From: Haladaptatus sp. R4 | Lineage (GTDB): Archaea > Halobacteriota > Halobacteria > Halobacteriales > Haladaptataceae | Assembly: GCF_001625445.1 (NCBI RefSeq) | Contig: NZ_LWHG01000002.1 | Location: 1-64,000, forward strand | Length of the DNA stretch: 64,000 nucleotides | Direction: 5' to 3' | In this document: positions 1 through 64,000 of the stretch, piece by piece | Layout of the letters: each line of letters begins with the position of its first letter | How positions within the stretch are numbered: position 1 is the stretch's first letter | Made by a program: the position numbers and the translations under genes | Notes under the pieces: generated by a model | Told to the model about the DNA's origin: nothing | The model's database searches: none | The model's input: the letters and a program-made list of their open reading frames with translations, nothing else

Positions 1-329
1 CGAACCACCCGTACACCTCGGTGCTGCGCTGGGCGACGCCGGATTTGGGCATGGACATGTCGGTGACGGGCGACTTCCCGATGCGGAAAATCGACATTCC
101 GGACCCGGTGAACCCGCCGAGCGGGTGCCGGTTCCACACGCGGTGCCCGGAAGCGCGTGAGGTGTGCACGCGTGAGACGCCAGAACCGATGGACGTCGGC
201 GACGCGTCGGTCTGCGCCTGCTTCCGCGTCGAGGAGAACCACGAGTACTGGAACAGTCCACCAATCGAAGACCCCCAGGAGGGCGATATCGACGTGGATG
301 GAAGTCAAGGGACGTCCAACGCCGATTGA
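1..329 (+). CDS. Oligopeptide/dipeptide ABC transporter ATP-binding protein, C-terminal fragment
   Basis: Only the last ~109 codons are in the window; the reading frame is open from base 3 to a TGA at 327-329. The visible part is the C-terminal oligopeptide/dipeptide transporter domain that follows the nucleotide-binding domain in OppD/OppF and DppD/DppF proteins. It has the typical HPYT start, the NPPSGCRFHTRCP cysteine motif and later cysteines (VCACF) that in this family hold an iron-sulfur cluster or metal. Walker and signature motifs lie upstream, outside the window. The protein would energise import of peptides or related solutes together with permeases encoded to the left. The tail after the domain is acidic, as expected for a haloarchaeon. 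OppF-like versus DppF-like cannot be told from this piece. Confidence 0.9.
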   Translation, partial: NHPYTSVLRWATPDLGMDMSVTGDFPMRKIDIPDPVNPPSGCRFHTRCPEAREVCTRETPEPMDVGDASVCACFRVEENHEYWNSPPIEDPQEGDIDVDGSQGTSNAD

Positions 330-474
330 GTTCGTGGATTCGAATCGACGGAGTTGATTTTTGGAAAGTTGGAACGACTACACGAGCGATGATCGGGTGG
401 CGATCAATATAGCGACATAGAATTTATCAGTGCCGGATCGGACGGAGAGTTTCGGCGAATCGCGAGGAGGCACG

Positions 475-726
475 TTATTCGGGCTGGGCTTCGGAACGGG
501 CACGGTCGAAGATCGCCTGTCGAATCCACATTCGCTTGTCCCGTTCGGATGGGAACGTCAGGTCCATATCGTCGAGTGCGTCCTGGATGTGGAGATAGAA
601 CTCCATCGAGTCCTTGATCGACTCGGAACGGGAGTACGTGGGTTCTTTCGTTCCCAACTCTTCGTCGAAGCGCTCGATGAGGTCGTCGTCTTCTCCGATC
701 CAGATTCCGACGGTATTTCCGGGCAT
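475..726 (-). CDS. Small acidic protein, possible ribbon-helix-helix type
   Basis: An 83-residue acidic ORF. It opens with a short beta-like stretch (NTVGIWIGE) followed by a helical, charged region containing SRSESIKDSMEFYLHIQDAL. That pattern resembles the strand-helix-helix of small RHH/CopG DNA-binding proteins of haloarchaea, but no diagnostic motif is present, so the function is open. It stands alone: the transporter gene to the left is on the other strand and the integrase module lies ~600 bases to the right. Codon usage is GC-rich at third positions like neighbouring genes, which supports it being real. The ATG at 726 is the only in-frame start that keeps the first strand. Confidence 0.65.
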   Translation of the reverse strand: MPGNTVGIWIGEDDDLIERFDEELGTKEPTYSRSESIKDSMEFYLHIQDALDDMDLTFPSERDKRMWIRQAIFDRARSEAQPE

Positions 727-1325
727 ACTGACAGCGACAGACCGGGCAGGAATAAACCTTACAGGTCGGAACGGTGATCACGGTCGTTGCTGCGCTGTCG
801 AGGGGACGGTCAGTAGTGATGACCACGATGCGCCTCGTAGACCGCCCAATAGAGCCGTTCGATGGGGCGGTTGCAGGTCTCCATCGACCGAAGGACTGGG
901 TGCTAACGACCGGCAAGCCGAACAGTGCTGGCTAGGATGATAGCTACTCGGTGACTGGCGACGAATCGATGACCTCGCTCGTCTGCCAGTGTAGCCAAAC
1001 GCCCTGCAGAACGATCCTAAAAAGAAATATGAATGAGACATATGTCCGAAGGTTTCGAGGAAAATGACAAACGATCCATCTACAAAACATTTATAAATAG
1101 TGTCCCCGTTGGACGACCGAACCAACACGAACGACTGCCCCGAAAAAACCCGAAACGGACTGCAAGGCTGCAAGGGAATTCTGCAAGGTCGGTGCATATT
1201 GGCCTGCAAGGACGCGCGAAAATCGCAACACGTCGTCGGGGTGGTTGTTGTCCCACAGAGGGAGATTAGTTCGCTTATCACAGAATGTGGGACAGCTTGA
1301 TATGCCCTGCGTGAGATGAGAAATC
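727..1325. other. Gap before integrase module
   Basis: No convincing gene. A 24-codon ORF at 810-884 on the minus strand has protein-like composition but is too short to trust. A TATA-like TTTATAAAT lies near 1088-1096, and four copies of an 8-mer occur at 1160-1211 (listed separately). The last 40 bases before the next gene hold a purine-rich GAGATGAG that could be its ribosome binding site. Confidence 0.5.
1160..1211 (+). repeat. Four CTGCAAGG direct repeats upstream of the integrase pair
   Basis: CTGCAAGG occurs at 1160-1167, 1168-1175, 1181-1188 and 1204-1211. All copies are in the same orientation with start-to-start steps of 8, 13 and 23 bases. They lie 115-166 bases upstream of the small gene that precedes the integrase. 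Clustering of an exact 8-mer suggests a binding array, either an operator or arm-type sites for the recombinase; which one cannot be told from sequence. Confidence 0.6.
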
Positions 1326-1721
1326 ATGGTCGAAGAGGGAACCGAACGGACCGTCGTCAAGACACATATTCCAAAATATCAGAAAGAACAGTGGCGATCC
1401 GACGCCGACGAACTCGACATGAGCCAGAGCGAATTCGTCAAGGCGATGGTTCAAGCCGGTCGGCGGGGGTTCGAACTCGATCCCGTGGAAGGTACTTCTA
1501 GCGACTCAACCCCTAGGGGTGATGACCTCGAAGAGAGGGTGCTCGAAACCCTCGCAGAGGAGGGAAACCTGTCGGGGGGCGAACTAATCGAACAGCTCAT
1601 GGGGGACTTCGAGGAGCGACTCGACGAAGTGCTCAGCGAACTCCAATCTCGGAACCGTGTTCAGTACAGCGTGCGGCACGGAGGGTACGTGCTAGTCGAG
1701 GGAACGGATGGCGGCGAGTAA
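1326..1721 (+). CDS. DUF5805-like protein paired with integrase
   Basis: A 131-residue protein. Residues ~8-50 (ERTVVKTHIPKYQKEQW, then MSQSEFVKAMVQAGRR) form a strand-helix-helix like a ribbon-helix-helix domain. Residues ~67-125 look like a small winged-helix or degradation-type module ending in a GGYVLVEG strand. I recall such proteins as the DUF5805 family, encoded directly ahead of XerC/D-like integrases in haloarchaea; the label is from memory. Its stop codon lies inside the start of the integrase gene (14-nt overlap), so the two are translationally coupled. It is probably a DNA-binding partner or regulator of the recombinase. Start chosen at ATG 1326, preceded by GAGATGAG. Confidence 0.8.
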   Translation: MVEEGTERTVVKTHIPKYQKEQWRSDADELDMSQSEFVKAMVQAGRRGFELDPVEGTSSDSTPRGDDLEERVLETLAEEGNLSGGELIEQLMGDFEERLDEVLSELQSRNRVQYSVRHGGYVLVEGTDGGE

Positions 1722-2766
1722 CCCCCCCGATCCGAATCCCGACGACCCGGTTGGGTACTTCCTCCAGGACCTCCTCTACCACGGTAAGAGCGAGCGAACG
1801 CGAGACGCCTACGAACGCGTTTTACGACGGTTCGAGGCGTTCATCACCGACCCCGACCGAAACCCGTCGGGTCGGTCGGTCGCCCCAGGGGAGGCGACAC
1901 AACGTGACTGCATAGCGTGGATTCACACCCTGCGGGGGAAGAACGCGGAGAGCACGATTGCAACCTACGCGGCCTATCTCCACCGGTTTTACGCCTACAT
2001 GACGCAGGTCGGCGCGTTCGAATCGAATCCGATGGCGCTCGTGGTCGAGGAGATGAACGAGTCCATCGACAAGGACCCGACTCGGCGTGAGATTTCGGTC
2101 GTACAAATGCGGGAGTTCGTGGACGGAATCTCCCACCCGTTGGAGCGGGCGGTCGTCTGCACGCTGTTGAAGACGGGAATGCGCGTCGGCGAGGTGAGCA
2201 ACCTCGACGTGCGGGACGTGAATCTCACCGACGAAGTCGTCCGGTCGGCGTACGACCTCGGGAGACGGCCGCAGCTCAGTGGCCGTCCCGACTCGATCTT
2301 TATCGGAGCGGACGCGGTTCGTGGGAACGTCGTGAATGGGGAGGAACGAACCGCTTCGAACAAGCGAAAGCGGGAGACAATCGTCCCCGTGGACGACGAA
2401 CTCCGAGAGGTGCTCCTTCGGTGGTTGGCGATCCGGCCGGATTCACAGTCACCCGCGGAACCGCTGTTCGTCAGTACGAGTGGCAATTGGGGCGAGCGGC
2501 TCACGCCGAAGATGATCCGCAACATCGTGGAACGACACGCCCGCGAAGCCGGATGGTATCGAACCGGCGGCGGTGCGGAAGAGAACGTCACCCCCCACTA
2601 CTTCCGGCACTTTTTCACCACACACCTCCGCGACCGAACCGGCGACCGCGGTATCGTGAAATACCTCCGCGGCGACGTGGCGAGCGACATCATCGACACC
2701 TACACGCACAACTGGGGCGACAGGGTCCGGGAAGTGTACGAGGAGAACATCTACTCGCTACTGTAA
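1708..2766 (+). CDS. Tyrosine recombinase/integrase, XerC/D-like
   Basis: A 352-residue site-specific recombinase. Residues ~12-125 form the SAM-like core-binding domain, with the catalytic domain from ~128 on. Active-site residues are visible: Arg159 in TGMRVGE, a Lys-rich strand SNKRKRETIVPVD (~217-229), His297 and Arg300 in HYFRHFFTTH, and the nucleophile Tyr332 in DTYTHN. The second histidine of the usual LGH motif is replaced: nine residues before Tyr332 the sequence reads RGD, placing Asp323 there. The gene overlaps its upstream partner by 14 nt. Proteins of this type resolve chromosomes or integrate elements. I see no clear phage or plasmid genes beside it, so it may be a chromosomal Xer-like enzyme or the relic of an integrated element. 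Confidence 0.92.
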   Translation: MAASNPPDPNPDDPVGYFLQDLLYHGKSERTRDAYERVLRRFEAFITDPDRNPSGRSVAPGEATQRDCIAWIHTLRGKNAESTIATYAAYLHRFYAYMTQVGAFESNPMALVVEEMNESIDKDPTRREISVVQMREFVDGISHPLERAVVCTLLKTGMRVGEVSNLDVRDVNLTDEVVRSAYDLGRRPQLSGRPDSIFIGADAVRGNVVNGEERTASNKRKRETIVPVDDELREVLLRWLAIRPDSQSPAEPLFVSTSGNWGERLTPKMIRNIVERHAREAGWYRTGGGAEENVTPHYFRHFFTTHLRDRTGDRGIVKYLRGDVASDIIDTYTHNWGDRVREVYEENIYSLL

Positions 2767-3087
2767 CCGTCCCCGCTGCCCGATCGAGGTATTTCCGTTC
2801 TGCAAACCGCTACTCGACAGTCGATTCGTAGCGATAGAACCCCTTTTACATGATAACACCCCACATGATTTTTCGCAGAGCGGGAGTCTCCTCGGACACA
2901 TAAATTGTATTTCGCTATATCAAGCGGTCGGGGAGGGGTTTAGGAAAATGGTATCTGTCTATAATTTCTGACGGGCGGAAACAGTGGAACCGATGACGGG
3001 AGACGGCGAATGGCGAAAGACGTCTCGAACGCTGCAGCAGGAGTGGTATGAGAAAATATTTGGCAGAAATGATCTGTACTAACCGGT
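2767..3087. other. Gap after integrase
   Basis: No ORF of protein-like composition and no tRNA or clear att-type direct repeat was seen. The stretch is more AT-rich than the flanking genes, with possible TATA elements near 2900-2920 and at 3055-3062 (AATATTT), the latter ~30 bases ahead of the next start. Confidence 0.45.
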
Positions 3088-3303
3088 ATGGGTAGCGTCA
3101 TGTTCAAGTCGGCACTGCTGGGGGCCGTTATCGGATTTTGCTGCGGTTTGGTTTTGTTCGGAGTGCTCGGAGCGGGTGTCGGTTTCCTGTTCGGTGGCGT
3201 CATCGGCGTTCTGTTCGGGTCGTTACTGCTGAAGCCGATAGAGGATGTGAATCGCAAAATCGTGGAGTTAGAACGACGGGTCGAACGGTTAGAGGGCGAA
3301 TAG
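3088..3303 (+). CDS. Small two-TM glycine-zipper-like membrane protein
   Basis: A 71-residue protein. Two hydrophobic Gly-rich segments (roughly residues 5-27 and 28-48) carry repeated GxxxG-like spacing (GAVIGFCCG, GVLGAGVGFLFGG), and a short amphipathic charged helix at 52-71 (NRKIVELERRVERLEG) has a heptad pattern. This suggests a membrane hairpin with a cytoplasmic coiled-coil tail that oligomerises. No function is assigned. It is convergent with the rhodanese gene that ends 33 bases downstream. The ATG is preceded by a TATA-like element but no strong Shine-Dalgarno, so it may have a short or absent leader. Confidence 0.7.
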   Translation: MGSVMFKSALLGAVIGFCCGLVLFGVLGAGVGFLFGGVIGVLFGSLLLKPIEDVNRKIVELERRVERLEGE

Positions 3304-3335
3304 GAGTGGAATCGACGGAGAATCGATGGGGGGTC

Positions 3336-4211
3336 TTATTCACGCCGGATTTCGGCGCGTTGTCCCTTCTCTATCGGCGCACCGACCGTGTTCCCCCACT
3401 CCACCCACGACCCGTAGTAGTTACGGACGGTCTCGTAGCCGAGCAGTTCGTGCAGCACGAACCACGTCAGCGCGGAGCGTTCGCCGATCCGACAGTACGT
3501 GATGATCTCGTCCATGCTCTCGATACCCGCGTCATCGTAGATTTCGCGGAGTTCGTCCGCCGATCTGAATCGCCCCTCGCCATCGACGACTTGGCTCCAC
3601 GGGACGTTGACCGCCCCGGGAATGTGGCCGCCGCGCTGGACGCCCTCGTTCCAACCGGGCGGCGCGAGGATTTCGCCGCGGTATTCCTCCGGCGTTCGAA
3701 CGTCGACGAGCGACGCTTCGCGTTCGATCGCGTCCATAACGTCGGGTTGGTCGGCGCGAATGGATCGGTTCGGCGCGGTTACGTGATACGACCGTTCCGG
3801 GAACTGGGGTATCTCGTCGGTGAGGGGTGCATCCTGGTCCACCCACCGGTCACGTCCACCGTTCAGCAACCGCACGTCCTCGTGCCCGTAGTAAGTGAGA
3901 AGCCAGTAGGCGTGGGCGGCGAACCAGTTCATCATGTCCCCGTACAGGACGACGGTCGATTCCTCGGAGATACCGAGACTCCCGAGTAGTTCCTCAAAGG
4001 CCGCTTTTGTCGGCACGTCGAACCTGGTCGAGTCCTGGAGTTGGGTTTTCCAATCGATCTTCAGCGCCCCTGGGATATGCCCCTCGTCGTAGTTGTTCGG
4101 GTCGATATCGACTTCCACCAACCGAAAGGAGGGATCGTCGCGCTGGAAGTCGTCGAGTCGGTCGACCACCCACCCGACGGAGACCAGCGCGTTGGTGGCA
4201 TCGTTTGTCAT
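3336..4211 (-). CDS. Thiosulfate/3-mercaptopyruvate sulfurtransferase (two rhodanese domains)
   Basis: A 291-residue tandem rhodanese. The N-terminal domain (~5-135) has lost the catalytic loop: where Cys would be it reads VVLYGDMMNW. The C-terminal domain (~150-285) has the active loop CRIGERS with Cys240 as the sulfur acceptor. CRIGERS is typical of thiosulfate:cyanide sulfurtransferases rather than mercaptopyruvate enzymes (CGxG type). It moves sulfane sulfur from thiosulfate to acceptors such as cyanide or thiols, in the cytoplasm. It is last in a minus-strand run with an HTH_10 regulator and a YeiH-type transporter, which points to sulfur handling or detoxification. Start ATG 4211 gives a normal full-length protein. 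Confidence 0.93.
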   Translation of the reverse strand: MTNDATNALVSVGWVVDRLDDFQRDDPSFRLVEVDIDPNNYDEGHIPGALKIDWKTQLQDSTRFDVPTKAAFEELLGSLGISEESTVVLYGDMMNWFAAHAYWLLTYYGHEDVRLLNGGRDRWVDQDAPLTDEIPQFPERSYHVTAPNRSIRADQPDVMDAIEREASLVDVRTPEEYRGEILAPPGWNEGVQRGGHIPGAVNVPWSQVVDGEGRFRSADELREIYDDAGIESMDEIITYCRIGERSALTWFVLHELLGYETVRNYYGSWVEWGNTVGAPIEKGQRAEIRRE

Positions 4212-4266
4212 TGTGGAACGTTACACCGGGAGCCGCATTAATCCCATGTTGCCGATAGATGAGGAT

Positions 4267-5001
4267 TCATTCGAGCCACCTGTCGGCTTCGTCGCCACCG
4301 GCGTAGCGACGAACGAGTTGGGCTTCGGCCTGTCGAAGGCGATAGGAGAGCGTCGAGCGGGGGATTTCGAGGTCATCGGCGATTTCGTCGAGCGTCGCCG
4401 CGCGCGGTCGCTCGTAGTAGCCCGCTTCGAGCGAGGCGCGGAGTGCGACTTCCTGTTCCTCGGGGAGCGAGACGGTGAACGAATCCTGTCGCCAGCCACT
4501 CGCATCGCGGAGGTGTCCCATTCGAAACGAGAGACCGGGACCGAGTCGCGCCCCGAGGTCGTCGTAGAAGACGCCGATGTTCCGGTCCGAGCGCATCAAA
4601 ATCCGCCACCAGTGGGTCGATTCGCGGCGGCGGGTCTCGAATATCAACCCCGCCGGGAGGTGTTTCCCCGCGAGGGTGTGAACGGACTCACAGCCCCGAA
4701 TGTCCGTCAGATACGTGTAGAGGACGAGTTCGTTCGAGGAGCGTTCGAGCACGTCGTGATAGCGCGTCGCGTCACACCGTTGTGCGGTTATCGACTCGCC
4801 ACAACACGCGTCGTCGAATCGAACCGCTTCGATCCGGTCGAGCGCGGACTGTGGCCCGGAAATGCGTTCGATTCGCCAGAACCGGTCTTCGGTCACGAAT
4901 CCATCGAGCGAGTGTGCAACGACGGTCGGATGGTCGATGAAGACATCCATGATCGGGTCCGCACCCGGTTCGTATTCGATGGCAAACGTGAACTCCCGCA
5001 T
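4267..5001 (-). CDS. HTH_10 (bacterio-opsin activator-like) transcriptional regulator
   Basis: A 244-residue regulator. Residues ~178-232 are the HTH_10 domain: a long helix (LPEEQEVALRASLEAGYY), then TLDEIADDLEIPRSTLSYRL, the classic end of this archaeal family. The N-terminal half is a putative sensor domain with a cluster of cysteines (Cys66, Cys67, Cys76, Cys104), which could sense redox or reactive sulfur; that is inference from context only. It lies 49 bases after the YeiH-like gene and 55 before the rhodanese gene, all on the minus strand, so it probably controls this local sulfur operon. Confidence 0.88.
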   Translation of the reverse strand: MREFTFAIEYEPGADPIMDVFIDHPTVVAHSLDGFVTEDRFWRIERISGPQSALDRIEAVRFDDACCGESITAQRCDATRYHDVLERSSNELVLYTYLTDIRGCESVHTLAGKHLPAGLIFETRRRESTHWWRILMRSDRNIGVFYDDLGARLGPGLSFRMGHLRDASGWRQDSFTVSLPEEQEVALRASLEAGYYERPRAATLDEIADDLEIPRSTLSYRLRQAEAQLVRRYAGGDEADRWLE

Positions 5002-5050
5002 CTACGTCGAGGCAACTCCCGCGCGAGCAAAAAGACTGCCGTTGGCGATT

Positions 5051-6058
5051 TCAGAACAGCACCTGTACGACGAACAACATAGCCGTGGCGACGACGAGCA
5101 GGGCGAAGAAAACGACGAGTATCGGTTTGTACCCCGTCGAGCGGAGTTCGTCGAGCCGCGTTTCAAGCCCGAGACCGGCGAACGCGAGCAGGAACGCCCA
5201 ATCGGACGCGTTCGAAAGCGACGTGATCTGCTGGCCGGAGAGGAATCCGAGATTCGCGACGAGGAGGACGGCCAGAAATCCGAAGACGAATTTCGGGAAC
5301 GTTTGCCAGAGGAACCGCCAGCCTCCGGGGACGTCGCCGTCGTTCGAGTCCGAAGCGTCGCCCGTCCGGCGAGCGTAGTACACCGCGTACGCGATGGCGG
5401 CGAGTCCGATCATCGAGTTGCGAGTGAGTTTCACCAGCAGTGCCCACTGGCCCGCGGTCTGCGAGAACGAGAACCCGGCGGCGGTTACCGGTCCCGTGCT
5501 GAACATGGTCAGCCCCGCCCAGATGCCGAAGACGGTACTCGAAAGGCCGAGTGCGTGACCGACGGCCGGATAGACGAAGAGCGTCGTCGAATCGAACAGC
5601 AGGACCGTCGCGGCCGCGTAGGCGATGTGGTTCTCATCGACGCGGATGCTCTCCGCGATGGCGACGACGGCTGACACCCCGCAGATACCGGAGCCAGCGG
5701 CCAGCAACGATCCGGTCTCCTCGTGAATCGAGAAGACGAGGCGTGCGAGCAGTTCGACGAGGAGAACCGTCGTCGTGACGGTGGCGACGACGAGCAGGAG
5801 GATGGTGGGTCCGGCGGCGACGACGCGGTCGAGCGCGACGCTCGCACCCATGACGACGATACCCGCTTCGAGCCAAACCTTGTGCGTCTCGACGCCGGGA
5901 CGCGCCCAGTCCGGAACGCCGTACGTGTTACCGACGAGGAGACCGATGAGAATCGTGACGATGAGATAGTTGACGCCGGGAACGACGGACGTGAAAGCCC
6001 GGGCGAGGAGTCCGATGGTGAGGAGGGCGATGATTCCGGGAACGACAGTTCGTTTCAT
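5051..6058 (-). CDS. YeiH/UPF0324 family putative sulfate or sulfonate exporter
   Basis: A 335-residue integral membrane protein with about ten hydrophobic helices, the usual length for the family. The signature AGSGICGVSA is at residues 121-130, and LEAGIVVMGASVAL lies in an early helix, both typical of YeiH-type proteins. Members are annotated as putative sulfate exporters and are often next to sulfur or taurine genes; the real substrate is not settled. It follows a 41-codon membrane ORF by 3 bases and precedes a regulator and a rhodanese on the same strand, which fits export of sulfite, sulfate or a related anion produced by sulfur transfer. Confidence 0.9.
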   Translation of the reverse strand: MKRTVVPGIIALLTIGLLARAFTSVVPGVNYLIVTILIGLLVGNTYGVPDWARPGVETHKVWLEAGIVVMGASVALDRVVAAGPTILLLVVATVTTTVLLVELLARLVFSIHEETGSLLAAGSGICGVSAVVAIAESIRVDENHIAYAAATVLLFDSTTLFVYPAVGHALGLSSTVFGIWAGLTMFSTGPVTAAGFSFSQTAGQWALLVKLTRNSMIGLAAIAYAVYYARRTGDASDSNDGDVPGGWRFLWQTFPKFVFGFLAVLLVANLGFLSGQQITSLSNASDWAFLLAFAGLGLETRLDELRSTGYKPILVVFFALLVVATAMLFVVQVLF

Positions 6059-6061
6059 GGG

Positions 6062-6187
6062 TTACCACGGAATGGTGATGCCGAACGAGACGATGACGAC
6101 GACTGAAAGACCGACACAAACCGCCTGCCAGTCGTTTTCGAGTTCGGTCCACCAGCGCCGGGCGCGTTCGGAGATACTATCGCTCAC
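6062..6187 (-). CDS. 41-residue single-TM companion of the YeiH-like transporter
   Basis: A short ORF with a GTG start at 6187 and TAA at 6062-6064, ending 3 bases before the transporter ATG. An amphipathic N-terminus rich in Arg and Trp (ERARRWWTELENDW) is followed by one hydrophobic helix (AVCVGLSVVVIVSFGITI). A longer in-frame start at 6250 exists but its extra residues look non-coding. Tight spacing and conserved-looking composition suggest an accessory subunit of the transporter; that role is inferred. Confidence 0.6.
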   Translation of the reverse strand: MSDSISERARRWWTELENDWQAVCVGLSVVVIVSFGITIPW

Positions 6188-6265
6188 TGTGGAAGATAGT
6201 CGGCACGGAATCCAGATACGAATTTGGTTGGCGCACGCCAAGGTTGGCACACGCCAACTGTCGAA

Positions 6266-7417
6266 TCACCCTCTAAGTGATTCGACGGGGGGGTCGTTCG
6301 CCGCTTTCCACGCGGGGTATAGACCACTCAGAACGCTCGCTACGACCGCGAATCCGAAGCCGTAAACGAGGTACTGGGAACTCTCCCACCCGAACACCTG
6401 AACCGGATCACCGGCGAGTAGTTGGAACAGCAACAGTCCAACGGCGAGAGAGACACCGGCACCGACGACTCCGCCGATACCGCCGAGGAACGCCGCTTCA
6501 GCGAGGATCATTCGAAGCACTTCCCCGCGGCGAATACCGACGGCTCGAAGCACCCCGATCTCCCCTCGACGTTCGATGATGCTCATGAGCATGACGTTCA
6601 GTATCGAGATGCTTGCGACGATCAGCGAGATGGAACCGACCCCGAGCAGTGCAAGGCTCAGCGTATCCAGAAACGAACTGATTCCGTCCTGAACGTCCAT
6701 GGAGGAGCTGACCCGCAACACCTGCTCGTCTTCGGTATTGAACTGTGAGTCCAGCGCGTTCGCTATTTCGGTGGACTCATCGCCGTTCTCGGCGACGATA
6801 GTGACCGAGTCGTAGTTTCGTTGATCAGAAAGGGCCGAAATCGGCAACACGAGTTCACCCTGTCCGCCGAAGAACCCCTGCTGGTCGGACGCGATGAATC
6901 CTCGGATTCGATACTGTCGCCCATCGTACTCGACGGGATCGCCGATTTCGAGACCGAGTTGGGTGGCCGTGGTCTCGCTCAGCAACGCCCCCGATCGGAG
7001 GCGCTCCGGCGACTCCCCCTCGGAGACGTTGTACAGAACGCTCGCCTGTGTCACGCCGGTCACGCTGACACGGGCCCCCTGACCGCTCCGGGAAGTGAGT
7101 CGCGTCTGGTTGGATTTCTGGGGAACCACGTCGACATCGGCGGCGATTCCCTGAATCCGGGAGAGTTGATCGTCCGTTATCCCATCGGTGGTGATATCCT
7201 GTCCAGGCGAAACCGTAACCTCGTTCGCCAAACTACCCAAATCCGACTGTGCTTGCTGTTGGAGTGCCACGCTCGCCATCCCGAGCGACGCGATCGCGAC
7301 CACGCCGATTATAATGCCGAGGGCAGCTAACCCAGTTCTGACCCGATTGCGGCCGAGGCTGCGCCACGCCATCTGCATGCTGGGAACTCGCCACAGGACG
7401 TCGGCGAGGGACATCAT
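6266..7417 (-). CDS. ABC transporter permease, FtsX/MacB type
   Basis: A 383-residue permease with the MacB/FtsX plan: one TM near the N-terminus (after WRSLGRNRVRTGLAALGI), a large extracytoplasmic domain (~45-255), then three TMs in the C-terminal third (including SISILNVMLMSIIERRGEIG and the final LVYGFGFAVVASVLSGL). The conserved cytoplasmic motif ERRGEIGVLRAVG, which couples to the ATPase, is present. Its ATG overlaps the ATPase stop as ATGA. With the ATPase and a large secreted protein it forms one operon. Family members extrude lipids or peptides or work as mechanotransmitters rather than as importers. Confidence 0.93.
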   Translation of the reverse strand: MMSLADVLWRVPSMQMAWRSLGRNRVRTGLAALGIIIGVVAIASLGMASVALQQQAQSDLGSLANEVTVSPGQDITTDGITDDQLSRIQGIAADVDVVPQKSNQTRLTSRSGQGARVSVTGVTQASVLYNVSEGESPERLRSGALLSETTATQLGLEIGDPVEYDGRQYRIRGFIASDQQGFFGGQGELVLPISALSDQRNYDSVTIVAENGDESTEIANALDSQFNTEDEQVLRVSSSMDVQDGISSFLDTLSLALLGVGSISLIVASISILNVMLMSIIERRGEIGVLRAVGIRRGEVLRMILAEAAFLGGIGGVVGAGVSLAVGLLLFQLLAGDPVQVFGWESSQYLVYGFGFAVVASVLSGLYPAWKAANDPPVESLRG

Positions 7418-8076
7418 TGAATCTCCCCGTCGACGAGACGCACCACGCGATCGGAATACTCGACCAATTGCTCGTCGTGCGTCACGGACACGATCGCGAT
7501 GTTTTCGTCCTCCTTGAGGCGGGTCAGTTCGTCGAGTATCGTCCGTCCCGTGTCCTGATCCAGATTGCCGGTCGGTTCGTCCGCGAGGACGATCTCAGGT
7601 TCGTTGATGAGCGCGCGAGCGATGGCGACACGTTGGCGCTGTCCACCGGATAGCTGGTCGGGCGTGTGTTTGAGTCGCTCTTCGAGGCCCACGCGTTGGA
7701 GGAGATCGACGGCGCGGTCCCGCCGGTCGATCGACGTGTCCCACATCGAGGGGAGTTCGACGTTTTCGACCGCGGTGAGCATCGGCAGGAGATGGAAGTC
7801 CTGAAACACGAATCCGATACCCGACCTTCGTTCCTCCGTGAGTTCGTCCTCGGAGAAGTCGGTCACGTCCCGACCGTCGAGCGTAATCGTCCCCTCCGTC
7901 GCTGTGTCGAGCAACCCAATCATGTTTAGCATCGTGCTCTTTCCGGATCCGGAGGGTCCGATCACGGTGACCATCTCTCCTCGGTCAGCGTGGAAATCGA
8001 CCCCTTTCAGCGCTTCGACGAACTCCTCACCGTTCCGATACCGTTTCACCACATCGAGAAGTTCGATGACACTCAT
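7414..8076 (-). CDS. ABC transporter ATP-binding protein, LolD/MacB type
   Basis: A 220-residue ATPase of the LolD/MacB subfamily. Walker A GPSGSGKS, the signature LSGGQRQR, Walker [11 protein letters not shown] and the switch histidine in SVTHDE are all visible. Start chosen at ATG 8076 because it overlaps the stop of the upstream secreted-protein gene as ATGA, the same coupling used between this gene and the permease; the ATG at 8088 would add four residues. It powers the FtsX-like permease. A LolD-type ATPase plus a MacB-type permease is complete without other subunits, usually as a dimer of each. Confidence 0.94.
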
Positions 8077-9650
8077 GGATTTCGCCATCGGTACGTCGCA
8101 TATCCGATCGCACCGATGATCGCCAGCAGGAGGACGATCCCGATTTCCGTCAACGGGAGTCCACTGAGCAGGCCCGTCGGTAGTATTCCACCGGAGTTAC
8201 CCGGTCCCTCGAATCCGCCTCGTCCACCGGGTCCGCTGGCGGATGCCTGTCCGTTGCCGTCGGCGCCCGCCTGGGCGACCCCACCCGGTGCAGTCGAGTT
8301 GGTCGATTCGAGTGCAACGCGTTGCGTTTTCGTCACTCGTTTCCCGTTGACGATGTACGTGATGTCGATCGGAATCGACGACGCCTCCTGTTGGGTCCGT
8401 GCGGTGAGTTCGAACGTCGCGAATTCGCTCCCCTCGATGGCACCGACGAAGTACTCGCCGGACGAGGCGGTGGAACTCACGCCGCCCGTGGTGTTCACGC
8501 TCAGCAACACCGACTTCGTGTCCGTGCTGCCGATGTTCGCGGCGTCCCCTTGCAGCGTTACCGTCGTTCCGGTTTGCGTGATATCGACGCCGGTAAGATA
8601 GATCTCACCGGGGACTTCCGACCGGTCGTTTATCGTCGTCGAATGGTCGGAACCTGCCGCGGTGTACGTCGCCGTGTACGTGATCGTCCCGGCGACCGAG
8701 TCCGTGTCGTCGAACGTCGCCGAACTACTCGCGTCCGGTTCGACGTCGGCTACTTTCTTGCGAGCGATCACCTCACCGTCCGCGGTCGCCGTTATTTGGA
8801 CGTCGGAGAGGAGTGTGTTTCCGAAGTTCGTCAGTTCTACCGTGGTGACGCTCGATCCGTCGCTCGAAGAGCTACTGGCGGCGAGATCCGCTTTGACGAC
8901 CGGTTCTTCGACGTTCACATCGATCGATTTCGTGACCGTTCGCGTCATCCCCTCGTCGTTCGTGTACGTCACTTCGGCGGTGAGCGTTCGTGTCCCCACC
9001 TCGTCAAACGTGACGTCGTACTGGAACGTGTGTTCGGAGCCTGACGCGATGGAGCCCTTGATCCGCTCGGGGGATTCGACGGTTCCGCTCCCGGTGAGAT
9101 TTAGCTGAACGCCGGATATCTTCCCGGTATAACCGTTTGCTACCGTGACGTTAACCGGGGTTTGGCTATCGGCCGCAGCCGTGGTCGTCGAAAGGGAGAG
9201 TAGTGCCTCGTTTGGCTTCTCGACAGTAACGGACACCGGATATTCGTACGTCTGATACTCACCGTCCTCGTCCTGAACGACGACGTAAACGGTCAGCTTC
9301 TTGTTCCCGGTGTCCGAGAAGGTGATGGACATCGGAACGGTCAGGGAGTTTCCGGGAGATATCGTGCCGACGTTCTCTACCCGCTCTTGCTCTTTCGCCG
9401 TTTCGGAGGTGCGTACGTAGATGTCCGTGATATCGATTGCCCCGTTGCTTCCTTCCAGATTCGAAATCGTAGTTTCGACGGTGACGCTTTCACCGGGCGC
9501 CGGGTCGCTCGGTGTCACGGTGACCGACGAGATCTGTACCGAGGGTTGAGCCGCACCGGCCGTCGTGACGGCCACACCGGAACAGGAGAGTAGCACGACT
9601 ACCGTGACGAGTAGCGTGGGTACGCGAGAACGGGTCACGCACGAACACAT
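8073..9650 (-). CDS. Secreted/surface-anchored protein with repeated CARDB-like domains (COG1361-like)
   Basis: A 525-residue protein. A Sec-type signal peptide spans residues ~8-34 (VPTLLVTVVVLLSCSGVAV, then AGAA). Several Ig-like repeats of ~100-110 residues follow, rich in Thr/Ser/Val/Asp (for example VTPSDPAPGESVTV, VKADLAASSSS). Near the C-terminus a Gly-rich linker (GPGGRGGFEGPGNSGG) leads to a TM helix (IGIVLLLAIIGAIGYATY) and a positive end. The repeats resemble CARDB/COG1361 domains of archaeal surface proteins. I chose ATG 9650, since the upstream in-frame ATG at 9770 would put 40 polar residues before the signal peptide. It is the first gene of an operon with a MacB-like exporter and may act as its extracellular adaptor; this role is inferred. 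Confidence 0.85.
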   Translation of the reverse strand: MCSCVTRSRVPTLLVTVVVLLSCSGVAVTTAGAAQPSVQISSVTVTPSDPAPGESVTVETTISNLEGSNGAIDITDIYVRTSETAKEQERVENVGTISPGNSLTVPMSITFSDTGNKKLTVYVVVQDEDGEYQTYEYPVSVTVEKPNEALLSLSTTTAAADSQTPVNVTVANGYTGKISGVQLNLTGSGTVESPERIKGSIASGSEHTFQYDVTFDEVGTRTLTAEVTYTNDEGMTRTVTKSIDVNVEEPVVKADLAASSSSSDGSSVTTVELTNFGNTLLSDVQITATADGEVIARKKVADVEPDASSSATFDDTDSVAGTITYTATYTAAGSDHSTTINDRSEVPGEIYLTGVDITQTGTTVTLQGDAANIGSTDTKSVLLSVNTTGGVSSTASSGEYFVGAIEGSEFATFELTARTQQEASSIPIDITYIVNGKRVTKTQRVALESTNSTAPGGVAQAGADGNGQASASGPGGRGGFEGPGNSGGILPTGLLSGLPLTEIGIVLLLAIIGAIGYATYRWRNP

Positions 9651-10122
9651 CCGGTACGGTCGGTAACGTCGTTCGTCGCTCGATTCGGCTCCCAACGAAT
9701 TCGATCGTGAAACGTCCGTTGTGCGGTGTCGGTCGTTTGAAATCGGTTTCTCACATCGGATCGGTGGCAATCGAGTGTTAAATCAAATTTCCGAGATTAA
9801 ACAGCCATTCCGCATAAGAAAGGCACAAATTCATTCCAATTTTGGTAGTACCAATCATCATATACTTGTCTCGAATGGGTCGTCTATTGACCCGAAATTC
9901 CACTCGACAAACCGCGATTCCGAGAACGAAAATTACTGCTATCTCTTCTACATGATATTTAATGTCGGCAGTTCGAAATCGCGCCTCAGATCCGTCTTGC
10001 AACCGTTATAAAAATAACCAGACATTATCGGGCCGGTGATCCGTCGATTCTGTAGTACCACGGTCGGAAGGACGCGGTGAGTCGATGGAAAAAGGACGAC
10101 GAGCGCGGTGGTCTATCGCTGG
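9651..10122. other. AT-rich gap with dispersed element copy
   Basis: No convincing gene. The middle (9775-10015) is clearly more AT-rich than the flanks and carries one copy of a two-part element at 9788-9832, listed separately. Short ORFs here lack haloarchaeal codon bias. Confidence 0.45.
9788..9832 (+). repeat. Dispersed two-part element, copy 1
   Basis: TTTCCGAGATT at 9788-9798 and GGCACAAATTC at 9822-9832. The two boxes start exactly 34 bases apart. The same arrangement recurs at 10408, 37116 and 38791. Box 2 is followed by a CCAATTTT-like run. Confidence 0.65.
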
Positions 10123-10374
10123 TCACTCCGGATCCCGTTCGATGTACCACGTCGTCCCGCCGCTGTATCCCCATTTGGTGATGGAAAAGTCGGACCCCGT
10201 CTCTCGGAATTGGCGAAGCATCGCGCCGATCTCCTTCGCGGACAGATCGATGTCAACCGCGATCTTCCTGCTCTTGAAATAGTGGCCGCCGTCCGCGACC
10301 TCTCGCCGAAGATATGATTCTAGCATATCGCGCTTCGCGCTGGCACCTTGTTGGGTGTCGGATCGTGCTCCCAT
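10123..10374 (-). CDS. Small haloarchaeal wHTH-like protein (DUF7123-like)
   Basis: An 83-residue protein starting at ATG 10374 (an upstream start at 10458 would add residues without protein character). The core reads KRDMLESYLRREVADGGHYFKS..., then LSAKEIGAMLRQF and SITKWGYSGGTTWYI, a compact winged-helix-like fold seen in a very widespread haloarchaeal family that I recall as DUF7123. The KEIG helix and final aromatic strand are its most recognisable parts. Function is unknown; DNA binding is plausible. It is a single gene with a copy of the dispersed two-part element ~34 bases upstream of its start, which may be its control region. Confidence 0.75.
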   Translation of the reverse strand: MGARSDTQQGASAKRDMLESYLRREVADGGHYFKSRKIAVDIDLSAKEIGAMLRQFRETGSDFSITKWGYSGGTTWYIERDPE

Positions 10375-10407
10375 GGAAGGGGAAAATACGCGAGCGGTCA
10401 TCAGGGA

Positions 10408-10452
10408 TTTCCGAGATTCCGTACTAGTTCTCCGGAAATCAGGCACAAATTC
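10408..10452 (+). repeat. Dispersed two-part element, copy 2
   Basis: TTTCCGAGATT at 10408-10418 and GGCACAAATTC at 10442-10452, with the identical 34-base start-to-start step. Box 1 is exactly the same as in copy 1. A CGGAAAT just before box 2 is an inverted match to the TTTCCG of box 1. It lies directly upstream of the minus-strand gene starting at 10374. Confidence 0.65.
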
Positions 10453-10595
10453 GCCCAAATTTATGCGCCCGCCGTTCTCGCACCGATGAGTGCTGAGTGG
10501 ACCGACGATCCCATGTGGGATTATTGATCAATCTCCGTATTAAATACAACCATCGCGACGATAGCCCGGTGACGTCCCGTGGCCGACGAAACCGA

Positions 10596-12295
10596 TTATG
10601 GGCGCTCGGCCCGCCGGAAACCATCGACCGGTTCGAGTTCCGTCCGCTTGCGTCCCGTTCGAAACCGCTCCGTGTGGAGGATATCGATTCCCTTCTCCGC
10701 ACCCTCCGGGAACGGCCACCGCTGACTGGCGTTTCCGATTCCGTCGTACGACATTCCGCCGTAGAGCGGGTTGAGGCGCGTGAGTTCGTCGAACACCGCT
10801 TCCGGGGAGTCGTATTCGAATCGGACGTCGGTCAGTCGGTTTCCGATTTCGGCGATGATGTCGCGGTCGCGCCGCACGCCGTCGGGCGGCGTCCGCAGCG
10901 GATGCCGTCGTTGCACCTGACGGTCGAGATTGGTGACGGTTCCTCCTTTCTCGGCCCAGAGGGTCGCCGGAAGCACGACGTCGGCATGTTCCACCGTCTC
11001 GGTCGGGAAGACTTCCTGCACGAGCAGGAAGTCGAGCGAGGCGAGCGACCGAGCGACGGCCTGCGTGTCCCGCTTCTCGACGGCGGGATTTTCGCCGATG
11101 ACGTACGCGCCGCGAATCGATTCGCCGAAGGCACGAACCGCGTCGAGTTCCGAGATTCCGGGCGTGGTCGGGAGTTCGGTCCCCCAAACCGCCTCGACGT
11201 TCGCTCGTGCATCGTCGTCGGAAATCGGTCGAAAACCGGGGAGCGTCCACGGGCGACAACCGACGTCGTTCGCACCCTGTTCGTTGGTCAGTCCCCTGAG
11301 AAGGTTCATTCCGGTTCCCGGTTTCCCGAGGTTGCCCGTCACGAGGAGCAGATCGATGAGCGCGTCCGGTATCGCGGTTCCTCGATGGTCGTCCGCCTCG
11401 GCACCAGTCCCGCGACGATGACGGCCGCGCGGTCGGCACCGGCGAACTCGTGCGCGACGCGGCGGACCGTTTCAGCCTCGACGCCGGTTCGTTCGACGGC
11501 GGCGGCGAGGTCCAACCGTTCCATCGACCGAGCGAAGGCGTCGAAGTCAGTCGTCCGCTCGGCGATGAACTCCCCGTCCTCCAATCCCATTTCGAGCACC
11601 TGGGCGACCACTGCGTTCACGAACACGGCGTCGGTTCCGAGGTCCGGAGCGACGTGAACGTCCGCGATTCGCGTGGTTTCGTTGGCCTGCGGATCGACGT
11701 GCATCAGCAGTGCGCCGTCGTTGACCGTCGGCCGAATGTAGGAATTGAAGGCGATGGGCTGTTGTGCGGCCGGGTTCGCGCCGACGACGAGGAACACGTC
11801 GGTCTCGGTCAGGTCGTTCAGCGTGTTCGTCATCCCGGGCGAACCGAGTCGCTCGACCATCGCCCTGACCACCGACCCGTGACAGATTCGAGCGCGGTTA
11901 TCGACGTTGTTGGTCCCGAGGACGCGCGCGAGTTTCTGAAACAGATAGTTCTCCTCGTTCGTGCATCGAGGCGCGCCGAAGAAGGCGAGCGAATTCGGTC
12001 CGTGGCGGTCGAGGAGCGTTTCGAACCCGCCCTCGATTCGGGCGAACGCCTCGTCCCACGTCGCGGAGACCAAGTCTCCGTCCTTCCGAATCAGCGGCGT
12101 CGTGAGCCTGTTCTCTGCGTCCAACACGTCGAACGCGTGGATGCCGTTCGCACAGAGCCGTCCCTGCGAGTTGACCGGGGCACCCTCACGGCCGACCGCA
12201 CCGCCGCGTCGCTCGCTGTATCTGACACGGCAACCGACCGAACAGCGCGGACAGACGCTTTCGGCGCCGGGGTGGCCGTCGACTTCCTCGCCCAT
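10596..12295 (-). pseudogene. Second formate-dehydrogenase-like molybdopterin subunit, frameshifted and C-terminally short
   Basis: Two frames together encode a molybdopterin oxidoreductase. The first part (from ATG 12295) has the [4Fe-4S] motif CPRCSVGC plus a later Cys, a WDEAF motif, and RICHGS, whose Cys would bind Mo as in formate dehydrogenases. Near 11408 one base appears to be missing (between VIVAG and TGAEADDHRGTA in the restored frame), after which the other frame continues with LLLVTGNLGKPGTG to a stop at 10596. The C-terminal dinucleotide-binding domain of ~120 residues, present in the paralogue next door, is absent. The start at 12295 follows the upstream stop by one base. The frameshift could be a sequencing error; the missing domain is harder to explain that way. 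Confidence 0.8.
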
Positions 12296-12296
12296 G

Positions 12297-12566
12297 CTAT
12301 CCTTTCGGGACATCTCCCGTAATGACGTTGTAAGCGGCACCCAATCCCGCCAGCGTCACGATGACGAGCAGGGTGAAGAGCGCGTTTGGAACCACCGTTT
12401 TCGTCCGAAAGAGGTGGCTCCCGCACGCCGGGCAGGTGAGTCCCGTCGTCTCGAACTGCTCGCCGCAGACGGTGCACTCGTGGACGTCGTGCTGGCGGTC
12501 GCTCTCGACGCCGACGACGCCGTTGTCGATACCGAGCGCTCGTTTGATGAGGTAGCTTCGGTTCAT
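12297..12566 (-). CDS. Zinc-ribbon single-TM protein in the FDH operon
   Basis: An 89-residue protein. An N-terminal charged segment is followed by a zinc ribbon with Cys31, Cys34, Cys45 and Cys48 (CTVCGEQFE, then CPACGSHLF). A TM helix at ~61-82 (NALFTLLVIVTLAGLGAAY) and a short tail complete it. The ATG at 12566 overlaps the stop of the mini zinc-finger gene as ATGA, and its stop is one base ahead of the second FDH-like gene, so all are co-translated. A membrane-anchored rubredoxin-like or zinc-ribbon protein could tether or mature the dehydrogenase; that is inference. Confidence 0.75.
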   Translation of the reverse strand: MNRSYLIKRALGIDNGVVGVESDRQHDVHECTVCGEQFETTGLTCPACGSHLFRTKTVVPNALFTLLVIVTLAGLGAAYNVITGDVPKG

Positions 12567-12676
12567 ACGCTCCCCTTGTGTTCCTCCGAGATGTGGTCGC
12601 GGAGTTCGTCCTCGCTGTCGAACGTCTCGTGACAGAACTGACATTCGTGATCGGTCGCGGTTGGGTTGTCTGGCAT
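12563..12676 (-). CDS. 37-residue C2H2-type zinc finger microprotein
   Basis: A short gene starting at ATG 12676 and ending at a TGA (12563-12565) that overlaps the next ATG as ATGA. The protein has Cys12, Cys15, His28 and His33 (CQFCHETFDSEDELRDHIS...), a near-classical C2H2 finger of spacing 2-12-4, and little else. Haloarchaea encode many zinc microproteins of this size. It lies between the two FDH-like catalytic subunit genes. It could bind nucleic acid or act as a zinc-dependent assembly factor; neither is shown. Confidence 0.7.
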   Translation of the reverse strand: MPDNPTATDHECQFCHETFDSEDELRDHISEEHKGSV

Positions 12677-12718
12677 ATTCGTATGGAGGTGATGTGAAAC
12701 GCCGTCCGGCGTCGGTTA

Positions 12719-15043
12719 TCAGTCGGTTCTACCGCCGTCAGTGGCCGCCCGTTCGGACACGTCGACGTCCGGTTTCGTCTCGGCTGGGGTTATCCGTACG
12801 TCCGTGACTTTGAACTCGGGCACGTGAGCCTGGTCGTCGAGGTGCTCTTCGTCGGTGAGTTCGTTCGCGGCACCGCCCTGTCCGAAGTAGTGCATCGGGA
12901 CGAACACGACGCCTTCGCCGGGTCGCTCGGTGACCTGGGCGAGCGCCGTGATCGATCCCTTCCGGGAGGTCACATCGACGTACTGCGCGTCGGAAACCCC
13001 GAGTTCTTCCGCGGTGGCGGGGTTGATTTCCACGAACAGTTCGTCGGTGTACGAGCGGATACCGGCATCCCGGTTCGTCATCGTCCCGGTGTGGTACTGA
13101 TAGAGGACGCGACCAGTCGTCATCGCCAACGGGAAATCCTCGTCGTCCATGTCGGCTTCGACCGGCCCGGAGACGTGAGTCGGGATCATGTGGGCCTTCC
13201 CGTCGGCGGTGTTGAACTCCTCGTCGTAGAGGTAGGGCGTTCCGGGGTGGTCCTCGTCCCAACACGGCCACGGGATGCTCCCCTCCGTTTCGAGGCGTTC
13301 GTGCGTGATGCCGCCGTAAATCGGCGTCAGGTCGTTGACCTCGTCCATTATCTCGCTCGGGTTGCGGAATCCCCAATCGTAGCCGAACCGCTCGGCGAGT
13401 TCCTGGGTGATGACCCAGTCGGGTTTCGCGTTTCCGGGCGGGTCGATGGCCCGCTTGACGAGTTGGACGTGACGCGTCGAACTCGTGTACGTCCCGTTGG
13501 TCTCAAACGGCGAGTTCGCGGGGAGGACGACGTCCGCGTACTTCGCCGTGTCGGTGAGGAAGATGTCTTGAACGGCGAGGAACTCCAGGTTCTCCACGAT
13601 CTCCTCGGCGTGTGCGACGTTCGGTTCGGAGTACACGACGTTCTCGCCCTCGATGAACATCCCCCGAATCTCGCCGCGGTCGGCGGCGAGGAACTGCTCG
13701 GTGATGGTGTAGCCTTCCTCGTCCGGAAGTTCCACGCCGTACGCGTCCTCGAACTTCTCGCGTGCGTCGTCGGTCGTCACCTTCTGATAGCCGGGGAAGT
13801 TACCCGGAAGCGGTCCCATGTCGCCACCGCCACCCTGGACGTTGTTCTGTCCGCGGAAGGGAGCGAGTCCGGAGTGTTCGGTGCCGACGTGCCCGGTGAC
13901 GAGTGCCAGGTTCGCCATCGAGATGACGTTCTCCGTACCGTGACTGTGTTCGGTCAGCCCGAGCGTCCAGCAGAACACACACGAATCCGCGTTCGCCACC
14001 GTTTCCGCGGCGCGCTCAAGTTCCTCCGGTGGAACGCCCGTCTTCTCCTCGACGAACTCGGGTGTGAACTTCTCCAGCCCTTCCTTCAGTTCGTCGAAGC
14101 CGACGGTTCGCTCCTCGATGAACTCCTCGTCGTGGAGGTCGTTTTCGATGATGTGACGGGTCAATCCGTTGATCCAGACGGTGTCGTAGCCCGGTTGGAC
14201 GCGCGAGTACTGCGTGGCGAACTGGGCGATTTGGACCTTTCGCGGGTCGAAGACGAACATGTCCGCGCCGTCCTTGACGTTCTGCTTGATTCTCGTGGCG
14301 ATGACGGGGTGGGCTTCCGTCGTGTTCGACCCCGTGATGAGATAGCAGTCGGCGTTTTCGAGCGCCTCGACGCCGACCGACCCGGCACCGAAACCGACCG
14401 TCTGGGACAGTCCGGCGACGGTCGGCGAGTGACAGAGCCGGTTGCAGTTGTCGATGTTGTTCGTGCCGAACACCTGTCGAGCGAGCTTCTGCATCAGGTA
14501 GTTCGCCTCGTTCGAGGTCTTGGACGACGAGACGAAGCTCACGCCGTTTCGCCCGTACTCGTCCTGAATCTCGGAGAGTCCCTCGGCGACGCGGTCGAGC
14601 GCTTCGTCCCACGACGCCTCGCGGAACTCGCCGTCCTCCTTGATGAGTGGCTCGGTAAGCCTGTCGTCGCTGTTCGCGTACTTGTATCCAAACTTCCCCT
14701 TGACGCAGGTCGAAATCCCGTTGATCGGCGCTTTCTCCGGGTTCGGACGGATGCCGAGCACTTCGTCGTCCTTTGAGTAAACGTCGAAGCGACAGCCGAC
14801 TGCACAGTAGCCACACGTCGTGTCCGTGACGTCGACGTCGCTGAGACGGTATACGCTCAGCGCGTCGGCCATGTCGAACAGTCGCCCTTCGGACATCGTG
14901 TTCGCCGCGAAACTCTCGGCGACGTGCTCGACGGGTTGGAACGCCTCGCTCCCGTCGAGTTTTCTACTCGCGGTTTGTGCCTGTTCCTTCGCCCGGGCCA
15001 TGAACCCCGCAACGCCTTTCTTTTCGGTGTCGTCGTCAGTCAT
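12719..15043 (-). CDS. Formate dehydrogenase-like molybdopterin catalytic subunit
   Basis: A 774-residue molybdopterin oxidoreductase. The [4Fe-4S] domain has Cys77, Cys80, Cys84 and Cys113. The Mo ligand is Cys204 in NRLCHSPT, the position that is Cys or selenocysteine in formate dehydrogenases. FRGQNNVQGGGGDMG is a typical FDH-alpha motif, and the C-terminal dinucleotide-binding domain is complete (TTGRVLYQYHTGTMT). No Tat signal is present, so the enzyme is cytoplasmic. Start ATG 15043 overlaps the upstream iron-sulfur subunit gene by 8 nt; a GTG-led extension to 15058 is less likely. With that subunit it should oxidise formate, or reduce CO2, using an NAD-like or ferredoxin partner. The substrate assignment rests on family features. 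Confidence 0.9.
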   Translation of the reverse strand: MTDDDTEKKGVAGFMARAKEQAQTASRKLDGSEAFQPVEHVAESFAANTMSEGRLFDMADALSVYRLSDVDVTDTTCGYCAVGCRFDVYSKDDEVLGIRPNPEKAPINGISTCVKGKFGYKYANSDDRLTEPLIKEDGEFREASWDEALDRVAEGLSEIQDEYGRNGVSFVSSSKTSNEANYLMQKLARQVFGTNNIDNCNRLCHSPTVAGLSQTVGFGAGSVGVEALENADCYLITGSNTTEAHPVIATRIKQNVKDGADMFVFDPRKVQIAQFATQYSRVQPGYDTVWINGLTRHIIENDLHDEEFIEERTVGFDELKEGLEKFTPEFVEEKTGVPPEELERAAETVANADSCVFCWTLGLTEHSHGTENVISMANLALVTGHVGTEHSGLAPFRGQNNVQGGGGDMGPLPGNFPGYQKVTTDDAREKFEDAYGVELPDEEGYTITEQFLAADRGEIRGMFIEGENVVYSEPNVAHAEEIVENLEFLAVQDIFLTDTAKYADVVLPANSPFETNGTYTSSTRHVQLVKRAIDPPGNAKPDWVITQELAERFGYDWGFRNPSEIMDEVNDLTPIYGGITHERLETEGSIPWPCWDEDHPGTPYLYDEEFNTADGKAHMIPTHVSGPVEADMDDEDFPLAMTTGRVLYQYHTGTMTNRDAGIRSYTDELFVEINPATAEELGVSDAQYVDVTSRKGSITALAQVTERPGEGVVFVPMHYFGQGGAANELTDEEHLDDQAHVPEFKVTDVRITPAETKPDVDVSERAATDGGRTD

Positions 15044-15956
15044 CGTCGGATTGCGCACCTCCCTTACGTCCCTTTCGCTCCTCTTTCATCGGCGTCATCT
15101 GCCGAGGCTGATGCTCGTAGTCCTCACCGATGGCTTTGCCGATGCTATTGTGCTGGTTGAAACCGGGTGCTGGAATCGTGGCGATGTCGGCCATGTCCTG
15201 TTCGACCAGCGACCCAGTCGGACAGACGGTGGCACAGTGGCCACACGAAACGCACGTCGATTCCATCATCGTCTCCGCGCCGTTCTGGAAACCGATCCGC
15301 GTGTCATCCCCGTGGCCTTCCATTCGCAGGACGCCCTCGACCTGCACGTCGTTGCAGGCTTCCACGCAACGATTACAGAGGATACACTTGTTGCGGTCGA
15401 TCTGGATGAACGGCGAGGATTCGTCTATCGGTTCGTACTCGTCGCGGTCGTCGAAAACACCGTATCGAGGTTCCACGACGTCGTTCTCGATGGAGACGTC
15501 TTGGAGTTCACAACGGCCGTTTTTCCCGCAGGTCGTACACCGCAGGTTGTGATTCGAGAGCAGAAGGTCCAGATTCACGTCGCGGGCGTTCGCCGCTTCC
15601 TCGGCGTCCGTCCGGACGACCATGCCGTTCTCCGCCGGGAAACTACACGACGGGACGATGCCGTGTTCCTCAGTTTCGACCATACAGGTCCGACACTCGC
15701 TTCGCGGGCCGATCCGGTCGTCCTCGTCGTACGAACAGAGTGCCGGAACGTAGCCGTCGGTATCGATCTGCTCGACCGCGTCGAGCAGCGTGTCTCCTTC
15801 CTCGACCGTGATCGACTCACCGTCCACGGTAACGGTGGCACGGTCGACTCCGCCGACATCGGGATCGTTCGCCGTTCCGGTTTCGATGTAGTCGTTCAGC
15901 GGAATATCGGGACCCTCGGTATCGCGCGAATTCTCCCAGATGGGATCGGTACTCAT
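15036..15956 (-). CDS. NuoG/HydA-type iron-sulfur subunit of the formate dehydrogenase
   Basis: A 306-residue electron-transfer protein. Residues ~40-110 are a [2Fe-2S] ferredoxin domain (Cys74, Cys88, Cys91, Cys104). Next is a His-Cys3 cluster region (Cys140, Cys143, Cys149, probable His136), then two [4Fe-4S] motifs (Cys191/194/197/201 and Cys235/238/241/245). This is the N-terminal half of NuoG and NAD-type FDH alpha, encoded separately here. Start ATG 15956 has GAGGGG five bases upstream; the GTG at 15962 is too close to it. It heads the five-gene FDH operon and passes electrons between the molybdopterin subunit and an acceptor not encoded here. Confidence 0.9.
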   Translation of the reverse strand: MSTDPIWENSRDTEGPDIPLNDYIETGTANDPDVGGVDRATVTVDGESITVEEGDTLLDAVEQIDTDGYVPALCSYDEDDRIGPRSECRTCMVETEEHGIVPSCSFPAENGMVVRTDAEEAANARDVNLDLLLSNHNLRCTTCGKNGRCELQDVSIENDVVEPRYGVFDDRDEYEPIDESSPFIQIDRNKCILCNRCVEACNDVQVEGVLRMEGHGDDTRIGFQNGAETMMESTCVSCGHCATVCPTGSLVEQDMADIATIPAPGFNQHNSIGKAIGEDYEHQPRQMTPMKEERKGRKGGAQSDDD

Positions 15957-16304
15957 ACGCACCCCTCACTGCCCGCATTTCCGGGTCTATTATGATGAAT
16001 CGTGCGACCGCGCATTGAATAACACACCGCATACGAGTATCACGAGATTTTACTTAGTACTGCTGGCTAAGCGAACACGCGATGAAAAACGGAGTGGACA
16101 ACAGCCCGGATCACTCGTCCGCGGACGACGTTCACGGACGTCCCACGCCTCCACGTTCAGGCCGTACGAAACGCCGCGTAATCTACAATATCACGTCGAT
16201 AACGTAGAATATTCCCGTTCGGTGGCAGGTAGGATATACTTGGAAAACTGAAAGGTCTGTGCCCTTTATCAGCGAGTCCGGCATAGACCGGAGGCGAGGT
16301 AGAG
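15957..16304. other. Divergent intergenic region, FDH operon and Tat-protein gene
   Basis: It holds promoters for the minus-strand FDH operon and the plus-strand secreted protein. A 41-codon ORF at 16082-16207 preceded by a TTTACTTA element is possible but unsupported. TATA-like sequences also occur near 16230-16240 ahead of the plus gene. No RNA gene was recognised. Confidence 0.45.
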
Positions 16305-16805
16305 ATGACCGAAAGTGAAACTAAAGAACACGTCGAATCGGAAGACCGACGCTCGTTCATGAAGAAAGGCGCGCTCGCGACAGGTGCGCTCGCATTGGGA
16401 TTGGGGAGTGCAGGAAGTGCTTCGGCACAGGGCCGAAACGTGTTGGTGTACACCTACGACTACCACCCGAACGTCGAGTTCCGCGTGGTAAACTCGTTGG
16501 AGAAGTCCACGACGGTTCGGTTGCTCGAAAAACCCGGCGGCGGCAACGTCTCCGAGATCAGCCAGCCGGACAACTACAACGGCTACATCATCCGCTACCT
16601 GCTCGGTGGTGGCGGCGGTGGCCAAGGGCAGATCACCACGTTCATGTTCGCAGAAGGTGTCTCGCTGAGCCAAGGCGACACCCGTCGGTTCAGCGGCAGC
16701 GCGTCGGTGTTCAGCAGCACGCTCAACCTGCTCAGCACGAACCTCGAAGGCAGCGGTGGTGGCGGGATGACGACGACCAGCAGCGGTAATTCGTCGTCGT
16801 CGTAA
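16305..16805 (+). CDS. Tat-exported protein of unknown function
   Basis: A 166-residue protein. A Tat signal is clear: DRRSFMKKGALATGALALGL followed by a small-residue region ending SASA-Q, cleaved near residue 42. The mature part begins with VLVYTYDYHPNVEFRVVN, which looks like a beta-sandwich strand set, followed by a Gly run (LLGGGGGGQG) and a Ser/Thr/Gly-rich tail (the last 20 residues). The mature protein should be folded before export. No family recognised. It stands alone, with a purine-rich GAGGCGAGGTAGAG just ahead of the ATG as a probable ribosome binding site. Confidence 0.8.
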   Translation: MTESETKEHVESEDRRSFMKKGALATGALALGLGSAGSASAQGRNVLVYTYDYHPNVEFRVVNSLEKSTTVRLLEKPGGGNVSEISQPDNYNGYIIRYLLGGGGGGQGQITTFMFAEGVSLSQGDTRRFSGSASVFSSTLNLLSTNLEGSGGGGMTTTSSGNSSSS

Positions 16806-16827
16806 TCCCCCATCCCATACGTTCGCC

Positions 16828-16833
16828 TTTTTT
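16828..16833 (+). terminator. T-run terminator candidate
   Basis: Six consecutive T after a GC-rich stretch, 22 bases past the Tat-protein stop. Oligo-T is enough for archaeal RNA polymerase to terminate; no hairpin is claimed. Confidence 0.35.
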
Positions 16834-16895
16834 GACGAGCGTTTCGGGAATCGACTTCTGACCACACACCTTTTGATAAAAATCGGCGACGCGAA

Positions 16896-17519
16896 TCAGT
16901 CGTCGGCAGTGACTGGCTGACCGTGTTCGATATCGGTTCCGAGCACGTCGAGGAACTGTGAAATCCACTCGACGTGATCACCCCAGTCACGACCGGAAAC
17001 GAGGTTTCCGTCCGTCGTCACACCGTCGTAGTACTCGCCGCCCGCTCCTTCCACGTCCGCTTCCAGCGCGGAGTACGCCGAACACGTCCGACCCTCGATG
17101 ACGTCCGCCGCCGCGAGAATCTGGGCCGCGTGACAGATGGCGGCGATGGGTTTGTCCTCGTCGTCGAAGTGCTGAACCGCCTCGATGACTTCGTCGTGCG
17201 TTCGGAGGTACTCCGGTGCTCGCCCGCCCGGCAGGACGAGACCGTCGTACTCCGTCACGTCGATGTCGTCGAACGACGCGTTGAGCGTGAAATTGTGCCC
17301 ACGGTTCTCCATGTACGTCTGGTCGCCGCGAAAGTCGTGAACCGCGGTTTTCACCGTCTCGCCCGCGTCCTTTTCGGGGCACACCGCATCGACCTGGTGG
17401 CCGACGGCCTGGAGCGCCTGAAACGGTACCATTATCTCGTAATCCTCGCCGAAATCGCCGACGATCATCAGCAGTTTTTTGCCGTCCATTTCGCAGGGAG
17501 GTACGGTTGCAGAAGGCAT
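16896..17519 (-). CDS. DJ-1/PfpI family protein
   Basis: A 207-residue DJ-1/PfpI superfamily protein. The nucleophile elbow AAICHAAQ has Cys129 followed by His130, and the conserved acidic residue is in GDFGEDYE (~21-28). [13 protein letters not shown] is the usual GGR loop. This is the PfpI/YhbO-like arrangement. Such proteins are annotated as intracellular proteases or glyoxalase III/deglycases; activity cannot be told from sequence. It is followed after 18 bases upstream by a membrane hydrolase gene on the same strand. The chosen ATG 17519 keeps the first residues; an ATG at 17489 is an alternative. Confidence 0.92.
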
Positions 17520-17537
17520 AATCGTGCGGGTACCCCG

Positions 17538-18098
17538 TTAGGACTCGCGGATCATGTACGCCGTCTCCAACGGATAGCGTTCGTGGCGGTAGAGCGCGTA
17601 GTGGACCGCGAGTGCAACCCCCAGCAGACCGAAGTTCCAGATGGGCGAGTCGTAGTAGATGACGTCGACGATGATCGGTTTGGCGTACACCGGCCAGAGC
17701 GGTGTCAGCGGCGGAGCGATGTCGGGGGCCGAGAGGAGATCGGCGAACAGGTGGCTCATCCCGCCGGTCAGAAAGCCGACGGTGGCGAAGGTGAACACCG
17801 CCTTCTCACCGATGTCGTCGCTTCGAACCCATCGACTGGCTTCGAAACGGGACGTGAGCAGGGACGCGGAGAGCGCACCGGCGACGACGCTGAAGACAGT
17901 AACGAACAGAATCGTGTGCGTCACGCCGTGGTGGTGGACGCCCGGAATGACGTGCCGTAACAGCAGGTCGGAATCGGGAAGCATCGCGGTCACGAGCGTG
18001 AACCCCGCGAACGCGAGGCTTGCGCGTCGGCCCCAGAGAAACCACGCCGGAGCAGCAAACAACAATGCCATCGCGAAGTGACCACTGACATCGACCAT
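17538..18098 (-). CDS. YdjM/DUF457-type membrane-bound metal-dependent hydrolase
   Basis: A 186-residue polytopic protein with four to five hydrophobic helices. Conserved metal-binding-like residues are seen: GHFAMALLF near the start, LPDSDLLLRH (~41-50), HHHGVTHT (~55-62) and GGMSHLFADLL (~112-122). This pattern is that of the YdjM/LexA-regulated DUF457 family, annotated as inner-membrane metal-dependent hydrolases; the substrate is not known. Its stop lies 18 bases before the DJ-1-like gene, so the two may be co-transcribed. Confidence 0.87.
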   Translation of the reverse strand: MVDVSGHFAMALLFAAPAWFLWGRRASLAFAGFTLVTAMLPDSDLLLRHVIPGVHHHGVTHTILFVTVFSVVAGALSASLLTSRFEASRWVRSDDIGEKAVFTFATVGFLTGGMSHLFADLLSAPDIAPPLTPLWPVYAKPIIVDVIYYDSPIWNFGLLGVALAVHYALYRHERYPLETAYMIRES

Positions 18099-18212
18099 AC
18101 GGACGAAACCGGTTGTCAGCCGTATATACGTTTTCGCCGATACGAAACGCGCTCCACTCTCGGGTGGGGCGAAAATACAAACTCCATCGTGAACCGTGTC
18201 TCGATGAGCGGA

Positions 18213-18380
18213 TCAACCGCGTCGCTTCAACCGTTGGCTGACGAACAGCGGAAGAAAAAAGCCGATGACGAGGAGGACGAGCGCCGTCAGTTCCATGCTG
18301 TGGGAAAATTCGTCCGTGATGATGGCGACGACGACTGCGAGAATAACGGCGAGAACGGTGATCTTCGTTGGGATGGCCAT
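18213..18380 (-). CDS. 55-residue two-TM membrane protein
   Basis: A short gene starting at ATG 18380 and ending at TGA 18213-18215. The protein has two hydrophobic helices (ITVLAVILAVVVAIIT and LTALVLLVIGFFLPLFV) joined by a short acidic loop (DEFSHSMEL), and ends with positive residues (SQRLKRRG), giving a hairpin with the C-terminus inside. Third-position GC bias matches real genes. No family or function is recognised. It stands between the hydrolase gene on the same strand and the divergent acyl-CoA synthetase. Confidence 0.6.
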   Translation of the reverse strand: MAIPTKITVLAVILAVVVAIITDEFSHSMELTALVLLVIGFFLPLFVSQRLKRRG

Positions 18381-18589
18381 CAGTAGCGGTTCCTACACAG
18401 TTCTACAATATATAAATTTTCAGAGAGAGGAGAGAACGGAGTGATTCTCGTTCGAAACCGGTACCCGACCGACCACGATCTGAGCGGGGTATATAAAATT
18501 AAGTACACGTTACGGGATCCTCGTAATCCTATTCGCCGTGTGATACCAGACGACAAAACCAAATAATCGACCATCCCATTTCGAAGGGA

Positions 18590-20218
18590 ATGCAAATCGA
18601 CTACGAGCGCGAACTTTCGGAGTTCGAGTGGGAAATTCCGGAGGGGTACAACCTTCCGGCGGTCATCGAGTCACACGCAACGGAATTCGGCGAGCGGCGA
18701 GCGGTGAAGTTCCGCGACGACGAGGGGAACGAGGAGGAGCGAACCTACGCCGACATCAGGGACGACATGAATCGGTTCGCCAACGCGCTCGAATCGCTGG
18801 GCGTGGGCGAGGGCGACCGGGTGATCCACCTGCTGCCGCGCCATCCCGACGTGTTCGCGATTCAGCTCGGTGCGCTGAAGCGGGGAGCGATTCTGGTACC
18901 GTGTTCGGCCATGCTGAAGCCCAAGGACATCGGATTCCGGGCCGATGACTGCGAAGCGACGGCGGCCGTCTGTCACGACGAGTTGACCGACATGGTCGAA
19001 CCTGTGATGGACGAGACGCCGCTGGAGACGTTGGTCGTCCTCGACGGCGAAGGGTCGGAAGAGTGGGAGTCCTTTTCGGCGCTCATCGACGGCGAATCGA
19101 CCGAGCACGACGGGCCGGATATCGGGGCGGACTCGCCGATGTCGATCAACTACACGAGCGGGACGACGGGACAGCCGAAACCCGTCCTTCACCGCCATCG
19201 TTGGATGCACTGCTTCGAGCGCGTCAACGGACGCTACTGGTGGGGCGTCGAGCAGGACATGGACTTCTCGGACGAACTGCTCTGGGCGACGACCGGGACC
19301 GGGTGGGCCAAGTGGTTCTGGAGTCCGCTCGGCGCGGCGCTGACGACCGGGGCACCGCAGTTCATCTACCGGGGGGACTTCGACCCCGCGACGTTCCTCT
19401 CGCTGCTGGAGGAGGAAGGCGTCACGCGACTTTGTGCGGTACCGACCCAGTACCGGATGTTCACGCAGGAAGAGGACATGGCCGACTACGACCTCTCGCT
19501 GAAGGAGACGCTGTCGGCGGGCGAACCGCTGAACCGCGAACCGATTCAGGCGTTCGAGGAGGCGTTCGGCGTGACGCCGCGCGACGGCTACGGTCAGACG
19601 GAAACCGTCGCGCTGGTGACGAACTACCCCGGAATCGACGTGAAACCGGGAAGCATGGGCAAACCGACGCCCGGCCTCGGGACGACGATCATCGACACGG
19701 TGGACGAGGAGGAAGTCGAACGGGGCGAAATCGGCGAGGTCGCGGTGCCCGTCGATAGCCCGGCCATCTTCGACGGTTACTTCGAGAAACCGGAACTGGA
19801 CGAGAAAACCTTCGCCGGGGAGTACTACCGAACCGGCGACTTGGCGAGCGAGGACGAGGACGGCTACTTCTTCTTCGAGGGGCGCGCCGACGACATCATC
19901 ATCTCCTCGGGTTACCGTATCGGCCCGTTCGAGGTGGAGGACGCGCTGGTCGGCCACCCCGCAGTCGCGGAGGCCGCCGCCGTCGGCAGCCCGCACGACG
20001 AGCGCGGGAACGTCGTCAAGGCCTACGTCATCCTCGCGGAAGGCCACGAGGGAAGCGACGAGCTCGTGGAGGAGTTACAGACGTACATGAAGGAGGAGAC
20101 CGCACCGTACAAGTACCCGCGACGAATCGAGTTCGTGGACGAACTGCCGAAAACGTCGAGCGGGAAGATCCGCCGCATCGAACTCCGACAGCAGGAAGTC
20201 TCGAAGTTCGGCAACTGA
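18590..20218 (+). CDS. Acyl-CoA synthetase (AMP-forming)
   Basis: A 542-residue member of the AMP-binding superfamily. It has the phosphate loop NYTSGTTGQPKPV (~187-199), the adenylate motif GYGQTET, YRTGDLASEDEDGYF (hinge motif) and the catalytic lysine near the C-terminus in KTSSGKIRR. It makes acyl-CoA from a carboxylate, ATP and CoA, releasing AMP. Overall form is closer to medium-chain/ACSM-type or acetate enzymes than to the long-chain FadD type; chain length cannot be fixed. The nearby thiolase suggests fatty-acid or branched-acid metabolism. The start is preceded by TCGAAGGGA as a weak ribosome site. Confidence 0.9.
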   Translation: MQIDYERELSEFEWEIPEGYNLPAVIESHATEFGERRAVKFRDDEGNEEERTYADIRDDMNRFANALESLGVGEGDRVIHLLPRHPDVFAIQLGALKRGAILVPCSAMLKPKDIGFRADDCEATAAVCHDELTDMVEPVMDETPLETLVVLDGEGSEEWESFSALIDGESTEHDGPDIGADSPMSINYTSGTTGQPKPVLHRHRWMHCFERVNGRYWWGVEQDMDFSDELLWATTGTGWAKWFWSPLGAALTTGAPQFIYRGDFDPATFLSLLEEEGVTRLCAVPTQYRMFTQEEDMADYDLSLKETLSAGEPLNREPIQAFEEAFGVTPRDGYGQTETVALVTNYPGIDVKPGSMGKPTPGLGTTIIDTVDEEEVERGEIGEVAVPVDSPAIFDGYFEKPELDEKTFAGEYYRTGDLASEDEDGYFFFEGRADDIIISSGYRIGPFEVEDALVGHPAVAEAAAVGSPHDERGNVVKAYVILAEGHEGSDELVEELQTYMKEETAPYKYPRRIEFVDELPKTSSGKIRRIELRQQEVSKFGN

Positions 20219-20230
20219 CCGTATCGTCTA

Positions 20231-20241
20231 TTTTTGTTTTT
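20231..20241 (+). terminator. T-rich terminator candidate between convergent genes
   Basis: An interrupted run of ten T (TTTTTGTTTTT) begins 13 bases after the acyl-CoA synthetase stop and just before the end of the convergent SUI1 gene. Consistent with archaeal oligo-T termination. Confidence 0.4.
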
Positions 20242-20263
20242 CTATCGACCGCGTCTCCCGTCT

Positions 20264-20568
20264 CTATTGGATCGTATATCCCTTGTCCTGTAGTACGTCG
20301 ATGACCGCTCGCGGTGGTCCCCCTGTAGTTCGATTGCCCCCTCGTGCACCGTCCCTCCGGTCGCCATCTTGCGTTTGAGTTCGGACGCGAGTTCCTTCAC
20401 GTCCACTTCGCTCGGGTCGAACCCCTCTACGACGGTGACCGGCTTGTCGTAGCGCCGTTTCTCGGTTCGGATGACGAGGCGTTGCTCCGTTCGCCCTAAG
20501 TCTTCGTCGATGCCGAGTTCTTCCGGGAGTCCTGTTATGGAACTCAGGTCGTCTTTGTCGTTTGCCAC
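20264..20568 (-). pseudogene. Translation initiation factor aIF-1/SUI1 with a 1-base frameshift near its end
   Basis: The first ~87 residues are normal SUI1/eIF1: a flexible acidic N-terminus, then [34 protein letters not shown] and the GDHRER helix-strand. After GDHRER the frame diverges to an unrelated tail ending at 20242. Adding one base near 20305 restores [13 protein letters not shown] and a stop at 20264, giving the expected 101 residues. SUI1 is involved in start-codon fidelity on the ribosome and is expected to be conserved in every archaeon, so an assembly error is likelier than true loss. If real, the tail would replace the last beta strand and helix. Confidence 0.88.
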
Positions 20569-20696
20569 GGCAGAAAGAAGTAGGCTATCCAGTACCTTGG
20601 CTCTGTCTCAGGTCAGTTCGTGGACAGCAGCGCACCGATTCGTGATGGTTGGCTTTTCTTCCCTGAATCTCAAACTTCTAAACCCGTCCCCTCTTC

Positions 20697-21857
20697 ATGG
20701 CAGGTATGGATAGAGTCGCAGTCATCGGCGCGTCGATGACCCAGTTCGGGAAACGTGACGCGTGGATACGCGAACTACTGGCGGAGGCCGGGCAGGCCTG
20801 CCTCGACGACGCGGACGTTTCGCCGCTGGACCTGGAACACCTGTACGTCTCGAACATGGCGAGCGGCGAGTTCGAGGGACAGACCGGCGTGCCGAACGCA
20901 CTGGCACACGACCTCGGCGCGCTCCCGGCGTACACGCAACGAATCGACCAGACGAGTTCCAGCGGGGGGGCCGGAATCTACGCCGCGTGGCAGTCGGTCG
21001 CCTCGGGCGCGAGCGACCTGACGCTGCTCGTCGGTGGCGAGAAGATGACCCACAAGACGACCGCGGAATCGACGGACGTCATCGCCTCGCTGACCCACCC
21101 GGTCGAGTACAAACACGGCCTCACGCTCCCGAGTTTCGCGGGGTTGACCGCCCGGCGCTACCTCCACGAGTACGACGCGCCGCGCGAGAGTCTGGCGAAG
21201 GTCGCAGTGAAAAACCACAAGAACGGCGTGGACAACCCGCACGCGCAGTTCCGCAAGGAAGTCGATCTGGAGACGGTAATGGAGTCGCCCATCGTGGCCG
21301 ACCCGCTCCGCTTGTATGACTTCTGTCCCATCACGGACGGGAGCGCGGCGCTGTTGTTCTGTCCCGAATCGAAGGCCAAAGAGTACACCGACGAGTACAC
21401 CGTCATCTCGGGAATCGGCGGCGCAACGGACACGCACGTCGTCCACGAGCGCGACGACCCGACGGTGATGGGCGCGGCCGTCGAGAGCAGCGAACTCGCT
21501 TACAACATGGCCGAGCGAGGACCCGAGGACGTAGACGTGGCCGAACTCCACGACATGTTCACCATCCTCGAATTCCTCCAGAGCGAGGCGGTCGGCTTCT
21601 TCGAACAGGGAGAGGGCTGGAAGGCAGTCGAAGAAGGCGTCACGGACCGCGACGGGGAACTCCCCATCAACACGTCCGGCGGCCTGAAGTCGAAGGGCCA
21701 CCCACTCGGCGCGAGCGGGGTCGCACAGGCCTATGAACTCCACCAACAGTTGCTCGGCAACGCCGGGGAACGGCAGGTCGATGCCGAGGTCGGCCTCGCG
21801 TGTAACGTCGGCGGGTTCGGTAATTGTGTCATCACCACCATCATGGAGCAAGCATGA
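20697..21857 (+). CDS. Archaeal thiolase-family protein (SCP-x-like), catalytic Cys replaced by Ser
   Basis: A 386-residue thiolase fold. The His loop GGLKSKGHPLGASG and the C-terminal LACNVGGFGNCV are present. At the nucleophile site, where thiolases read CASGG, this protein reads SSSGG (Ser87-Gly91), so the acyl-accepting Cys is absent. Archaeal thiolases of this group work with a DUF35 OB-fold/zinc protein, and that partner gene overlaps this stop codon by ATGA. Without the Cys it may act as a decarboxylase-like or condensation enzyme, or as a scaffold. Start at 20697 (ATG) or 20706 (second ATG) cannot be decided. Confidence 0.88.
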   Translation: MAGMDRVAVIGASMTQFGKRDAWIRELLAEAGQACLDDADVSPLDLEHLYVSNMASGEFEGQTGVPNALAHDLGALPAYTQRIDQTSSSGGAGIYAAWQSVASGASDLTLLVGGEKMTHKTTAESTDVIASLTHPVEYKHGLTLPSFAGLTARRYLHEYDAPRESLAKVAVKNHKNGVDNPHAQFRKEVDLETVMESPIVADPLRLYDFCPITDGSAALLFCPESKAKEYTDEYTVISGIGGATDTHVVHERDDPTVMGAAVESSELAYNMAERGPEDVDVAELHDMFTILEFLQSEAVGFFEQGEGWKAVEEGVTDRDGELPINTSGGLKSKGHPLGASGVAQAYELHQQLLGNAGERQVDAEVGLACNVGGFGNCVITTIMEQA

Positions 21858-22231
21858 GCGGGAATTCCAGATTCGAAGCACACCGCTGTCCCAACGGCCA
21901 TCTCTCGTACCCCGGTCACCCGCGCTGCCCGGAGTGCGCCGAACCGCAGGAGGAGACGGTCGATCTGAGCGATCTAACGGCAACCGTCATCACGTGGACG
22001 ACCAGCACCGCGACCCCACCCGGCGTCCGCCAACCCAACCACATCGCCATCGTGGAGTTCGACGTGGACGGCGAGTCGGTGCGCGCTATCGGACAACTGA
22101 CGAGTGACGGTGTCGAAATCGGCGACGAGGTGCGACCGGTGTACGCCGAGGAACTGCGCGACCCCGACGCCGGGATTCGGGAAAAGGAAAGTCAGGAGTG
22201 GGACGGCTATCGATTCGAACCGGTCGAGTGA
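21854..22231 (+). CDS. DUF35 zinc-ribbon/OB-fold acyl-CoA-binding partner of thiolase
   Basis: A 125-residue DUF35 protein. The N-terminal zinc ribbon has Cys12, Cys25 and Cys28 with His16 nearby (HRCPNGHLSYP, then CPECAE), followed by an OB-fold (ITWTTSTATPPGVRQPNHI..., AIGQL, VRPVYAEEL). In characterised archaeal HMG-CoA synthase/thiolase complexes this family holds the shared CoA channel. The ATG overlaps the thiolase stop (ATGA), so the two are made together. An upstream in-frame start at 21824 lies inside the thiolase gene and is not used. Confidence 0.92.
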   Translation: MSGNSRFEAHRCPNGHLSYPGHPRCPECAEPQEETVDLSDLTATVITWTTSTATPPGVRQPNHIAIVEFDVDGESVRAIGQLTSDGVEIGDEVRPVYAEELRDPDAGIREKESQEWDGYRFEPVE

Positions 22232-22382
22232 ACGCGCGAGTGGTGTGGTTTCGTTTTCTCGTGGTCGGAAATACGGGATTTTGGGTACATCTTCCTCGCT
22301 CGCTCCTGATGAGAGAATTCAGATTTTAGCGAGAGAACACGACCGCCCCGCATCAAGTATCGAAGAGAGATACAAAAATCGA

Positions 22383-23102
22383 TTATGCCGCAGAATCGCC
22401 GCTTTCGTCGGCATCATCGCTATCGTCGGATTCGTCACCCGACGCATCGTCGTCTCCCATTTCTCCATCCCCGTTCTCGGGGACACCCAACTCGCTGCGA
22501 ATCGATTTGAGTTCGGCGTCCACGTCTACTTGCGGTTTATCCTCCTCGTCCTCTTCCATCTCCTCCTCCGCGGCGTTCGCGATTTCGCGGCCTTCGTCGG
22601 CCTGCTCGGAGCCAACGGTAACCTCTTCGCGGATGTCGTCGCTGAGTCGGCGGGCGTCTTCGAGGATTCTACGCGCGCGCGGTTCCTCCGGGAGGCCGCC
22701 TTCCGTAAGAGCACCCTCCACGTCGTCCAGGGTATCTTGGAGGCGGTCGAGGGTGGCCCGGCTAGCGCGTCCGGCGCGGGCGCTAAGGTCGGAGCGGGCC
22801 TTCTCGGTCGGGTCGTACTCGGGATCGACGAGGCGGATGATCTGCTGGAGGGCTTTGAGGGCGCGGACGTTGGCCTCCAGCATGGTGATGAGCGTCGGGA
22901 TGGCGTACTCGCCGGTAAAGGAGAGCACTTCCCGCGGCGTTGGCGGGCGCGGGAGTCCGAGCGGGCCACGCGGCGGTCGGCCGAGTTCGGTCTGGAGGCC
23001 GCGAAGCGTGGTTTCCAACTCCTCGATGCGGTTTTCGAGGTCCTCCCTGTCCTCCCGGTCGTCGTCGCTCCGTTTTTCGGAGTCGTCCCGGTCGTTCGAC
23101 AT
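22383..23102 (-). CDS. Acidic coiled-coil protein, haloarchaeal family
   Basis: A 239-residue protein. A charged N-terminal coiled coil (~10-40, ENRIEELETTLRGLQTEL) leads into RPPRGPLGLPRPPTPREVL, then a helical core (FTGEYAIPTLITMLEANVRALKAL). A second helical region follows, and the last ~60 residues are nearly all Glu/Asp/Ser. I recognise the PTPREVLxFTxExxIPxLIxxLEANVRAL pattern as a widespread haloarchaeal family of unknown function (I think DUF7547, from memory). No enzyme motif and no TM. It lies between the OB-fold gene and the Eis-like gene, convergent with the former. Confidence 0.8.
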   Translation of the reverse strand: MSNDRDDSEKRSDDDREDREDLENRIEELETTLRGLQTELGRPPRGPLGLPRPPTPREVLSFTGEYAIPTLITMLEANVRALKALQQIIRLVDPEYDPTEKARSDLSARAGRASRATLDRLQDTLDDVEGALTEGGLPEEPRARRILEDARRLSDDIREEVTVGSEQADEGREIANAAEEEMEEDEEDKPQVDVDAELKSIRSELGVPENGDGEMGDDDASGDESDDSDDADESGDSAA

Positions 23103-23153
23103 GGGTGGTCCTACACACCGCAGAACAAAAGTATTGGTCGGTCGGAATATCCG

Positions 23154-24329
23154 TCAGAACCCTTCCCGAAGGAACACGTCCTGACGAGGGAACAGAGCGG
23201 AGAGGTCGGCACGGGCGTCGTCTTCGTGAGCGTCCAACTCCCCGAATCGCTCGGCGTCCTCGACCGAGTGATAGCCCGCGACCAACTGCGAGAGGGTGTT
23301 CACGTCGGTCGTCACGTCGGGGTCGGCGTCGGTGCGGTCACAGCGAACGACGCCGGTCGTGTCGAGTTCGAACGTCCCGTCGTTCCAGTCGGCCAGCGGG
23401 TCGGAAACCCGGAGGACGACGCTCGTTTCGGCGTCGTACGAGATGGTTTCGAGGGCGCGCGGAACGTCCACGAGGCGGAACATCGGTCCGGCGCGGATTT
23501 CGCAGTCCACGTCGCGCGGGTCGGCGACGATGTCGAGCAAGTCGGTGGTTTCCGGCGTGTAGTACAACTCCACGGTCTCGATCTGTGAGTCGTGGTACTG
23601 CACGAATCGGAGCAGGTGACGGTGAGCCTCGTGGTCCACGGACGCCATCTCCCACACTTTGAGTCGCTTGCCGTCGTCGTCCTCGTTGATGGTGTACACG
23701 AGATAACCACGTGCCTCGCCGTCCTGCATCCACGCGTACACGTACGGGTCCTTTTTCCACCCCTTGAACACCCGTTCGCGCCACCAGTCTTCGGTTCGGT
23801 CGATGCTGAGGGCGTACTCCTCGCTGTGGGCGTCGAACACCGGGACGAGCAGTTCCCACTCGTCGGCGTCGAGGTGACGGAACTCACCGGCCGGTTCGAT
23901 GTTCAAATCGAGCGCCTCCGGCGTGGTCTCGTAGTGTGCACACTTGTTCACCGTCGCCCAGCCGTATTTTCGATAGAATTCGTACGAGAAGGGCCAGAGA
24001 GCGGAAAAGTACGCTTCGTTTTCCCGGTACTCGGCGAGCGATTCGACAAGCATCTTCCGGACCAACCCACCGTGGCGGCTTTCGGGTGGCGACGCGACGG
24101 CCGAGAGGCCAGCCATTTCGTGCCAGTCGCCACGGATGTTCGTCGTGAACCAGTAATGTTTGCAGACACAGAGCAAATCGTCACCGTCGAACATTCCACG
24201 TCGGTTGCCGAGTTCCGGGCTGTCGTCGTCATCGTCGGACGGAGGGCCATCCTCGGGTCGAAAGGCGTAGCGGAGGAACTGATCGTATTCATCCTCGTAT
24301 TTGGCCGGCAGCGGCCGATAATCGGGCAT
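23154..24329 (-). CDS. Eis-like GNAT N-acetyltransferase with SCP2-type domain
   Basis: A 391-residue protein built like Eis family acetyltransferases: an N-terminal GNAT domain (~1-140) with the acetyl-CoA loop ASPPESRHGGLVRKML (Arg/Gly-rich), a second GNAT fold (~150-285), and a C-terminal SCP2-like domain (~290-385). The final residue is Phe rather than a free Tyr carboxylate cluster, within SALFPRQDVFLREGF. It would acetylate an amine such as an amino acid, polyamine or drug. Start ATG 24329 was chosen; the ORF can extend to 24374, but the extra residues are hydrophobic and AT-rich, unlike the protein. Confidence 0.85.
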   Translation of the reverse strand: MPDYRPLPAKYEDEYDQFLRYAFRPEDGPPSDDDDDSPELGNRRGMFDGDDLLCVCKHYWFTTNIRGDWHEMAGLSAVASPPESRHGGLVRKMLVESLAEYRENEAYFSALWPFSYEFYRKYGWATVNKCAHYETTPEALDLNIEPAGEFRHLDADEWELLVPVFDAHSEEYALSIDRTEDWWRERVFKGWKKDPYVYAWMQDGEARGYLVYTINEDDDGKRLKVWEMASVDHEAHRHLLRFVQYHDSQIETVELYYTPETTDLLDIVADPRDVDCEIRAGPMFRLVDVPRALETISYDAETSVVLRVSDPLADWNDGTFELDTTGVVRCDRTDADPDVTTDVNTLSQLVAGYHSVEDAERFGELDAHEDDARADLSALFPRQDVFLREGF

Positions 24330-24538
24330 GATTGGCGATTGTGAGGAAACGAGAAATAGATTCGTATTGAACAAATAAATCGCATATTGATATATAAAAT
24401 ACAGGGAGATGTTTTCTGATTAGTGGTCGATTTCTGCAGGTGGATTTGGCGAGTGATCTATGTGCCACGTCATTCCAAACTGTTGAGAAAGAGACAGGGA
24501 TAATCCCGCTAGTTTCTATCCAAATAAATCTAATTCCC

Positions 24539-25045
24539 TTAATAGACGGACGACACGACGTGAACGGATTGATTGTCCTGAATATTCACACCAATCATCT
24601 TGATTGTGGAGAGGTCTCGGAAGGTCTGAGAGTCCTTCGCACCCGATGCTAGCTGCGTGGATACTGTGTAAGTTCCATTTGCCTTATCGGAAGTCGGGAA
24701 GAAATCGTCGAAGTCCGTCTCTTTTGACCCCTTTAGATCGAACGATTTATTTTCGATAATCGTACCATTATGTTGAATTGTAATCGTACCGCTCACCGAG
24801 TTATTTCCTTTATTTTTGACGGTGAAATTTATTTGGTGAGGTCCAGGAGTATTAATCGTAGACGTAGCACCTTGATTCGTTTGAGAGTTGGTTGTCGAAG
24901 GCCGGGAGCTGCTCGAAGTAGCGGTATTATCGGGCGATTGGGTTGTCACTCCCTTTGAACCGCCACTATTTGACTGGTTTCCCGTTCCTATGCAACCCGC
25001 AGTTAATAGTAACATGACAACACCGATTGTAGCAAGTCGTTTCAT
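24539..25045 (-). CDS. Small secreted lipoprotein with Ig-like fold
   Basis: A 168-residue protein. The lipobox LLTAGC puts Cys18 after a Sec-type signal (MKRLATIGVVMLLLTAG). A Ser/Thr/Asn-rich linker (~20-70) holds the domain away from the membrane, then a ~95-residue beta domain begins HQINFTVKNKGNNSVSGTITI, typical of CARDB/FxLYD-like modules. Codon use is AT-richer than in genes on either side and the flanks are AT-rich, which suggests transfer. Function unknown. It stands alone, divergent from the Tat-protein/zincin pair. Confidence 0.75.
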   Translation of the reverse strand: MKRLATIGVVMLLLTAGCIGTGNQSNSGGSKGVTTQSPDNTATSSSSRPSTTNSQTNQGATSTINTPGPHQINFTVKNKGNNSVSGTITIQHNGTIIENKSFDLKGSKETDFDDFFPTSDKANGTYTVSTQLASGAKDSQTFRDLSTIKMIGVNIQDNQSVHVVSSVY

Positions 25046-25504
25046 ATCTACAAAAGAGGATTACGACGGAATCATTATATGCTTTCTGTGGGGTAAAATG
25101 GTGATTTGAGATTACACAAGATATTTAATAATAATCTTGAAAACCCGTTCTCAACTCCCAGTACGAATCGGCGGTATCGGACAGAAACACCCGTAGTAAG
25201 ACTCGAGACGGAGGGGTTCGAGAATTCAATGACCATGGGGTTTCATATCAAATTCTCGATCAAAACAAACTGTAGGGGTCGAATCGGTTCATGCTTGCGT
25301 CGTCGTTTTGGTTCTATCTTTTCAAATTCCCAATATTTAATGGCAGATAATATATACTGAATTGCTACGAATCTCTGTCATTGGGATTTAAAAAAACGGA
25401 GCTATTAAAACTATATATCAGTCTTAAAATTATTAAGTCTTTGAAGACATAAGATATATGATGGTAGTTAAGTTTATTATCTTCGATATATATTATATAC
25501 TTGC
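25046..25504. other. AT-rich gap
   Basis: Strongly AT-rich with homopolymer A/T tracts, most so at 25320-25500. No gene-like ORF. It separates the lipoprotein gene from the divergent two-gene unit and must hold both promoters; only the one at 25473 is called. Confidence 0.5.
25473..25480 (+). promoter_or_regulatory. TATA box for a probable leaderless transcript
   Basis: TTTATTAT at 25473-25480 is centred about 28 bases ahead of the ATG at 25505, the distance expected when transcription starts at the start codon. There is no Shine-Dalgarno before this ATG. Surrounding AT-richness weakens the call. Confidence 0.35.
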
Positions 25505-26059
25505 ATGATAGATAAAAATCCAAAAGAACTTCCATCGCGTAGAAGTGTACTCAAACTAATTGGAGCCGCAGGAATCGCACCAGCAGTTGGTGCTGTTTCT
25601 GTATCAGCTAATTCTGGTAGCTCGGTAGCCTACAGTGACCTATCACCCACCGAAAAGAAGGCATTCAAGAAGTCGGTGGATGAGGGAACATATCAATTCG
25701 AAAGAGGAGAATTACCGTCTGTGTTCAAATCGAACGATTCGGTTACCTTCCAAGGAAAGTCCTATTCCCTTAATCTCATGTATTTGAGAGATGAGACACC
25801 TTCCAAAATAGTGCCACGTCCTGTGAGTAAGGATGTGCCTTCGGAACAGGTGACTCACCTCTCGGAACTGTCATCAAAGTCGCGCGAGGCATTTGCCGAC
25901 GCCCTTGCGGGCAAGGGATCCGAAGTTCCAGCCGATTTCGTTCGTGACTCGAAAAAATACATCTCGTATTCTGGAACAACCTTCGAAAAAGGTCTGATCT
26001 ACACGGACACTGGAATGAAACCAACAATCGTCCCGGAAGTCAACGGAGGTAGCAACTAA
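25505..26059 (+). CDS. Tat-exported protein coupled to a zincin
   Basis: A 184-residue protein. A Tat-like signal is at the N-terminus: PSRRSVLKLIGAAGIAPAVG then VSVSAN, with likely cleavage near residue 34. The mature part (YSDLSPTEKKAFKKSVDEG..., SVTFQGKSYSLNLMYLRD) has helical and beta segments and no Cys. No family is recognised. Its stop TAA shares one base with the ATG of the next gene (TAATG), so the products should be made at equal amounts. AT-rich codon use differs from the chromosome average. It may be a chaperone, inhibitor or propeptide-like escort for the following zincin; this is inferred. Confidence 0.75.
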   Translation: MIDKNPKELPSRRSVLKLIGAAGIAPAVGAVSVSANSGSSVAYSDLSPTEKKAFKKSVDEGTYQFERGELPSVFKSNDSVTFQGKSYSLNLMYLRDETPSKIVPRPVSKDVPSEQVTHLSELSSKSREAFADALAGKGSEVPADFVRDSKKYISYSGTTFEKGLIYTDTGMKPTIVPEVNGGSN

Positions 26060-26742
26060 TGCCAGAAACAGACCAAGTAATCGGCCCGGATATTGAGGTG
26101 TCCGTATTCCTCACTACTGAAGCAAAAGATTACCTGGGCACTCATCCCCAGGCGGTGGCAGCGGCATACCTCCGCCAAGCCCTGGATTACACCTCGTATG
26201 ACTACGCGGTTTATGAACCTAGTAATACCTATACCGTTCCGAGTTCTGATTCACAGGACAGTATTGACCTAGGGGACTTCGCCAGTTGGTGTAGCAACCA
26301 GACCTATGGTGTGAAGGACAGCAACCTATTGGTCACATACAGCAGTTCTCACTCGGGTGCTGCATCCGACTCTTACAGCTATGAAGTTGCTTATGATGCC
26401 AGCGGAATCGATCTCAACAAGACGGATACCTCTACGGAATTAACGCTCCAAAATACGGTCGATGGTTCCGGAGCAATCTCCGGTTGTCTTCACGAAGTTG
26501 GGCACAACCTGATAGACAATAGTCTAACAGGTACTGAATCACACAAAACTGGGTCAAACAACATCAACAGTAGTGGTGAGTATCACGTGACCCCAATGCT
26601 GAGTGGTTACGACCGACAGTTCTACGGGTCGTATAATTACTGTGGAACAGATTATATCGAGAACCCAGCAAACAACACCAGTGGGATTTATTACGACTTC
26701 ACGTGGGCGGAATGCATGAAGAACAATATCGTTCCAAAATAA
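26059..26742 (+). CDS. Putative zinc metalloprotease (zincin) without own signal peptide
   Basis: A 227-residue protein. HEVGH at 145-149 gives the zinc ligands His145 and His149 and catalytic Glu146. A third His at 162 (TESH) and a methionine after HVTPM (Met180) with a following SGY are reminiscent of a metzincin Met-turn, though the spacing from the HExxH is longer than in standard metzincins. Several Cys (78, 143 and near the C-terminus) could form disulfides, suggesting an extracellular protein, yet no signal sequence is present. The preceding coupled gene has a Tat signal, so export as a complex is possible. Confidence 0.7.
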   Translation: MPETDQVIGPDIEVSVFLTTEAKDYLGTHPQAVAAAYLRQALDYTSYDYAVYEPSNTYTVPSSDSQDSIDLGDFASWCSNQTYGVKDSNLLVTYSSSHSGAASDSYSYEVAYDASGIDLNKTDTSTELTLQNTVDGSGAISGCLHEVGHNLIDNSLTGTESHKTGSNNINSSGEYHVTPMLSGYDRQFYGSYNYCGTDYIENPANNTSGIYYDFTWAECMKNNIVPK

Positions 26743-26842
26743 CAGTCAATTGTCGGATAGGATTCCGAATTGGTGTACGCCGTATAAATCAACCATTCTA
26801 TTTTTACTACGCAGGTAATTTCCGATGTACAGGTGCGATTTC

Positions 26843-27631
26843 TCAGGACTTGCTGCCCCATCCGAACGAGAGCCATCCGCCGTCGGGATGGAGAATCTCG
26901 CCGGTCATGAAGTGTTCACCCTCCGCGAGGAACGCCGCGCAGTTGGCGACTTCCTCGGGCGTTCCGAACCGGCCGACGGGCGTGCGGTCGATGACGTCGT
27001 CCTCGTCGAATCCGATCTGGTCCTGGGCGTCGCCCACCATTTCGGTCCGGATGTAGCCGGGCGAGATGGCGTTGACGAGAATGTCGTGTTCGGCCCACTC
27101 GACGGCCAGACAACGGGTAAGGTTGTTCACGCCACCCTTGGACGTGTTGTACGGTGTGCGACCAGTCTGTCCCTGCTCGCCCATCATGCTGGAGATGTTG
27201 ATGATGGCCCCGCCCGTTCCCTGTTCGATCATCTGCCGACCGGCCAACTGTGCCCCGCGGAACGGGGCGGTGAGGTTCACGTCGATGACCTTCTGCCAGT
27301 CCTCCATCGCCATCTCCTCGGCCGGGCCACGGATGTTGATACCGGCGTTGTTCACCCACACGTCCAGCGAACCGAACTCCTCGACGGTTTGCTCGACGAG
27401 GGATTCGAGCGAATCGCCGTCCGTCACGTCGGCTTCGAGCGCGAGGATGGATCCGGCCTCCGCATCGGTTTCGTCGGCGATTTCCTCGGCGGCCTCCGCC
27501 GCCCGCTCCTCTGAACGGGAGTTGACGACGACGTTCGCGCCGCGGGACGCGAACTCCCGTGCGATAGCGTTCCCGATACCACTACTCGAACCAGTCACGA
27601 CGGCAGTCTTGCCGTCGAGTGTGTTCACCAT
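26843..27631 (-). CDS. Short-chain dehydrogenase/reductase (FabG/glucose dehydrogenase-like)
   Basis: A 262-residue classical SDR. The cofactor loop TGSSSGIG is at 13-20, NNAGI is the NAG motif, and the catalytic Ser, Tyr and Lys are in ISSMMGEQGQTGRTPYNTSK. The Arg in NVVVNSRSEE after strand two favours NADP(H). It would reduce a ketone or oxidise an alcohol; sequences like this are annotated as 3-oxoacyl-ACP reductase or glucose 1-dehydrogenase, and the substrate is not determined. It is a single gene with clean GC-rich coding, marking the right end of the AT-rich segment. Confidence 0.93.
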   Translation of the reverse strand: MVNTLDGKTAVVTGSSSGIGNAIAREFASRGANVVVNSRSEERAAEAAEEIADETDAEAGSILALEADVTDGDSLESLVEQTVEEFGSLDVWVNNAGINIRGPAEEMAMEDWQKVIDVNLTAPFRGAQLAGRQMIEQGTGGAIINISSMMGEQGQTGRTPYNTSKGGVNNLTRCLAVEWAEHDILVNAISPGYIRTEMVGDAQDQIGFDEDDVIDRTPVGRFGTPEEVANCAAFLAEGEHFMTGEILHPDGGWLSFGWGSKS

Positions 27632-27748
27632 GGTTGGGTGCTCGCCCCCCTCGCTTTTTATTTTTCCGGAAATCGCATTGCTATTTCCACGTTTGCCGTA
27701 TAAAATGGGTGAAAAATTGTGAAGATTCCCGAAGGAGCGGAGAAAATC

Positions 27749-28195
27749 TCAACCCGTGAGAACGGTAACCGGCCCCTCGAAGTCGAGGATGACTCCCTGT
27801 GTCGCGTCGCCGAAGAGGGCTTTGCCGGTCGGTGACCGCTGGCGGCCCGTCAGGAAGACGTGGTCACAGTCGTATTCGTCGGCCGCATCGAGTATCTTTT
27901 CGGCTTTATTGCCGAGGAAACCCTCCACCTCGTACTCGACGTCGAGGTCCGAAAGTACCTCGTCACCGATGTCGCTGGCAAACTGTGTCGCTCCCTCTTC
28001 GGCCTCACCGACGGTATAACTCGCCGAACTACTCATCAGTGATTCCATGGCGCCACGGCGAGCGCTGTACTCCTGTTCGGTCGTGATATGCGTCAGAACC
28101 AAATCGGCCCCCACTCCTTCAGCGATGGTTCCCGCTTCGTACGCGAGTTCTTTTGCCGTGTCCGTCGGTTCGACGACCACGAGTGCACGTTCCAT
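27749..28195 (-). CDS. Universal stress protein, UspA family
   Basis: A 148-residue UspA domain protein from ATG 28195 (MERALVVVEPTDTA); an upstream start at 28237 would add 14 hydrophobic residues before the first strand and is unlikely. The C-terminal phosphate-binding pattern is present in TGRQRSPTGKALFGDATQG, matching the ATP-binding Usp signature. Single-domain, cytoplasmic. Usp genes of haloarchaea often sit next to transporters, and here the divergent gene is a GntP-type permease ~130 bases away, so shared regulation is possible. Confidence 0.92.
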   Translation of the reverse strand: MERALVVVEPTDTAKELAYEAGTIAEGVGADLVLTHITTEQEYSARRGAMESLMSSSASYTVGEAEEGATQFASDIGDEVLSDLDVEYEVEGFLGNKAEKILDAADEYDCDHVFLTGRQRSPTGKALFGDATQGVILDFEGPVTVLTG

Positions 28196-28296
28196 ATCGG
28201 ATACGAATAAACGGCAAACAATAAAACCAGCGTTCATTTACATAGTAAAAGAATGGTACAAATGAAATCAAACACTTTCATCTTTTGTTAACGATG

Positions 28297-28304
28297 TTTA
28301 TTAA
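28297..28304 (+). promoter_or_regulatory. TATA box of GntP-like permease gene
   Basis: TTTATTAA at 28297-28304 is centred ~25 bases ahead of the ATG at 28325, in a region with no Shine-Dalgarno, which fits a leaderless transcript. Confidence 0.4.
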
Positions 28305-28324
28305 AGTGGCACATTTAAAGGAAA

Positions 28325-29761
28325 ATGTTTTCAATGAACATCAATGACATGGAGTCGCAATCTATGGCAATTGAATTGGCACAGAGTCCGCTGCTCACGT
28401 TCGCAGTCGGGCTTATTTTGGTCGTCCTCTTACTCGTCGTCTGGGACCTCCCGGCGTTCGTCGGATTGGCGATCTCCGCGTTCGGTGTTGGACTCCTCAA
28501 CGCAGTGTTCGTCGCCGACTTCACGTTCGCCGATGCGGCGTCGAAGACGGCGACCGAGTTCGGGAACGGAATGGCAGGAATCGGGATCCCGATTCTGATG
28601 GCATCGGTCATCGGGAAGTCGATGCTCGAAAGCGGTTCCGCCCAACGCATCGTCCGGGGATTCCAGGCAGCCGTCGGAGAAGAAAATTCGGACATCGCGC
28701 TTTGGGGTAGCAGTACCGTACTCGCCATCCCGGTGTTCTTCGACAGCGTGTTTTACCTGCTGGCACCACTCGCGCGTTCGATGCGTGCGCGAGTGGGGGA
28801 TAATTACGCGCTGTACCTCATCGTCGTCGGTGCCGGTGCATCCGTAGCCCACGTGTTCGTTCCGCCGACACCGGGCCCGCTGGCCGTCTCCGACCAGCTC
28901 GGCATTCAAAATCTCGGACTAACCATCCTGATCGGCCTTATGGTAGCCATCCCATCGGCAATCATAGCCGGTCTGGTGTACGGCCGCTGGCTTAACAAGC
29001 GAATCGACATCCCCCTTCGGGACGCGATGGGAACGACGACGGAGGAACTCCAGGAGCGTGCGAATCGAAGCTCGGAAACGCTTCCGAACTTCCTCGAATC
29101 GGCGCTCCCCATCATCCTCGCCATCGGACTCGTCGCTTCGTACACCATCGTGGATACGTTCAAGAAGCCCTATCCGATTCTCGAACCGCTCCAACCAGTC
29201 GTCGCGTTCGTCGGTGACAAGAACGTCGCGCTGACCATCGCCGCTATTGCTGCGGCGTACACCTACCTCCGCTGGTCCGACCTCTCGCGCTCGCTCTGGG
29301 AGGAAGAACTCACGGACGCACTGAAAAGCGGCGGAAACATCGCCGCCATCACCGCGATGGGTGGCGCGTTCGGTGCGCTCCTGGCCGCGTCCGGAATCGG
29401 CCCGTACATCGCGGACCACCTGCAGGGACTCGGCATCGGCCTGTTGGTGACCGCATGGCTCGTGGCAGCTATCGTTCGCATCGCACAGGGTTCGGCGACC
29501 GCCGCGATGCTCACCGCCGCGGGAATCATGGCTCCACTGACCGGACAGCTTTCGGTTAGCCCGGTGTACATGGTAATGGCCATCGGCGCTGGCGGAAACA
29601 TCTGTTCGTGGTACAACGACTCGGGATTCTGGCTCGTCAAAGAGATCGGCGGCCTCACGCAGCGTGAAACCCTACAGACGTGGACGATGGTGACGACCAT
29701 CATCTCCATCACCGGTCTCGTAACGGTGCTCGTGCTCTCGACGATCATCCCGCTGACGTAA
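28325..29761 (+). CDS. GntP family permease (gluconate/organic acid:H+ symporter)
   Basis: A 478-residue membrane protein with about twelve to fourteen hydrophobic helices, the size of GntP/GntT. Family-like features include HVFVPPTPGPLAVSDQLG (~179-196), the SATAAMLTAAGIM stretch and an N-terminal double helix. GntP proteins take up gluconate, glycerate or similar hydroxy acids with protons. There is no kinase or dehydratase gene directly beside it; the ADP-forming synthetase and PfkB genes are far away. The exact substrate is open. Alternative starts at internal Met codons within the first 15 residues exist. Confidence 0.9.
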   Translation: MFSMNINDMESQSMAIELAQSPLLTFAVGLILVVLLLVVWDLPAFVGLAISAFGVGLLNAVFVADFTFADAASKTATEFGNGMAGIGIPILMASVIGKSMLESGSAQRIVRGFQAAVGEENSDIALWGSSTVLAIPVFFDSVFYLLAPLARSMRARVGDNYALYLIVVGAGASVAHVFVPPTPGPLAVSDQLGIQNLGLTILIGLMVAIPSAIIAGLVYGRWLNKRIDIPLRDAMGTTTEELQERANRSSETLPNFLESALPIILAIGLVASYTIVDTFKKPYPILEPLQPVVAFVGDKNVALTIAAIAAAYTYLRWSDLSRSLWEEELTDALKSGGNIAAITAMGGAFGALLAASGIGPYIADHLQGLGIGLLVTAWLVAAIVRIAQGSATAAMLTAAGIMAPLTGQLSVSPVYMVMAIGAGGNICSWYNDSGFWLVKEIGGLTQRETLQTWTMVTTIISITGLVTVLVLSTIIPLT

Positions 29762-29787
29762 GCAGCGGTTTCGAACATCCTCACGCG

Positions 29788-29793
29788 TTTTTT
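29788..29793 (+). terminator. T-run terminator candidate after the GntP-like gene
   Basis: Six T following TCACGCG, 26 bases after the stop codon. Oligo-T terminator typical of archaea. Confidence 0.35.
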
Positions 29794-29880
29794 CCGAGGG
29801 TAAGCGTAGCGAGACAGCTCTGAGGTCGAATCAGAAAGTGCGGGCGGTAGACATATCGTGTCGAGCGGTCGAGCGTAAAC

Positions 29881-30267
29881 ATGGTCGAACGACGGACTCG
29901 CGCCCTGTTCGAGTTCGGTATCGCCGCGCTCGGGGTGTTCATCCAGATACGCCTCTGGAAAGCAGTGTTGAACGAGAACGAACCGGGCGAGCACCCCGAT
30001 GGAGCACACGTTTCTCCGCGAGGACTCGCGTTCGGTGCTCTGTATCGAATTTTCTCCCTCTGGTTGTACGACCGAGACGTCGGCGAGATACGAACGAACC
30101 GCCGTCGAGGTGTGCTGTTCAGTATGTGTACACTGGTGATTCGTCGACGATTGCTCCCGCAGACGGAGGCATTCAAGAGTAACTTCGGCGTCGGCGGAAC
30201 TGGCGGAATGGTCGTCTATCGCCTCTGGTACGGCGTACTTCACCCGCTACCCGGTGAAGACGACTAA
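29881..30267 (+). CDS. Conserved-looking hypothetical protein
   Basis: A 128-residue ORF with strong third-position GC bias, so probably real. An N-terminal hydrophobic helix (LFEFGIAALGVFIQIRLW) is followed by a basic, Arg-rich middle (RTNRRRGVLFSMCTLVIRRR) and a Gly stretch FGVGGTGGMVVYRLWYG near the end. The net charge is not as acidic as usual, which suits a small membrane-associated protein. No family recognised. It is convergent with the amino-acid ABC operon, whose last gene ends 31 bases downstream. Confidence 0.6.
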   Translation: MVERRTRALFEFGIAALGVFIQIRLWKAVLNENEPGEHPDGAHVSPRGLAFGALYRIFSLWLYDRDVGEIRTNRRRGVLFSMCTLVIRRRLLPQTEAFKSNFGVGGTGGMVVYRLWYGVLHPLPGEDD

Positions 30268-30298
30268 AAAATAGCGGCGACTGCAGCACTATCGAGAC

Positions 30299-31033
30299 CT
30301 ACAGCACCATCGAGAGGAACTGTCGCGCGCGGTCGGTGCGCGGGTTTTCGAAGAACTCCTCCGGCGGTGCGGTCTCGATGACGCGCCCGTCGGCCATGAG
30401 GACGATTCGGTCGCCCACCTCGCGGGCGAAGCCCATCTCGTGGGTGACGACCATCATCGTCATGCCCTCGTGGGCGAGTTCGCGCATGACGCCGAGCACC
30501 TCGCCGACGAGTTCGGGGTCGAGCGCGCTCGTCACCTCGTCGAACAGCATGACGTGCGGGTCCATCGCCAGCGCGCGGGCGATGGCCACGCGCTGTTGTT
30601 GCCCGCCCGAAAGCTGGTTCGGGTAGGAGTCCGCCTGGTCGGCGAGGCCGACGTCGGCGAGGAGTTGTTGACTCCGCTCTTCGGCGTCCATCTGGGACAG
30701 TCCCTTCACGTCCATCGGCGCGAGGGAGACGTTCTCCAGCGCTGTCTTGTGCGGGAAGAGGTTGAAGCTCTGGAACACCATGCCGATGCGCTGGCGCAGG
30801 AAGTTGATATCGACATTCGGGTCGTTGATGGACTCGCCCTCGATGCGGATGTCGCCGCCCTGAATCTCTTCCAGGCGATTCGTGCAGCGGAGCAACGTCG
30901 ATTTCCCGCTTCCGCTCGGCCCGACGACGACGACCACTTCGCCGTCGTCGATATCGAGGTCCACGTCCTTCAGGACGTGCGCCTCGCCGAAATATTTGTC
31001 AACGCCGTCAAACTCGATCTTCGGGGTTCTCAT
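30299..31033 (-). CDS. Polar amino acid ABC transporter ATP-binding protein
   Basis: A 244-residue ATPase of the GlnQ/HisP subfamily. Walker [10 protein letters not shown], the signature LSGGQQQR, Walker B HVMLFDEVTSALDPE (with DEVTSALD, characteristic of amino-acid importers) and VTHEMGFAREVGD are visible. It drives uptake through the permease encoded just upstream, overlapping it by 4 nt (ATGA). Last gene of a binding protein-permease-ATPase operon on the minus strand. Confidence 0.95.
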   Translation of the reverse strand: MRTPKIEFDGVDKYFGEAHVLKDVDLDIDDGEVVVVVGPSGSGKSTLLRCTNRLEEIQGGDIRIEGESINDPNVDINFLRQRIGMVFQSFNLFPHKTALENVSLAPMDVKGLSQMDAEERSQQLLADVGLADQADSYPNQLSGGQQQRVAIARALAMDPHVMLFDEVTSALDPELVGEVLGVMRELAHEGMTMMVVTHEMGFAREVGDRIVLMADGRVIETAPPEEFFENPRTDRARQFLSMVL

Positions 31034-31848
31034 TGTTCCTCACCCCATGCGGCGCGGCTTTCGAGCATGCGAACGAGTTTCCCCAGCGGAAGCGTGACGG
31101 CGAGGTACGCGACTGCAACGAGAACGATGGGCGTCCACGCGTCGAACTGGTTGCTGTTGACGTTCCGAAACACGCTGATGAGTTCGGGGATGGCAAGAAC
31201 GGTCAACAATGACGTGTCCTTGACGAGGATGATCTGGTCGTTACCCACCGCGGCGAGTGCGTTACGAAGCGCCTGCGGGAGGACGACTTTCCGCATCGAG
31301 CTAATATACGACATCCCGAGTGACCGTGCTGCCTCCATCTGTCCGTCCGGAATGGCGGTGATACCGCCTTTGATGGCCTCGCCGGAGTACGCTGCGTGGT
31401 TCAACGTGAGTCCGATGACTGCAGCGTACCATCGCCATTCTGAGAACCGGCCGATACCGAACGCCGGTAGCCCGGTGAAGATAACGAGTAACTGGAAGAG
31501 GAGCGGTGTTCCTCGGAAGAACTCAACGTAGCCCGTCGCAACGGCGTGGGTGAATTTTGTTTTCGATACGCGCCCCAATCCGACAAACAACCCGCCGATG
31601 AGCGAGAGGACGCTCGAAATGATGACGATTTCGAGGACGAGGATGTACGCATCGACGAACCGGGGGAAAACAGCCACCAACAGGTCGTAATCGACGAACT
31701 CCGTCAGGATTCGGAAGAGGAAGTACGCGACGAGAAGCGTAAACCCACCTGCGAAGACGATTCCAAACCATTTGAGCCGAGTATCCGTCAACAAACCGTC
31801 ACCGGAGCGGTCTTCGGCGGCCGCGTCTTCGTGATATGTCTCTGCCAT
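31030..31848 (-). CDS. Polar amino acid ABC transporter permease
   Basis: A 272-residue permease of the HisM/GlnP type. An N-terminal ~50-residue extension leads to a first helix (GIVFAGGFTLLVAYFLF), and the core has the family signature SGEAIKGGITAIPDGQMEAA and LPQALRNALAAVGND, the EAA loop that contacts the ATPase. It also reads GYVEFFRGTPLLFQLL, a nearly invariant segment of this subfamily. It lies 35 bases after the binding protein gene and overlaps the ATPase gene. It probably works as a homodimer, as only one permease is encoded. Confidence 0.95.
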   Translation of the reverse strand: MAETYHEDAAAEDRSGDGLLTDTRLKWFGIVFAGGFTLLVAYFLFRILTEFVDYDLLVAVFPRFVDAYILVLEIVIISSVLSLIGGLFVGLGRVSKTKFTHAVATGYVEFFRGTPLLFQLLVIFTGLPAFGIGRFSEWRWYAAVIGLTLNHAAYSGEAIKGGITAIPDGQMEAARSLGMSYISSMRKVVLPQALRNALAAVGNDQIILVKDTSLLTVLAIPELISVFRNVNSNQFDAWTPIVLVAVAYLAVTLPLGKLVRMLESRAAWGEEQ

Positions 31849-31883
31849 GATATCTAATCTTTTAAATTTTGACGATCCGAGGA

Positions 31884-32750
31884 TCAGCCCTCGAAGTACT
31901 GGCCGTATATGTCGTCGTACGTGCCGTCGTCCTTGATAGTCTTGATAGCATTGTTCACCTTCTTCCGCAGTTCGTCGTCATCCTTGCGGAAGGCTATCCC
32001 GTATTCCTCGACAGTGAGAGTGAGATAGTCGGGTGCCTTCTTGCCCTGTTTTGCGGCCTCCCCTTTCCCTTTGAGGAAGACGATGCCATCCATCTCGTTC
32101 ACAAACTGTGCGTTGACAGTGTTGTCGTTGATGACGGCGGCCGCTTGCTGGTTCCGCAACGCGTTGAACGCACCTGTAATCTGGTCGTAGCTACTGATGG
32201 TGAGGTCGCCGCCGAGGTCCTTCTTGAGGTCCTCTGCCGCACTTTCACCCGTGGTTCCTTTCTGAACGCCGACCGTCTTACCTTTCAGGTCGTCCAGTTT
32301 CTTGATATTACCATCCTTTCGGACCGCGACCGTCTGATAGGCCGTGAAGTAGGGGTCGGAGAAATCGACCTTCTCGGCGCGTTCGTCCGTGATGGTCATC
32401 GCGCTCATGATGACGCGGAAGCTCTTGTTTTTCAGGCTCTGAATGATGGTGTCGAAACTGGTCTTCTGGAACTCATACTTCCGGTTGAGTTGCCCCTTGA
32501 AGATCGACTCGGCAATCGCCGGGTCGAACCCCTCGAGCGACCCATCCTGTTTGCGATATTCGAACGGCTTGTACGGGATGTCGGAACCGATAATGATTTT
32601 ACCGTTATCGGCACCGCCGTTCCCGTCCGAACTGGTTTTTCCGCCATTGTTGTCGCCGCTGCCACCGTTGTCAGAGTCGCCGAGACAGCCAGCCAGTGCC
32701 AACGCGGAGAACGCGCCACCACTCGCTTTGAGGTAGGTCCGTCTATCCAT
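31884..32750 (-). CDS. Polar amino acid ABC transporter substrate-binding lipoprotein
   Basis: A 288-residue periplasmic-type binding protein (SBP family 3). A Tat signal with a lipobox (MDRRTYLKASGGAFSALALA then GC) places Cys22 as the lipidated residue, the normal haloarchaeal way of anchoring such proteins. A Ser/Gly/Asp/Asn linker follows (~24-50). The ligand domain starts IIIGSDIPYKPFEYRKQDG and includes GFDPAIAESIF and FRKDDDELRKKVNNA, all typical of family 3 amino-acid receptors. First gene of the operon; its AT-rich upstream region (32751-32890) must hold the promoter. The specific amino acid cannot be read from sequence. Confidence 0.94.
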   Translation of the reverse strand: MDRRTYLKASGGAFSALALAGCLGDSDNGGSGDNNGGKTSSDGNGGADNGKIIIGSDIPYKPFEYRKQDGSLEGFDPAIAESIFKGQLNRKYEFQKTSFDTIIQSLKNKSFRVIMSAMTITDERAEKVDFSDPYFTAYQTVAVRKDGNIKKLDDLKGKTVGVQKGTTGESAAEDLKKDLGGDLTISSYDQITGAFNALRNQQAAAVINDNTVNAQFVNEMDGIVFLKGKGEAAKQGKKAPDYLTLTVEEYGIAFRKDDDELRKKVNNAIKTIKDDGTYDDIYGQYFEG

Positions 32751-32903
32751 GCTATGAAAACATATAGCATAATTATATTAGCTTTGCGTCTCAGTTCCGC
32801 TCGAATCTTTGAATTAGAAAAACAATCCCGGCATCTCCTGAGAATTGTGGTGGTGGACGAGTTTATTACCAAATTTTGCCACAAAATGAAACGCTCGTGG
32901 TAA

Positions 32904-33743
32904 TTATTCCGTCCTGCCGAGTTGCCACCACAGCCTGAGAACGCGATAGCCCATGAAACCCCCGTCACGGAGAACATCGACCGTCGTGTCTCGGCCGGGG
33001 TTCCAGACGACGGGAAACTCGTGAATCCGGTAGCCCATCCGCTGGGCGCGTATCAGGAGTTCGGTGTCCCAGAACCAATGGCGGTCCTCGACGGTCGGGA
33101 GGAGGTCGTCGAGCGCCGTTCGGTCGAACGCCTTGAACCCGCACTGGTGGTCGTGTACCGACGAGGAGAGACACGTCCTGACGAGGCCGTTGTACACGCG
33201 ACTGGCGGTGCCGCGTTTCAGCGAGCGGTTCGCTTGGCTGTCCGGAAGGAGGCGCGACCCTGTCGCAACGTCGTACGGTCCGACGCGGACGCTCTCGACC
33301 AGTTCTTCGAGGTGTTTCATGTCCGTGGCGAGGTCGGTGTCGATGTACCCGACGACGTCGCTTTCGACCGACTCGAACACGCGCGAGAGCGCCGCACCGC
33401 GCCCGGCGCGGTTCTCGCCGTGGAAGTGCCGGATTCGGTCGTGGTCGCGCGCGAGCAGCGCGGCTATCTCGGGAGTCTCGTCGGTACAACCGTCCTCAGC
33501 GATCACCACTTCGAACGAATCGGAGGGGAGGAACCCCGCCAGCGTCTTGATCGTCATCTCGGTCGCACTGGCGATGGTCGATGCCTCGTTGTAGGCGGGC
33601 AGGACGATGCTCACTTCGGGAACGTCACCGGTCATCTCGCTCATCTCACTGGTTCCACTCGTCCCGTCCGTCTCATTGGTCCCATTCGACCCGCTCATCG
33701 TACTGGTCTCACTGGTCTCACTGGTCTCAATCGACTCACTCAT
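32904..33743 (-). CDS. Family 2 glycosyltransferase (dolichyl-phosphate sugar synthase-like) with repetitive N-terminal tail
   Basis: A 279-residue GT-A glycosyltransferase. The first ~38 residues are a low-complexity Ser/Thr/Glu/Gly tail (ETSETSETS, GTNETDGTSGT), probably disordered and partly made of DNA repeats. The catalytic domain begins VPEVSIVLPAYNEAS; acidic motifs include EDGCTDE and the metal-binding YIDTDLATDM. It has no C-terminal TM helices, so it resembles DPM1/AglJ-type enzymes that make polyprenyl-phosphate sugars. It overlaps the preceding flippase-like gene by 4 nt. A shorter start near the end of the tail is possible. Confidence 0.87.
   Translation of the reverse strand: MSESIETSETSETSTMSGSNGTNETDGTSGTSEMSEMTGDVPEVSIVLPAYNEASTIASATEMTIKTLAGFLPSDSFEVVIAEDGCTDETPEIAALLARDHDRIRHFHGENRAGRGAALSRVFESVESDVVGYIDTDLATDMKHLEELVESVRVGPYDVATGSRLLPDSQANRSLKRGTASRVYNGLVRTCLSSSVHDHQCGFKAFDRTALDDLLPTVEDRHWFWDTELLIRAQRMGYRIHEFPVVWNPGRDTTVDVLRDGGFMGYRVLRLWWQLGRTE
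33702..33728. repeat. 9-bp tandem repeat encoding Glu-Thr-Ser
   Basis: ACTGGTCTC occurs three times in perfect tandem at 33702, 33711 and 33720. Read on the minus strand it encodes repeated ETS in the N-terminal tail of the GT2 enzyme. The adjacent ~70 bases have degenerate versions. A site of likely slippage. Confidence 0.8.
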
Positions 33744-34786
33744 GTTCGCGATTCACCCCCGAAGGTCCGAGCACCGCTCGTCGCGGGTGTCGTCGTCAGT
33801 TCGATGGGAACGCGGAGTCCGACGAGCGAGAGCAGGACCCCGACGCCGACGACGCTCCAGTAGCTGATCAGGCGGTTGAGGATGGTGACCGCCGCGACGG
33901 CCGTCGAATCCACGCCGACCCAGCCGAGGACGAACGCGATACCGACTTCCGTGACGCCAAGTCCGCCGGGCGTCACCGGAACGGTCGAAAGCAGGACGGC
34001 GACGAGCGCGGTGACGAACGCGCCTGCGATGGGAAGCGACACGCCGATGGCGACCGCGACGAGGTACATGGTTACCCCCTCGATGATCCACCCGACGGCG
34101 GTGTAGCCGACGAGGGTCGGAATCCGGTCGAGTGACTCGACAGTTCCCCGTCGGAGATGGACGTAGTAGCGCCGAAATCGGGTCGGAATCAGCCGTTCGA
34201 CAGTCCTGTTGGAGTGGCGCAACGCCAACACGCCTGCGAGTCCGAGTCCCGAGAGAGCCGCGCCGACGAGGAGTGCGTTCACGACGAACGTCGGGAAATC
34301 TCCCCAGAAGGCGAACAGGGTCGAGATTCCCAGAACGACGACCAGAACGGAGAAGTCGACGACTCGCTCGGTCAGCACCGTCCCGGCCGTGACGCCGAAT
34401 TCGACGTCCGCCGAACGTCGGAGCAGCGAGCAGCGATACACGTCGCCGAGTCTCGCCACCGTGATGCAGTTGACGAACCATCCGAGGTAGATGATACGCG
34501 TCAGTTCGGCGACGGTCCCGAGCGCTCCGGTCGCGGTCAGTTCGTACCCTGCGTTCCGCAACAACGTCCGCCATCGAAGCGAACGGACGAGTGACAGCAC
34601 GTGAAACACCGCCAGTGCGAGTAGAAACCAGAGCAGGTCGGTCTCGCCGAGGTAGCCGACGACCGAATTCCAGTCGATATCGGCCATACTCCACGCGGTG
34701 AGCGCCAGCAGTACGCCCGCGAAGAGGATAGACAGCAGGTTCTTCGGGGTCCCGAACCGGCGCACGATGGATAGCCGTTCGCCCAT
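33740..34786 (-). CDS. LPG synthase-TM/UPF0104 family flippase-like membrane protein
   Basis: A 348-residue protein with around eight hydrophobic helices, of the lysylphosphatidylglycerol synthase transmembrane region family (UPF0104/AglD C-terminal-like). Recognisable are LSLVRSLRWRTLLR, GWFVNCITVARLGDVYR and VPVTPGGLGVTEVG, the last being the family's best conserved segment. Start ATG 34786 overlaps the GT39 stop codon (TGATG). In archaea such domains are often fused to or encoded beside GT2 enzymes and are suspected to flip or handle lipid-linked sugars. Here it is between a GT39 and a GT2 gene, which supports that. Confidence 0.88.
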   Translation of the reverse strand: MGERLSIVRRFGTPKNLLSILFAGVLLALTAWSMADIDWNSVVGYLGETDLLWFLLALAVFHVLSLVRSLRWRTLLRNAGYELTATGALGTVAELTRIIYLGWFVNCITVARLGDVYRCSLLRRSADVEFGVTAGTVLTERVVDFSVLVVVLGISTLFAFWGDFPTFVVNALLVGAALSGLGLAGVLALRHSNRTVERLIPTRFRRYYVHLRRGTVESLDRIPTLVGYTAVGWIIEGVTMYLVAVAIGVSLPIAGAFVTALVAVLLSTVPVTPGGLGVTEVGIAFVLGWVGVDSTAVAAVTILNRLISYWSVVGVGVLLSLVGLRVPIELTTTPATSGARTFGGESRT

Positions 34787-36984
34787 CAGTTGTTCACCGC
34801 ACTGGTGCAGTTGTAGAGGGTGCCCGCGGACCCCGACTGGTTGCCGTCGGACGACTGGTACTCGTCGCTGGAAACGACGGTACAGCTGTTTTCGACCCAC
34901 TGGGACACCCCGTTTTGCTGGCTATCGCCGAAGTTCATCGCTCCGGAGCTCGCGTTCCCGCCGTTCGGACCGTTCGACGAATACTGGCCGTTGGCTGCGG
35001 ATTGGGACCCGTACGAGCCGTTCGTTTCCGATGGAGCGTTATCACCTGCACCGCCGCCCATTCGACCGCCGACGAGGACGTATTTGAGTTCGCCGCTCCG
35101 AACGAGCGAGGCGAGTTCGCTCTTGGTCATGACGGGGTCGCTCCCGCCGAACCCGCCGAGCGAGATGATGGGTTCGTCGCTGTTCAGCATCAAGGGGGCG
35201 ATGCTGTTCGCTCCCGAATCCGCGGCCACCAGATACGTTGCGTTACCCTGGTGAGCTTCCAAATACGACAGTAACGCGGTGTTCGCCTCGCTGTTTACAC
35301 CGCCGAATCCCGAACCGGATGCACCGCCCCCACCGGGGAATCCGGAGGCGTTCGACGGTCCCCCGAACTGACTGCCGTTTCCGGCTGTACCGTTGTCGAA
35401 CGAGGCGTTCCCGCCGAATCCGGACGGGGGAGAACCGTTGCCCGTTCCACTCGGCCCGCCGCCGCCGAACGCACTGGACGACGGACCCGCCGAGGGGATA
35501 GAGACGTTCGTCCCCGACGCGATGGACATGGACCCCCAAACCGTCGGCGCGACGAGAAGGACGACGAGACCGAGTGCCGTCGCGGTTCCCATCGCTGACC
35601 GCCAACGACGGTCGGTTCGTCGGCGAACCCGTCCGACCACGAGCGCCGCCGCGACGATGACGACACCACCCACGATGACGGGGGTGAGCGTTTGGCTGTA
35701 GGAGGGGTACCGCGACAGAATGTACGCCTGAACGGCCGCGGTCCCGAGCAGCGTCGCTGGCAGTAGCCATCCGAGGAGGGTGCTCGAATCGGTGTTCCAG
35801 TACTCGTCCCATAACTCGACCAGCCCGATGCCGACCAACGCGGCGACGGGCGGGGCCAACATGACGAGGTAGTAGAGGTGGAAGAACCCGGCGACGCTGA
35901 AGAACGTCGCGGCCGTGAGGAACCACATCCCCCACAGAACGACCGACCGACTCCGACCGTCGAACGGCCACTGACCGCGCTGTCGGTAGACGAGCAGTAC
36001 CAGCGCGACGACTGCCACCGGCAGCAACCAGCCGATTTGCCCGGCGAGTTCCCCGTTGAACAGCCGAAGCGGGCCGATGGCACCGTGACTGAAACCGCCG
36101 CCACCGCCGCCGAATCCACCACTGCTACTGCTGCCACCGATGCCGCCGCCACCCATTCCGGTGAGGCGTTCGATACCGTTGTAGCCGAAAATCAGGCTGA
36201 AGATGGAGTTGTTGTCGGTCGATCCGATATAGGGACGCTGACTGGCCGGGGTCAGCGCAACGACGGTGGCCCACGCGAACGAGACGACGAACAGGACGCC
36301 CGTCGAGAGCACGAGGTCGGTGATGCGTCGCCGTATGGACACCTCCGCGCCGAGCAGGTAGACGAGGTAGAACGCCGGGAGCACGAGGTAGGCCTCCATC
36401 ATCTTGATGTTGAAGCCGAGACCGACCGCGGCCGCGGAGGCGAAGAGCCACCGTCGGCGACCGGTTTCGGCCGCGCGGAGCACGAAGTACGCCCCGCCGA
36501 GTACGGCGAGGACGACGAGCATGTCGGCGGTGTTGTTTCGACTCGTCGGGATGACGACGGCCGTCAGCGCCATCGTCAGCGCGGCGGCCAGTCCCGCACG
36601 TGAGCCGAACGTCCGGCCGACGATTCGATACAGCAGTGCGATCGACAGCACGCACGCGATCGCTTGCGGAAGTATCAGACTCCAGCCGTGGAACCCGAAC
36701 AGCCACGCGCTTGCCGTCTGAATCCACAGGCCGAGCGGGGGTTTATCGACGGTGACGAACCCGGCATCGAACGAGACGAAGAAGAAATTGTGCCAACTCG
36801 TGAGCATGTTTTTCACGGCTGCCGCGTAGTAGAGGTTGGCGTATCCCTCGTCCGAAACGCGATACAGGTTCAAAAACGCCGACAGACAGAGGATGCCGAG
36901 CAGCGCGACTTTCTCCATCGGCGTCTCGTCGGCGAACGACGAGAGCCGGTCGGAGAGCGAGGTGTCCGTCGTTTCGCTACTCAT
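34786..36984 (-). CDS. GT39/ArnT-YkcB-like lipid-linked sugar transferase with sequon-rich C-terminal domain
   Basis: A 732-residue membrane glycosyltransferase. The N-terminal half has ten or so TM helices with the first loop motif DEGYANLYYAAAVKNML (catalytic Asp/Glu of GT-C enzymes) and FVTVDKPPLGLWIQ, typical of ArnT/YkcB. A loop at ~295-325 is a Gly/Ser run. After the last TM comes a ~230-residue extracytoplasmic domain rich in Gly, Ser and Asn with at least ten N-x-S/T sequons, followed by a YkcA/B-type domain (LVAADSGANSIAPLMLNSDEP). ATG 36984 has GGAGGT five bases upstream; the ORF could extend to 37038. It transfers a sugar from a polyprenyl carrier outside the cell. Confidence 0.88.
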   Translation of the reverse strand: MSSETTDTSLSDRLSSFADETPMEKVALLGILCLSAFLNLYRVSDEGYANLYYAAAVKNMLTSWHNFFFVSFDAGFVTVDKPPLGLWIQTASAWLFGFHGWSLILPQAIACVLSIALLYRIVGRTFGSRAGLAAALTMALTAVVIPTSRNNTADMLVVLAVLGGAYFVLRAAETGRRRWLFASAAAVGLGFNIKMMEAYLVLPAFYLVYLLGAEVSIRRRITDLVLSTGVLFVVSFAWATVVALTPASQRPYIGSTDNNSIFSLIFGYNGIERLTGMGGGGIGGSSSSGGFGGGGGGFSHGAIGPLRLFNGELAGQIGWLLPVAVVALVLLVYRQRGQWPFDGRSRSVVLWGMWFLTAATFFSVAGFFHLYYLVMLAPPVAALVGIGLVELWDEYWNTDSSTLLGWLLPATLLGTAAVQAYILSRYPSYSQTLTPVIVGGVVIVAAALVVGRVRRRTDRRWRSAMGTATALGLVVLLVAPTVWGSMSIASGTNVSIPSAGPSSSAFGGGGPSGTGNGSPPSGFGGNASFDNGTAGNGSQFGGPSNASGFPGGGGASGSGFGGVNSEANTALLSYLEAHQGNATYLVAADSGANSIAPLMLNSDEPIISLGGFGGSDPVMTKSELASLVRSGELKYVLVGGRMGGGAGDNAPSETNGSYGSQSAANGQYSSNGPNGGNASSGAMNFGDSQQNGVSQWVENSCTVVSSDEYQSSDGNQSGSAGTLYNCTSAVNN

Positions 36985-37544
36985 CGATACCTCCCACGTC
37001 GGCGGATGAGCGGGCGTCGCGGTGGAAGCCCCAACCATGGTTCACTGGTCGTTCTCGAACGGATAGTCGAATCATCGTTTTCGGGAAGGCCTGCTCCCCG
37101 ATGGATTATATTCGATTGCCGAAGTTGCGGATGGATTCGTCGGAAAAGAGGCACAAATTCGGCACAGATACCTCAATTATTCAGTTCGATTTAGTTCGAG
37201 AACAACCGGCGATGGCGCGCGCGCAGAGAAACAATTCGTGTGAATTTGGGCCTGAATTTCCCCTCATCAGTGACCGATCCGTCCATCAGTTCGGTGAACG
37301 TTTATGGGTGATCTACACGGTAGCCACGAACGGATGAAGCATTATACGGGGGTTCGTGAGCGGTGGAGAGTGGAAAACTGTGGCCGACACCACTTGCGAC
37401 GGCGGTCGGTGCGGCGGATTTTCGGGCAACACCTCGTCGAGTAGAAAGATGGAAGTGAACGAGAGCGCGAATAGATACACGATTCCGGAACCCGCTACCG
37501 ATGCAACGCACGAGTACCACAGGGGTCGACAGGCAAGCGAATCG
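36985..37544. other. Divergent intergenic region with dispersed element copy
   Basis: No credible gene. It contains copy 3 of the two-part element (37116-37160) and, at 37232-37262 on the opposite strand, a partial match to its second half (GGAAATTCAGGCCC then AAATTC). Promoters for the GT39 operon and the winged-helix gene must lie here. Confidence 0.45.
37116..37160 (+). repeat. Dispersed two-part element, copy 3
   Basis: TTGCCGAAGTT at 37116-37126 and GGCACAAATTC at 37150-37160, again with boxes starting 34 bases apart and CGGAAAA shortly before box 2. It sits ~130 bases upstream of the GT39 operon start. Confidence 0.6.
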
Positions 37545-37832
37545 ATGAGACAGCTACTGTGGTGGCTCATCGGCGGGACGCAGGGCGGTAAAAACCGATT
37601 GCGTATCGTCCGGTCGCTGAACCGACGCCCGATGAACACGAACCAACTCTCCAACGAACTGGACCTGAACTACAAAACCGTCCAACACCACCTCGAAATG
37701 CTCGAAGAAAACGACGTGCTCACCACGACGGGTGACGAGTACGGGAAGATGTACTTCCTGACCGACCGGATGGAATCGAACCTCGACCTGCTCGATGAAA
37801 TCGCCGAACAAGCATCCCTCGACGATGACTGA
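37545..37832 (+). CDS. ArsR-like winged-helix regulator
   Basis: A 95-residue protein starting at ATG 37545. The sequence KNRLRIVRSLNRRPMNTNQL, NELDLNYKTVQHHLEMLEEN and DVLTTTGDEYGKMYFLTDRM reads as helix-turn-helix, recognition helix (YKTVQHHL) and wing. This is the usual haloarchaeal HTH_20/ArsR-type small regulator. A longer ORF to 37356 exists but those residues look unstructured. Its stop overlaps the next gene by 8 nt. A regulator plus a small membrane protein is a recurrent haloarchaeal pair, possibly a membrane-tethered sensor system; function unproven. Confidence 0.85.
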   Translation: MRQLLWWLIGGTQGGKNRLRIVRSLNRRPMNTNQLSNELDLNYKTVQHHLEMLEENDVLTTTGDEYGKMYFLTDRMESNLDLLDEIAEQASLDDD

Positions 37833-38247
37833 AGACCGCGCGCTCGTTCGGACGCTCGTCTACGTCGTCGGTTCGCTCGTAGCCGCGGCGCTCATTTCGT
37901 TCCTGCTGCCGCAGTATATCTTCCGGCATCCCGGGCCGCCACAAGGCGGGATGGAGCCGTTGGCCGAGATCATTCAGGTGAAAACGTTCTTCTCCACGTT
38001 CACGAGCGTCCTGCTGCTCGTCCTCCTCACGACCTACGCTCGGATTTACCGTAACCTACCGAACCGGTTCACGATGAGCCTGCTGTTGTTTACCATCTCA
38101 CTGACGCTGTACGCCCTCACCGCGAACCCGTTGGTCACCACCCTGTTCGGCTTCAGACCGCCCGGCGGGCTCGGACCGTTCACGTTCCTGCCGGACATGT
38201 TCGCCAGCGTCTCGGTCATCATCCTGCTCTATCAGAGCTACAAGTGA
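37825..38247 (+). CDS. Four-TM membrane protein coupled to the winged-helix regulator
   Basis: A 140-residue protein with four hydrophobic helices (LVYVVGSLVAAALISFLL, FTSVLLLVLLTTYARIY, FTMSLLLFTISLTLYALT and the C-terminal MFASVSVIILLYQSYK). The loop RHPGPPQGGMEP and NPLVTTLFGFRPPGGLGPF carry many Pro and Gly. ATG 37825 lies inside the last codons of the regulator gene. No catalytic motif. It probably interacts with, or is regulated by, the HTH protein, as seen for similar haloarchaeal pairs. Confidence 0.8.
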   Translation: MTEDRALVRTLVYVVGSLVAAALISFLLPQYIFRHPGPPQGGMEPLAEIIQVKTFFSTFTSVLLLVLLTTYARIYRNLPNRFTMSLLLFTISLTLYALTANPLVTTLFGFRPPGGLGPFTFLPDMFASVSVIILLYQSYK

Positions 38248-39052
38248 CGGTAACGAGGGACTGATGAATACAGTGGCGGGAAAACGGGAACAGGAAAACT
38301 GAGACGGGAAAACTGAGAGTGTCGGATTGGGAGTTTCGGGCATTGGGAACGAGAGAAGTTTCGAGTATTGAGACGGGGATATTGCGAGTATTAGGGGCGG
38401 TATTTCTCCGAAAAATCGATTCGAGAGGTGTTCGCAACCACGCCGTCGTCAGTGTCGGAGCTCATCCGAACGACGCATCGGCGAACCGAATGGAGGCTGA
38501 TGACGGTTCGCCGTCCAGCGTCAGACAGTGATAACGCGTGGGTTGTGATGAACGGGTTCGACGGTGCGCGGACGGAACCATGAAGGTGAGTGATGCGTTC
38601 TGTCAGGGGTGACAGGGGTGACATCCGTCGCACGCGTCGAGGTGATTCGATACTGCTGTGTTCTACTGTGGATTCCGCCCGAAACGACGCTCATCGCGTG
38701 GGTAGCGTGTGGGCCACGTCGGCGCACGTTTTCGACCATCGTTTCGGGTGTGCCTCCGATTTCATCGATGGCCGGGTACCCTAAAGCGATTGTCCGAGAT
38801 CGCACACGACTGTGCGGAAAATCGGGCATAAATGGGTACGGATCGGACCCAAATTCGGTTTCAGGTCGAATACTGCGTCATTTTGGACCGGTAGCCGGAA
38901 ACGATTACGGCGGAGCGGGGGACCCGTATCCCGCTCCAGAAATCGCGGGCGAATATTCGAAGGATGACTGTTCGATGGGGGAGGTGCCGGTGACGGCCGA
39001 GTGCGGGGTGGACCGACAAAATTGTTTGTTGGTATCCTAATACACAGTATCA
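38248..39052. other. Gap with low-complexity stretch and dispersed element copy
   Basis: No supported gene. The first ~150 bases are a purine-rich repeat-like series (GGGAAAAC and variants at 38277-38312). A TGACAGGGG direct duplication is near 38606-38625. Copy 4 of the two-part element is at 38791-38835. The last 25 bases hold an inverted repeat over the TetR start. Confidence 0.45.
38791..38835 (+). repeat. Dispersed two-part element, copy 4 (diverged)
   Basis: TGTCCGAGATC at 38791-38801 and GGCATAAATGG at 38825-38835, same 34-base step, with GCGGAAAA before box 2. Between the boxes CGCACA and TGTGCG form a short inverted repeat. This is the least conserved of the four copies. Confidence 0.5.
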
Positions 39053-39064
39053 ATGACTGATACC
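39031..39064. promoter_or_regulatory. Inverted GTATC repeats over the tetR start
   Basis: GGTATC at 39031-39036 and GTATCA at 39047-39052 face TGATACC at 39058-39064; the ATG at 39053 lies inside the GTATCA-N5-TGATAC dyad. A candidate operator, possibly for autoregulation or for another repressor; its sequence differs from the TGAA-type sites nearby. Confidence 0.45.
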
Positions 39065-39661
39065 CCTTCGTTTCTCGACGAGGTGGACGGTACGCGGGAG
39101 GAGATCATGAGAGCGACCTTCCACGCGCTCTGTGAATACGGGTACAAGGATCTCACGATTCAACACATCACCGACGAGTTCGGAAAATCGAAATCGCTTC
39201 TCTACTACCACTACGACGGCAAAGACGACCTGCTGTTGGATTTCCTCGATTTCATGCTGGAACGGTTCGAGGACCAGATACCGTACCCCGAAGGAGGGAG
39301 CGCCGCGGACCATCTCGACGAACTCCTCGATCAGGTGCTCTTCGACCCCCGTTCGAGCGACTTCCACGGGTTCGCCCAGGCGATGGTCGAACTCCGCGCA
39401 CAAGGGACACACGACGCCGAGTTCCGCAAGCACTTCACGCGCAGCGACGAGTTCATTCGGAAGCAGATCGCACGAATCATCCGCAAGGGTATCGATGAGG
39501 GCGTTTTTCGGGACGTGGACTCTCAACGGACGGCGACGATACTGCAGACGATCATCGTCGGCACGATGACCGAACAGATGACGACCGACGACGACCGCTT
39601 CGAAGCGATACGGGCCGAGACTGACCGCTATCTTCAACGATGCGTTCTGGCGGACGAATAA
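39053..39661 (+). CDS. TetR/AcrR family transcriptional regulator
   Basis: A 202-residue TetR-type repressor. The N-terminal HTH (~15-62) reads EEIMRATFHALCEYGYKDLT, IQHITDEFGKSKSLLYYHYD and then GKDDLLLDFLDFML, the standard fold of the family. The C-terminal ~140 residues are a helical ligand and dimer domain. Two TGAA/TTCA-type palindromes lie right on the start codons of the genes that follow (40117-40136 and 40328-40341), so this protein likely controls the membrane zinc-ribbon gene and the P450 genes. The ligand is probably hydrophobic, given the P450 targets; that is inference. Confidence 0.92.
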   Translation: MTDTPSFLDEVDGTREEIMRATFHALCEYGYKDLTIQHITDEFGKSKSLLYYHYDGKDDLLLDFLDFMLERFEDQIPYPEGGSAADHLDELLDQVLFDPRSSDFHGFAQAMVELRAQGTHDAEFRKHFTRSDEFIRKQIARIIRKGIDEGVFRDVDSQRTATILQTIIVGTMTEQMTTDDDRFEAIRAETDRYLQRCVLADE

Positions 39662-39671
39662 GCGATGTCAA

Positions 39672-40115
39672 CTAGTTTTTCTGCGGTCCGTCGGTTGCCG
39701 AGCCATCGCCGTCGAGCCGCGTCGTACACCAGTGGCAGAAGTCGAGGTCGGCGTCGAGGGCGCGGCCACAACTCGGGCAACGAACGGTTTCCGCGTCGCT
39801 CTCGGTCGGTTGACTGATCTCTGTCGTCACGAGTCGCTCGAACGTGTTCTGGACGTGTGCGAGGAGGTAAGCATCGAGGACGCAAAGGCCGCTGACCAGG
39901 AGAACGGGTGCGGCGGCGAGGAGGTCGACCGGCCCTCCTGTGAAGAGGGCGTCGAGCACGCTGGAGGGGACAAACAGCACAGCAACGGCGTAGAGCGTTG
40001 CAAGCCATCCGAGCGCACGCTTCCAACGGCGGAGATAGAGATGTCCGAGGCCAGTTGCGAGGACGGACAACACCGCCGCGAGCCACGGTCGTTTCCGTGT
40101 CGTCATTCGCTCCAT
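39672..40115 (-). CDS. Membrane protein with C-terminal zinc ribbon
   Basis: A 147-residue protein. The N-terminus has a TM2-like pattern (RPWLAAVLSVLATGLGHLYL, RRWKRALGWLATLYAVAVLF) with two to three TM helices. Then a linker and a zinc ribbon with Cys113, Cys116, Cys127 and Cys130 (RCPSCGRALDADLDFCHWC). Haloarchaea encode many TM-plus-zinc-ribbon proteins of this size; I recall one group as DUF7575. A palindrome begins 2 bases before its ATG, so it is probably repressed by the adjacent, convergent TetR protein. It may be a membrane stress or repair factor; unknown. Confidence 0.8.
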   Translation of the reverse strand: MERMTTRKRPWLAAVLSVLATGLGHLYLRRWKRALGWLATLYAVAVLFVPSSVLDALFTGGPVDLLAAAPVLLVSGLCVLDAYLLAHVQNTFERLVTTEISQPTESDAETVRCPSCGRALDADLDFCHWCTTRLDGDGSATDGPQKN

Positions 40116-40116
40116 A

Positions 40117-40136
40117 TACTGAATGAACGTTCAGTA
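40117..40136. promoter_or_regulatory. TetR-type operator candidate 1
   Basis: TACTGAA-6-TTCAGTA, with a perfect 10-bp palindrome TGAACGTTCA inside at 40124-40133. It touches the ATG (40113-40115) of the minus-strand zinc-ribbon gene. The same arms recur at 40328. Confidence 0.7.
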
Positions 40137-40327
40137 CAACATAAGCCTTTCTCAGGGGGAGGACCCGTACCACGGACGTTCACCACCAACAGCTATCGAT
40201 CCACGGCAGCAACAGAGCGACATATAAACGGATATAACCGCTGTAATAGCGAGATCATTCCAGTTTCAAATCATAAAGGAGATACTTAATTACTCTTCTT
40301 CAAATCCGAAAGATATACAACGAATTG

Positions 40328-40341
40328 ACTGAATGTTCAGT
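40328..40341. promoter_or_regulatory. TetR-type operator candidate 2
   Basis: ACTGAA-TG-TTCAGT, an inverted repeat ending 2 bases before the P450 ATG at 40344. Same arms as candidate 1. Binding here would block transcription initiation or, for a leaderless message, the first transcribed bases. Confidence 0.7.
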
Positions 40342-40343
40342 AC

Positions 40344-41534
40344 ATGGGGTCCTCCAATCGAGGTACGGCCTTCCGTACGCCACCCGAAGCATTGTCCGAC
40401 GAACAAGCCCGACTGGAACCGTTCGACTGGTACGCAGAAATGCGCAGCACCCAGCCAGTGCGGTACGACGAGCAACGACGAAGATGGGACGTGTTCGGTT
40501 ACGACGACGTTAGCGAAGTTCTCGGCGATCACGAGCGATTCACCGCGGATATCGCCAGTGCGGACATTCGGTTCACGGATGGAAGTCCGCTCGGCACGAC
40601 GGCCGAGACACCGTCGATGATCCGGACCGATCCGCCGGAACACGAACGCCTCCGTAATTTCTCCAACCACCGATTTCTCCCCGGGACGTTGGCGGAGAGT
40701 CGGGAACGCTTCGAGCGAATCGCCGACGATATTCTGGACACCGTCGAAACCGGGACGACGGTCGACATCATCGAGGAATTTTCCCATCCGTTCCCGGTGA
40801 CCGTCATCGCCGATCTACTCGGCCTTCCGGCCGTGGACCGCGAACAGTTCCGCGAATGGTCGATAGCGACAACCGAACTGGCGATGACGGACGAGGAGGA
40901 AGCGAAGAAGGCCCAACGCGAGATGAGCGACTATTTCTCGGAACTCATCCCGGACCGCATCGACGGTGACGGAGACGATCTGATTACCCTCGCCGCGTCG
41001 AACGACGAGTTGAATCACGAGGAGGTCGTCAGGTTTTGCATAACCATCCTCGTCGCCGGTAACGTCACGACGGTCAACCTCATCACGAGCACGCTCTGGT
41101 GTCTCGAAGAACACGACCTGTTCGACGCGGTCCGGGCGGGCAAAATCGACCGCTCGAAGCTGATCGAGGAAGTTCTCCGCTACCGTTCACCGGCCCAAGC
41201 AGTCCGACGCGTGACGACGGAACCGGTCGAAATCGGCGGACGCCAAATCGACGAAAACGAGTTGGTCGTCGCACGGATCGGGTCGGCAAACCGTGACCCA
41301 TCCAAGTTCGACGCGCCGAACGAGTTCCGACCCGAGCGGAACCCCAACCCACATCTGACGTTCGGCGGGGGGATTCACTTCTGTCTGGGGGCGCAGTTGG
41401 CCCGATTGGAAGCGGACATCGCTTTGGAACGACTCCTGGACCGGTTCGGAGTGATCGAACCGGACCTCTCTGACCTCTCCCCGCAGTCGCTCGTTTACGG
41501 CGTCGATTCGCTCCCCTGTTACGTCAGCGAATAG
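40344..41534 (+). CDS. Cytochrome P450, first of tandem pair
   Basis: A 396-residue P450. The heme loop FGGGIHFCLGAQLARLE supplies the thiolate Cys347. The I-helix has LVAGNVTT (oxygen-activation region), and the K-helix ExxR is in EEVLRYRSP. No TM anchor, so it is soluble, of the bacterial class I type needing ferredoxin and a reductase; none is encoded beside it. It starts with its ATG directly after a TetR-type palindrome. A second P450 follows 158 bases downstream on the same strand. The substrate is unknown. Confidence 0.95.
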   Translation: MGSSNRGTAFRTPPEALSDEQARLEPFDWYAEMRSTQPVRYDEQRRRWDVFGYDDVSEVLGDHERFTADIASADIRFTDGSPLGTTAETPSMIRTDPPEHERLRNFSNHRFLPGTLAESRERFERIADDILDTVETGTTVDIIEEFSHPFPVTVIADLLGLPAVDREQFREWSIATTELAMTDEEEAKKAQREMSDYFSELIPDRIDGDGDDLITLAASNDELNHEEVVRFCITILVAGNVTTVNLITSTLWCLEEHDLFDAVRAGKIDRSKLIEEVLRYRSPAQAVRRVTTEPVEIGGRQIDENELVVARIGSANRDPSKFDAPNEFRPERNPNPHLTFGGGIHFCLGAQLARLEADIALERLLDRFGVIEPDLSDLSPQSLVYGVDSLPCYVSE

Positions 41535-41692
41535 CGAACCGTATCCGTATCGGGGCGAGCGTCCCATAGCTCTCGTCGTTCGGCCCGTTGAGGATGCGAG
41601 TAATGGGGCCTCCAAGTGAGCAGCCAAATTCATGTCCGATAGGGGGACAGTTTGGAAAAAGCTGATACGGATACGTACATCAATTACTAGGG

Positions 41693-42919
41693 ATGAGTTC
41701 CTCCAACCCGCAGGGTTTGCAGGCGTTCCCCGACGAACTATCCGAGCGGAAAGCGTGGCTCGAACCGTTCGACTGGTATCGGGAGATGCGCGACCAGGCA
41801 CCGGTTCGGTACGACCCGGTTCGACACGTGTGGGACGTGTTCCGGTACGACGACGTGAAGACCATACTCGCCGACGACGAGCGCTTTTCCGTGAGTCCGC
41901 GGAACGCGGACGGCTTTCAGGAACCGGAGGGCGAAGAGGCGGGCGTCATGCTCGACACGATGCTCCTGCAGGACCCGCCGCGACACGACGAACTCCGCGG
42001 CGTCGTGGACGACGAGTTCAGCCCTCGTTCGATTCGGGAGCTAGAACCGCGCATCCGCGAATTGACCACTGAACTGTTGGACGAAATCCTCGACAACGGA
42101 GACGAAATCGACCTCGTGGAGGAGTTCGCCTACCCGCTTCCGGTCATCGTCATCGCCGAACTGCTCGGCGTTCCGGCCGAGGACCGCGACCAGTTCAAAA
42201 CGTGGTCCGACGCCATCGTCTCCGCCGCGAGCGAGGACGAGAACACGGAGGAGTTCTACGAACGCCAAGGCGAGATGCGCCAAGAGATGGCGTTCTACTT
42301 CGTCCAACTCATGGAGGACCGACGGGAGAACCCACAGGACGACCTCATTTCGACGCTCGTCAACGCCGAAATCGACGGCGATCCGCTCTCGCACCGCGAA
42401 ATCCTCGGAACGTGTATCCTGTTGCTCGTCGCCGGGAACATCACGACGACGAACCTCATCACGAACGCGATGCGGTGTTTCGACGAGGACGACACGTTCG
42501 ACGAGTTAGCAGGTGACGACAAGGCGCTCACCACCGCAATCGAGGAGGTGCTTCGCTACCGGTCGCCCGTGCAGGCCATGACCCGCGTGGCGATGGAGGA
42601 CGTGACGATAGGGGGCGAAACCATCGAGGAAGGCGACCGAATCTCCGTCTGGATGGGTTCCGCCAACCGCGACGAACGGAAGTTCGACGACGCCGACGAG
42701 TTCCGCGCCGACCGCGTTCCGAACCAGCACCTCGGCTTCGGCTACAGCACCCACTACTGCCTCGGCGCGCCGCTCGCCCGACTCGAAGCCAAAGTCGCCC
42801 TCTCGGAACTGTTCTCGCGCGTGTCGAACATCACGATTCCCGAAACGACGCTCGAACCGACGCGGAGTTCGTTCATCTACGGCGTCGATTCGCTCCCGAT
42901 TCGATTCGAGCGGGAGTGA
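41693..42919 (+). CDS. Cytochrome P450, second of tandem pair
   Basis: A 408-residue P450 similar in length and order of motifs to the first: LEPFDWYREMRDQAPVRYD at the start (compare LEPFDWYAEM in the first), I-helix LVAGNITTTN, ExxR in EEVLRYRSP, heme loop FGYSTHYCLGAPLARLE with Cys356. The shared N-terminal phrase and GVDSLP at the C-terminus show they are duplicates that diverged. It may be read from its own promoter in the 158-base gap or through from the first P450. Its product could hydroxylate a lipid, terpenoid or foreign compound. Confidence 0.95.
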   Translation: MSSSNPQGLQAFPDELSERKAWLEPFDWYREMRDQAPVRYDPVRHVWDVFRYDDVKTILADDERFSVSPRNADGFQEPEGEEAGVMLDTMLLQDPPRHDELRGVVDDEFSPRSIRELEPRIRELTTELLDEILDNGDEIDLVEEFAYPLPVIVIAELLGVPAEDRDQFKTWSDAIVSAASEDENTEEFYERQGEMRQEMAFYFVQLMEDRRENPQDDLISTLVNAEIDGDPLSHREILGTCILLLVAGNITTTNLITNAMRCFDEDDTFDELAGDDKALTTAIEEVLRYRSPVQAMTRVAMEDVTIGGETIEEGDRISVWMGSANRDERKFDDADEFRADRVPNQHLGFGYSTHYCLGAPLARLEAKVALSELFSRVSNITIPETTLEPTRSSFIYGVDSLPIRFERE

Positions 42920-43248
42920 GTCAGGGAGTAGATCTACACGACGCTTCTTTCCGGTTTTGCTTTCGGAGTATTGGTTGTCCAGCGCGCGTCAAGGATTACT
43001 GAGAAGTCGATACGAAGTTGCTTGATGATGGAAAAAGGGGATGTCTCCCCAAATGACTCCACCAAGTCCAGTTAACCGTTCATCGTCAATCTACGAAAAT
43101 GTACCCCACACATTCCCGATACGTATGATAGTTGAATAAATGAACAACTATTCAACCATCGTCTGACTTCTACGAAGGTCCGTTTGTAACGCAGAAGGAT
43201 CGGTGGGTCGAGTGAGAGTTTATCCTCGTGGGAAGCCTCTCTACTATC
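42920..43248. other. Gap with inverted repeat
   Basis: No gene. GTTGAATA at 43131-43138 faces TATTCAAC at 43149-43156, an 8-bp inverted repeat with a 10-base spacer, ~93 bases ahead of the next ATG. Nothing else is recognised. Confidence 0.45.
43131..43156. promoter_or_regulatory. GTTGAATA inverted repeat
   Basis: Perfect 8-bp arms, AT-rich, spacer AATGAACAAC. Possible operator for the acidic protein gene at 43249. No regulator can be named. Confidence 0.4.
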
Positions 43249-43758
43249 ATGAGCCTCGATGTAGCGACGCCCACCGCACCGACCATCTACCGCGAGACGC
43301 GGGACGAACAGTATGAGTCCGACGTGGACAAGCGCGCGGACTTGCAGTCGTATCTGGACGACGAGGAGAACGCGTGGGAGGAGGGGTTCAGCGACTGGGC
43401 GGACGAGACCGCGCTTTCGGTGGACGATTATCAAATCGCGCTCGACCTCGGATACATCGAGGAGTTCGATTTCTACTGGAATCCGGAAGGGGAGGAAGTC
43501 GAGTACGAGACGCCCGAAATCCCGGACGACTGGGAAGAGAAGGAGCAATACGCCGAGGTGGATTCGTGGTCGACCGTCTCGGCCATCAACGAGGAACTGG
43601 ACGAACTCGGGGAGACGGTCGCGGGACTTCTCACCGACTACTACGTCGAATGGGGGAGCGAACGCGACATCGTGGAGACGTTCGGCGACCAGTACAACGG
43701 TCGGGACGACGCGATGCCGGAGAACATCCGCGAGGACAGTCGCTACGAGGAGGATTAA
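43249..43758 (+). CDS. Strongly acidic soluble protein of unknown function
   Basis: A 169-residue protein, mostly Glu/Asp with many Trp and Tyr (EEGFSDWADETALSVDDYQIAL, EEFDFYWNPEGEEVEYETP). The predicted structure is helical with a regular spacing of aromatic residues. No metal motif or TM. ATG 43249 was chosen over the upstream ATG at 43228, which adds seven residues. It is convergent with the deazaflavin-type reductase gene and overlaps its end by 4 bases. Possibly a haloarchaeal lineage protein; no function is claimed. Confidence 0.7.
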   Translation: MSLDVATPTAPTIYRETRDEQYESDVDKRADLQSYLDDEENAWEEGFSDWADETALSVDDYQIALDLGYIEEFDFYWNPEGEEVEYETPEIPDDWEEKEQYAEVDSWSTVSAINEELDELGETVAGLLTDYYVEWGSERDIVETFGDQYNGRDDAMPENIREDSRYEED

Positions 43759-44351
43759 GACGGAGAGTCGATTCCGAAGCGTGACGAGGACTCCTCTTCT
43801 CGGATGTGAAGCGTCGTGCGGACGGGCGGATAGTCGTCGAGCGAGAAGCGGACGACGACGAGGTCGTCCGCGACCGTTTCGAGGTCGTCGACGGTCGGCG
43901 TCTCGTCGCCCGTGATTTTCAATCCGAGCCACTTCGCTCGCTCGATACCGTAGCGGACGAGGGCGCTCCGGACGAATTCGGCGATATCGCGCGCGTCGGT
44001 GATGGCGAGTCCGGTCGCCTTTCGGCGATACCCCCGAAGCCAGATGGTCGCGGGGTGTTCCTCGCGAAAGTTCTTCCACCAGTTGCTCTGCTGACGAAGC
44101 GTGGTCGCGATGAGGGTGTCACCGCGACGGTCGTAAGCGACGGGGGTGGTGTAGCGGGACCCCGAATATCGTCCGACGTAGGAGAGGAGCATGAGCCGGT
44201 CGCTCACCAGCCAGTGAAGCTTCGAACGGAGCAACCGTCGCAGGATTGGGTTGGCGACGTACTTTTCGGCGAGAAAAAACGGGGTTGGCGGGTTCCGAAG
44301 TTCGACCGACGGCTCCGACTCGTCCGGACCAGTCGTGTCGTCAGTCGGCAT
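43755..44351 (-). CDS. Deazaflavin (F420)-dependent nitroreductase/quinone reductase family protein
   Basis: A 198-residue split-beta-barrel protein. LLSYVGRYSGSRYTTPVAYD and TLIATTLRQQSNWWKNFREEHP match the DDN-like family (TIGR00026/DUF385): SGxxxTTPV and WWKNL-type motifs are the cofactor-binding core. Members reduce quinones or nitro compounds with reduced F420. An N-terminal ~45-residue extension includes a basic helix. It lies next to an Old Yellow Enzyme gene in the same orientation (111 bases apart), so a redox-detoxification cluster is likely. Confidence 0.82.
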   Translation of the reverse strand: MPTDDTTGPDESEPSVELRNPPTPFFLAEKYVANPILRRLLRSKLHWLVSDRLMLLSYVGRYSGSRYTTPVAYDRRGDTLIATTLRQQSNWWKNFREEHPATIWLRGYRRKATGLAITDARDIAEFVRSALVRYGIERAKWLGLKITGDETPTVDDLETVADDLVVVRFSLDDYPPVRTTLHIREEESSSRFGIDSPS

Positions 44352-44462
44352 GAACGTACCTCCGTCCCCGCGGGACGTAATTCCTGCGACTGAATGCCAT
44401 ACGAATCGATGGACGAGTGGCGGCTTAAATCGTCCGTCGGACGAACGACGTGGTTCCGGAAT

Positions 44463-45550
44463 TCACACAGCGCGGCGATACTGTCGGGGCCATTCGACGC
44501 GGTCTTCAGCGTCGAGTTCCGTCGCGGCATGGAGCGTGAAGTACGGGTCGCGGAGGTGTTCGCGGCCGATGATCGCGAGGTCGCCCCGACCGTTTCGGAT
44601 GAGCGCGTCGGCCTGTGCGGGTTCGGTGATGCCGCCGACGGCGCGACGGGGACGTCGGTCTCCTCGCGGATTCGCTCGGCGAACGGGACCTGATAGTTCG
44701 GGCCGGGGTTCGGTATCTGCTGGTCGGGGTGCAGTCCACCGGCACTCACGTCGATGAGGTCGGCACCCAGGCCGTGGAGTTCCTCGGAGAGGTGAACCGA
44801 GTCCTCGATGGTCCACGATTCCCGATCCGACAGCCAGTCGGTCGCGGAGATGCGAACGAAGACGGGTTTGTCGTCGGGCCACACCTCGCGGACCGCTTCC
44901 GTGACTTCCCGAACGATTCGGGTTCGGTTCTCCAGACTGCCGCCGTATTCGTCCTCGCGGCGGTTCGTGACGGGCGAGAGGAACTCGTGGAGGAGGTAGC
45001 CGTGCGCGGCGTGAACTTCCGCGATCTCGAATCCAGCGTCGAGCGCGCGCTCGGCCGCCGACGCGAACGAATCGACGACGGTTGCGATGTCGTCGGTCGT
45101 CATCTCGCGCAGTTCCGGCGGCGTGTCGTCGTACGGCCACGGTTCGGCACTCGGCGCGATGGTTTCCCACCCATCGTCGTCGGGTTGGAGGGGTTGGTTG
45201 CCGCCCCACGGACTGGTCTTGCTCGCCTTACGGCCCGCGTGAGCGAGTTGAATCGCCGGAAGCGCACCACGGTCGCGAATGAATTCGGCGGTCGGAGCGA
45301 GCGCGTCGGCGTGCTCGTCGCTCCAGATGCCGAGGTCGTCCGGCGAGATTCGACCGCGGGGTTCGACGGCGGTCGCTTCGGTCATCACGATGCCAGCACC
45401 GCCCGTAGCGCGGCTTCCGAGGTGCACGTGATGCCAGTCGGTAGCCAGCCCGTCACCGTCACAGGAGTACTGACACATCGGCGACACCATCACACGGTTT
45501 CGCGCCGTCGATTCTCGAAACGTGACGCTACTGAACAGGTCGTCGGTCAT
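44463..45550 (-). pseudogene. Old Yellow Enzyme/NADH:flavin oxidoreductase, single frameshift
   Basis: Residues 1-~305 follow the FMN-TIM-barrel family: SPMCQYSCDGDGLATDWHHVH, QLAHAGRK, the catalytic His/His of EVHAAHGYLLHEF and SVENRTR-type GGSLENRTR. After REETDVPVA the frame shifts near 44640; adding one base restores AVGGITEPAQADALI and IIGREHLRDPYF to a stop at 44463, giving a normal 362 residues. If unrepaired the protein would end in 100+ foreign residues and lack the phosphate-binding GR motif. It resembles 2,4-dienoyl-CoA reductase-like or YqjM-type ene reductases. A sequencing indel is likely. Confidence 0.88.
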
Positions 45551-45666
45551 CGGTTTTCGATAGGGATTGGATGCTTTAAACAGCTACAAACGCCGCCGGA
45601 TTTGCCGACTCTTCCTCCCGCTGCAATCCGAATACTTATCGTACTTTAGGTATTGTGTCCGGAACA

Positions 45667-46389
45667 ATGGACGAGCGTGGCGAAAACAGTGCCGAGACAG
45701 GGGAAACTACTGTAACCTTTACTCGGGAGCTGGCGCGACTCAAGCGCAGGGGGTGCGGTCTCTTGCTCGTTGGTCCGGAACCCGCCATGCACCGGGCGTG
45801 CGACCGTCTTCTCGGAGATGCCACTGCCGAGCCACGGCGACGGGTGTTCGTTCGAACGGCCGGGAAAGCCCCCCAGACACACATGCCGAGCGACGACGCC
45901 TCGACGCCGAAGGTAGACACCAACGCGAACGCGAACGCCGCCGACGTGAAGATCATCGAACAACCGACCGCCGTTCGAAGCACCTCGACGACATCGAGCA
46001 CGGGGAACCATTCCGACAGAACCGTGCTCGAAACCGACGGCCTCGCCGAACTCGGCATCGAAATTTCGAACGCGATAGACGAGTTCGAACGCGAGAGCGG
46101 GGCACTCTCGTCGGGGGAACTCCGCGTCTGTCTCGACTCGCTCACGCCGCTGGTCGAGACGCACGACCACGAGTCCCTCTTTCGGTTTCTCCACGTGTTG
46201 ACCGGCCGCATCAAAACCGTCGACGGAATGGGGCACTTCCACCTCCCGGTGGAGATGGATTCGAGGGTCGTCCGCACCCTGCTTCCCGTTTTCGACGCCG
46301 CCATCGAACTTCGAATGATCGGCAGCGACGTGGAACAACGATGGCATTTGGTCCAACAGAACGTGACGACCGAGTGGCTATCGCTCTGA
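45667..46389 (+). CDS. Degenerate RecA-fold haloarchaeal protein (DUF7504-like)
   Basis: A 240-residue protein from ATG 45667. It starts LARLKRRGCGLLLVGPEPAMH, a P-loop-like strand-turn with Gly-Pro but no proper Walker A. Then AACRVFVRTAG-type segment, a disordered Thr/Ser/Asn linker (~80-110) and a second half RTVLETDGLAELGIEISNAI, LRVCLDSLTPLVETHDHESL, VHFHLPVEMDSRVV that reads as a RecA/KaiC-like core strand set. I recall this as a large haloarchaeal family (DUF7504). Probably regulatory or signalling; nucleotide binding is doubtful. Confidence 0.72.
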   Translation: MDERGENSAETGETTVTFTRELARLKRRGCGLLLVGPEPAMHRACDRLLGDATAEPRRRVFVRTAGKAPQTHMPSDDASTPKVDTNANANAADVKIIEQPTAVRSTSTTSSTGNHSDRTVLETDGLAELGIEISNAIDEFERESGALSSGELRVCLDSLTPLVETHDHESLFRFLHVLTGRIKTVDGMGHFHLPVEMDSRVVRTLLPVFDAAIELRMIGSDVEQRWHLVQQNVTTEWLSL

Positions 46390-46813
46390 GGCGGCCGTTT
46401 CTCGTTCGGTTTTGATTCGGTTTTGGTTCGGTTTTGATTCAGTTTTGGTTCGGTTTTGATTCGGGTGACGAATCAACAATCGAACACCGGAATCATCGTG
46501 TAGATAACAACGGAATTATCATGTTGAACCGTGGGTTGGGTATCGATTTTGACACGCGACCGAGGTTGACAGCTGTTCAGTTTTCGCCACTATCGAGATG
46601 AATCCTATTTCGGACGCATACATCGCCCACTCGATTCGAGAGCGGGTTTCGAACGGGAAGATGGTGTTCTAAAACTAGCTCCGATTCGGCCTAAAACGAG
46701 TCGTTTGTCGTATTTCTGGGGTAGCGTTCCGTTGTCGAATCGATAAAAGCAAACTTCCGGTGTTAATCCGGTTGTGAGTAAATAATTTACCTACTGAGTC
46801 CCAAGGTGTAACC
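46390..46813. other. Gap with tandem repeat
   Basis: No gene. It contains an 11-bp tandem array (46407-46461) and otherwise AT-leaning unique sequence up to the aldehyde dehydrogenase start, with AATAATTTAC near 46783 as a possible TATA region. Confidence 0.5.
46407..46461 (+). repeat. 11-bp tandem repeat, five copies
   Basis: CGGTTTTGATT and CGGTTTTGGTT alternate (five units of 11 bases with one C-to-A type change). Directly after the stop codon of the RecA-fold gene. T-rich, so it may also end transcription. Confidence 0.75.
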
Positions 46814-48243
46814 ATGTCACAGAAACCGATTCATCGACGGGAGCAACTCTACATCGATGGTGAGTGGCTAGACGCCGACGGCACCCTCGACGTTACCGAC
46901 CTCGCGGACGGTGGCGTCTTCGCGGAAGTCGCCGCAGCGGACGCCGAACAGGCCGACAAAGCGCTCGCCGCCACGGAACGGGCAGAGGCCGAAATGCGCG
47001 AAACGACCATTCCACAGCGCGCCGAGTGGATGGAGGAGATCGCGGACGGCCTCCTCGAACGAAAGGAGGAACTGGCCGAAGTGATCGTGCGCGAAGCCGG
47101 AAAGCCGATTTCGAGCGCTCGCGGCGAAGTCGAGAGCGCGGCAGAGCGCTTCCGCCGTGCGGCGGAAGAGGCCCACGACCTGCAGGGTGAGTTCCGCAAA
47201 GGGACGACCGGCGGCCACGAAGGCTGGGAAGCGATCCTCAAGCCGGAGCCGGTCGGAACGATTCTGGCGATTACGCCGTACAACTACCCCCTCGCAACGA
47301 CCGCGCTGGAAGTCGCACCGGCGCTCGCGGCGGGTAACTGCGTCATCCTCAAACCGGCCAGCAAGACGCCGGTCAGTGCGGCGATTCTGGCGACGTGATC
47401 TCCGACCTCGACCTTCCCAAGGGCGCGTTCAACTTCACCCCCGGACGCGGGAGCGAAATCGGCGACCTGCTCGTCGGCGACAACCGTATCAACATGATCA
47501 CGATGACCGGCAGCAGCGCGGCCGGAAAGCACGTCGCGCGCAAGAGCGGGATGGTCAACCTACACATGGAACTCGGCGGCAACGCACCTGCGGTCATCTT
47601 CCCGGACGCGGACCTCTCGGAAGTCGCCGATGCCTGTGCGAAAGGGTCGCTGAAGTACGCCGGACAGCGCTGTTCGGCCGTCAGCCGAGTGCTCGCGCAC
47701 GAGAGCATCCACGACGACGTCGTCGACCGAATCGACGCCGCGATGGACGAGTGGACCGTCGGCGACCTCTTCGACGAGGACACCCAGATGGGACCGCTCA
47801 TCAGCGAGGACCAGGCTGAATGGGTCGAGGAACTCGTCGAGGATGCGCTCGACAAGGGAGCAGACCTCGTTCGCGGTGGCGACCGAGACGGGCAGTTCTT
47901 CGAACCGACGCTGCTGGCGAACGTCCCGCACGACGCCCGAATCATCCACGAGGAACAGTTCGGTCCCGTCGCTGCGGTCACGACGTTCGAGACCGAGGAG
48001 GACGCCATCGACATCTCGAACGGCGGTGACCTCGCGCTGGACGCGGCCGTGTTCACGGACGACTACGACCGTGCGCGCCGGATGGCCGACAAACTCGACG
48101 CCGGAGCGGTCCGGATCAACGGTGCGCCCAGCCACGGACTCGGAGACATCCCGTTCGGCGGGAACAAGGGTTCGGGAATCGGTCGGCAAGGGCTCAACCT
48201 GACGATAAAGGAGATGGTCCGGCACAAGAGCATCATACTGTAA
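46814..48243 (+). pseudogene. Aldehyde dehydrogenase family protein, single frameshift
   Basis: Two abutting frames encode a 476-residue ALDH. The first ends after KTPVSAAILA; one base added near 47391 joins it to DVISDLDLPKGAFNFTPG. The rest shows MELGGNAPAV (catalytic Glu) and GQRCSAVSR (catalytic Cys), plus GNKGSGIG. The Rossmann segment PTYNYPLATT-like TPYNYPLA is intact. ALDHs of this length with this C-terminus are lactaldehyde or succinate-semialdehyde type. The frameshift lies between the cofactor and catalytic domains, so a truncated product would be inactive. A missing G in a GCGGAC context is the simplest cause. Confidence 0.88.
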
Positions 48244-48395
48244 GCGGTACGAGAGCATCATCCTCTAAATTCGACGGAAGCGAATCTACCGCGAAATCTG
48301 ACCTCGTTGATTTTCCAACGGTCGTCTTCCGGACGGTAGTACCGTCTCTCCGTGGCGTAGTTGTGGCTCTTTTGACACAGGAACGCCGTCGAAGA

Positions 48396-48620
48396 ACCCC
48401 GTCGTTCCGCTGTGTCTGACGGACACGAAAATCGGGATAGTCCCTCCGTTCCGCGGAACGGGACGAAGTTCGAAACTGGTTTTTTACGCGTCGTTCCGCT
48501 ATTTTCTGTGATTATAGGGGCAACGCCGCTTCGAATCGAAGAGACGGGCAACCCCGTCGTTCCGCTGTCTTTTGGTGAGCCAATTCGGTGTTTTGACCCC
48601 CACCGCCGTTCCGCTGTTTG
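48396..48620 (+). repeat. ORB-like boxes, first cluster (four copies)
   Basis: Cores CGTTCCGCTGT at 48403, 48558 and 48607, and a variant at 48492 (CGTTCCGCTAT). The copies at 48403 and 48558 are preceded by ACCCC and three bases. A palindromic relative, CCGTTCCGCGGAACGG, is at 48446-48461. All direct copies point the same way. On the other strand the box reads CAGCGGAACG, three bases, then GGGGT. Confidence 0.75.
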
Positions 48621-48731
48621 TTCCCGTGTTCCAGAAATAAGCCATATTAGTAAAACAATGTAAAAGGAGAATTTAGTCGAGTTCGGTACCGAAGAGTCCG
48701 GTGCTAAAACTGATCGGTTCGGAACATCTGT

Positions 48732-48823
48732 TGGCGGAAATGTGGTACTATCGCTGGCGGAAATGTGGTACTATCGCTGGCGGAAATGTGGTACTATCGC
48801 TGGCGGAAATGTGGTATTGTCGT
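48732..48823 (+). repeat. 23-bp tandem repeat, four copies
   Basis: Unit starts TGGCGGAAATGTGGTACTAT. Copies at 48732, 48755 and 48778 are identical; the fourth at 48801 differs at a few bases near its end, and a partial unit (TGGCGA) follows at 48824. Iteron-like, in the middle of the origin region. Confidence 0.85.
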
Positions 48824-48897
48824 TGGCGACGGGTGTAGATTCGTCGCTGGATGGAACGTCTATTTGGGCGTGACCAATGGGTTTCCCGTCTCACCGA

Positions 48898-49164
48898 ACC
48901 CCATCGTTCCGCTGTTCATTCGGCACCGATGCTCCGGTTGACCGTTTCGTCGTGGTCGATTCTCCACCAAACGGGTTCCGTATAGCTACCCGTCGTTCCA
49001 TCGTCTTTTGTCACCCTCGGTTCCGAAATGACGGTTTAGAGGGTCTCGTGTCGGGATTTTGTTCCCCCACCCCGTCGTTCCGCTGTTTTTTGATACCGAA
49101 TTACAGGAAATAGTTCGGATTCGTCGTCCCTATCCGTTCGGTTGGACCCCACCGTTCCGCTGTT
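48898..49164 (+). repeat. ORB-like boxes, second cluster
   Basis: Cores CGTTCCGCTGTT at 48905, 49076 and 49153, each preceded by ACCCC and three bases (48898, 49069 and 49146). A weak copy, CGTTCCATCGT, is at 48993. Same orientation as the first cluster. Confidence 0.75.
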
Positions 49165-49278
49165 CATCATGCGACGAGCACGGAGGGATACCGATCCGCT
49201 AGCCGTTGAAAAGTGATAATTGTGGAAAGGTGAACATGCAGTTGAAAGGGACGCTCCAATACCGGTGGAAGAAGAATG

Positions 49279-49342
49279 ATTTCAGCATCTGTTGGAAAGT
49301 TCCAGCGTCAGTGGGAAACGGTTCCAACGTCAGTAGAAAACG
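49279..49342 (+). repeat. Degenerate 20-22-bp repeats with TTCCA...GGGAA dyads
   Basis: Copies at 49279 (diverged), 49299 and 49321; the last two start GTTCCAGCGTCAGTGGGAAA and GTTCCAACGTCAGTAGAAAA. A weaker unit may precede them. TTCCA and TGGGAA arms recall the dyad in known haloarchaeal ORBs. Confidence 0.65.
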
Positions 49343-49407
49343 ATTGCAGCGTCGGTGCAGGACACCGACTCGGTGGCGACTGGATCAAGTCTGTCTTCGA
49401 GGAGGGC

Positions 49408-49467
49408 GGTTGCGCTCCGCGGGAAGTGGTTGCGCTCCGCGGGAAGTGGTTGCGCTCCGCGGAATCT
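49408..49467 (+). repeat. 20-bp tandem repeat, three copies
   Basis: GGTTGCGCTCCGCGGGAAGT at 49408 and 49428, and a third unit at 49448 that diverges in its last five bases. Each unit contains an internal CTCCGCGG. Confidence 0.85.
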
Positions 49468-49507
49468 GCCATAGCCGGGACATTGAGTGGCATGGAACAT
49501 ACACCGT

Positions 49508-49598
49508 CGTTCCGCTGTCTTTCGCAAGGGGTTACTCGCTCGTCCCGGGTGTTGCCGACTCGAACGGTGGTTCTCCCCCACCCCACCGTTCCGTTGTT
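49508..49598 (+). repeat. ORB-like boxes, third cluster
   Basis: CGTTCCGCTGT at 49508 and CGTTCCGTTGTT at 49587. The latter has the full ACCCC lead at 49580, preceded by more C. Confidence 0.7.
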
Positions 49599-49670
49599 CT
49601 TCATAGTCATGGGGAGCGACGAAGGAAAGGTCCACTTCCGGAGTTTCCTCTGTCTGTGGGCATTTATAAA

Positions 49671-49911
49671 CACCCCCACCCCTCGATTCCGCTGAATCCC
49701 ACGCCGAAGGTGGGCCGACGAAAATACGACTCCGACGAACGACGGGGAACCGAATATCATTCATCGACTATGTCCGGTGAAATAGTCGATTTAGTCTAGT
49801 TTACGGATATTGTTGTGATGATACCGTCTTGAATCTTCCCATACTAGAAGCCCCTTCTTCCCCCCACCCCACCGTTCGTTCCCCACTCAGCGGAATCGAG
49901 GGGTGGGGGTG
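49671..49911. repeat. Perfect 25-bp inverted repeat flanking an AT-richer segment
   Basis: The 25 bases at 49671-49695 (CACCCCCACCCCTCGATTCC plus GCTGA) are the exact reverse complement of 49887-49911. Each arm contains an ORB-like core variant (GATTCCGCTG). The ~190 bases between include an AT-richer part (about 49745-49830), a candidate DNA-unwinding element. Confidence 0.8.
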
Positions 49912-49929
49912 GTATTTAAGCAAACGGAA

Positions 49930-50084
49930 CAGAAGAAACACCGGAATCAGAGGAACGGATGGTTCTCCGTGTCTTTCCCTCGATTCCGTTCCCGACGTAT
50001 CACACGAGAACGGGTGGTCTGGGTAGGCTATGTCCGTTTTTCCCTATTCAGACGAAACATCGGAATCAGAGGAACGGGTGGTTC
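49930..50084 (+). repeat. 36-bp direct repeat upstream of orc1/cdc6
   Basis: Copies at 49930-49965 and 50049-50084 match at 33 of 36 positions; the shared core is CGGAATCAGAGGAACGG. The second copy is 38 bases ahead of the initiator ATG, so it could serve autoregulation as well as initiation. Confidence 0.8.
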
Positions 50085-50121
50085 GGAAGGGTTATACCAC
50101 TCCTCCGATTGCGATGGAATA

Positions 50122-51337
50122 ATGGGTTCATTCGAGTTCGTTCGCGAACATTCTCCGTACAAAAATCGTGAAGCACTGTTGGACGATTACACGCCCGACA
50201 CGCTGGTGGGACGGGATTCCGAGTTGGAGGAATATCACGGTGCGCTCCAACCCGCGATTTACGGCGAGCAACCGGACAACATCTTCCTTTACGGGAAAGC
50301 CGGTGTGGGGAAAACCGCCGCGACGCGATTCTTGCTGGACAAACTGGAGAACAACGCCGACGACTACGACGACCTCGACATCTTCACCGAACTGGTCAAC
50401 TGCGACGGTCTCAACTCCAGTTATCGCGTGGCGAGTCACCTCGTGAACACCCTTCGAGACCCCGCGAACCGAATCAGCGAGACCGGCTATTCGCGCTCGC
50501 AAGTGTACGAACTCATGTGGGACGAACTCGACAGCCACGGCGGAATCATCCTCCTCGTGCTGGACGAAATCGACCACCTGAAGGACGACAGCATCCTCTA
50601 TCAACTCTCCCGTGCACGCGAAAACGGCAACCTCACCGAAGCCCGAATCGGCCTCATCGGTATCAGCAACGACCTCACGTTCCGCGACGGACTCTCGCCG
50701 AAAGTCCGTTCCTCGCTCTGTGAGCGGTCCATCTCTTTTTCGACCTACGACGCGAACGAACTCCGCGCCGTCCTCGACCAGCGTCGGGAAGTCGCGTTCA
50801 AGGACGACGTGCTGACCGATGACGTGATTCCACTCTGTGCGGCGTTCGGCGCACAGGAATCCGGCGACGCGCGAAAGGCACTCGACTTGCTCTTGAAGGC
50901 GGGCGACCTCGCTCGCGAGGAAAACGCCGCTCGCGTGTCGGAAGAACACGTCCGACGCGGTCGCGACCTGCTCGAACGCGAGCAGGTCCGCTCGTGGTAT
51001 CGCCGATTTGAACGACCACGAGCGACTGGTCGTCTACGCGCTCGCGACGCTCGAAGCGGAGGGCGAGACGCCCGCTCGTTCCCGCGAAATTTACTCCCGA
51101 TACAAGGCGCTCTCGGTGACCGCCCAGCGCGAGGCCCTGACCGCTCGCTGGCTACGCGAGCACCTGGACGACCTCGCGATGCTCGGAATCCTCTCCGTGT
51201 CGGAGATCAACGAAGGGTCCGCGGGCGGAAAGTATCGCGAATACGCGCTTCAGCAGGACCTCGCGGTCGTGCTGGATGCGCTGGAAGAAACCCTCGAAGC
51301 GATGGGGGTTCACACGAGCGTCAAGGGCTACGTATAG
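50122..51337 (+). pseudogene. Orc1/Cdc6 replication initiator, single frameshift before the winged-helix domain
   Basis: From ATG 50122 the first ~290 residues are a standard Orc1/Cdc6 AAA+ ATPase: Walker A YGKAGVGKTAA (Gly58-Thr65), Walker B VLDEID (145-151), sensor 1 GISND (180-184) and sensor 2 GDARKALDLL (248-257). Near 50992 a one-base insertion shifts the frame; removing the T restores QVRRGIADLNDHERLVVYAL and a winged-helix domain ending at 51337, total ~404 residues. The gene follows a repeat-rich origin region in the same direction. An intact initiator is probably required if this origin is active, so an error is likely; a dormant origin is the alternative. Confidence 0.9.
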
Positions 51338-51354
51338 CGACGATACCCGAGTCT

Positions 51355-52680
51355 TCAAACGTACTCCTCGACCTCGGCCTCTATCGACGCTGCTTTGTCT
51401 TCTATCGATTTCCGCTCGAAATACGCCACCTCGACGACGACGACGACGATCGTAATGATGGCGACCGTCCAGAACACCGAGTTCTCCGCCGTGTAGAGGT
51501 GCCAGACCAGCGCCACGATGGTCGCCATCGCGCCGACGGTGCCGATGGCGGGAACGATTGCCGTTTTCAGGTCGCCGCTGCTCCGATTTTTCAGCGCCAG
51601 ATAGCTCGCGGCGCCGAAGATGGTGATGAATGCGAGGGATGCGAACGACGAGATCCCGTTGAGACTCCCGACGACGGTGAACGCCGCCGTCAGCGTCCCG
51701 AGGATGATCAGCGCTCGAACCGGTTCGCCGCCGCCGTTGCCACCGATCTGTGCGGGGAGATAGTCCTCCGACACCATCTTGCTGAGGAGTCGCGAGGAAC
51801 TGAACAGCGTCGCGTTGATGGCGCTCCCGGTCGAGAACAGCGCGGCGATGGAGATGAGAACGAATCCGGTCTGCCCGAGAAACGGCCTCGCGGCGACCGC
51901 CAGCGCCGTTTCCGCGTTCGCCTTGATGACGTGTGGGGGCACGAGGTTCGTCGTGACGACGGCGACGATGATGTAAATCGCCGTTACGCCGACGATGGAG
52001 ATGTAGATCGCCTTTCGTATCGTCTCGGCCGGATTTTTGATGCTGTCACGGTCGAACAACAGCAGTTCCCAACCTTCGAACGCGACGAACGAGAGCGCCG
52101 CCGCGATAATCGGACCGACGCCGAGTTTCGCGAACCCGGTGTGGAGCTTTCCGTTTTTGTATCCGTAGTAGAGACCACCGAAGCCGAACACCAGCAGTAT
52201 GAGCACTTTCAAGCCGACGAGAACGTCTTCCGTCCGGCCGGACGCGTGTGCGCCGAGCACGTTCAGACCGACGAACAGGACGATGACGAGTCCGGAGACG
52301 AACGGCCGTGCCGGAATTCCCGCGATCCTCGTGAGGCCGACGAGTTCGGTGAAGTAGCCGCCGAACGCGTAGGAGTACATCGCCATCGTGCCGATGTAGC
52401 CGACGATAAAGGTCCATCCCGTCATCCCCGCCAGTTTCGTACTTCCGGTGAACCGCTCGATGTAGGTGAGCGGCCCACCGCCGTCGTTCGAGAGTTTGCC
52501 CAAACGAACGAACGAGTAGCCCGCGGCCATCGCGATGATCCCCGCGACGATGAACGCGAGCCACGCCAGCGTGTCCGCAGCGGCCGCTACGACGCCGAGA
52601 ACGGCGAAAATACCGCCACCAACCATCCCACCCACCGCCATCGAAATCGACTCGGTCAACCCGATCTTTTCGGACGCCAT
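51355..52680 (-). CDS. APC superfamily amino acid permease
   Basis: A 441-residue transporter with twelve hydrophobic helices. The first helix has GGMVGGGIFAVLG, the unwound Gly motif that binds the substrate backbone in APC proteins. FEGWELLLFDRDSIKNPAETI corresponds to the conserved loop of amino acid antiporters and permeases. It would take up or exchange amino acids; specificity is unknown. It is convergent with the orc1/cdc6 gene (17 bases between stops). No amino-acid enzyme gene is adjacent. Confidence 0.92.
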   Translation of the reverse strand: MASEKIGLTESISMAVGGMVGGGIFAVLGVVAAAADTLAWLAFIVAGIIAMAAGYSFVRLGKLSNDGGGPLTYIERFTGSTKLAGMTGWTFIVGYIGTMAMYSYAFGGYFTELVGLTRIAGIPARPFVSGLVIVLFVGLNVLGAHASGRTEDVLVGLKVLILLVFGFGGLYYGYKNGKLHTGFAKLGVGPIIAAALSFVAFEGWELLLFDRDSIKNPAETIRKAIYISIVGVTAIYIIVAVVTTNLVPPHVIKANAETALAVAARPFLGQTGFVLISIAALFSTGSAINATLFSSSRLLSKMVSEDYLPAQIGGNGGGEPVRALIILGTLTAAFTVVGSLNGISSFASLAFITIFGAASYLALKNRSSGDLKTAIVPAIGTVGAMATIVALVWHLYTAENSVFWTVAIITIVVVVVEVAYFERKSIEDKAASIEAEVEEYV

Positions 52681-52967
52681 ATATCACCACCGGCGTTCCA
52701 GCATATCAATAGTACCGAAAAACTGTCGATTAAATCACCAGAAAGTGCGGACAAATCGTCGATAACTCCCGGTCGTCCGAACTGGACGACTATTCATTTC
52801 GATCGGGTTTCGGTGGCCGTGAACCGTGGGGTAATCGCACCCTTATCCGGTCGATATTCGGTTGTCGTGATTACCGTCACGAAACGATGGCTCGCCGTTC
52901 GCGTGCCGCGGTTTCACGATACGAACGATAATCGTCGTTTATTGGCTCTCGCCAATCGTTTGTGGGC

Positions 52968-53681
52968 ATGGCTCGCGACAGATCGATCAGCCAGACACGA
53001 CGACGGTTCTTGACGATGACAGGCGGTACGCTCGTCGGTATGACGGCCGTCGGGGCCGCTCAGCAGAACGAACATCGAATGGACGAATCGTTCCAACTGG
53101 GTGGGCGCGTTCAAGGGTGGCAGGGGAGAGCCCCGAACTCCATCAAGGGACAGAAGAACCCGACGCTGAAGCTTCAGACCGGTCAGGTGTATCAGGTGAC
53201 GTGGACGAACATGGACGGTCAACCGCACGATTTCGCCCTTCAGGATTCCAACGGGAACAACCTCAAAGTCATCTATCCGAACGTACGGACGAACGAGAAC
53301 GGCGGTGGGGGCGACCACATGGGGAACGGCGGCGGAAACATGGGTGGCGGCAGCACGAAACCGCCGAAGAACGCCATCAGCAAGACGAAAACCGTCCAGA
53401 AGAAAGGCGCGACACAGACCCTCCAGTTCGTCGCCACGAGCGAGATCAAGAAGTACTACTGCACCGTCCACCCGACGACGATGGTCGGGAAGGTACAAAC
53501 GAGCGGCAAGGGTGGTTCGGGTGGAAGCGGCGACCATAGCGGTCACAACGGGGATCACAGCGGTGGGAGCGGTCACAACGGGGACCACATGGGTGGAAGC
53601 GGTGATCACGGCGGACACGATGGCGGAAACGGCGACCACATGGGCGGAAGCAACACCGACCACGACGGCAACGGAAACTAA
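52968..53681 (+). CDS. Tat-exported cupredoxin (halocyanin-like) with His-rich tail
   Basis: A 237-residue blue copper protein. A Tat signal (TRRRFLTMTGGTLVGM) is at the N-terminus, from ATG 52968. The type 1 copper ligands are visible: His87 in GQPHDF, Cys165 and His168 in YYCTVHP, Met172 in TTMVG. A long Gly-rich insertion (~110-130, with DHM and GNMG motifs) separates strands. The C-terminal ~55 residues are nearly all Gly, Ser, His, Asp, with about ten His in repeated GDHSG/GDHMG units, suggesting metal storage or delivery. Probably extracellular electron carrier or copper-handling protein. Confidence 0.88.
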   Translation: MARDRSISQTRRRFLTMTGGTLVGMTAVGAAQQNEHRMDESFQLGGRVQGWQGRAPNSIKGQKNPTLKLQTGQVYQVTWTNMDGQPHDFALQDSNGNNLKVIYPNVRTNENGGGGDHMGNGGGNMGGGSTKPPKNAISKTKTVQKKGATQTLQFVATSEIKKYYCTVHPTTMVGKVQTSGKGGSGGSGDHSGHNGDHSGGSGHNGDHMGGSGDHGGHDGGNGDHMGGSNTDHDGNGN

Positions 53682-53746
53682 CGACATTTCTCGATTTTTC
53701 GACCCATTGTACTGTCGACCAGAACTATCGGCCTCGAACGACGTGC

Positions 53747-53932
53747 ATGAACGAGAAGACCGGGTACGTTACTCAAACCGGCATGGAGTACGAGGAGGCG
53801 TTCGACGTCGCAAGTGACCTCGATTTCGACTACGTGGAGTCGATGATGGACGGCACGCTCTCGCTCGAAGTGTTCACTCTCGACGACGGCTACATGGGGA
53901 CGAGCAAGACGTATCTGGACGGACTGCTGTAA
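53747..53932 (+). pseudogene. Internally deleted sugar phosphate isomerase remnant
   Basis: A 61-codon ORF. The first ~35 residues (KTGYVTQTGMEYEEAFDVAS, LDFDYVESMMDG) resemble the first strand and helix of a xylose-isomerase-like TIM barrel (sugar phosphate isomerase/epimerase). The last ~25 (LSLEVFTLDDGYMGTSKTYLDGLL-like ending) resemble the family's C-terminal strand and helix. Some 200 central residues seem to be missing, with the frame kept. It could be a real small protein, but the joined-ends look suggests a deletion relic. The following gene is a sugar kinase, which fits sugar metabolism. Confidence 0.5.
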
Positions 53933-54049
53933 ACTGCTCGCCGGAAACGGCTCTCGGGAATGTCGGAATATCATACTTTCTTCTAAAATATCCGATTCCT
54001 GCTAGCGGCGGAAGTAAATCCTTTCCTACTAGCCCGCCCACGAAAAACC

Positions 54050-55034
54050 ATGTCGAACTCATCGACGCCACGGATTCTCGTTTCCGGCGAGACGCTTATC
54101 GATTTCCTCCCCGAACGATCCGGCCCGCTCTCGGAGGTACCGACGTTCGAGCGCCGTCCGGGTGGTGCGCCCGCGAACGTCGCGGTGGCGCTCTCCCGAC
54201 TGAACGAGACGCCCTGGTTCTGGACGCGAATCGCCCGCGATCCGTTCGGCGACTACCTCTCGAAGGTGCTCGATGCGGACCTCCCGGACCGGTTCGTGGA
54301 GCGCGACGCGGACGCGAAGACGACGCTGGCGTTCGTTACTCACGACGAGACGAACGACCGGGCGTTCACCTTCTACCGCGATGGAACCGCAGACACGCGA
54401 CTGCAACCCGGTGGGGTGTCGGACGAGGCGCTCGCCGAGGTCGATTGGGTGTACGTCGGCGGCGTGATGCTGGCGAGCGATCCGGCGCGAACCGCGACGT
54501 TCGACCTCGCCGAGCGCGCCAACGAGGCGGACTGTTCGGTGATATTCGACCGAACGCGCGTCCGGAACTCTGGTCCGAGGGCGGCGGCGCGGACGGAGCG
54601 GTCGAATTCGCGGAGGCGGTGGACGAAATGCTGTCCCTCGTGGACGTCGTGAAGGCGACGCCCGAGGACCTCGAAATGGCTGGATTCGACGGCGAGGATG
54701 CGGCCTCGCTCGCGGCGAACGTCTGCGAGGCGGGACCGCACACGTGCCTCCTCACGCTCGGCGGGGACGGTGCCCACGCGCACGCGAGCGACGATGCCGA
54801 CAGGCGGGGTCCGCGACTCACGGGGGCTACGACGTGTCGGTCGTCGACACGACCGGCGCTGGGGACGCCTTTACCGCCGGGGCGCTCGCGGCGCTGGCCG
54901 ACGACGAATCGGGCGGTTCGCTCGACGCGGTCCTCGAATTCGCCAACGCCGTGGCCGCCATGACGACCACCGAACCCGGCGCGATGACGGCGCTCCCTGA
55001 TCGCGCCGCCGTCGCGGAATTACGAGAATCGTAA
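54050..55034 (+). pseudogene. PfkB family sugar kinase with two frameshifts
   Basis: A PfkB carbohydrate kinase in three frames. Frame one (54050-~54550): ILVSGETLIDFLPE, RRPGGAPANVAVALSRL. One base is missing near 54550, after which the sequence continues PNARPELWSEGG and LLTLGGDGAHAHASDD. A second missing base near 54800-54820 leads to VVDTTGAGDAFTAG, which has the catalytic Asp of the GAGD motif, and a stop at 55034. With both repaired the protein is ~328 residues, normal for the family (fructokinase/KDG kinase type). Two shifts in one gene make loss of function plausible, but the region has other apparent indel errors. Confidence 0.85.
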
Positions 55035-55110
55035 TCAAAACGGCGAGATTCGTAACGTCACTTTTAAGCATCCTTCGGAAAATCGGAGAGTAGAGTACGT
55101 TCAACGAGCT

Positions 55111-56649
55111 ATGAGTGACAGCACAGGCGAGACGACCGGGGATTCGGCGCTCGAAGAGGCGTCGTTCGTGGAGTATGGTATCGAAGAGAAACCGCCGCTG
55201 GGGGAATCGGTCCTGCTGGGATTCCAGCACTATCTGACGATGATCGGGGCGAACATCGCGGTGCCGCTGGCGCTGGCTGGCGCGATGAAGATGCCGCCAG
55301 CACAGACGGCCCAGTTCATCGGGACGTTCTTCGTCGTCTCCGGGATCGCGACGTTGGCCCAGACGACGTTCGGCAATCGCTACCCCATCGTGCAGGGAGC
55401 GACGTTCTCGATGCTCGCACCCGCGCTCGCCATCATCGGCGTCATCGGCGCGGGGTGGCGCGTAACCCTGCTCGAATTGCAGGGCGCAGTCATCGCGGCC
55501 AGTGCGGTCGAGGTGTTGGTCGGCTATCTCGGGTTGATGGGTCGACTGAAAAAGCACCTCTCGCCGGTCGTCATCGCGCCGACCATCGCGCTCATCGGTC
55601 TGTCGCTGTTCAGCGTTCCACAGATCACCGCTTCCAACCAGAACTGGCTGCTCGTCGGTCTCACGCTCGGTCTCATCGTCCTCTTCTCGCAGTATCTCGA
55701 CAACCATCGCGCGTTCCGCCTGTTTCCCGTCCTCCTCGGCGTCATCACGGCGTGGGCAATCGCGTTCATGCTCTCCTACACGGGCGTCTACACGCCGTCG
55801 AATCCGGGCTACGTGGACTACATGAGCGTCGTCCACGCCAACCTCTTCCAGCCCGTTATGCCCCTCCAGTGGGGGATGCCGCGCTTCACGCTCCCGTACA
55901 TCGTCGGGATGTTCGCGGGCGTCGTCGCCTCCATGATCGAGAGCTTCGGCGACTATCACGCCGTGGCCCGCCTGTCGGGCGTCGGCGCGCCGAGCAAGAA
56001 GCGCATCGACCACGGTATCGGCATGGAGGGTCTCGCCAGCGTCTTCGCCGGACTCATGGGTACCGGCAACGGTTCGACCTCCTACTCCGAGAACATCGGC
56101 GCGATCGGTCTGACCGGCGTCGCCTCGCGCTACGTCGTCCAGATCGGTGCCGTCGTCATGCTCGTCGTCGGCTTCGTCGGCTACTTCGGCCAACTCGTGG
56201 CGACGATTCCGAGCCCCATCGTCGGCGGCCTGTTCATCGCCATGTTCGGCCAGATTTCAGCCGTCGGGCTCTCGAACCTGAAGTACGTCGATCTCGATTC
56301 CTCGCGTAACCTCTTCATCGTCGGTCTCGCCACGTTCTCAGGGCTCGCCATCCCGGCGTACATCGGGAACATCGACGCCGCGGCATTCCAGCAGGGAATG
56401 CAGGGCGTGTCAGTGCTCGGCCCCGCTCTCGGGACCGACATCGTCTCGAACACGCTGTACGTCGTCCTCGGAACGGGGATGGCCGTCGGCGGTCTCGTCG
56501 CGTTCGTGCTCGACAACACGGTCGAGGGAACCCGCGAGGAACGCGGCCTCGAAGCGTGGGAGTCCATCACTGAGGACGAGGGCGACTTCAAGAGCGCGTT
56601 GGAGCGGTTCGAGTCGAAATCCGGTTCCGACTCGACGCGGGCCGACTGA
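55111..56649 (+). CDS. NCS2 family uracil/xanthine permease
   Basis: A 512-residue transporter with ~14 helices, the length of UraA/PbuX-type proteins. Features include LLGFQHYLTMIGANIAVPLALA (the opening QH motif of NCS2), FPVVQG-like YPIVQGATF, and the signature SYSENIGAIGLTGVASRYV with Glu of the substrate site. It imports uracil, xanthine or uric acid with protons or sodium; the precise base is not known. It is downstream of the PfkB gene by 76 bases, with CTTTTAAG near 55062 as a possible promoter element. Confidence 0.94.
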   Translation: MSDSTGETTGDSALEEASFVEYGIEEKPPLGESVLLGFQHYLTMIGANIAVPLALAGAMKMPPAQTAQFIGTFFVVSGIATLAQTTFGNRYPIVQGATFSMLAPALAIIGVIGAGWRVTLLELQGAVIAASAVEVLVGYLGLMGRLKKHLSPVVIAPTIALIGLSLFSVPQITASNQNWLLVGLTLGLIVLFSQYLDNHRAFRLFPVLLGVITAWAIAFMLSYTGVYTPSNPGYVDYMSVVHANLFQPVMPLQWGMPRFTLPYIVGMFAGVVASMIESFGDYHAVARLSGVGAPSKKRIDHGIGMEGLASVFAGLMGTGNGSTSYSENIGAIGLTGVASRYVVQIGAVVMLVVGFVGYFGQLVATIPSPIVGGLFIAMFGQISAVGLSNLKYVDLDSSRNLFIVGLATFSGLAIPAYIGNIDAAAFQQGMQGVSVLGPALGTDIVSNTLYVVLGTGMAVGGLVAFVLDNTVEGTREERGLEAWESITEDEGDFKSALERFESKSGSDSTRAD

Positions 56650-56767
56650 ACCGTCGAATCGACACGCTCGACGCGACCGATTGAACGACGGAAACGATCG
56701 ATCCGGCCCACAACCTTTTATTCTGACGAATCGTGAGTAGGGGTAGCACCCATCACGGGTGAAACCC

Positions 56768-57058
56768 ATGACGACGAACGAATCGGAGTCCACGACGGAA
56801 TCGTCCCTACGCGAATCGTCCACCGCAGAATCAACCCCGAAGTCGGAAGTCGAAACGCTCCGTGAAGAACTCGAAGCGACGAAGGACCGCCTGCGTATCG
56901 TCGAACAGAACGTCAAGTGGATGGCTCAACACCAAGCCGTCGAAACCGGAAAGAGCGTCTGTCCGTCCTGTAATTCGAACGGCTCGCTGCGAGTCGAACG
57001 AACCGCGACAGGCAAGAAAACGGTCTCGTGTCGCAACTGCGGTGATCGGCTCATCTGA
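56768..57058 (+). CDS. Coiled-coil zinc-ribbon protein
   Basis: A 96-residue protein. An acidic Ser/Thr-rich N-terminus is followed by a coiled coil (~27-55, SEVETLREELEATKDRLRIV) and a zinc ribbon with Cys65, Cys68, Cys88 and Cys91 (SVCPSCNSNGSL, then SCRNCGDRL). Such small ribbon proteins often bind nucleic acids or act as transcription-factor partners. ATG 56768 chosen, as the GTG at 56759 only adds three residues. It overlaps the convergent YjbQ gene by 8 bases. No family name is certain. Confidence 0.72.
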   Translation: MTTNESESTTESSLRESSTAESTPKSEVETLREELEATKDRLRIVEQNVKWMAQHQAVETGKSVCPSCNSNGSLRVERTATGKKTVSCRNCGDRLI

Positions 57059-57425
57059 CGACGATACGGCGCGTCCGCGGTCCGTCGCAGTCCACGAAGA
57101 GGATGGACTGCCACGTCCCGAGCAGCAACTCGCCGTCTTCGACGGGAACGGTGACGTGTTCTCCGAGCAACATCGAGCGGAGATGGGCGTCGGCGTTCCC
57201 GTCCAACTGGTCGTGGCTGTAGTCGTCACCCCGAGGGACGAGGCGTGACAAGAGGGTTTTGAAGTCAGAGCGGAGTCGGCGCTCGTCTTCGTTGACGACC
57301 ACGCCAGCGGTCGTGTGCGGGACGAAGACGGTACACGTCGTTTCGGCGTTCTCGGCGTGTTCGGCCACTCGATCCGTGATGTCGACGATGTCCACGTGCT
57401 TCGACGTGGTAACCTCGAATTCCAT
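57051..57425 (-). CDS. YjbQ/UPF0047 family protein
   Basis: A 124-residue protein of the UPF0047/YjbQ family from ATG 57425. VFVPHTTAGVVVNE, HDQLDGNADAHLRSMLLGEHVTVPV and LGTWQSILFVDCDGPR contain the conserved His/Asn/Trp residues. YjbQ members can have thiamine-phosphate-synthase-like side activity, and their real role is unknown. The ORF extends to 57545, but the added 40 residues look non-coding and Arg/Ser-rich. Cytoplasmic, probably trimeric by family. Confidence 0.92.
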   Translation of the reverse strand: MEFEVTTSKHVDIVDITDRVAEHAENAETTCTVFVPHTTAGVVVNEDERRLRSDFKTLLSRLVPRGDDYSHDQLDGNADAHLRSMLLGEHVTVPVEDGELLLGTWQSILFVDCDGPRTRRIVVR

Positions 57426-57597
57426 GGCTCGGTTTCGACGTTCGATCATAAAACGCTTCGCTGAACGACGGTAAAAAAGATGGAGCGGTGCGGCCGTCGA
57501 ACGGGCGCTTCGAACGCTGTCGGTGTGTTCACTGATCACAAACAAAACATATCTTGATCGAAAGGTACTTTGGCTGGTTTGTTATTCGTGGCAATAT

Positions 57598-58842
57598 ATG
57601 TTAGATGATGTGTCTAGAAGAAAATATATTCGTCTCGCGGGGGGTTCCCTTCCCGCAATCAGCGGTCTCGCTGGTTGTCTCGGTGGGGAACTGAACCAGC
57701 AACCGATCCGCGTCGGTGCACTCCTCCCGCTTTCGGCCTCGGGCGCTCTCGGTACGGTGGCGAAACACCACCGTCGCGCCATCGAGGCGGCGGTCGCGGA
57801 TATCAACGATGCTGGCGGCCCGCTCGACCGGAAACTCGATCTCACGGTCGGTGACAGCGAACTCGACCAGTCGGCCGCAAAGACGGCGTTCGACTCGTTC
57901 GTGGACGACGACGTCGTCGGATTCGTCGGCCCCGTCACCACGGATATCTCGATGTCCCTCGCCGACGACCTCGCCCGGGAGCGGGTCATCGCCATCAGTC
58001 CGTCGAGCACGTATCCGGACCTCGCATCTGCGGCCGTACGGGACGGGACGAAGTACTTCGCTCGGACCGCCGCCAACGACGTTCAACAGGCGCGTGTGAT
58101 GGCGAAGATACTCGACGACGACCGCTACGTGGCCGCCGACACCGTCGCCATCGCGCACGCCGACAACGATTTCGGGAAAGGGCTTGCGACGGCCATCGAC
58201 GAGCGAATCTCCGGCGAGACGGTCGCGATCGTTCCGTTCACGCCCGGAACGGACGACTACTTGAAACAGGTCGAGACGGTCGTCCAGTCCGAGGCCGACG
58301 CCGTCGCGTTCGTCAGCGAACCCGGTAATACGGCGATGCTCGAACAGCTAATCAGCTATCCGTATTACGGCGAGTCCGTCCTCAGCGAGGGACTCATCCC
58401 GGAGAACGTTCCGCTGTACATGAACGGCATGTACAGCGCGTCGGTCGCAACCGAGCGGACGTCGAGTTCCATCGAACTGTCACAGAAACTCGACGACATC
58501 ACGCCGCTCGCACCCTACACGCAACACGCCTACGACGCCGCGTTCCTTCTCGGCCTCGCGATAGAACAAGCGGGAGAGGCGGATGCGACCGCCATCAGCG
58601 ACTCCCTTCCTTCCGTTTCCGGCGGAGTCGGGCAGACCGTCACCGTCGGCGAGTTCGAGCGGGCGAAGACGCTCGTCTCCGCGGATCGAACGGTGAACTA
58701 TCGTGGCGCATCGGGACCGGTCGATCTGAACGACGACCTCGAACCGCTGGACTCGTACGTGATCGAACGCGTGACCGACTTCGAACTCGATGAACTGGAA
58801 CTGCTCCGTGCGTGGGTTTTCGAGGAGGAGTCGACGGAATGA
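57598..58842 (+). CDS. ABC-type branched-chain amino acid/solute-binding lipoprotein linked to a transducer
   Basis: A 414-residue periplasmic-type binding protein (SBP family of LivJ/AmiC type). It starts with a Tat signal and lipobox: DVSRRKYIRLAGGSLP then SGLAGC, with Cys27 as the lipidated residue. The ligand domain begins PIRVGALLPLSASGALGTVA, and GFVGPVTTDISMSLAD, FARTAANDVQQARVMAKI and AHADNDFGKGLA are classic family segments. Its stop overlaps the next gene (ATGA), a chemotaxis transducer with no ABC permease nearby. This is the BasB/BasT-type arrangement, so it is a chemoreceptor sensor rather than an importer component. Confidence 0.9.
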   Translation: MLDDVSRRKYIRLAGGSLPAISGLAGCLGGELNQQPIRVGALLPLSASGALGTVAKHHRRAIEAAVADINDAGGPLDRKLDLTVGDSELDQSAAKTAFDSFVDDDVVGFVGPVTTDISMSLADDLARERVIAISPSSTYPDLASAAVRDGTKYFARTAANDVQQARVMAKILDDDRYVAADTVAIAHADNDFGKGLATAIDERISGETVAIVPFTPGTDDYLKQVETVVQSEADAVAFVSEPGNTAMLEQLISYPYYGESVLSEGLIPENVPLYMNGMYSASVATERTSSSIELSQKLDDITPLAPYTQHAYDAAFLLGLAIEQAGEADATAISDSLPSVSGGVGQTVTVGEFERAKTLVSADRTVNYRGASGPVDLNDDLEPLDSYVIERVTDFELDELELLRAWVFEEESTE

Positions 58843-61292
58843 CCGACTCCAACCCCTCGCGCCGAAAACGGGTTTCGACGCGCCTACGACGGGTCGTGCC
58901 GTTCAGAATCCGTCGAAGCTACGCGGCGCGGTTCGGTGCGGTGTTGTTCGCCATCCTCGTCCTCATCGCCGCCAGCGGGGCCTACATCCACTTCGATACG
59001 AAAGACCTCGTGGCGGGCCAAACGGACAAGGAGATACGAAACGCCGCGAAAATCGAAGCCGACTCGCTCGACGCGTGGGTTTCGAAGAAACGCTCGACCG
59101 ACCGTTTCCTCGCCTCGGTGATCGGCAAGGAGACGTCGAACACCGACCGGCAGACGTTCATCGAAAAGCAACTGGTGGACATGCCGTCCGATGTCCGAGC
59201 GATCCATTACTTCGACCGGAACGGCACCGTACTGGCGAGCACCGACGAGCAGTTGATCGGGACGCGAGTCGGCGTCTCGGACGCGGCGTGGGCGAACCAG
59301 TCGCTCATGTTTCCGACGCGGGACACGGTCCGCATCACGTCGCCGTACGAGGCGAACGGCGAACCGGTGACCTCGTTCGTGACACCGACCACGGATTCGT
59401 CCCGTCTGGTTATCCTCACGGTGTCCCTGTCGGAACGCTCTCACCTTCTCTCGTCGCCCACGACGACCGGTGACGTGACCATCGTCAACGGGCAGGGGAC
59501 GGTCCTCCTCGACAACCGAAACGTCGGGCTGATGAACTCGTCCCCGGGCGTGTTCGATTCGGCCATCGAGAACGGGTTGGCCGGTCACAGCGACATTCAA
59601 CACGTGTCCACCAACGGCTCGTCGTCGGTGATGGCCTACACGCCGGTTATCGGCACGGATTGGGTGTTGCTGTATCACGTTCCCAAGAGGACCGCGTTCG
59701 CACTCCAGACCCACGTCACGAAGAATATCGGGATTCTGGTGTTGATGGCGATTCTCTCGCTGTTGGCGGTCGGTCTCACCATCGGCCGCGGAACGGCGAA
59801 ATCACTCGAATCCGTCTCCGAAACGGCCGACCGCATCGCGGCGGGCGAACTCGACGCCGACCCGCCAGAGACGAACCGGGAGGACGAGATGGGGCAGTTG
59901 TACGGATCGTTCGAGTCGATGCACGACTACCTGAACACGGTCGCGGATCAAGCCGACGCGCTCGCACGACAGGAGTTCGACGCGCCGGTGTTGGACGAAT
60001 CGGTTCCCGGCGCGTTCGGCGAGACGCTCGAACGGATGCGCGACGACCTGCGGGTGATGGTTACCGACCTCGAACGCTCCCGCGCCGAAGCGGAGGAGGC
60101 GAAAGCGGACGCCGAGGCGGCCCAAGCGGATGCCGAAAAAGCGCAGACCGAGGCGGAAGCCGCGCAGGCTGATGCGGAACGGCTCAACGCGGCGCTCGAC
60201 CGGAAAGCCACCGAGTTCAGCGACGTGATGGAAGCGGCCGCCGACGGCGACCTCACTCGGCGAATGTCGACCGAGAGTCCCACCCAGTCGATGACCGACA
60301 TCGCGGAGGGATTCAACGAGATGATCGACGAACTCGAAGGGACGATTCGCAGCGTCAACGAGTTCGCCGAGGACGTCGCGGCCGCGAGTCAGGAGGTGAC
60401 CGCGAGCACCAACGAAATCGAACGGGCGAGCGAGCAGGTGACGGAATCGACGCAGATGATGTCGGACGGCGCAGTCGAGCAGTCCGACCGCCTCGAACGG
60501 ACGTCCGGGGAGATGGCGGAACTGTCGGCGACAATCGAGGAGGTCGCCGCGTCCGCCGAACAGGTGGCACAGTCGGCCCGGCGGACCGAGGCGCTCGGCC
60601 AGGACGGTCGCGAGGCGGCATCCGACGCCATCGACAAGATGTCCGTTATCGAATCCGGAACGGACGAAGTGGTCGATGGGATGGAGGAACTGGCGGTCGA
60701 AATCGACCGCATCGGCGACATCGTGGACCTCATCCGTTCCATCGCCGACCAGACGAACATGCTCGCGCTGAACGCCAACATCGAAGCGGCGAACGCCGAC
60801 GGCGATACGGAAGGGTTCGAAGTCGTCGCAAACGAGGTCAAGGAGTTGGCGAACGAGACGAAGGAGGCGGTGGGTGACATCGAACGGCGTATCAACACGG
60901 TGAGCGAGCGGGCGAACGTGACCGTCGAAAACGTGCAGGAAACCCGTGAGGCGGTAGTTGACGGGTCCGACACCGTTCACGAGGCACAGGAGTCGTTGCA
61001 GTCCATCGTCTCCAAGGTGGAGGAGACGACCGGCGGCATCGCCGAGATAAACCACGTCACGGACGAGCAGGCGACGACGACGGAGGAAGTCGTCGCCGCC
61101 GTGGACGACGTGACGCGGATCAGCGACGAGACGGCCGCCGAAGCCGAGGACGTGGCGGCCGCCGCCGAGGAACAAACCGCCTCCGTCAGCGAAGTGGCGA
61201 GGAGCGCCGAGGCGCTCGCCGAACAGGCCGAAGCGCTCGCCGCGACGGTCGATGACTTCACCGTGAGTTACGGCGGCGACTCGACGAACTGA
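58839..61292 (+). CDS. Methyl-accepting chemotaxis transducer (Htr) with dCache-type sensor
   Basis: An 817-residue transducer from ATG 58839. TM1 is ~31-52, an extracellular domain (~55-295, dCache-like) follows, then TM2 (~298-318), a HAMP domain (IGRGTAKSLESVSETADRIA) and a second HAMP-like coil. A signalling domain with the invariant hairpin IADQTNMLALNANIEAANA and the Glu-rich methylation helices completes it. The gene is translationally coupled to the binding lipoprotein, so the pair should bind a solute and steer the flagellar (archaellum) motor through CheA/CheW encoded elsewhere. A repetitive Glu/Ala segment (AEEAKADAEAAQADAEKAQ) is at ~410-440. Confidence 0.95.
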   Translation: MTDSNPSRRKRVSTRLRRVVPFRIRRSYAARFGAVLFAILVLIAASGAYIHFDTKDLVAGQTDKEIRNAAKIEADSLDAWVSKKRSTDRFLASVIGKETSNTDRQTFIEKQLVDMPSDVRAIHYFDRNGTVLASTDEQLIGTRVGVSDAAWANQSLMFPTRDTVRITSPYEANGEPVTSFVTPTTDSSRLVILTVSLSERSHLLSSPTTTGDVTIVNGQGTVLLDNRNVGLMNSSPGVFDSAIENGLAGHSDIQHVSTNGSSSVMAYTPVIGTDWVLLYHVPKRTAFALQTHVTKNIGILVLMAILSLLAVGLTIGRGTAKSLESVSETADRIAAGELDADPPETNREDEMGQLYGSFESMHDYLNTVADQADALARQEFDAPVLDESVPGAFGETLERMRDDLRVMVTDLERSRAEAEEAKADAEAAQADAEKAQTEAEAAQADAERLNAALDRKATEFSDVMEAAADGDLTRRMSTESPTQSMTDIAEGFNEMIDELEGTIRSVNEFAEDVAAASQEVTASTNEIERASEQVTESTQMMSDGAVEQSDRLERTSGEMAELSATIEEVAASAEQVAQSARRTEALGQDGREAASDAIDKMSVIESGTDEVVDGMEELAVEIDRIGDIVDLIRSIADQTNMLALNANIEAANADGDTEGFEVVANEVKELANETKEAVGDIERRINTVSERANVTVENVQETREAVVDGSDTVHEAQESLQSIVSKVEETTGGIAEINHVTDEQATTTEEVVAAVDDVTRISDETAAEAEDVAAAAEEQTASVSEVARSAEALAEQAEALAATVDDFTVSYGGDSTN

Positions 61293-61344
61293 GAACGTTT
61301 CCGCCACCATCACCGATTTATCCCGTCGAAAAGACCTACCGCGC

Positions 61345-61821
61345 ATGCATCAGCGAGCGAAGGAGTTCGAAACGCGCGCCGAGGAACGCTACGGGTTCGA
61401 CGTGGACGTCCACGAGTTTCCCGAAGGGACGAAAACAGCGGAGGACGCCGCCGACGCAATCGGTTGTGACGTCGCACAGATCGCCAGCAGCCTCGTCTTT
61501 CGTGCCGATGGTGATCTCGTCATCGCCGTGACCAGCGGTGCGAACCGCGTGAGCGAGGAGAAGTTGGCCGCGTTGCTCGACGTCCCCGCGTCGGCGGTCG
61601 GGATGGCCGACGCCGACGCGATACGGGAGGCGGTTGGCTGGTCCATCGGCGGCGTTCCGCCGTTCTGCCACGACGCCGACGCCCCCGTCTATCTGGACGA
61701 GACCCTGACCGACTTCGAAACCGTTTGGGCCGCCGCAGGGACGCCGAAAGCCGTCTTTCCGATCACGCCGGAGGAACTGAAAACGTATGCCGAGGCGACG
61801 GTCGCCGACGTGAGCGAGTAG
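61345..61821 (+). CDS. YbaK/EbsC-type aminoacyl-tRNA deacylase
   Basis: A 158-residue YbaK/ProX-like editing domain. KTAEDAADAIGCDVAQIASS, FRADGDLVIAVTSGANRVSEEKL and GGVPPFCHDADAPVYLDETL are the typical conserved segments; the motif with the essential Lys/Gly region (here ADGDLVIAVTSG) deviates from canonical K45 bacteria YbaK, so activity may differ. Family members remove misloaded amino acids from tRNA(Pro) and others. The gene follows the transducer by 52 bases on the same strand and starts at ATG 61345. Confidence 0.87.
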   Translation: MHQRAKEFETRAEERYGFDVDVHEFPEGTKTAEDAADAIGCDVAQIASSLVFRADGDLVIAVTSGANRVSEEKLAALLDVPASAVGMADADAIREAVGWSIGGVPPFCHDADAPVYLDETLTDFETVWAAAGTPKAVFPITPEELKTYAEATVADVSE

Positions 61822-61865
61822 CGTCGGGCGAAAGTACAAATTCCCTTGAACTCTTACTTTCTGCC

Positions 61866-62291
61866 ATGACACTTCTCGAAACGGTGGTGGTGTTGGTCGT
61901 GGATGTCACCCTCGGGGTTTGGCTCGGGGGGACGGTCTTCTTCTCGTTCATCGGCGCGCCGACGACGTTCGACGTGCTCGGCGACGGTGCCGAAGACGTC
62001 GTTACCACCCTGTTTTCGAGATACCAAACCTTCGGTACGATACTCGGTTTTACCGCCATCAACCTAGTCGTATTCGCACAGAGCGAGGCGATGCTCGATT
62101 CGACGTCCTCGTTGTTTATCTCCCCCCTCTTGCTCGTGGCGCTGTTCGTGACCATCTACGCACAGATAGTCCTCGTTCCGAAGATGAGACGCGCCGACGA
62201 CGGATTTTTCCACTACCACCGGCGGTCGATTTTCCTGAACAGTGTGAGTATGCTCTCGCTCGTTGGCGGACTCGTCTGCTCGCACTTTTGA
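61866..62291 (+). CDS. DUF4149-like four-TM membrane protein, paralogue 1
   Basis: A 141-residue membrane protein with four helices. It opens LLETVVVLVVDVTLGVWLGG, then the conserved FFSFIGAPTTFDVLG, and ends with VLVPKMRRADDGFFHYHRRS and a last TM. The FIGAPTTFDVL and LVPKM motifs and F/HRRS loop mark the DUF4149 family of copper-resistance-D-like membrane proteins. The ORF runs back to 61725 but only ATG 61866 is sensible. A close paralogue lies at 62655. Function unknown. Confidence 0.85.
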   Translation: MTLLETVVVLVVDVTLGVWLGGTVFFSFIGAPTTFDVLGDGAEDVVTTLFSRYQTFGTILGFTAINLVVFAQSEAMLDSTSSLFISPLLLVALFVTIYAQIVLVPKMRRADDGFFHYHRRSIFLNSVSMLSLVGGLVCSHF

Positions 62292-62367
62292 TCGACTCGG
62301 ACGAAATCGCCGGTACTCACTCAGCCTCCAAAGCTAAGGGCGTTCCCGGTGAATTCGTTCGAGAATC

Positions 62368-62628
62368 ATGACGGACAAACTCGACGTTCGCGCGTTCGCG
62401 GTCGGTGGCGGGGTGATGTGGTCACTGTACGTGATGCTGGACGCGTGGATAGCACGGTTCGGGTGGGGCGACGAAACGGTCGAGACGCTCTCATCGCTGT
62501 ACATCGGTTATCGACCGACGTTCCTCGGGGGACTCGTCGGCGCAGCGTGGGGGTTCATGGACGGCGCGCTCGCGGGAGCCATCGTCGCGACGGTGTACAA
62601 CGCCCTCGCCCGCGAAGAAGAACCTTGA
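62368..62628 (+). CDS. Holin-like two-TM membrane protein
   Basis: An 86-residue protein. An N-terminal TM (AFAVGGGVMWSLYVMLDAWIA) is followed by SLYIGYRPTFLGGLVGAAWGF and GALAGAIVATVYNAL, Gly-rich. I recall such haloarchaeal proteins annotated as bacteriophage holin family, but no lysis gene is near and it is encoded between two DUF4149-like genes, so a housekeeping membrane role is likelier. Starts at ATG 62368. Confidence 0.75.
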   Translation: MTDKLDVRAFAVGGGVMWSLYVMLDAWIARFGWGDETVETLSSLYIGYRPTFLGGLVGAAWGFMDGALAGAIVATVYNALAREEEP

Positions 62629-62654
62629 TTGAGTAGTCGTCCCAACCCTCGGCT

Positions 62655-63083
62655 ATGAGCCTTCTCGGAACCGGACTCCTCGTCGTCGCGGACGCGGCGC
62701 TGGGGATTTGGCTCGGGAGCATCGTCTTTTTCTCGTTCATCGGTGCGCCGACGACATTCGACGTGCTCGACGACGACGCCGGGCAGGTCGTCAACGCCAT
62801 CTTCCCGAAATACTACGCCTTCGGGCTTGGACTGGGGTTCGTCGCGTTCGGCGCGGCCGTCATCGGGAACGCGACGGGCGCGTTCGACGGTCTCGTCGCC
62901 GCCGCGCTCGCCATCGTCGGCGTCGTTCTGAACGGCTACGCCCGCTGGGTGCTCATCCCGAAAATGGAGGCGGCGGGCGACGACGCCTTCGCACAGTACC
63001 ACAAGCAATCCATCGTCCTGAACGGCGTCACGATGCTCGCCGTGGCGGGCGGCATCGTCGCAATCGTGGCCGCGACGGTCTGA
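62655..63083 (+). CDS. DUF4149-like four-TM membrane protein, paralogue 2
   Basis: A 142-residue protein closely similar to the one at 61866: FFSFIGAPTTFDVLDDDAG, LVAAALAIVGVVLNGYARWVLIPKM and a final TM (VTMLAVAGGIVAIVAATV). Same order of helices and the same FIGAPTTFDVL and IPKM motifs, so it is a tandem duplicate with the holin-like gene inserted between. It ends 10 bases before the DUF123 gene, so the cluster may be one transcript. Confidence 0.87.
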   Translation: MSLLGTGLLVVADAALGIWLGSIVFFSFIGAPTTFDVLDDDAGQVVNAIFPKYYAFGLGLGFVAFGAAVIGNATGAFDGLVAAALAIVGVVLNGYARWVLIPKMEAAGDDAFAQYHKQSIVLNGVTMLAVAGGIVAIVAATV

Positions 63084-63093
63084 CCCCGGTACG

Positions 63094-63498
63094 ATGAAAG
63101 GAACCTACACGCTGTTGGTCGAACTCAAGGACGCAACGAAAATCGAATTCGGCGCGAAAGGCACACGGAAACTCGATTCGGGATGGTACGCCTACACGGG
63201 AAGCGCCTTCGGACAGGGTGGCTTCTCGCGTATCGCTCGTCACGGGCGGGTAGCGTCGGGCGAAAACGACGCTCGCCATTGGCACATCGATTATTTGCTC
63301 GGGCACGATGGGTCGGCATTGGTGGATGACGTTCGGACAGAGGGCGAGGACGTGGAGTGTGCAGTTGCGAGGGAATTAGGTGAGGAGGTCGAACTAGTTT
63401 CGGGAATCGGAGCTTCGGATTGTGACTGTGATACGCATCTTCATTTTTCACCCGATAGGGAGCGGTTTGAAACCGTGATTCGGCGAGCGCACGAGTGA
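63094..63498 (+). CDS. DUF123/GIY-YIG-like nuclease-fold protein
   Basis: A 134-residue DUF123 protein. MKGTYTLLVELKDATKIEFG and LDSGWYAYTGSA contain the GIY-YIG-like motif (GTY and GWYAYTG) and RIARHGRVASGENDARHWHIDYLL the conserved Arg/His loop. A cysteine-containing segment DCDCDTHLHFSPD is near the end. In other archaea the domain is fused to endonuclease III; here it stands alone. Likely a DNA-binding or nuclease protein in repair, but activity is unproven. Confidence 0.88.
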   Translation: MKGTYTLLVELKDATKIEFGAKGTRKLDSGWYAYTGSAFGQGGFSRIARHGRVASGENDARHWHIDYLLGHDGSALVDDVRTEGEDVECAVARELGEEVELVSGIGASDCDCDTHLHFSPDRERFETVIRRAHE

Positions 63499-63659
63499 TG
63501 CGAGACTGGATCTGGGAAACCGCCACAGGTTACGGTGCAGTATCCATGTGGATCGGTAGTTGCAGTCTCCGAGAAGCAAAATTTCCTTCGTAGCACACGA
63601 CCGACCGCTTTCAAACCCTTCCCATTCGTTCTTTCTCACTTCGCCGTAAGGGACACTAG

Positions 63660-63666
63660 TTTTAAT
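63660..63666 (+). promoter_or_regulatory. TATA box upstream of acyl-CoA synthetase
   Basis: TTTTAAT at 63660-63666, centred ~30 bases ahead of the ATG at 63693, suggesting a transcript with little or no leader. Confidence 0.4.
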
Positions 63667-63692
63667 CTCGCTCTCAACGAACCGTCAGGACG

Positions 63693-64000
63693 ATGGGTGA
63701 CACCGTACTCACAGACCTTTTCGCGCCGTCTCGTGTCGCCGTCGTGGGAGCCACCGAGAGCGAGGGCTCCATCGGTCGCGCAATCGTGACCAACCTCCGC
63801 GACGAGTTCGACGGCGAGACGGTGCCCGTGAATCCGAACTACGATTCGGTGTTCGGACTGGACTGCTACCCGGACCTCGCGTCCGCGCCGGACATCGACC
63901 TCGCGGTCGTGGTCGTCCCGCCGCACGTCGCGGTGGACGTGGTTCGCGGGGCGGGCGAAGCCGGTATCAAAAACGTCGTGGTCATCACCGCCGGGTTCGG
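63693..64000 (+). CDS. Acyl/acetyl-CoA synthetase (ADP-forming), N-terminal part
   Basis: The gene runs off the right edge; ~102 codons are seen from ATG 63693. The sequence is a CoA-binding Rossmann domain: LFAPSRVAVVGATESEGSIG, then VPVNPNYDSVFGLDCYPDLA and DLAVVVVPPHVAVDVVRGAG. This is the opening of ADP-forming acetyl-CoA synthetase/Acd alpha, which makes acetate plus ATP from acetyl-CoA, ADP and phosphate in archaea. Later subdomains, including the phospho-His site, lie outside the window, so acetate versus other acyl substrates is undecided. Confidence 0.88.
   Translation, partial: MGDTVLTDLFAPSRVAVVGATESEGSIGRAIVTNLRDEFDGETVPVNPNYDSVFGLDCYPDLASAPDIDLAVVVVPPHVAVDVVRGAGEAGIKNVVVITAGF

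Follow-up and report, generated by a model that had tools for sequence, protein, structure and literature searches.

The analysed window comprises bases 1–64000 of contig C2 (122,344 bp) in the draft genome of Haladaptatus sp. R4 (4.9 Mb, 34 contigs). Among named relatives, the Haladaptatus species DYF46, H. halobius, H. salinisoli, H. litoreus and H. pallidirubidus are closest to it. A gene-free gap of 1,878 bp (48244–50121) separates the end of an aldehyde dehydrogenase (ALDH) reading frame, at position 48243, from the ATG of an orc1/cdc6 initiator gene, at position 50122. Both the extent of the gap and the presence of an orc gene at its end, as given in the initial annotation, were borne out by these borders.

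The upstream ALDH gene (Pfam Aldedh) is split over two frames. A reading frame of ALDH length (479–489 aa) is found upstream in every compared relative, its homology to ALDH being confirmed for relative G004 only, and in Halorussus other reading frames usually intervene between the ALDH-like frame and orc. Farther upstream of ALDH, an intergenic 11-bp tandem repeat (TTCGGTTTTGA, 5.5 copies) occupies window positions 46404–46464.

Coding ORFs and structured RNAs were ruled out as the content of the gap: a Pfam search of the chance ORFs inside it and an Rfam search of the gap both returned zero matches, and its alignable sequence consists mainly of origin recognition boxes (ORBs). A sigma-70 promoter scan was set aside as irrelevant for archaea. 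The features of the locus are collected in Table 1.

Table 1. Features of the orc1/cdc6-adjacent gap and of the initiator gene, in window coordinates
Feature	Position	Strand	Remarks
Candidate origin region, intergenic	48244..50121		Without conserved gene; flanked by ALDH and orc genes
Distal ORB 1	48390..48418	-	PWM 31.4
Distal ORB 2	48545..48573	-	PWM 31.3
Distal ORB 3	48594..48622	-	PWM 20.9
23-bp tandem repeat, x4.2	48732..48828		Not conserved; probably outside the origin proper
Distal ORB 4	48892..48920	-	PWM 30.6
Distal ORB 5, full G-string	49063..49091	-	PWM 41.4
Distal ORB 6	49140..49168	-	PWM 23.9
~22-bp degenerate tandem repeat, x3.5	49283..49357		Not conserved
20-bp tandem repeat, x2.8 (~x3)	49408..49462 (to 49475 in the feature list)		Not conserved
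Distal ORB 7	49495..49523	-	PWM 25.1; near-constant distance to core in Haladaptatus
Distal ORB 8	49574..49602	-	PWM 29.5
Left mini-box (CAGAGGAAACTCCGGAAG)	49639..49660	-	~51 bp outside left core ORB; position kept in most Haladaptatus and Halorussus
TATA-like TTTATAAA by left core ORB	49663..49670		Kept in nearly all 21 genomes
Left core ORB, full G-string	49672..49700	-	PWM 31.0; kept in 21/21 genomes
AT-rich block, candidate duplex-unwinding element	49779..49848		Conserved across three genera
Right core ORB, full G-string, inverted relative to left	49882..49910	+	PWM 26.6; kept in 21/21 genomes
TATA-like TATTTAA, probable orc promoter box	49913..49919	+	Between right ORB and mini-box; TTTAAA/TTTAAG in most of the alignment
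Right mini-box pair GGAATCAGAGGAACGGATGG	49933..49970	+	~51 bp outside right core ORB
Second mini-box pair, directly 5' of orc	50052..50089	+	Additional copy in Haladaptatus; repeat D10, spacing 119
orc1/cdc6 initiator gene	50122..51337	+	TIGR02928 348.5 bits; Pfam Cdc6_lid and Cdc6_C

The ORB family of the gap

Read with its G-string last, the ORB has the sequence AACAGCGGAACGRYGGGGTGGGGG, and this single family is kept in all 21 Haladaptataceae genomes compared. It is also the dominant repeat family of the gap, since the direct-repeat families D1 and D2 returned by the repeat search are the same motif, present as eight copies in register. A position weight matrix (PWM) was built from 74 sites in 20 relatives, with the window excluded from training. 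At a score of at least 9 bits, 12 sites were detected in the 64-kb window and every one of them falls within the gap, nine on the minus strand (left side) and three on the plus strand (right side); downstream of orc, the PWM found no ORB in the window. When the gap was simulated 300 times with a first-order Markov model, the matrix gave no site at all. The occurrence of the box at this locus is nearly exclusive at the genome scale as well: searched for across the 4.9-Mb genome, the exact 17-mer ACAGCGGAACGNNGGGG has five matches, every one inside the gap, against none for its reversed control. The published haloarchaeal ORB TAACAGCGGAAACAGTGGGGTGGGGGGGT is of the same type as the ORB of the gap (PMC3528665).

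In four Haladaptatus species, a lone perfect ORB lies ~340–430 kb from the candidate origin, beside a universal-stress-protein-like gene (around base 1500 in L091, L094 and L095, and at G002:C2:1068309). This remote box was set aside: it forms a terminator-like hairpin with a T-run in two species, and the genome under study has no exact copy.

Alignment of the 21 genomes (Haladaptatus, Halomicrococcus and Halorussus) reveals the geometry of the core, in which two full ORBs face outward around an AT-rich block. The distance between them is ~190–220 bp in nearly all genomes and 269 bp in one. A mini-box lies ~51 bp outside each core ORB in most genomes, and TATA-like elements occur on the outer side of both core ORBs. 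Within the AT-rich block, the 60-bp stretch 49789–49848 is among the least stable 1% of the window (99th percentile of instability). Adjacency to an orc gene, at least two inverted G-string ORBs and, between them, an AT-rich candidate unwinding element place the locus, by its anatomy, among the orc/cdc6-adjacent haloarchaeal origins. The haloarchaeal origin architecture that had initially been proposed can thus be recognized both in the sequence and in the alignment.

Upstream of the core, the eight distal ORBs (48390–49602) are all co-oriented. At the PWM threshold, six to eight such extra ORBs are found in Haladaptatus and four in Halomicrococcus; 10 of the 11 Halorussus genomes have none, and in the other the matrix picks out one weak site. 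This distribution reflects either a gain of the array in the Haladaptatus/Halomicrococcus branch or its loss in Halorussus. When the distal part is aligned three ways with the two closest relatives, conservation is concentrated in the ORBs, which form islands amid poorly alignable sequence.

Neither of the two closest relatives in the alignment has the tandem repeats of 20–23 bp; the arrays found in each of them are unrelated, and the repeats were ruled out as further origin boxes. The several distinct repeat families described at the outset are real as repeats, but they consist of one conserved ORB family plus unconserved tandem arrays, rather than several families of origin boxes. The same distinction applies to the search of other genomes for these repeats beside orc genes that had been proposed: the ORBs are shared by the 21 genomes compared, and the tandem arrays are unconserved in relatives.

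The initiator and its ancestry

The initiator has both its AAA+ and its winged-helix domain, but the assembly places them in two different frames: a 1-nt insertion near 50988 splits the gene, leaving the AAA+ domain and lid in ORF 50122–51006 and the winged helix (Cdc6_C) in 51008–51337, whereas the Haladaptatus relatives have open frames of 412–432 aa. Compared with G004, the window carries one extra base near 50988 in orc (located within 50949–51008) and lacks one base near 47388 in ALDH (within 47363–47421); the two sequences are otherwise gap-free over ~2.7 kb of mostly coding sequence, at 88–89% identity. Because these are two isolated one-base indels in conserved genes, orc and the neighbouring ALDH, the orc frameshift is probably a sequencing or assembly error; a genuine recent inactivation of this orc copy could also account for it. 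An NADH:flavin oxidoreductase-like ORF (44204–45550) apparently changes frame too, a pattern that suggests many indel errors in this assembly.

By sequence, Orc groups with 2qby and 2v1u, archaeal Orc1/Cdc6 proteins of solved structure, and its gene is one of ~17 orc1/cdc6 genes in the source genome. An ortholog (86–100% identical) is carried by 27 of the 28 family genomes, in most cases on a contig of 0.3–4 Mb, with identities of 98–99% in all eight other Haladaptatus, 93% in Halomicrococcus and 86–89% in Halorussus. Only in G024, from the Halorussus genus group, is the ortholog missing at the threshold used. To our knowledge, oriC1 is the ancestral haloarchaeal origin, and its Orc1 clade is conserved in all haloarchaea. 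The window Orc is not an Orc1 of this clade: it belongs to a different one and is ~38% identical to the oriC1-type Orc found elsewhere in its own genome (C11, 74 kb), which adjoins an ORB-like box, TTCCACCCGAAACAGAGGGGTGGGGGGG.

In Orc trees, the chromosomal clade of the family (support 99/97, 99/96) is nested in a larger clade whose other members lie on contigs or plasmids of 57–504 kb, with moderate support for this larger clade (91/92, 94/89). More distant Orc homologs also occur on other chromosomes. As the closest Orc relatives are mostly on small replicons, the sequences point to the ancient capture of a plasmid origin as the likely source of the locus. Sister ORBs accompany the orc relatives on small replicons and differ in their first half (AACGTTGGAA, GCACTGGAA), which is consistent with recognition being Orc-specific. 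Moreover, contig C5 of the same genome (78 kb, L002, three orc genes) holds a related orc and an inverted pair of distinct ORBs (GCACTGGAAACCCGGGGTGGGGG) spaced 189 bp, which is likely another origin.

It had been suggested that the origin was lineage-specific or acquired with an element. Recent acquisition with a mobile element was ruled out, given that the core and the Orc are common to the whole family on large contigs and that an ALDH-length frame lies upstream in every compared relative; an older plasmid origin is plausible. Lineage specificity holds for the distal array, but not for the family-wide core and Orc. On the chromosome of H. pallidirubidus, two identical copies of a megaplasmid-type orc were observed (G006:C1:1826662 and 2378511; L232, L233), perhaps an integrated and duplicated megaplasmid.

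Known haloarchaeal origins and the skew test

Haloarchaeal oriC1 loci contain inverted G-string ORBs, an AT-rich centre and an adjacent orc, features in common with the present locus. Among the orc/cdc6-adjacent origins described by Wu et al. in 2012, those with the ORB type of Hlac_3512 and HQ2959A likewise have an initiator beside intergenic inverted G-string ORBs (PMC3528665). Likened by ORB type, the box core found here, AACAGCGGAA..GGGGTGGGGG, is nearly identical to TAACAGCGGAAACAGTGGGGTGGGGGGGT of that study. In contrast with those origins, the present one lies on large chromosomal contigs, is family-wide and has a long co-oriented upstream array; no Haladaptataceae are among the 15 genomes studied there (PMC3528665). 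Among the papers searched, none deals with a Haladaptatus origin.

The second comparison is with Haloarcula hispanica, where oriC2D, a cluster of 11 ORBs in 722 bp, lies beside oriC2 and is proposed to restrain it (PMC3936714). The oriC2–cdc6E locus resembles the present one as a secondary chromosomal origin, as a proposed acquired element and in its adjoining cluster of extra ORBs (PMC3936714), and oriC2 is conserved within its clade (PMC4441112). The eight distal ORBs found here correspond to the many extra ORBs that oriC2D places beside its cognate origin. However, oriC2D is located downstream of cdc6E and separate from the core, whereas here the extra boxes are located upstream, contiguous with the core, over 1.2 kb and on one strand. 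Furthermore, oriC2 lies near an rRNA operon and the present locus does not (zero Rfam matches in the 122-kb contig). The locus thus looks like a further case of an established kind of origin, rather than a new system, with a lineage-specific array added.

The skew switch predicted in the initial annotation was not found at the orthologous site in two relatives, in both of which the oriC1-type locus has a clear GC-skew switch. A missing skew change was one of the outcomes that the initial annotation had named as speaking against an origin. For the chromosome of H. salinisoli (G007), 20 kb was sampled per 40 kb and the detrended cumulative GC skew was calculated. This curve peaks at 1.80 Mb, coinciding with the oriC1-type orc (1.813 Mb), and neither a GC- nor an AT-skew switch is detected at the candidate site at 395 kb (step rank 36 of 72). 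Halorussus G014 has a skew step at the oriC1-type locus (P 0.002 or less), while the candidate site displays a weak trend only, which disappears with wider windows. On the contig under study, GC skew is ~+0.017 on either side of the site, 122 kb being too short to judge. With no clear switch at the candidate site and a switch at the oriC1-type locus, the origin is probably secondary, weak or dormant, and it seems not to have served as the main origin over evolutionary time. Weak use and dormancy cannot be told apart by skew, which has little power when a chromosome uses several origins.

Proposed working of the origin and competing explanations

Judged by its anatomy and descent, the region is very probably an origin of replication. 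The more specific reading, that 48244–50121 constitutes an Orc1/Cdc6-dependent chromosomal origin of Haladaptatus, secondary beside oriC1, is also held to be quite likely on the sequence evidence.

From this anatomy we infer Orc binding, unwinding, firing, autoregulation and titration. The neighbouring Orc would bind both core ORBs, as well as the mini-boxes ~51 bp outside them, melt the AT-rich block and help the loading of the MCM helicase there. The orc promoter is probably placed between the right ORB and its mini-box, so autoregulation can reasonably be expected, possibly as repression of orc by its product. Surplus Orc would most likely be bound by the eight upstream ORBs, all co-oriented, which would tune or restrain firing in the way proposed for oriC2D of Haloarcula hispanica. 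By this analogy, a main role of the array as titrator or brake has a probability just short of even. Chances are evenly balanced that the origin fires during ordinary growth in an intact relative.

The strongest competing explanation, possible although on balance somewhat improbable, is a dormant or relict origin that was captured long ago and retained as a backup or for Orc-linked regulation, and is unused in ordinary growth. The missing clear skew switch in the two relatives and the frameshifted orc of the window are compatible with it, and orc-adjacent dormant origins have been documented in Haloferax mediterranei (PMC4595724). However, the dormant origin of H. mediterranei arrived recently and lies in a variable region (PMC4595724), whereas core, boxes and Orc are here conserved family-wide, and the weight of the skew result is reduced if several origins are used.

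If the region is a real origin, the array could alternatively be an enhancer, its co-oriented boxes seeding a cooperative Orc assembly that would spread into the core and promote unwinding. The placement of all eight distal boxes on one strand, contiguous with the core, would fit such spreading; in most Haladaptatus, the two nearest distal boxes keep spacings of ~79 and ~98 bp from the left core ORB, and in H. hispanica a G-rich inverted repeat acts as an enhancer of oriC1 (PMC3936714). Nevertheless, the spacing of the outer boxes varies between species, which a rigid assembly would tolerate poorly, the core exists without any array in nearly all Halorussus, and the sole ORB-rich cluster that has been studied is inhibitory (PMC3936714); an enhancer is considered unlikely. 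Finally, that the boxes are operators only, through which Orc regulates transcription of its own gene in a region that is no origin, is very improbable: TATA-like elements do lie between the boxes and the mini-boxes overlap the expected orc promoter, but autoregulation needs no inverted full ORBs around a conserved AT-rich centre, and related orc genes on small replicons have a comparable inverted pair next to them.

Returning to a secondary origin with a restraining array, a more speculative and rather doubtful extension is that a plasmid-type origin, captured by the ancestor of the family, was domesticated in Haladaptatus/Halomicrococcus by means of the one-directional in-cis ORB array, which would set when or whether firing occurs. 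With the same degree of doubt, the array would then represent initiator titration in cis in an archaeon, present in some and missing in other genera that share core and initiator. If the reading of the region as an origin is right, three genera with the same initiator and core, differing in the ORB array, would provide a natural experiment on the restraint of secondary archaeal origins, which has been studied in one species only, as far as was found. The clean box model also offers a means of locating this origin across the Haladaptataceae.

Elsewhere in the window, the stretch 24001–27000 is low in GC (41–50% versus ~60%) and is possibly foreign DNA. Two similar neighbouring ORFs (396 and 408 aa), cytochrome P450-like in appearance, lie at 40344–42919.
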